From positions 1 to 15,099 of the forward strand of contig JALSPH010000066.1 of the NCBI GenBank assembly GCA_026986055.1: a DNA stretch of 15,099 nucleotides. The letters run 5' to 3'. The DNA comes from Campylobacterales bacterium (GTDB lineage: Bacteria > Campylobacterota > Campylobacteria > Campylobacterales > Hydrogenimonadaceae). The translations under genes were made by a program, and so were the position numbers. The first letter of the stretch is position 1; every line of letters starts with the position of its first letter. The notes beneath the pieces are model-generated. The model had not been told where the DNA came from. It ran no database searches and saw nothing but the letters and a program-made list of their open reading frames with translations. Below are positions 1 through 15,099 of this stretch, piece by piece.

Positions 1-1
1 G

Positions 2-811
2 ATCGTCTCTCTGCTCTCTCTTGGGGTAGGTTCGGTTTTTGCCCTTTTGCTTACCGCTATATTCATGGGGGCCGATCTTGGTTTAGACCCGCTTCTTCTA
101 CGCTCCGTGCATGTACGTTTCATGCTGCTTGGCTGGGTTGGAGTTTTGGTTATGGCGGTAGCTTTTCAGGTTATAGAGATGTTTTACGTTACGCCTTCAT
201 ACCCCAAATATATAAGACTCTTTTTCCCTTTGGGGGTACTCTTTTTACTGCTTCTACATACCGTTTCTCTCTTTTTGGATTCGGCATTGGCAAGCGTTGC
301 CGATATTCTGCTGGCACTCCTTTTTCTTGTTTTCGCGGCAGTTACTATCAAAAGATTGATGCAGAGAAAGCGCCCCGTGGCTGACGCTACGGTATGGCTT
401 TGGCGGAGTGCGATGCTCTCTTTGGCTTTCGCATCTCTCTTTTTTATGCTCCATACCGTTACGGGTTACGGTTGGGCCGGAACCGCATCCGCACTACTGT
501 ACGCTTATTTTATCTTGAGCGTGATTTTCGCCATGAGTTACAAGATAGTCCCTTTTCTCGTATGGTTTCATCTCAACGCAAAAGGTGTCATCGAAACACC
601 TATGATGGGAGATATCATACCCTCAAAAAGTGCTATGCTTCATCTATGGCTTCACTGGGCGCTGTTTGCGGCAGGTGTGGGGCTCTTCTTCACACCGTAC
701 GCATGGAAAGTGGTAGGTGCGGTGATAGCGGTAGAGTCCATCCTCTACGGTATCAACCTGTTTGGTGCCATGAAGATTTACAATTCACTCAAAGATAAAG
801 GGCACCTCTAA
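2..811 (+). CDS. Multi-pass membrane protein, NnrS-like, 5' truncated by the window edge
   Basis: The reading frame is open from base 2 with no stop, so the gene enters from the left and only its last 269 codons are present. The visible part is very hydrophobic, with about seven membrane segments. It aligns well with the C-terminal two thirds of the complete 415-residue protein at 3054-4301. The shared tract YKIVPFLVWF is followed in both by a loop with a P-M-x-x-D-x-(I/V)-P pattern, and MGADLGLDPLLLRSVH matches IGAGVGVDIEKWLGAH, including a conserved His. By that alignment about 150 N-terminal residues lie outside. The pair resembles NnrS-type heme-containing NO-response membrane proteins only distantly, through a His near the start of a helix followed by a Gly-rich helix. 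The last codons and stop (GGG CAC CTC TAA) form one arm of a long inverted repeat. The function is inferred from family resemblance and from NO-related neighbours. Confidence 0.75.
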   Translation: MVSLLSLGVGSVFALLLTAIFMGADLGLDPLLLRSVHVRFMLLGWVGVLVMAVAFQVIEMFYVTPSYPKYIRLFFPLGVLFLLLLHTVSLFLDSALASVADILLALLFLVFAAVTIKRLMQRKRPVADATVWLWRSAMLSLAFASLFFMLHTVTGYGWAGTASALLYAYFILSVIFAMSYKIVPFLVWFHLNAKGVIETPMMGDIIPSKSAMLHLWLHWALFAAGVGLFFTPYAWKVVGAVIAVESILYGINLFGAMKIYNSLKDKGHL

Positions 812-1066
812 CAAGTAGGTAATGCTCACAATGGGTTTTGCAAATGTAAGATTTTGCAAGAGGCTTTCAAGTCCTAGCAATAGCTAAGATGAAGGAAGCA
901 TCTTGTGAAAGATTGCGTTTACAAAGCCCACCCTGCGGGCCTTGCCGGCTTTTACCTATGCGTCGTTACTCTTTTTTGACTTAGCTACAGCTAGGCCTTC
1001 AAAAGAGTGCCTAGCCTAGACAAAAGCCGGAAATGTTGTGAATATCACCTATTATTAGAGGTGCCC
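800..1066. repeat. Long imperfect palindromic intergenic element with about 31-bp terminal inverted repeats
   Basis: The terminal arms are 800-831 and 1036-1066. The outer 12 bases (GGGCACCTCTAA) are perfectly inverted, followed by matching TAGGT and TCACAA blocks. The left arm contains the last three codons and the stop of the upstream gene. The right arm ends 12 bp before the next start codon. Inside is a nested hairpin: CCGGCTTTT (945-953) pairs with AAAAGCCGG (1022-1030), and ACTCTTTT (968-975) pairs with AAAAGAGT (1001-1008). Two inverted copies of a CTAGC-N2-TAGCTAAG-type motif lie at 871-888 and 980-996. There is no coding potential and no transposase, so it could be a MITE-like element or a locus-specific inverted duplication. 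Confidence 0.8.
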
Positions 1067-1078
1067 TAAAGGAATATT

Positions 1079-1696
1079 ATGAGATACCCCGATTTTTTCG
1101 ACGATGTAGAGCCTATAGAGACCTACGATCCTCTTGCCGAACTGCTTGGAGCGGTAGAGGGAGGTTTGATAACGTACAGTTATATAGATATGGTCAAGCT
1201 GGCCGGCCACTCCTGCCCGACGGTTGCCGGAGCCTGGCTTATGACTACCATAGGTCTTGAGAAACTTTATGAAGGTGAGCTGCCGGTAAGGGGAGATATC
1301 AAGGTGGAGATCAAGGGTAAGATAGATGAGGGGGTTGAAGGTGTTATCGGAAGCTGCATAGGGCTTGTCACCGGTGCCGCGAACGAAGGAGGATTCAAAG
1401 GGCTTGGCGGCAGGTTCGCAAGAAATAGCCGTCTTAGCTTCGGCGCCGAGATAGAGGGCGATGTAAAGTTTACACGTCTTGATAACGGCGATAGCGTAGA
1501 GCTCTCATATAATCCGTCGGTCGTTCCGGGCAATCCCGATCAGCAGATGTTGATGCAAAAAGTGCTGCAGGGTGTAGCAACCGAAGATGAGAAGCTTCGT
1601 TTCGGCGAAGTGTGGCAGGAGAGGGTTAAAAAGATACTTCTTTCCAAAGAGTTGTGGCCTCAGATGGTCAAGGTTTTTCATTACCGCACCGACTAA
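1079..1696 (+). CDS. FmdE-like protein
   Basis: This 205-residue soluble protein carries the FmdE-family motif (formylmethanofuran dehydrogenase subunit E-like, PF02663) at residues 43-51 as GHSCPTVAG. H44 and C46 are in the place where the family binds metal, and C93 lies in a G-S-C-I-G-L-V-T-G stretch. Despite the family name, bacteria without methanofuran carry such proteins and their role is not settled; a metal or cofactor-binding redox role is an inference. The start is ATG with AAGGA at 1069-1073, a normal spacing. It follows the NnrS-like gene in the same direction but is separated by a 267-bp palindromic element, so it may have its own promoter; I see no convincing one. Its last residues, YRTD, come from an 18-bp sequence repeated inverted at the end of the convergent gene. 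Confidence 0.72.
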   Translation: MRYPDFFDDVEPIETYDPLAELLGAVEGGLITYSYIDMVKLAGHSCPTVAGAWLMTTIGLEKLYEGELPVRGDIKVEIKGKIDEGVEGVIGSCIGLVTGAANEGGFKGLGGRFARNSRLSFGAEIEGDVKFTRLDNGDSVELSYNPSVVPGNPDQQMLMQKVLQGVATEDEKLRFGEVWQERVKKILLSKELWPQMVKVFHYRTD

Positions 1697-1950
1697 TCAC
1701 CTTTATCTTTGATGCCGCGGTTTCGTTCATAGGCAAGGCGGATTTTTGCAGGACTAGCCTTAGCTAATTCAAGAAAATTCAACGCAGTCATATGGGTGAA
1801 AGCACTGCACCCTTCGGGGAGAACGATAAGAGGCAACCTGCGAGCAGATAAATCTTTGAATTTCCTACGGGGAGTCCTTCAGATTTCTCTACCCACATCT
1901 CACCTCTTCTCGTTCTCTCAAATATTCAGGGTATTAGTCGGTGCGGTAAT
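1680..1950. repeat. Palindromic element between convergent genes, with perfect 18-bp arms covering both stop codons
   Basis: ATTACCGCACCGACTAAT at 1680-1697 recurs as its exact reverse complement at 1933-1950. Pairing continues imperfectly inward to about 33 bp per arm (1680-1712 and 1918-1950). Each arm encodes the C-terminal YRTD plus stop of one convergent gene. Inside, GAGAACGATAAGAGG (1819-1833) pairs with 1903-1917 at 14 of 15 positions, around a further AAATCT/AGATTT stem. The other half holds GGACTAGCCTTAGCTAATTC (1751-1770), which resembles motifs in the 800-1066 element. It may act as a bidirectional terminator, but no clean T-run follows a stem. It could also be a mobile palindromic repeat. 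Confidence 0.8.
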
Positions 1951-2452
1951 AAATGTAGGTCAGAAACTCTCCATCATCCGTTTCCGACGAATAGACTTCA
2001 AGGCCTTTCTCTTTGAAGGTCTCTATGAGCGGAGCGGGAAGGAAGTCGCTCTTTAGAAGGAGTGTCTCACCGCTTTTTAACTCTCTTAAAGCTTTCGTCG
2101 CTTCTGCGAGCGGGTTCTTCTCTTCATCCAGAAGTTTAGTTACGTCAAGAACTTTTTTTGGAGGGTTTTGCAGCCAAAGAGGGGCCTCCTTCGACTCCTC
2201 TTCGCTCTCTTGTGCTCCACTTTCCAGCGGCGCCTCTCCTACCTCTTTTCGCAACATGTTTACAAGTTTCACCGGGTCGTAGCCCCCAATTTTGGCGACC
2301 TGCGTCAGAGTGGCAATTTTTGCGACTGTACGGCGCAAAACGGGGTTTTTCAACTTCTTGTATTTAGGGTTGAGTCTCATTAGAAACTCTTCAAGCTCAG
2401 GGTAGTCGTTCAAAAGGTCGTCGACCTTTGTCTTAGGCGTTATCTCTCTCAT
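1934..2452 (-). CDS. DUF1858-DUF2249 fusion protein
   Basis: This is a 172-residue soluble protein. Residues about 3-70 look like DUF1858, the small helical domain related to the N-terminus of ScdA/RIC Fe-S repair proteins. Residues 73-92 are a Glu/Ser-rich linker. Residues 100-170 look like DUF2249 (VLDVTKLL, then a GETLLLKSDFLPAPLIETF helix-strand region). DUF2249 proteins are often found beside nitric oxide reductase, RIC and hemerythrin genes. It is the last gene of the minus-strand operon, and its ATG overlaps the end of the preceding gene by 20 bp, which suggests translational coupling. A role in NO-stress response or Fe-S/heme repair is an inference from domains and neighbours. The tail after the DUF2249 core (YRTD) is contributed by the palindromic repeat. 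The domain assignments are from remembered family patterns, not a search. Confidence 0.75.
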   Translation of the reverse strand: MREITPKTKVDDLLNDYPELEEFLMRLNPKYKKLKNPVLRRTVAKIATLTQVAKIGGYDPVKLVNMLRKEVGEAPLESGAQESEEESKEAPLWLQNPPKKVLDVTKLLDEEKNPLAEATKALRELKSGETLLLKSDFLPAPLIETFKEKGLEVYSSETDDGEFLTYIYYRTD

Positions 2453-2768
2453 CCTCTTTCTCCTTTTTCTCTGTGCATCTACCCTTGTCGCAGTAACTTT
2501 TTTTTAACACAGTCCATACATAAAGATCTTTTAAAACCAGTATCAGGCACCACACCCATAACGCATCTATGATCCAGTTATCGGGATAGTCGAGGTAAAA
2601 TCTAAGAATCGGCCATCCGAGAAGAATTGGCCATTTGGCATAGTAGAAGAGTAGAATCCCGGCACCGTAGAGGTGACGGAGCTCGTGCATCCAGCTATCT
2701 CTGTTCAAAAGGGCCTCTTTGCAGCGCTTTCCACTCTTATGCGCCTCCGCCAAGGGCCTTTTTGACAT
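2433..2768 (-). CDS. Small membrane protein of unknown function
   Basis: I do not recognise this 111-residue protein. It has a basic N-terminus, two hydrophobic segments (about residues 34-58 and 65-85, rich in Trp and Tyr) and a charged Cys-containing tail (SYCDKGRC, then a Lys/Glu run). The start is uncertain. ATG at 2768 overlaps the upstream MIP18 gene by 32 bp and has its GAAGAG too close. A TTG at 2708 preceded by AAAGAGG, or ATG at 2690, would avoid the overlap. The coding strand carries an A8 run (2498-2505) at the Leu-Lys-Lys-Ser codons, a possible slippage site. Its end overlaps the next gene by 20 bp. Its position suggests it works with the operon's membrane and Fe-S proteins. Confidence 0.6.
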   Translation of the reverse strand: MSKRPLAEAHKSGKRCKEALLNRDSWMHELRHLYGAGILLFYYAKWPILLGWPILRFYLDYPDNWIIDALWVWCLILVLKDLYVWTVLKKSYCDKGRCTEKKEKEDERDNA

Positions 2769-3051
2769 GCTCTTCGGCCATGGAGATGTTCCACTCCGGC
2801 TCCCAGACTATCTCGACCTCCACATCATTGACACCCGGAATCTCTTTTACCGCATCCTTTACCCACTGCATAAGCAGCTGATGGAGCGGACAGCCGCGTG
2901 TAGATAGCGTCATCACTACCTTGACGTTATTCTGCTCATCTATTATGGCATCGTAAATGAGCCCCATCTCTACAAGGTTGAAACCGACTTCCGGGTCTAC
3001 CACCTTTCTTATAGCGTCAAATACCTGCTCTTTCGTTATCTTCTTACTCAT
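2737..3051 (-). CDS. MIP18/DUF59 family Fe-S cluster assembly factor (PaaD/SufT-like)
   Basis: The 104-residue protein has the DUF59 pattern: V-V-D-P-E-V-G-F-N-L-V-E-M-G-L-I-Y at residues 17-33, then the single conserved Cys in TRGCPLHQLL (C54). Family members (SufT, PaaD, eukaryotic MIP18) help deliver or mature Fe-S clusters on client proteins. I chose the ATG at 3051 because GGAGG lies 7 bp upstream. It sits immediately after the stop of the preceding gene (3054), whereas the longer frame from 3090 would overlap that gene by 37 bp and has no comparable ribosome binding site. In an operon with two DUF2249 proteins and a DUF1858 domain, repair of NO-damaged Fe-S centres, or assembly of a metal centre, is a reasonable inference. 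Confidence 0.85.
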   Translation of the reverse strand: MSKKITKEQVFDAIRKVVDPEVGFNLVEMGLIYDAIIDEQNNVKVVMTLSTRGCPLHQLLMQWVKDAVKEIPGVNDVEVEIVWEPEWNISMAEEHVKKALGGGA

Positions 3052-3053
3052 AC

Positions 3054-4301
3054 TCAATCCTCCAAACCCTCTGTAAAGTTGATCATCCATCTTATCGAAT
3101 AGAACATGAAAACCGCACCGGTAGCCATAAAAGCGGCACCGCCTTTGAAGAGTTCATCGCTTCCAAATAGAAGTCCGACTCCGGCCGTTACCAGCCCTGC
3201 TGCGGTGAACCAAAACTGAAACTCCGCAGCTTTTTTGGGAACCATATCTGCAAGCATAGGCACTTTTCTTTTTCCAACAAGCGGACTATAGCGCTCAAAC
3301 CATACCAAAAAGGGGACAATTTTGTAGAGATGCCCGTTTATCAGAAAAGTGAAAAAACCCATCACAAGAAACCATGTAGCCGTCAGGGCCAGAGTCTCAA
3401 GACGGCCTATAAGAGCTATCGGTGCAAGAATGAGTGCGATTGCCAAAGAGCCGTATCCTACGACCATCGATTTGAACCATATATCGCTCTCTTTGCGAGC
3501 TCTCGTTTTATATATCAGCCATATCTGCCACAAATATAGCCCCGTTCCAATGAAAAGAGCGATAAGCGAGAGAAAACGTATGGAGTCCGAATCTAAAAGG
3601 GCTCCTAAAAAGTAGGCGGCCACACCTGCGCTCATTATCTTGAAAGCCCTGTTGACCGGAGTCTCGTCAAATCCGTGGGAGAGTCCGAACATCGGCAGAA
3701 GAACCATGCTCATACCGACTATAGTCAGAGTCACGTAACCTCCAAGAACCATGACGATGTGGGCTCCCAGCCACTTCTCTATATCGACTCCTACTCCGGC
3801 GCCTATGGCAAGAGACATTGCAAATCCTATCAAAATGCCAAGAAGCAAAAAAGCGTTGGTGACGGCGATGGTTTTTACGGTCAACGAGATGCGCTCCACC
3901 TTTTTAAGAGTCAAAATGGTATCGGCCAGGAATATGAGCATAGAAACGAGTACCATCAAGCCTCCGAATGGAAGAAGCGAAGGCAAAAAGGCGAAGCCTA
4001 CAGCCATAAAAGCCGTTCCTACCGCTAGAAGAGGCCAAATGAGATAGTAGAAATCTACACTGAAGTGCCCAACCTCAAGAACCACCGGAACAAGCTGCGC
4101 CATCGCTCCGAAAATTATCATCATCACAAAACCGAGCAGGAAAAGATGGGCCCATGCGACGACGCTAATATCGTATCTGACGGAGTCGGCTCCGAAAGTG
4201 GGCAAGAGCAGCATCGCTACCAGATAGAGGAGTGACCCTACGGTGAAAAACGGCGAAATAAGAGAGAATGGGGGTGCAAACTCCCTTGAGACCTGAAACA
4301 T
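3054..4301 (-). CDS. NnrS-like polytopic membrane protein
   Basis: This 415-residue integral membrane protein has about 12 predicted helices and short loops. Candidate heme or metal ligands are H52 (AHLFLLGF, second helix), H181 (GAHIVMVLGGYVTLTIVG), H209 (LSHG) and H324 (INGHLYKIVPFLVWF). The H-x4-G-F and the G-A-H...G-G-Y...P-M-F patterns recall NnrS, the heme/copper membrane protein induced by NO, and more remotely heme-copper oxidase helices. The match is weak, and it could be a family of its own. Start is ATG with GGGGGAG upstream. It is the second gene of the operon, 19 bp after a DUF2249 gene and 2 bp before the MIP18 gene. A truncated paralogue occupies 2-811. A role in NO tolerance or in maturing the NO reductase is inferred. 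Confidence 0.75.
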   Translation of the reverse strand: MFQVSREFAPPFSLISPFFTVGSLLYLVAMLLLPTFGADSVRYDISVVAWAHLFLLGFVMMIIFGAMAQLVPVVLEVGHFSVDFYYLIWPLLAVGTAFMAVGFAFLPSLLPFGGLMVLVSMLIFLADTILTLKKVERISLTVKTIAVTNAFLLLGILIGFAMSLAIGAGVGVDIEKWLGAHIVMVLGGYVTLTIVGMSMVLLPMFGLSHGFDETPVNRAFKIMSAGVAAYFLGALLDSDSIRFLSLIALFIGTGLYLWQIWLIYKTRARKESDIWFKSMVVGYGSLAIALILAPIALIGRLETLALTATWFLVMGFFTFLINGHLYKIVPFLVWFERYSPLVGKRKVPMLADMVPKKAAEFQFWFTAAGLVTAGVGLLFGSDELFKGGAAFMATGAVFMFYSIRWMINFTEGLED

Positions 4302-4320
4302 TAAGACTCCCCCTATCTTG

Positions 4321-4668
4321 TCAGCCGTGGCAGGTCGTATCGCTCAGATCGGCAGAGGCGCTTGCTCCCTCTTTGTACCCAAATATAAGCTTTACGCGTC
4401 CATCTTCGAGACTCTCGGTCTCGATATCGTATTTATCTCCGATCTTATCCAAAAGTCCCATAGGTTTTTTATGGTTGATCATCACCAGTTTTTTATCCGG
4501 AGAGTCTATGAGTTTCAATCCGCTCATAGCGTTTACCATAGGCTCCGGCGGGCCGCATCTGGATGTATCGAACTGGTAGTATGTCACTCCATCTTTAACA
4601 TATTTATAAAAGTCTACCGTAGCACCTTCGACATCGATTTTCTCTGCATCCGGCGGTAAAAGTTCCAT
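4321..4668 (-). CDS. DUF2249 domain protein, first gene of the operon
   Basis: Residues about 30-100 of this 115-residue protein match the DUF2249 pattern: F-D-T-S-R-C-G-P-P-E-P-M (33-44), then a helix, KKLVMINHKKPMGLLDKI (59-76) and a C-terminal strand pair ending KLIFGY. C38 directly precedes the PPEPM motif, H66 is central, and a second Cys-His pair ends the protein (TTCHG). These could bind a metal or heme, but that is an inference. DUF2249 proteins commonly accompany denitrification and NO-detoxification genes; the biochemical role is unknown. Start ATG at 4668 is preceded by AGGGG. The gene has a 54-nt predicted leader with a small hairpin and an FNR-type promoter upstream. Confidence 0.75.
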   Translation of the reverse strand: MELLPPDAEKIDVEGATVDFYKYVKDGVTYYQFDTSRCGPPEPMVNAMSGLKLIDSPDKKLVMINHKKPMGLLDKIGDKYDIETESLEDGRVKLIFGYKEGASASADLSDTTCHG

Positions 4669-4686
4669 ATTAAATCCCCTTGTTTA

Positions 4687-4714
4687 AGGGTGCTGAGAAG
4701 ATTTTCGGCACCCT
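4687..4714 (-). other. Hairpin in the predicted 5' leader of the DUF2249 operon
   Basis: AGGGTGC (4687-4693) and GCACCCT (4708-4714) form a 7-bp perfect stem with a 14-nt loop. It lies just after the transcription start predicted near 4722 and before the ribosome binding site. It has no adjoining U-run, so it is not an obvious terminator; 5'-end mRNA stabilisation is possible. Confidence 0.45.
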
Positions 4715-4728
4715 GAAGTAATAGAGCG

Positions 4729-4770
4729 ATTATATGGCAAAAGAGGAGAATTTCGTTTGACTTAAATCAA
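4729..4770 (-). promoter_or_regulatory. FNR/CRP-type promoter of the DUF2249 operon
   Basis: On the minus strand, the palindromic box TTGATTTAAGTCAA (4770-4757) is followed after 22 nt by a perfect TATAAT (4734-4729). The start would be near 4722, centring the box at -41.5, the classic class II activator position for FNR/CRP-family regulators. The gap between nirA and this gene otherwise holds no coding sequence. Confidence 0.7.
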
Positions 4771-4814
4771 AAGAAGCGAAAAATGTGACACAAAAATGAC
4801 ACTCTCTTCTGTTT

Positions 4815-6713
4815 TTATAGGGATTGCAGCTCCTTGACAATTTCGGTGAAGACTTCGTACCTCTTTTCGGATGGTGCTATCATCTTCATCACGATATCCC
4901 CCGCCTCTTTCGGAAGTGATGAGTTGAGCTTGCAGATATGGGTCGGAGGGCTCTTCTCTATAGGGTTGAAGTTGTGGACTCCCTGGTACGCTTTCTCTTT
5001 TGTAACGCTCTTGTATATTTCAAGCCCCAAAATAAATATCTCGTTATGTTCGATGTTTGGTTCCCAATCGGCGCTGAAGCCAAGCGGCTCTAGTCCGTTT
5101 GAAGCGGCAACTTCGACATTCCACCGTAGAATGAACTCTATGGCGCCTTTGGAGTAGCGCTTGAAAACTCTGCTTTCGAATCGCTCGAAAGATTCCCTCT
5201 CTTTTCGTAGATCTCTATATGCTTTTGCGAGTTCGGCTACATAGTAACGGGCTTTTGTCAGAGGGACCGTCTTCATGATGGTGTAGGCCTCCTCCTGTGT
5301 CGCTGAGGATTTTCCGCCTATCTGTATATGTACTCCATAAACGGTCTCTCCGCTCTCTTTCGCTTTACAACCGACAAAACCTATATCTCCGAGCTCATGC
5401 ACACCGCACCCCTTTACGCAGGCGGACCAGTGCATTCTTATGGAAGCGTCACCCGGCAGAGGAACCTCTTCCCCCAGATACTCGGCCATCTCGATCGCAT
5501 CGGCTTTGTTGGGTATGACGCCGAAAGGGCAGAGATCTATTCCGGCACAAGCTACCAACTGGTTGAAGTAGGGGGTAGAGATGCAGTGGTATCTGTCGTA
5601 AGGTTTCTGCTCCAACGCTTTTGGTATATCGCTCTCCTCCACTCCAAGGATATAGAGATTCTGAGTGGTCGAGATATTCAACATCCCCTCGCCGTACTCC
5701 GAGGCAAGCTCTGCAGCTTCTATCATGGCCGAGCCGCTGAAGATGCCTGAAGGTACTACCATGTGAAGAGCGAACTTCCCGTTTTGAAGGCGTATACGTC
5801 CGTCGCGCTCTTCGGTTCTGGGCTGCTTTACCATCGTCTCTCCGGCCCTTTGAAACTCCCGGCCCGCTCTCTTTTTGACAACCTCCGTGAGAGCATCCAT
5901 ACCGGCCTCTTTTATAAGAAAGTGGAGGCGATTTTTATTTCTGTTGTCTCTGAAACCGTAATCTCTATATGTGGTTACCAGAGCTTCGTAGAATGGGATG
6001 ATCTCCTCCTCTTTCAGAAAGATATCGGCCGATTCGGCTATAGCTCCCACTTTTCCGCCAAGATATACGTTGAAGCCGTACTCACCATCTTTGACGGCCA
6101 GAGCGAAGCAGCAGTCGTGGGCGAAAAGGTTGCAGCGGTTTGTCATAGAGCCGCTTATAGAGGTGTTGAACTTTCTTGGAAGTGCCGCGATCCACTCCTC
6201 CTTTTTGAGCCAAAGGTTCTGAAGCTCTTTTACTATCGGAGCGGTTTCGATTATGGAGTCGTAGGCAACTCCGTCAAGCGGGTCGCAGACGATGTTTCTG
6301 AAGTTGTCGACACCGGTCTGCCAGCTCGTTATGCCGACACTCTCCAACTCCTCTATAATGTAAGGGATATTCTCTATCTCAAGATATCTCAGTTGAACCT
6401 GCATTCTGGTAGTCAGGTCCATATAGTCCTCTCCATACTCTTTGGCCATGCGTCCCAAAACGGCAGCCTGTTCGCTGCTTAATCTGCCTCCGGGGACCCT
6501 TACGCGCATCATGAACTTTCCAGGAGTTGCAGGCCTGTCGAAAATACCGAAACACTTCAGAAAGTAGTCGATATCCTCTTTCATGATGGAGTCGTAACCC
6601 TCTTTGGAGTACCTTTGAAGCGCTTCCCACGCCTCTTTCCAGGTTCTTCTCTCTTTGAGTTTCTCTATTTTGTTCACTTTTGTATGTCTTGCCGAAACCT
6701 CTTCGAGCTTCAT
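4815..6713 (-). CDS. nirA: Siroheme [4Fe-4S] nitrite (or sulfite) reductase, NirA-like, with C-terminal extension
   Basis: The 632-residue protein belongs to the nitrite/sulfite reductase hemoprotein family, which transfers six electrons to nitrite (to ammonia) or sulfite (to sulfide) in the cytoplasm. The siroheme-Fe4S4 ligands are C389 and C395 (CAGIDLC) and C432 and C436 (CVKGC). Siroheme contacts are suggested by DLTTRMQVQLR (99-109) and the TGVDNFRNIV segment (133-142). Both pseudo-repeated halves are present. About 196 residues follow the last cluster Cys, roughly 90 more than in ordinary NirA, giving a C-terminal extension I cannot assign. Start ATG has AGGAG 7 bp upstream. It is divergent from narK, which favours nitrite over sulfite as substrate and an assimilatory role, probably with ferredoxin as donor. 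Sulfite reductase cannot be ruled out from sequence alone. Confidence 0.82.
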   Translation of the reverse strand: MKLEEVSARHTKVNKIEKLKERRTWKEAWEALQRYSKEGYDSIMKEDIDYFLKCFGIFDRPATPGKFMMRVRVPGGRLSSEQAAVLGRMAKEYGEDYMDLTTRMQVQLRYLEIENIPYIIEELESVGITSWQTGVDNFRNIVCDPLDGVAYDSIIETAPIVKELQNLWLKKEEWIAALPRKFNTSISGSMTNRCNLFAHDCCFALAVKDGEYGFNVYLGGKVGAIAESADIFLKEEEIIPFYEALVTTYRDYGFRDNRNKNRLHFLIKEAGMDALTEVVKKRAGREFQRAGETMVKQPRTEERDGRIRLQNGKFALHMVVPSGIFSGSAMIEAAELASEYGEGMLNISTTQNLYILGVEESDIPKALEQKPYDRYHCISTPYFNQLVACAGIDLCPFGVIPNKADAIEMAEYLGEEVPLPGDASIRMHWSACVKGCGVHELGDIGFVGCKAKESGETVYGVHIQIGGKSSATQEEAYTIMKTVPLTKARYYVAELAKAYRDLRKERESFERFESRVFKRYSKGAIEFILRWNVEVAASNGLEPLGFSADWEPNIEHNEIFILGLEIYKSVTKEKAYQGVHNFNPIEKSPPTHICKLNSSLPKEAGDIVMKMIAPSEKRYEVFTEIVKELQSL

Positions 6714-6743
6714 GCTTTCTCCTAATCTAGATAATTGTGTACT

Positions 6744-6927
6744 CTGAAAATCACGAAATCTCTCTCAGGCGAGATGAGATTTTTAGCGAAGCCAACGTTT
6801 GAAAACTACACTAAAAAGTGCGAACGCAAGCGCCCCTCCGGGGTTGGGCGCACTTTTTTCACTAAAAGCGATCGTTTCGTTTTCAAACTAAAATCTCAAA
6901 GCCTTCGATCGATTTGTAATTTTTCAG
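6744..6927. repeat. Long imperfect inverted repeat with terminator-like core between nirA and narK
   Basis: Five nested blocks pair in order: CTGAAAA (6744-6750) with 6921-6927; AAATC (6756-6760) with 6911-6915; GAGATTTTTAG (6776-6786) with 6888-6897; GTTTGAAAAC (6797-6806) perfectly with 6879-6888; AAAAAGTGCG (6813-6822) with 6849-6858. The core GCGCCC (6830-6835)/GGGCGC (6846-6851) followed by ACTTTTTT, with an A-run on the other side, would work as an intrinsic terminator on either strand. It lies upstream of both divergent genes, where a terminator is unexpected unless it is a leader attenuator. Confidence 0.75.
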
Positions 6928-7088
6928 AGGGTTGTATTGAATTTTCGAAAGTCTACCAGATCTTTTTTTGTAAAGTTGCCTGTTTTTTAATCAGGCATAA
7001 TTTGCCATTAAATTGATTAAAAAATAGACAACAATGCTTACGTTTCGTAGGTACAATTACCGCATCAAAACTTTCTCAAGGAGCTTTT

Positions 7089-8366
7089 ATGAAGTTTGGC
7101 GAATTGAAGAAGGCGGGTCACTGGCCTACGCTTCTGGCAGCCTTTTTGTATTTCGACTTCAGTTTTATGGTGTGGACGATGTTGGGGCCGCTATCTACGG
7201 AGATATCCGAGTCGCTTGCCGCGAACGGTTTTATACTCTCTCCCGATCAGAAGGCGACTCTTCTGGCTATTCCTATACTTTCCGGAGCGATTTTGAGGAT
7301 CGTACTCGGTTTCGGCGTGGACAAGTTCGGAGCCAAACGCACTGCTTTGACGGCGCAGGCGGTTGTCATAGCTTCACTCTTTTATGCATACTTCAGGGGT
7401 GAGGGAATTACATATAATGAACTTCTGCTTGTCGCATTCGGGCTCGGTTTTGCCGGTGCATCTTTCGCCGTCGCTCTTCCTCAGGCAGGGCAGTGGTACC
7501 CTCCAAGGCTACAAGGGCTTGTTCTGGGGCTTGCGGGTGCAGGTAACATAGGTGTCGTCATAGACTTTCTCTTCGCTCCAAAAATTGCCGAACTTTGGGG
7601 GTGGGATTCGGTCTTTTTGGTAGGTGCGGTTCTCTCTACCTTCATTTTTGTAGTGTATACATTTATGGCAAAAGATGCTCCGCCGGAAGTCTACAAGCCG
7701 AACCCCAAAAAGCTCTCAGACTATATGAAGCTTCTAAAAGATAGAGACACATGGTGGTTCAGCCTCTTTTACGCAGTGAGTTTCGGAGGGTTCGTAGGGT
7801 TCGCCAACTATATGAAGGTTTACCTGATGAACAACTACCAGGTCGATATGAGCGCCTTTGGAGTTGAGTATCTCGGTGAGAGCAACGTAAAGGTCGTCGC
7901 GGGATACTTCGGAGCCCTCTGTATATTCGCAGGTGCGGTTTTAAGGCCTGTAGGGGGAAGCGTAGCCGACAAGCTCGGCGGAGTCAAGTCGCTCTACATC
8001 TTTTTCGGAGCGGTTGCGGTGCTTGCGGTCATAAACGCTACACTGGTGAACAGCTTCTACGTCGCTATTTTGGTTCTCTTTCTTATCATGGCGAACCTGG
8101 GTATGGCAAACGGAGCCGTTTTCCAGCTCGTACCGCAGCGCTTCGGTAAAGATATGGGAATCATGACGGGAATCGTCGGGTGCGCCGGAGGCCTCGGCGG
8201 TACCGCTCTGGTCAAAACTCTTGGATGGTCCAAAGGTGCGTTCGACAGCTACACGGCAGGTTTCTTTATCTTCGCAGGAGTCGTTTTGGTGGCTCTGATA
8301 GGAATCAGTCTGGTCAAGACGCGCTGGAGAACTACATGGGGAGTTACCGCCGGGGGGAGAATATAG
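7089..8366 (+). CDS. narK: NarK-type nitrate/nitrite transporter (MFS)
   Basis: This 425-residue major facilitator protein has about 12 membrane helices. The two nitrate signature regions are visible: GLAGAGNIGVVIDF at 147-160 and GMANGAVFQLVPQRF at 338-352, followed by GIMTGIVGCAGGLGG. The substrate-binding arginines are R70 in helix 2 (ILRIVLG) and R286 in helix 8 (VLRPVGG), each followed by the MFS loop pattern G-x-x-x-D-K-(F/L)-G. The protein would import nitrate, or exchange nitrate and nitrite, across the inner membrane. Start ATG has AAGGAG at 7078-7083. Pairing with nirA points to assimilation, though the nitrate reductase itself is not in the window. A TTGAT half-site at 7013-7017 is the only hint of FNR-type control. 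Confidence 0.9.
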   Translation: MKFGELKKAGHWPTLLAAFLYFDFSFMVWTMLGPLSTEISESLAANGFILSPDQKATLLAIPILSGAILRIVLGFGVDKFGAKRTALTAQAVVIASLFYAYFRGEGITYNELLLVAFGLGFAGASFAVALPQAGQWYPPRLQGLVLGLAGAGNIGVVIDFLFAPKIAELWGWDSVFLVGAVLSTFIFVVYTFMAKDAPPEVYKPNPKKLSDYMKLLKDRDTWWFSLFYAVSFGGFVGFANYMKVYLMNNYQVDMSAFGVEYLGESNVKVVAGYFGALCIFAGAVLRPVGGSVADKLGGVKSLYIFFGAVAVLAVINATLVNSFYVAILVLFLIMANLGMANGAVFQLVPQRFGKDMGIMTGIVGCAGGLGGTALVKTLGWSKGAFDSYTAGFFIFAGVVLVALIGISLVKTRWRTTWGVTAGGRI

Positions 8367-8372
8367 GTTTTA

Positions 8373-8427
8373 GTTAAAAATTAAAAGTTAAAAATTAAAA
8401 GTTAGATGGTGAGATGGTGAGATGGTG
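8373..8427. repeat. Tandem repeats upstream of yebC (heptamers, then octamers)
   Basis: The heptamer (G/A)TTAAAA occurs four times plus a partial copy (8373-8404; equally, a 14-mer twice). It is followed at once by GATGGTGA nearly three times (8405-8427). The array starts 6 bp after the narK stop and ends 17 bp upstream of the predicted yebC -10 hexamer. Confidence 0.9.
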
Positions 8428-8444
8428 TGCTTTGCGGTTTTGAG

Positions 8445-8450
8445 TATAAT
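8445..8450 (+). promoter_or_regulatory. Predicted -10 hexamer of yebC
   Basis: A perfect TATAAT sits 30 bp upstream of the yebC start codon. There is no recognisable -35 box, which is common in Campylobacterota promoters; the octamer repeat occupies that place. Confidence 0.5.
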
Positions 8451-8480
8451 GTCGAAAATTTTCATTGGAAGGATTTAAAG

Positions 8481-9218
8481 ATGGGACGGGCGTTTGAATA
8501 CCGCAAGGCTGCCAAACTCAAAAGATGGGGGGCGATGTCGCGCATATTCCCCAAACTGGGTAGGGTCATTACGATGGCTGCTAAAGAGGGCGGCCCCGAC
8601 CCAGAGATGAACCCCAAACTGCGAACCGCCATTTTGAATGCCAAAGCGCAGAATATGCCGAAAGATAATATAGAGGCGGCTATAAAGAGGGCACAGGGTA
8701 AAGATGCGGCGGATATTAAAGAGATAGCATACGAAGCGAAAGGGCCCTACGGTACTTTGATGTATATAGAGTGTGCCACCGACAACGGTACCAGAACCGT
8801 GGCAAACATTAGGGCTGTTTTGGTAAGAAACGGCGGTGAGCTTCTTACAAGCGGCTCTTTGGATTTCATGTTTACTCGAAAGGCAGTTTTCGAGTTCGAC
8901 AAAGATGAGAGTATAGACCTCGAAGAGCTTGAGCTCGAGCTGATCGATGCGGGTCTTGAGGAGCTTGAAGAGGACAGAGTTCCGCAAGAGAGCGGTGAAG
9001 ATAGAGAGATAGTTCGCATATATGGCGAGTTTACATCTTTCGGAGAGCTTGGAAAGGCTCTTGAGGAGAGGGGTGTTGAGATCAAAAAGGCCTCTTTGCA
9101 ACGCATCGCAAACGTACCTTTGGAGCTGAGTGAAGAGCAGATGGATGAGGTTTCGGAGCTTATAGATAAGCTTGAGGATGATGAAGATGTGCAGGCGGTT
9201 TATACGAATCTGAGTTAG
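8481..9218 (+). CDS. yebC: YebC/PmpR family protein (TACO1-like)
   Basis: The 245-residue protein is a full-length YebC-family member. The N-terminus [28 protein letters not shown] is the form seen in Campylobacterota, followed by the family core ([31 protein letters not shown]) and the acidic C-terminal region ending [13 protein letters not shown]. Family members were described as DNA-binding regulators and more recently as ribosome-associated factors helping translation of difficult, proline-rich stretches. I chose the ATG at 8481, which has GGAAGG upstream and gives the conserved N-terminus, over an upstream frame from 8427 that adds 18 non-family residues. It seems an independent housekeeping gene, with its own -10 and repeats on both sides, between narK and the kinase gene. 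Confidence 0.92.
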
Positions 9219-9236
9219 GTTGCAGGTGTTGGGTTT

Positions 9237-9281
9237 AAGGTTTAAGGTGCAAGGTTTAAGGTGCAAGGTTTAAGGTTTAAG
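9237..9281. repeat. Heptamer tandem repeat downstream of yebC
   Basis: Six heptamers run AAGGTTT, AAGGTGC, AAGGTTT, AAGGTGC, AAGGTTT, AAGGTTT plus a partial copy, so the pattern also reads as a 14-mer. The array starts 18 bp after the yebC stop and ends 34 bp before the next start codon. Together with 8373-8404 it places seven-base arrays on both sides of yebC. Confidence 0.9.
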
Positions 9282-9315
9282 ATTTTTAGTTGGTGGTTGA
9301 AAGATCGGAGTTTTC

Positions 9316-10950
9316 ATGAGCAGTGAGCTTTTCAAAGTTTCCAGTTTCTCTCTTGCAAAAGGGAAAGAGCTTGTCAGCGAAGATTTCGCTGCCGTTAAAG
9401 TTATAGAGGAGCTCTGTATCGGTATAGTCTGCGACGGTGTCGGAAGTGCCGAAGCGGGCGGTGAGGCTGCGCGAAGAGTCGTCAACTACCTTATGAACAA
9501 TTTCAAAACCAGGCCCAAAAGCTGGAGTATAGAGAAGTCTTTGAAACACTTCATCTCCGGCATAAACGCCATTTTGTACCGTGAAGGGGTAGATGAGTAC
9601 GAGAGGCCCGAGTACCTGACCACTCTTAGTATCGTAGTGATAGAGGGAAATCGTCTTTATGGAGCCAATGTTGGCGACTCACCCATATATCTTCAAAGAG
9701 GTGGCCATCTTCAGCAGATATCTTTCAGCCATACCAGCGACGAGCCGGGGATGGAGCATGTTTTGACACAGGCTATAGGTATGGCCGAAACGGTAGATCC
9801 ATACCTTTTCGAGAACAACCTCGAAACCGGAGATATACTGCTGCTTGCAAGCGACGGACTCGAGAAGGTTCTGAGCCTGGAAGAGACGCAAAAGAGGCTT
9901 AAAATGGGAGCCTCCTCTTTGATCAAGGCTGCAAGCAAAAAGGTAGACGACGATCTGCCTGACGACACTACCGCCGTCGTCATAGAGATATTGGGAGAGA
10001 GTAGAAGAGAGAAGCTTAAAAAGATAGAGCTTCCTATACCCAAATCTTTGAAAGCAGATGATACGATAGACGGCTACAGACTCATAAAGCCTCTTATACA
10101 GAACGAAAGAACGTGGCTTGTAGAAAAGAAGGGGGTAAAGTACGTTCTCAAATTCCCTCCCGTAGAGGCGGCCGATGATGAGAAGCTTTTGGATCTTTTC
10201 GTGAAAGAGGCTTGGAACGCTTCGCGTCTGAAAGCCGGTTTCTTCCCAAAAGCTGTCATTCCCAAAAACAGAAGTGCCCGTTACTATGTCATGGAGTATC
10301 TGGATGGCCCAAGCCTGAAAGAGGCCATATCGAAAAAGCCGCTGCCTGTAGAAGATGCCATCCAGCTTGGAAAGTTTCTGCTTCACGCCTGCAGCTACCT
10401 TCTGAAATATGACCTAGTTCACGGCGACATAAAGCCTGAAAACGTGATAGTTCTTCAAAGACACGGCAAACGTGTCTACAAGTTGGTCGATTTCGGCTCG
10501 ATTGTAGAGATATTCTCCATAGCTTCAAGAGCCGGTACCCCAAGCTATCTGGCACCGGAGCGTTTTATGGGTGAACCCATAAGCGAGCAGACCGAAATAT
10601 TCGCTATAGGCGTTACACTTTATGAAGCGCTCACCGGAAAGTTTCCGTATGGGGAAATAGAGCCTTTTCAGACTCCGACTTTCAAAGAGCCGAAGGGCCT
10701 GCGCCATTTCAATAAAGCCGTGCCGGCGTGGCTTGAATCTGTCGTCATGAGAGCAATAGAGCGGAACAAGGATAGGCGCTACGAAGTATACAGCGAAATG
10801 GAGTACGAGCTTACCCATCCCGAAAAGGTAAAGCCTTACTATCCGGAAGGTGTTACTCTCTTTGAGAGGGAGCCTGTAAAAACATATAGACTCCTTTTCA
10901 TAATATCACTTCTTTTCAACATGCTTTTCATAGCACTGCTTTTGAGATAG
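9316..10950 (+). CDS. PP2C-type phosphatase fused to a Ser/Thr protein kinase, with C-terminal membrane anchor
   Basis: This is a 544-residue bifunctional signalling protein. Residues 1-227 are a PP2C phosphatase with metal ligands in SED (21-23), CDG (39-41), VGD (119-121), SDG (179-181) and PDD (215-217). Residues about 250-505 are a Hanks-type kinase: VLK (K279), HGDIKPEN (369-376, HGD instead of HRD), DFG (392-394) and APE (413-415). The nucleotide loop has no glycine-rich motif (LIKPLIQNERTWLVEK), and the usual Asp of helix F is E428. Residues 525-543 form one membrane anchor at the C-terminus. Similar fusions sit beside nitrate transporter and nitrite reductase genes in gammaproteobacteria, so control of nitrate assimilation is likely. 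GGAG lies 6 bp before the ATG. No strong promoter is visible. Confidence 0.88.
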   Translation: MSSELFKVSSFSLAKGKELVSEDFAAVKVIEELCIGIVCDGVGSAEAGGEAARRVVNYLMNNFKTRPKSWSIEKSLKHFISGINAILYREGVDEYERPEYLTTLSIVVIEGNRLYGANVGDSPIYLQRGGHLQQISFSHTSDEPGMEHVLTQAIGMAETVDPYLFENNLETGDILLLASDGLEKVLSLEETQKRLKMGASSLIKAASKKVDDDLPDDTTAVVIEILGESRREKLKKIELPIPKSLKADDTIDGYRLIKPLIQNERTWLVEKKGVKYVLKFPPVEAADDEKLLDLFVKEAWNASRLKAGFFPKAVIPKNRSARYYVMEYLDGPSLKEAISKKPLPVEDAIQLGKFLLHACSYLLKYDLVHGDIKPENVIVLQRHGKRVYKLVDFGSIVEIFSIASRAGTPSYLAPERFMGEPISEQTEIFAIGVTLYEALTGKFPYGEIEPFQTPTFKEPKGLRHFNKAVPAWLESVVMRAIERNKDRRYEVYSEMEYELTHPEKVKPYYPEGVTLFEREPVKTYRLLFIISLLFNMLFIALLLR

Positions 10951-11147
10951 TCTCCTTTTATATAAAAAAATCAACACCTCTTTAAATCATAAGAATTTAT
11001 AATAAAAAGCCTAACCGTGTTATAGGAAAATATTAATTTTATTAATACAGAAAATGGTATTGAGATTAAAAAATAAGCAATCAAGTCAATAATTGATTAA
11101 ATTTTATACAAAAATAGATTCTATATCTAACCATTTCCAAATTTTTC
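10951..11147. other. AT-rich intergenic stretch before the NO reductase promoter
   Basis: I see no gene here. The stretch is clearly more AT-rich than its neighbours. The only structure noted is a divergent half-site pair AATCAA (11079-11084) and TTGATT (11093-11098), 8 bp apart, which could bind a CRP/FNR-family protein weakly. No hairpin with a U-run follows the kinase gene. Confidence 0.4.
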
Positions 11148-11189
11148 TTGACCAAGATCAAGAAGAGAAAAAAGTCCCCTATGTATACT
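11148..11189 (+). promoter_or_regulatory. FNR/CRP-type promoter of the NO reductase genes
   Basis: TTGACCAAGATCAA (11148-11161) is a near-consensus FNR-type palindrome. Exactly 22 nt later is TATACT (11184-11189). The start would be near 11196, centring the box at -41.5 and giving a 27-nt leader with AAGGAG before the ATG. The box half-sites and spacing equal those of the DUF2249 operon promoter. Confidence 0.7.
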
Positions 11190-11222
11190 TCTTTTTGAAA
11201 TAAACTAATTAAGGAGTCAAAG

Positions 11223-11822
11223 ATGAGTTTCAAGACTTCGGTGGAACTGTTGAGTTTCCACTGGATGGCATACACGATCTACGCTTTGCTGATCATATCG
11301 ATCATAGCGTGGTTTGCGTACAACCTGACACGAAAAGAGAGAGTCAAGTCGATCGTAAGAATCCCTTTCTACGGCTATATCGCCTTTCTCGTTGCCGGAG
11401 GAGTCGGACACCATATCTTCACGTACAATACGATTCCCTGGGTCTCAGAAGATATAATGCGCCACGAGATCAAACCTAACCAAACTTTCGACATAACCAT
11501 CGAAAACCATAAATGGACTCTTCCTTCGCAAAAGATGGTTGTTCGAAAAGGCGAGAAGGTGCTTTTCAACGTCGGTAGCAAAGATCTTACCTATGGTTTT
11601 GGCCTATTCAGAAAAGATGGCACTATGGTCACGCAGATGCAGGTGCTCCCTAACCATAAGAACGATCTTTTGTGGACGTTTCACGAGTGTGGAAGTTTCG
11701 ACCTGACATCTACGGAGTATGCAGGTCCCGACCAGTATGACGAGCATACCGGTAAAGATCTTATGATGGTTAAAGATGCGGTCGAAGTTATAGGCTGCGA
11801 TGAAAAAGTGGCAAGTAAGTAG
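11223..11822 (+). CDS. Heme-copper NO reductase-like subunit II, CuA site lost
   Basis: The 199-residue membrane-anchored subunit has helices at about 11-34 and 48-66, then a cupredoxin-like periplasmic domain (about 88-192: FDITIENHKWTLPSQKMVVRKGEKV and onward). In oxidase subunit II, CuA is held by a His after the D-V-x-H-x-F strand and by C-x3-C-x3-H-x2-M. Here the equivalent places read DLTYGF (Y124) and S-T-E-Y-A-G-P-D-Q at 163-171, so the two Cys are Ser and Ala and the His is Gln, while E165 is kept. It therefore cannot hold CuA, yet its fold is evidently conserved. It is followed 9 bp later by subunit I. The electron donor is unknown; electrons may pass directly to the heme of subunit I. 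Confidence 0.85.
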   Translation: MSFKTSVELLSFHWMAYTIYALLIISIIAWFAYNLTRKERVKSIVRIPFYGYIAFLVAGGVGHHIFTYNTIPWVSEDIMRHEIKPNQTFDITIENHKWTLPSQKMVVRKGEKVLFNVGSKDLTYGFGLFRKDGTMVTQMQVLPNHKNDLLWTFHECGSFDLTSTEYAGPDQYDEHTGKDLMMVKDAVEVIGCDEKVASK

Positions 11823-11831
11823 GAGGCTAAG

Positions 11832-13499
11832 ATGAGTTTTGTAAAAACGTTGATAAACGGTACAGATTTTGACCATACCAAGCTGAATGCGCTTCAGAAG
11901 GTGACGCTTAGAGCGGTCGTAATGTCTTTTCTATTCTATGGTCTTGTAGCCATAGAGGGTATGATCATGAGAATGGTTCAGACAGGACCTTCGGCACCGA
12001 TTCCAAAGATGTTCTTCGAGCCCGATCACTACTTCTCCATAATGACCGTGCATCCGATCGTCGGAATTTTCGGCTCTACTTACCAGTTGGTTTTCGCTGC
12101 GTTCATGTTTCTGGTCCCTTATTTGACTAAAAAACCTCTGTACAGCGTGAAGCTTGCCAACGCCGTATGGCTGCTTATAACGATAGGTACGGCACTTGCA
12201 TGGATAGCCGGTTTCATTTGGCAGTATGCACCCCTTTATACGCTCTATTGGCCTCTACCGGCAGATACCGAGCAGTTTAAAATAGTCGGCGGCTTCGTAT
12301 TCGTTATCGGAGTGGCTCTTATAATGGTCGGAACGATGGGGTTCATATACAACATATATGCAACTATATTCGCCAGAGTAGGAGTACATAAAAACAAGAC
12401 GACAAAAGAGCTTTTGATCTCCGGTTTCGGAATAGATGGCCTTATGAACCTCATTCACAAACTGACCGGAAAACCGCCATACAGCAAAGAGCCTGCACTC
12501 TCCCTTCCGGTTGTCGCCATATTCAGAGGAACCGTAGATACATTTCTGGATGCCATAGTGATTCTTAGTGCGGGTATTCTGGTGCTTGTCTATCTGATAG
12601 CCGAGTCTGCCGGAGTAAGCTGGGATGTGCATGCCGTCGATGCACTTCTTTACAAAAACTGGTTCTGGTGGGGGCTTGACCTGGTCGCCGACGGTCTCGT
12701 ACTGATATATGTAGCCGGTTCATGGTATCTTTTGGCGACTATCATCACGGGGCAGAAGCTCTTCATGGAGAATGTGGCGCGTGCCGCACTTCTGCTTGAG
12801 CTGTTTGTATCGTGGATGGTATGGTCCCACCACCTGCTTGCAGATCAGCCTCAGCCTGAGATGATGAAACTGGTTTCCGGAGAGATGGTTACCGCTTTCG
12901 AGCTGCTTACACAGGGGCTTGCACTCTTCATAACACTCGTTACGCTCTGGAAAGCGCGACCTCTTAAAATGACACCGCCTCTTGCCTATCTGCTCGGTGG
13001 TCTCATAGGTTTCGGGTTGGCAGTTCCTGCAGGAATCATACAGGCCGATATGGGTATGAACCGTGTTCTGCACAATACTCAGTGGATCAGCTTCGCGCAC
13101 TTCCATATAGCTTTGATAGTTGGTCTTTACATGACCCTGTATAGTGCGCTATATGTTCTTTGGCCGCTGGTCACCAACAATACGACCCTCTTTTCCAAAA
13201 AACTTACGTGGGCCCACTTCTGGCTCTATCTGATAGGCGGAGTAGGAATGGGTGCGCTCGGCGGAATGGCCGGTCTGGACGGTATGCTCAGGCGACACCT
13301 ATATGTGGACGGAGAGTTCAACACTCTTATGGTCGGAGCCGCAATATTTGGTTCTATGGTTTTGATAGCGTGGGTGATCTTCCTCTTCAATATCGTGATG
13401 AGCGTAGGTCTAAAAGGTCTTGTAGGTATATTCATGCCCGCAAAAGATCCAACGGCAAGTTACGGTATAGAGCCGGAACCGGCGGCCGTAAAGGCATGA
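11832..13499 (+). CDS. Heme-copper superfamily subunit I, gNOR-like nitric oxide reductase
   Basis: The 555-residue catalytic subunit has about 13 helices. H74 (TVHPIVGIFG) and H425 would bind the low-spin heme and H423 (FAHFH) the active-site heme. H333 and H334 (WSHHLL) are two ligands of the second metal. The third, normally His in W-x-x-G-H-P-E-V-Y of oxidases or in H-L-W-V-E-G of cNorB, is D283 in WFWWGLDLVADG. D283-L-V-A-D287-G aligns residue for residue with NorB H-L-W-V-E-G, so the NorB Glu is also Asp. The oxidase Tyr is absent, which argues against O2 reduction. This Asp replacement is, as I recall, the mark of the gNOR class proposed from Campylobacterota genomes. AGGAGG precedes the ATG. 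Expression is probably with subunit II from the FNR-type promoter. Confidence 0.85.
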   Translation: MSFVKTLINGTDFDHTKLNALQKVTLRAVVMSFLFYGLVAIEGMIMRMVQTGPSAPIPKMFFEPDHYFSIMTVHPIVGIFGSTYQLVFAAFMFLVPYLTKKPLYSVKLANAVWLLITIGTALAWIAGFIWQYAPLYTLYWPLPADTEQFKIVGGFVFVIGVALIMVGTMGFIYNIYATIFARVGVHKNKTTKELLISGFGIDGLMNLIHKLTGKPPYSKEPALSLPVVAIFRGTVDTFLDAIVILSAGILVLVYLIAESAGVSWDVHAVDALLYKNWFWWGLDLVADGLVLIYVAGSWYLLATIITGQKLFMENVARAALLLELFVSWMVWSHHLLADQPQPEMMKLVSGEMVTAFELLTQGLALFITLVTLWKARPLKMTPPLAYLLGGLIGFGLAVPAGIIQADMGMNRVLHNTQWISFAHFHIALIVGLYMTLYSALYVLWPLVTNNTTLFSKKLTWAHFWLYLIGGVGMGALGGMAGLDGMLRRHLYVDGEFNTLMVGAAIFGSMVLIAWVIFLFNIVMSVGLKGLVGIFMPAKDPTASYGIEPEPAAVKA

Positions 13500-13501
13500 T
13501 A

Positions 13502-13546
13502 TTTCGGTTTTCTGGGCGTACTTCGGTACGCCCTACAAAGCCGAAA
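13502..13546. terminator. Hairpin after the NO reductase genes
   Basis: A perfect 8-bp stem GGGCGTAC/GTACGCCC (13514-13521, 13526-13533) closes a TTCG tetraloop. It is extended by TTTCGG (13502-13507) pairing with CCGAAA (13541-13546). It starts 3 bp after the subunit I stop. No T-run follows, so it may be a weak terminator or an mRNA 3'-end stabiliser. Confidence 0.55.
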
Positions 13547-13615
13547 GATAGCCAAAAGTTGCGGTGAAACGTATCCTGTTTTTAGTTATGCGGGATCGAG
13601 GAGAGGAGTGAAGTT

Positions 13616-14281
13616 TTGGGTATAGCCAAATCGGAGTTTGGAATTTTTGGTAAATCATTTGACGGGGAGGATGGATTGACAAATCTTGAGCGTGTCGCCA
13701 TGGAGATCAAAACGGTCGGTCTGTACGATCTTATTCTTCAGGATGTTCAGAAGCTTCTTGGAAAGAGCAGGCCGACAAAGGAAGAGATTTTAGAGGTTCT
13801 GAAGGAGCATCCGGAGATATTGAGAGACTATAAGCAGACCAATGTCGAGTACAATCTGAGCAATATACATCTAAAAGATATTCCACTCGAAAATCTTGAT
13901 GAAGAGTGTCTTGAAGAGGCTAAAAAGATAAACGATAATCTATCGATTTTAAGGGAGATAGAGAAGTATACTCTCGATTTTGCCCAAAGTTCGACACTCG
14001 TCATCATCTTTTCCGTGGAGTTTTTCGTTCTCTTTTCCGTACAGTACTTTATAGTTCTTTTGAATCTTAAAGAGTATCAGTGGTGGATATATGGAGTTTT
14101 CGCACTCTCTATTGCAGCGGCATGGTGGTATGCCAAGCGTGAACAGAAAAAGTATGAGAGAGAGAATCTGCGTTTTGAGAAACTCTATGATGAAACTCTT
14201 GGGCTTCTTGAAGATCTAGAAAAAAGAGGGTGTGTAAAAAAGAGTGCGCTTTGGATAATGGAGAGCGATGAGCATGTCTGA
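13616..14281 (+). CDS. Hypothetical membrane protein with two helices and coiled coil
   Basis: I do not recognise this 221-residue protein. Residues 1-125 are soluble, helical and acidic. Hydrophobic helices follow at about 127-149 and 155-173, then a charged, probably coiled-coil tail (175-205) and a single Cys (C206). The most likely start is TTG at 13616, with AGGAG at 13603-13607 8 bp upstream; the next ATG (codon 29) has no comparable site. It lies 116 bp after the NO reductase genes, beyond a hairpin, and overlaps the following YcxB-like gene by 14 bp, so those two are translationally coupled. A link to NO reduction is only positional. Confidence 0.7.
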   Translation: MGIAKSEFGIFGKSFDGEDGLTNLERVAMEIKTVGLYDLILQDVQKLLGKSRPTKEEILEVLKEHPEILRDYKQTNVEYNLSNIHLKDIPLENLDEECLEEAKKINDNLSILREIEKYTLDFAQSSTLVIIFSVEFFVLFSVQYFIVLLNLKEYQWWIYGVFALSIAAAWWYAKREQKKYERENLRFEKLYDETLGLLEDLEKRGCVKKSALWIMESDEHV

Positions 14282-14780
14282 TCTGCCGGTGCTGACACTG
14301 GAGTGGAACGAAGGTACCTTCCTGAAAGGGGCCAAGCTCGTTTACGACTACGACATGCGAAACAGTTGGCGCCGCTACGTTGGGTGGGGGTTCATAGCAC
14401 TTACGCAGTTCGGTGTCGTCGGTGCCGTTCGTCACGGTGCCATAGGGCTGCTTCTTCTTTCCACTTTTCTGGTGATATACTGGTATTTTCTTCGCTGGCC
14501 TTTAAGGAAGCGGGCACTTCTTCGTTTTTTCAGGAAGTCGCAGCCTGGAGAGAAAAGATTGAAGCTTGAAGTAGAAGAGGGAGGATTGTGCATCGATGAC
14601 AGGTGTGTACCCTGGCATCAGTTTCGACGCGTCATAGCTGCGAAAGAGGGGTACCTGCTCGATATGGGCGACGCTTTTTTGTTTGTTCCTAGAAATATTT
14701 TTCCGGATAGCGAAAGCCGCAACTCTTTCGTTGCACTTTTGAAAGAGAAGATAGAACGCTATAATACGTTCGAAATTTAA
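14268..14780 (+). CDS. YcxB-like membrane protein
   Basis: The 170-residue protein has an N-terminal strand region, two membrane helices (about 38-54 and 56-76) and a C-terminal soluble domain (80-165). In the latter, the pattern W-P-L-R-K...L-E-V-E-E-G-G-L...V-P-W-H-Q-F-R-R-V...Y-L-L...F-L-F-V-P-R-N-I-F resembles the YcxB-like domain (PF14317), whose function is unknown. The start is ATG at 14268 or, equally plausible, ATG at 14274; both overlap the end of the preceding gene. The two genes probably form a small transcription unit ending in the palindromic gap at 14781-14859. Confidence 0.7.
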   Translation: MSMSDLPVLTLEWNEGTFLKGAKLVYDYDMRNSWRRYVGWGFIALTQFGVVGAVRHGAIGLLLLSTFLVIYWYFLRWPLRKRALLRFFRKSQPGEKRLKLEVEEGGLCIDDRCVPWHQFRRVIAAKEGYLLDMGDAFLFVPRNIFPDSESRNSFVALLKEKIERYNTFEI

Positions 14781-14859
14781 GAACCGGTGTTACGCATACA
14801 AGAGGAGAGCACTCTTCTCAAAGGACTCTTTAACTCTTCTGTTTGCGTTACACGGTTTG
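14781..14859. repeat. Imperfect palindrome filling the gap before the PhnA-like gene
   Basis: The left arm (14781-14804, starting GAACCGGTGTTACGCATACA) pairs with the right arm (14834-14859, ending GCGTTACACGGTTTG) with a few mismatches and indels over about 24 bp. The left arm begins right after the upstream stop codon. The loop holds a smaller GAG-rich/CTC-rich stem. No T-run is seen. Confidence 0.65.
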
Positions 14860-14875
14860 TGATGAAAGGAAAAAC

Positions 14876-15099
14876 ATGTCTATACCGAAGTGCCCAAAGT
14901 GTGGCAGTGAATATGTCTACGAAGATGGCGAGCTCTATGTCTGCCCCGAGTGCGGATACGAGTTTGGAAAGGGTGACCTTGGGAGTGAAGAGGAGGGGCT
15001 TGTCGTAAAAGATGCCCACAGCAACAGACTTAGCGACGGAGACGACGTTATAGTTATAAAAGATCTCAAGATAAAAGGGAGCTCTTCGACTATAAAGGG
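14876..15099 (+). CDS. phnA: PhnA/YjdM family zinc-ribbon protein, 3' truncated by the window edge
   Basis: The first 74 codons are present. The N-terminal zinc ribbon has C6-x2-C9 and C23-x2-C26 (KCPKCGSEYVYEDGELYVCPECGYEF). This is followed by the conserved family segment VVKDAHSNRLSDGDDVIVIKDLKIKGSS. The usual length is about 110 residues, so roughly a third is missing to the right. Although named for alkylphosphonate genes, the E. coli protein is not required for phosphonate use and its role is unknown. ATG at 14876 has AAAGGA at 14865-14870. It follows the YcxB-like gene in the same direction after a palindromic gap. Confidence 0.88.
   Translation, partial: MSIPKCPKCGSEYVYEDGELYVCPECGYEFGKGDLGSEEEGLVVKDAHSNRLSDGDDVIVIKDLKIKGSSSTIK

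Follow-up and report, generated by a model that had tools for sequence, protein, structure and literature searches.

A putative gNOR-type nitric oxide reductase operon with aspartate at two active-site positions in a Hydrogenimonas-like bacterium

What reaction might be catalysed by a heme-copper enzyme in which aspartate stands where a histidine ligand of the second metal is expected? The question is raised by a gene on a 15,099 nt stretch of DNA, hereafter the window, which makes up the entire contig C66 in a 1.69 Mb genome that is 83% complete. The initial annotation described the gene product as a nitric oxide (NO) reductase-like subunit I with Asp in place of a CuB/FeB His and a second Asp in place of the NorB glutamate, and assigned it to the gNOR class. 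Several questions follow. Is the alignment on which the description depends sound, and are the residues conserved? To which class does the protein belong? What would the enzyme do in organisms that carry it? Our reading, to which we give a probability of roughly three in four, is that the operon (Table 1) encodes a two-subunit gNOR, a quinol-fed reductase of NO to N2O with iron held by His and Asp, controlled by a regulator of the FNR/CRP type and serving mostly as a second NO scavenger.

Table 1. Operon features, predicted functional residues and flanking genes in the window.
Feature	Position	Strand	Basis or remark
FNR-type palindrome TTGAC-N4-ATCAA, likely regulator site	11148..11161	+	75 nt before subunit II start codon
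Subunit II, N-terminal membrane part and cupredoxin domain without CuA ligands	11223..11822	+	Profile match
Subunit I, gNOR-type catalytic subunit of the heme-copper superfamily, 555 aa	11832..13499	+	
H74, predicted low-spin heme ligand	12051..12053	+	Kept in 95/95 covering loci
D283, where Thermus ba3 has the helix-VI CuB/FeB His H233	12678..12680	+	Profile alignments and motif spacing; MAFFT differs by one column
D287, where oxidases have the cross-link Tyr and NorB has Glu	12690..12692	+	2/5 profile alignments and motif spacing
H333 and H334, two kept second-metal His ligands (predicted)	12828..12833	+	95/95 covering loci
H423 and H425, predicted high-spin and low-spin heme ligands	13098..13106	+	96/96 covering loci
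Unnamed partner gene of 201 aa with TTG start; helical and probably membrane-spanning	13676..14281	+	Profile search
YcxB-like membrane protein, overlaps partner gene	14268..14780	+	PF14317, 26.8 bits
NarK-type transporter	7089..8366	+	
PP2C-kinase fusion	9316..10950	+	
NirA-like siroheme reductase	4815..6713	-	
Multi-helix membrane protein	3054..4301	-	
Multi-helix membrane protein	2..811	+	

Subunit I matches the Pfam COX1 family (PF00115) with 172.6 bits, and its residues 277-288 read WFWWGLDLVADG. The roles of the corresponding residues in cNOR, qNOR and ba3 are established. HMMER profile alignments with five ba3 variants all place D283 over the helix-VI His of Thermus ba3, in keeping with the annotation. 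D287 lies over the ba3 Tyr, four residues further on, in two of these alignments, and in the other three HMMER opens a gap there. MAFFT, applied to a mixed set, opens a gap of one column that puts D283 beside the His rather than on it. The statement that this stretch aligns without gaps to the cNorB H-L-W-V-E-G motif therefore holds by motif spacing but not in the MAFFT alignment. The ungapped alignment is the better of the two, because residues 266-306, which span the D283 stretch, form one predicted helix and because a gap-free pattern is shared across families. This pattern, W/F/Y and then an aromatic or small residue followed by x-x-[H/D]-x-x-x-[Y/E/D], is present in two of four ba3, all four A-type, all six cNOR and both qNOR sequences; it missed two ba3 sequences and matched a different stretch in the three cbb3 sequences.

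The predicted structure has the COX1 fold, and the 50 fold matches listed all belong to A-type COX I or cbb3; that no NOR or ba3 chain is among those 50 excludes nothing. Likewise no NOR chain gave a sequence-profile match among PDB sequences at E up to 10. The model was also to show whether D283 points at the second metal. It supplied the single helix, but pLDDT averages 53-61 over residues 271-290, and also around D283 and H333, and the geometry was abandoned.

A tblastn search matched subunit I in 97 of 99 loci; the window itself is among the 97 as two copies, and some genomes appear twice. H74, D283, D287, H333 and H334 are invariant in all 95 loci that cover them, and H423 and H425 in all 96; matched loci that do not cover a given residue are contig fragments. 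The retained His ligands, the Asp at the NorB Glu position and the missing cross-link Tyr thus stand as first described, and a chance motif is ruled out. The motif WWGLDL[V/I]ADG is present in all 240 proteins of two lists of nearest relatives (the best 120 of 2968 and the best 120 of 3307). The second list, for which the query was cut from genome G010, has 14 aligned members that share 56-60% identity with the window protein, and a Hydrogenimonas thermophila protein is identical to that query. Subunit I of a Hydrogenimonas sp. locus is 97% identical to the window protein and that of genome G002 98% identical; relatives titled Sulfurimonas and Sulfurovum occur among the nearest loci (best 80 of 121). 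One gene of a more distant type (L015; genome G014, contig C139) begins at a contig end and has one in-frame TGA, reflecting either a pseudogene or an assembly error.

Subunit II adjoins subunit I in all 89 loci with room for it, own copies and duplicates included (84 identified by script; four minus-strand loci and one with zero gap by reading). The window sequence alone has no Pfam match, and two of 11 relatives give a weak match to COX2. A profile of the subunit matches ba3 subunit II and CuA domains with E values of 4.5e-8 to 8.6e-4 (3.6e-5 for the ba3 CuA domain, down to 4.5e-8 for engineered variants), which identifies a cupredoxin-fold second subunit. The positions of the CuA His, Cys and Cys are occupied by Y124, S163 and A167 in the window, and by Tyr, Ser or Thr, and Ser or Ala, respectively, in all 86 distinct sequences, none of which contains a CxxxC motif. 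Loss of the CuA ligands would fit a quinol enzyme, and a passage of PMC8906906 terms gNOR 'quinone-oxidizing'.

Assignment of subunit I to gNOR, as originally proposed, is supported by the Asp at the active-site position, the relatives in Sulfurimonas and Sulfurovum, the CuA-less subunit II and a separate clade in a superfamily tree. The protein is a heme-copper subunit I by its PF00115 match and the heme ligands H74, H423 and H425, with D287 at the active-site Tyr/Glu position in every covering locus. Table A4 of PMC8756737 gives D as the gNOR active-site letter, with Sulfurimonas, Sulfurovum and Persephonella as its three genera, and N and Q for sNOR and eNOR; the letter D sets the present protein outside these two classes. 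A superfamily tree, a check of the kind first suggested, was built with four ba3, four A-type, six cNOR, two qNOR and three cbb3 references. In it gNOR forms its own clade (support 100/100), apart from the sampled cNOR, qNOR, cbb3 and oxidases; its gNOR side was drawn from fetched relatives, those from Sulfurimonas and Sulfurovum included. Published gNOR members include Damo_1118-1119 (a passage of PMC6094997). Membership of cNOR is rejected since D283 and D287 replace the His and Glu of HLWVE and the protein falls outside the six sampled cNOR sequences. For qNOR the objections are a chain of 555 aa with a separate subunit II and DLVADG instead of an HLWVEG-type motif, and for B-type ba3 the Asp at both helix-VI positions and a place outside the four sampled sequences. 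With regard to the lack of a conserved proton channel expected of a gNOR, S309 and T312 of ba3 face Q361 and A364 when the alignment is read by eye, but E351, E357 and T360 do not vary among the 34 sequences aligned.

The same tree groups gNOR with the A- and B-type oxidases (96/97), the closest PDB sequences are those of Thermus ba3 oxidase, and those relatives that have names (best 120 of 2968 and best 120 of 3307) bear names of cytochrome c oxidase subunit I, cbb3-type or other. Could the protein then be a quinol oxygen reductase from the B-type side whose active site is unusual and which works at trace O2? We consider this improbable. The helix-VI cross-link Tyr is needed for O2 reduction; here the Tyr of the sampled ba3 and A-type sequences is replaced by Asp and one metal His is also replaced. 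Moreover, 57 of 65 genomes examined already have a cbb3-like PF00115 match of over 340 bits (a label verified by NCBIfam in one genome and by motif in five), and the occurrence of gNOR tracks that of a cd1-type gene, as set out below.

For a gNOR, electrons would pass from quinol, the likely donor because subunit II lacks CuA, to the low-spin heme b and on to a high-spin heme b3 paired with the second metal, where two NO would be converted to N2O. The second metal would be bound by H333, H334 and the carboxylate of D283 in place of the three His (plus Glu) of cNOR, with D287, at the NorB Glu position, a candidate further ligand or proton donor. A set of two His and a carboxylate would favour non-heme iron over copper, and the chemistry presumably differs from that of cNOR and qNOR. 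A point against this arrangement is that Asp is shorter than His and might fail to reach the metal. Murali et al. reportedly describe novel gNOR active sites. Some other reaction at so odd a metal site (NO dismutation, for instance, or chemistry on hydroxylamine or nitrite) is highly improbable. PDB sequence comparison met no solved chain with an active site of the D283/D287 type and the sequence results leave the substrate unconstrained, but the association with cd1-type and nosZ genes, together with the gNOR assignment in the published passages cited, favours NO reduction to N2O.

The occurrence of the operon was assessed in 149 genomes of the order, own genome included, of which 45 carry gNOR (48 matches less three weak ones, G033, G035 and G142, with E of 3e-8 to 3e-4 and 25-29% identity). 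A profile search finds the partner gene downstream of subunit I in 38 of the 45, separated from the subunit I match by 7-180 bp, and in none of the 104 genomes without gNOR (Fisher p 1e-28, kinship ignored). The seven gNOR genomes that lack it all carry the 59-60% gNOR type. By locus, the partner follows gNOR in 78 of 79 main-clade loci with at least 800 nt of room; 83 loci, duplicates included, were tested and five had no partner, L013-L015 being of a type about 56% identical and L017 a 26% match not counted as gNOR. Of the 64 loci that extend far enough to show it (1500 nt or more), 56 have the YcxB-like gene next after the partner. The window partner protein has no Pfam match over cut-off, nothing in the PDB matches it at E up to 1, and its structure model is weak. 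One relative is named 'Calcium uniporter protein' in UniRef, a name that the analysis does not support. It is conceivable, if rather doubtful, that gNOR is a three- or four-component enzyme with this product as an obligate partner, either an extra subunit or an inserter of non-heme iron for a 2-His/2-Asp site. NorQ and NorD insert FeB into cNOR (abstract of PMC9976466), and the analogy with them is speculation. The partner gene, the more testable, and the role as a second reductase are the new leads from this work.

Upstream of subunit II the pattern TTGAY-N4-RTCAA is present in 62 of 81 distinct 150-nt regions. With duplicates retained and regions extended to a maximum of 250 nt, 67 of 86 contain it, where mononucleotide shuffles predict 0.3. 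The box lies mostly 66-80 nt before the start, suggesting that a regulator of the FNR/CRP family controls the operon. The NssR site of C. jejuni presumably differs from the TTGAC-N4-ATCAA box seen here. In Wolinella, three Nss regulators answer to nitrate, NO and N2O, and Nss-like genes are said to be present in free-living marine relatives (passages of PMC6682613).

Which physiological role would such an enzyme have? A cd1-type gene is present in 41 of the 44 gNOR genomes (own left out) as opposed to 20 of 104 without gNOR (Fisher p 7e-18, kinship ignored), and nosZ in 33 of 44 as opposed to 26 of 104 (p 1.7e-8, kinship again ignored). The cd1-type, or nirS-like, label denotes a PF02239 match with E below 1e-40, which leaves out nine of 70 genomes with weak matches. 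The scores fall in two bands, one near 1e-116 to 1e-123 and another near 1e-47 to 1e-63; the latter may represent divergent NirS or NirN-like genes, hence the cautious label. Twenty of the 61 cd1-type genomes lack gNOR.

A cNOR-like PF00115 match accompanies the cd1-type gene in 38 of the 41 genomes that also have gNOR and in all 20 that do not. This count of 58 out of 61 was made by hand, and one of the 20 (G081) shows fragments only; the three exceptions (G057, G066 and G148) may be due to assembly gaps. The motif HLWVEATWE was read in three of the cNOR-like sequences, and six tree rows, those three among them, show a NorB motif; the remaining labels depend on score band and neighbourhood. 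In 33 of 34 genomes with both on the same contig the cNOR-like gene is at most 3 kb from the cd1-type gene, while gNOR shares the cd1-type contig in 13 of 18 genomes compared, at a distance of 3.3 kb to over 1 Mb. The idea that gNOR is the sole NO reductase of denitrification is thereby rejected for most genomes, and gNOR is usually a second NO reductase since most genomes with gNOR and a cd1-type gene carry a cNOR-like gene as well. This also counts against our reading, since NO removal in most of these genomes can be explained without gNOR. On that reading its role would mostly be to scavenge NO as a second reductase, next to the cNOR encoded in the nirS-like cluster.

A purely detoxifying NO reductase, uncoupled from growth, as for example in nitrate ammonifiers, would carry out the same reaction and overlaps with our preferred reading. 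Three genomes (G010, G088 and G155) have gNOR and neither a cd1-type nor a cNOR-like match, and in most others the cNOR-like gene adjoins the cd1-type gene, both as this possibility would have it. Set against this, they are only three of 44, and with nosZ in 33 of the 44 the N2O produced could be respired. We judge detoxification alone to be a plausible but lesser possibility than a scavenging gNOR in the broader sense.

The assembly to which the window belongs contains nosZ, and no cd1-type gene or other PF00115 match was found in the 83% that is present. The absence of cbb3-like, cNOR-like and cd1-type matches, all of which occur in the near relative G002, probably reflects incompleteness. 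The related Hydrogenimonas enrichment strain BAL40 has nap, nir, nor and nos genes and consumes N2O, and did not grow on nitrate under the conditions tested (passages of PMC6279868). Of the genes adjoining the operon, the NarK-type transporter is found in 14, the PP2C-kinase fusion in 15 and the NirA-like siroheme reductase in 11 of 80 loci of relatives, in which the length of flanking sequence differs. The two multi-helix membrane proteins of the window share a KIVPFLVWF motif and have no Pfam match; from reading the sequences we would guess at a small heme-copper-related or NnrS-like family.

Why does this matter? In 45 of the 149 sampled genomes of the order, gNOR would provide a route to the greenhouse gas N2O. 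The enzyme is easily missed in surveys because its named relatives carry cytochrome c oxidase names; NCBI lists P0016, P0121, P0131 and other gNOR subunit I proteins as 'cbb3-type cytochrome c oxidase subunit I'. The operon offers a defined unit for experiment, comprising the enzyme, the box and a partner gene that, in the genomes sampled, never occurs away from gNOR, and would show whether a heme-copper enzyme works with a carboxylate replacing a metal His.

The gNOR class is already known and biochemically uncharacterised, and a further member from a Hydrogenimonas-like bacterium is described here. The name (norGH) is credited to Hemp & Gennis 2008, Sievert 2008 and Murali et al. in the literature passages, and a 2024 paper, in the passage concerned, speaks of gNOR as only 'proposed' (PMC11388526). 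The gNOR passages of this literature do not describe the His-to-Asp ligand change, the partner gene or the FNR-type box. Compared with published gNOR there is the same letter D, two subunits and a cupredoxin subunit II, and no difference was found. With cNOR (NorBC) the protein shares the helix-VI spacing of a ligand, three residues and a carboxylate (H-LWV-E as against D-LVA-D here), two His on the next helix and the His ligands of both hemes. It differs in having Asp for His and Asp for Glu, no cytochrome c subunit and a separate clade. Thermus ba3 oxidase is the best PDB sequence match of both subunits, yet here the Tyr is missing, as are one metal His and the CuA ligands. Quinol is the presumed donor in qNOR as in gNOR, but each of the two sampled qNOR proteins consists of one chain (759-761 aa) and has HLWVEG or HMWVEG.
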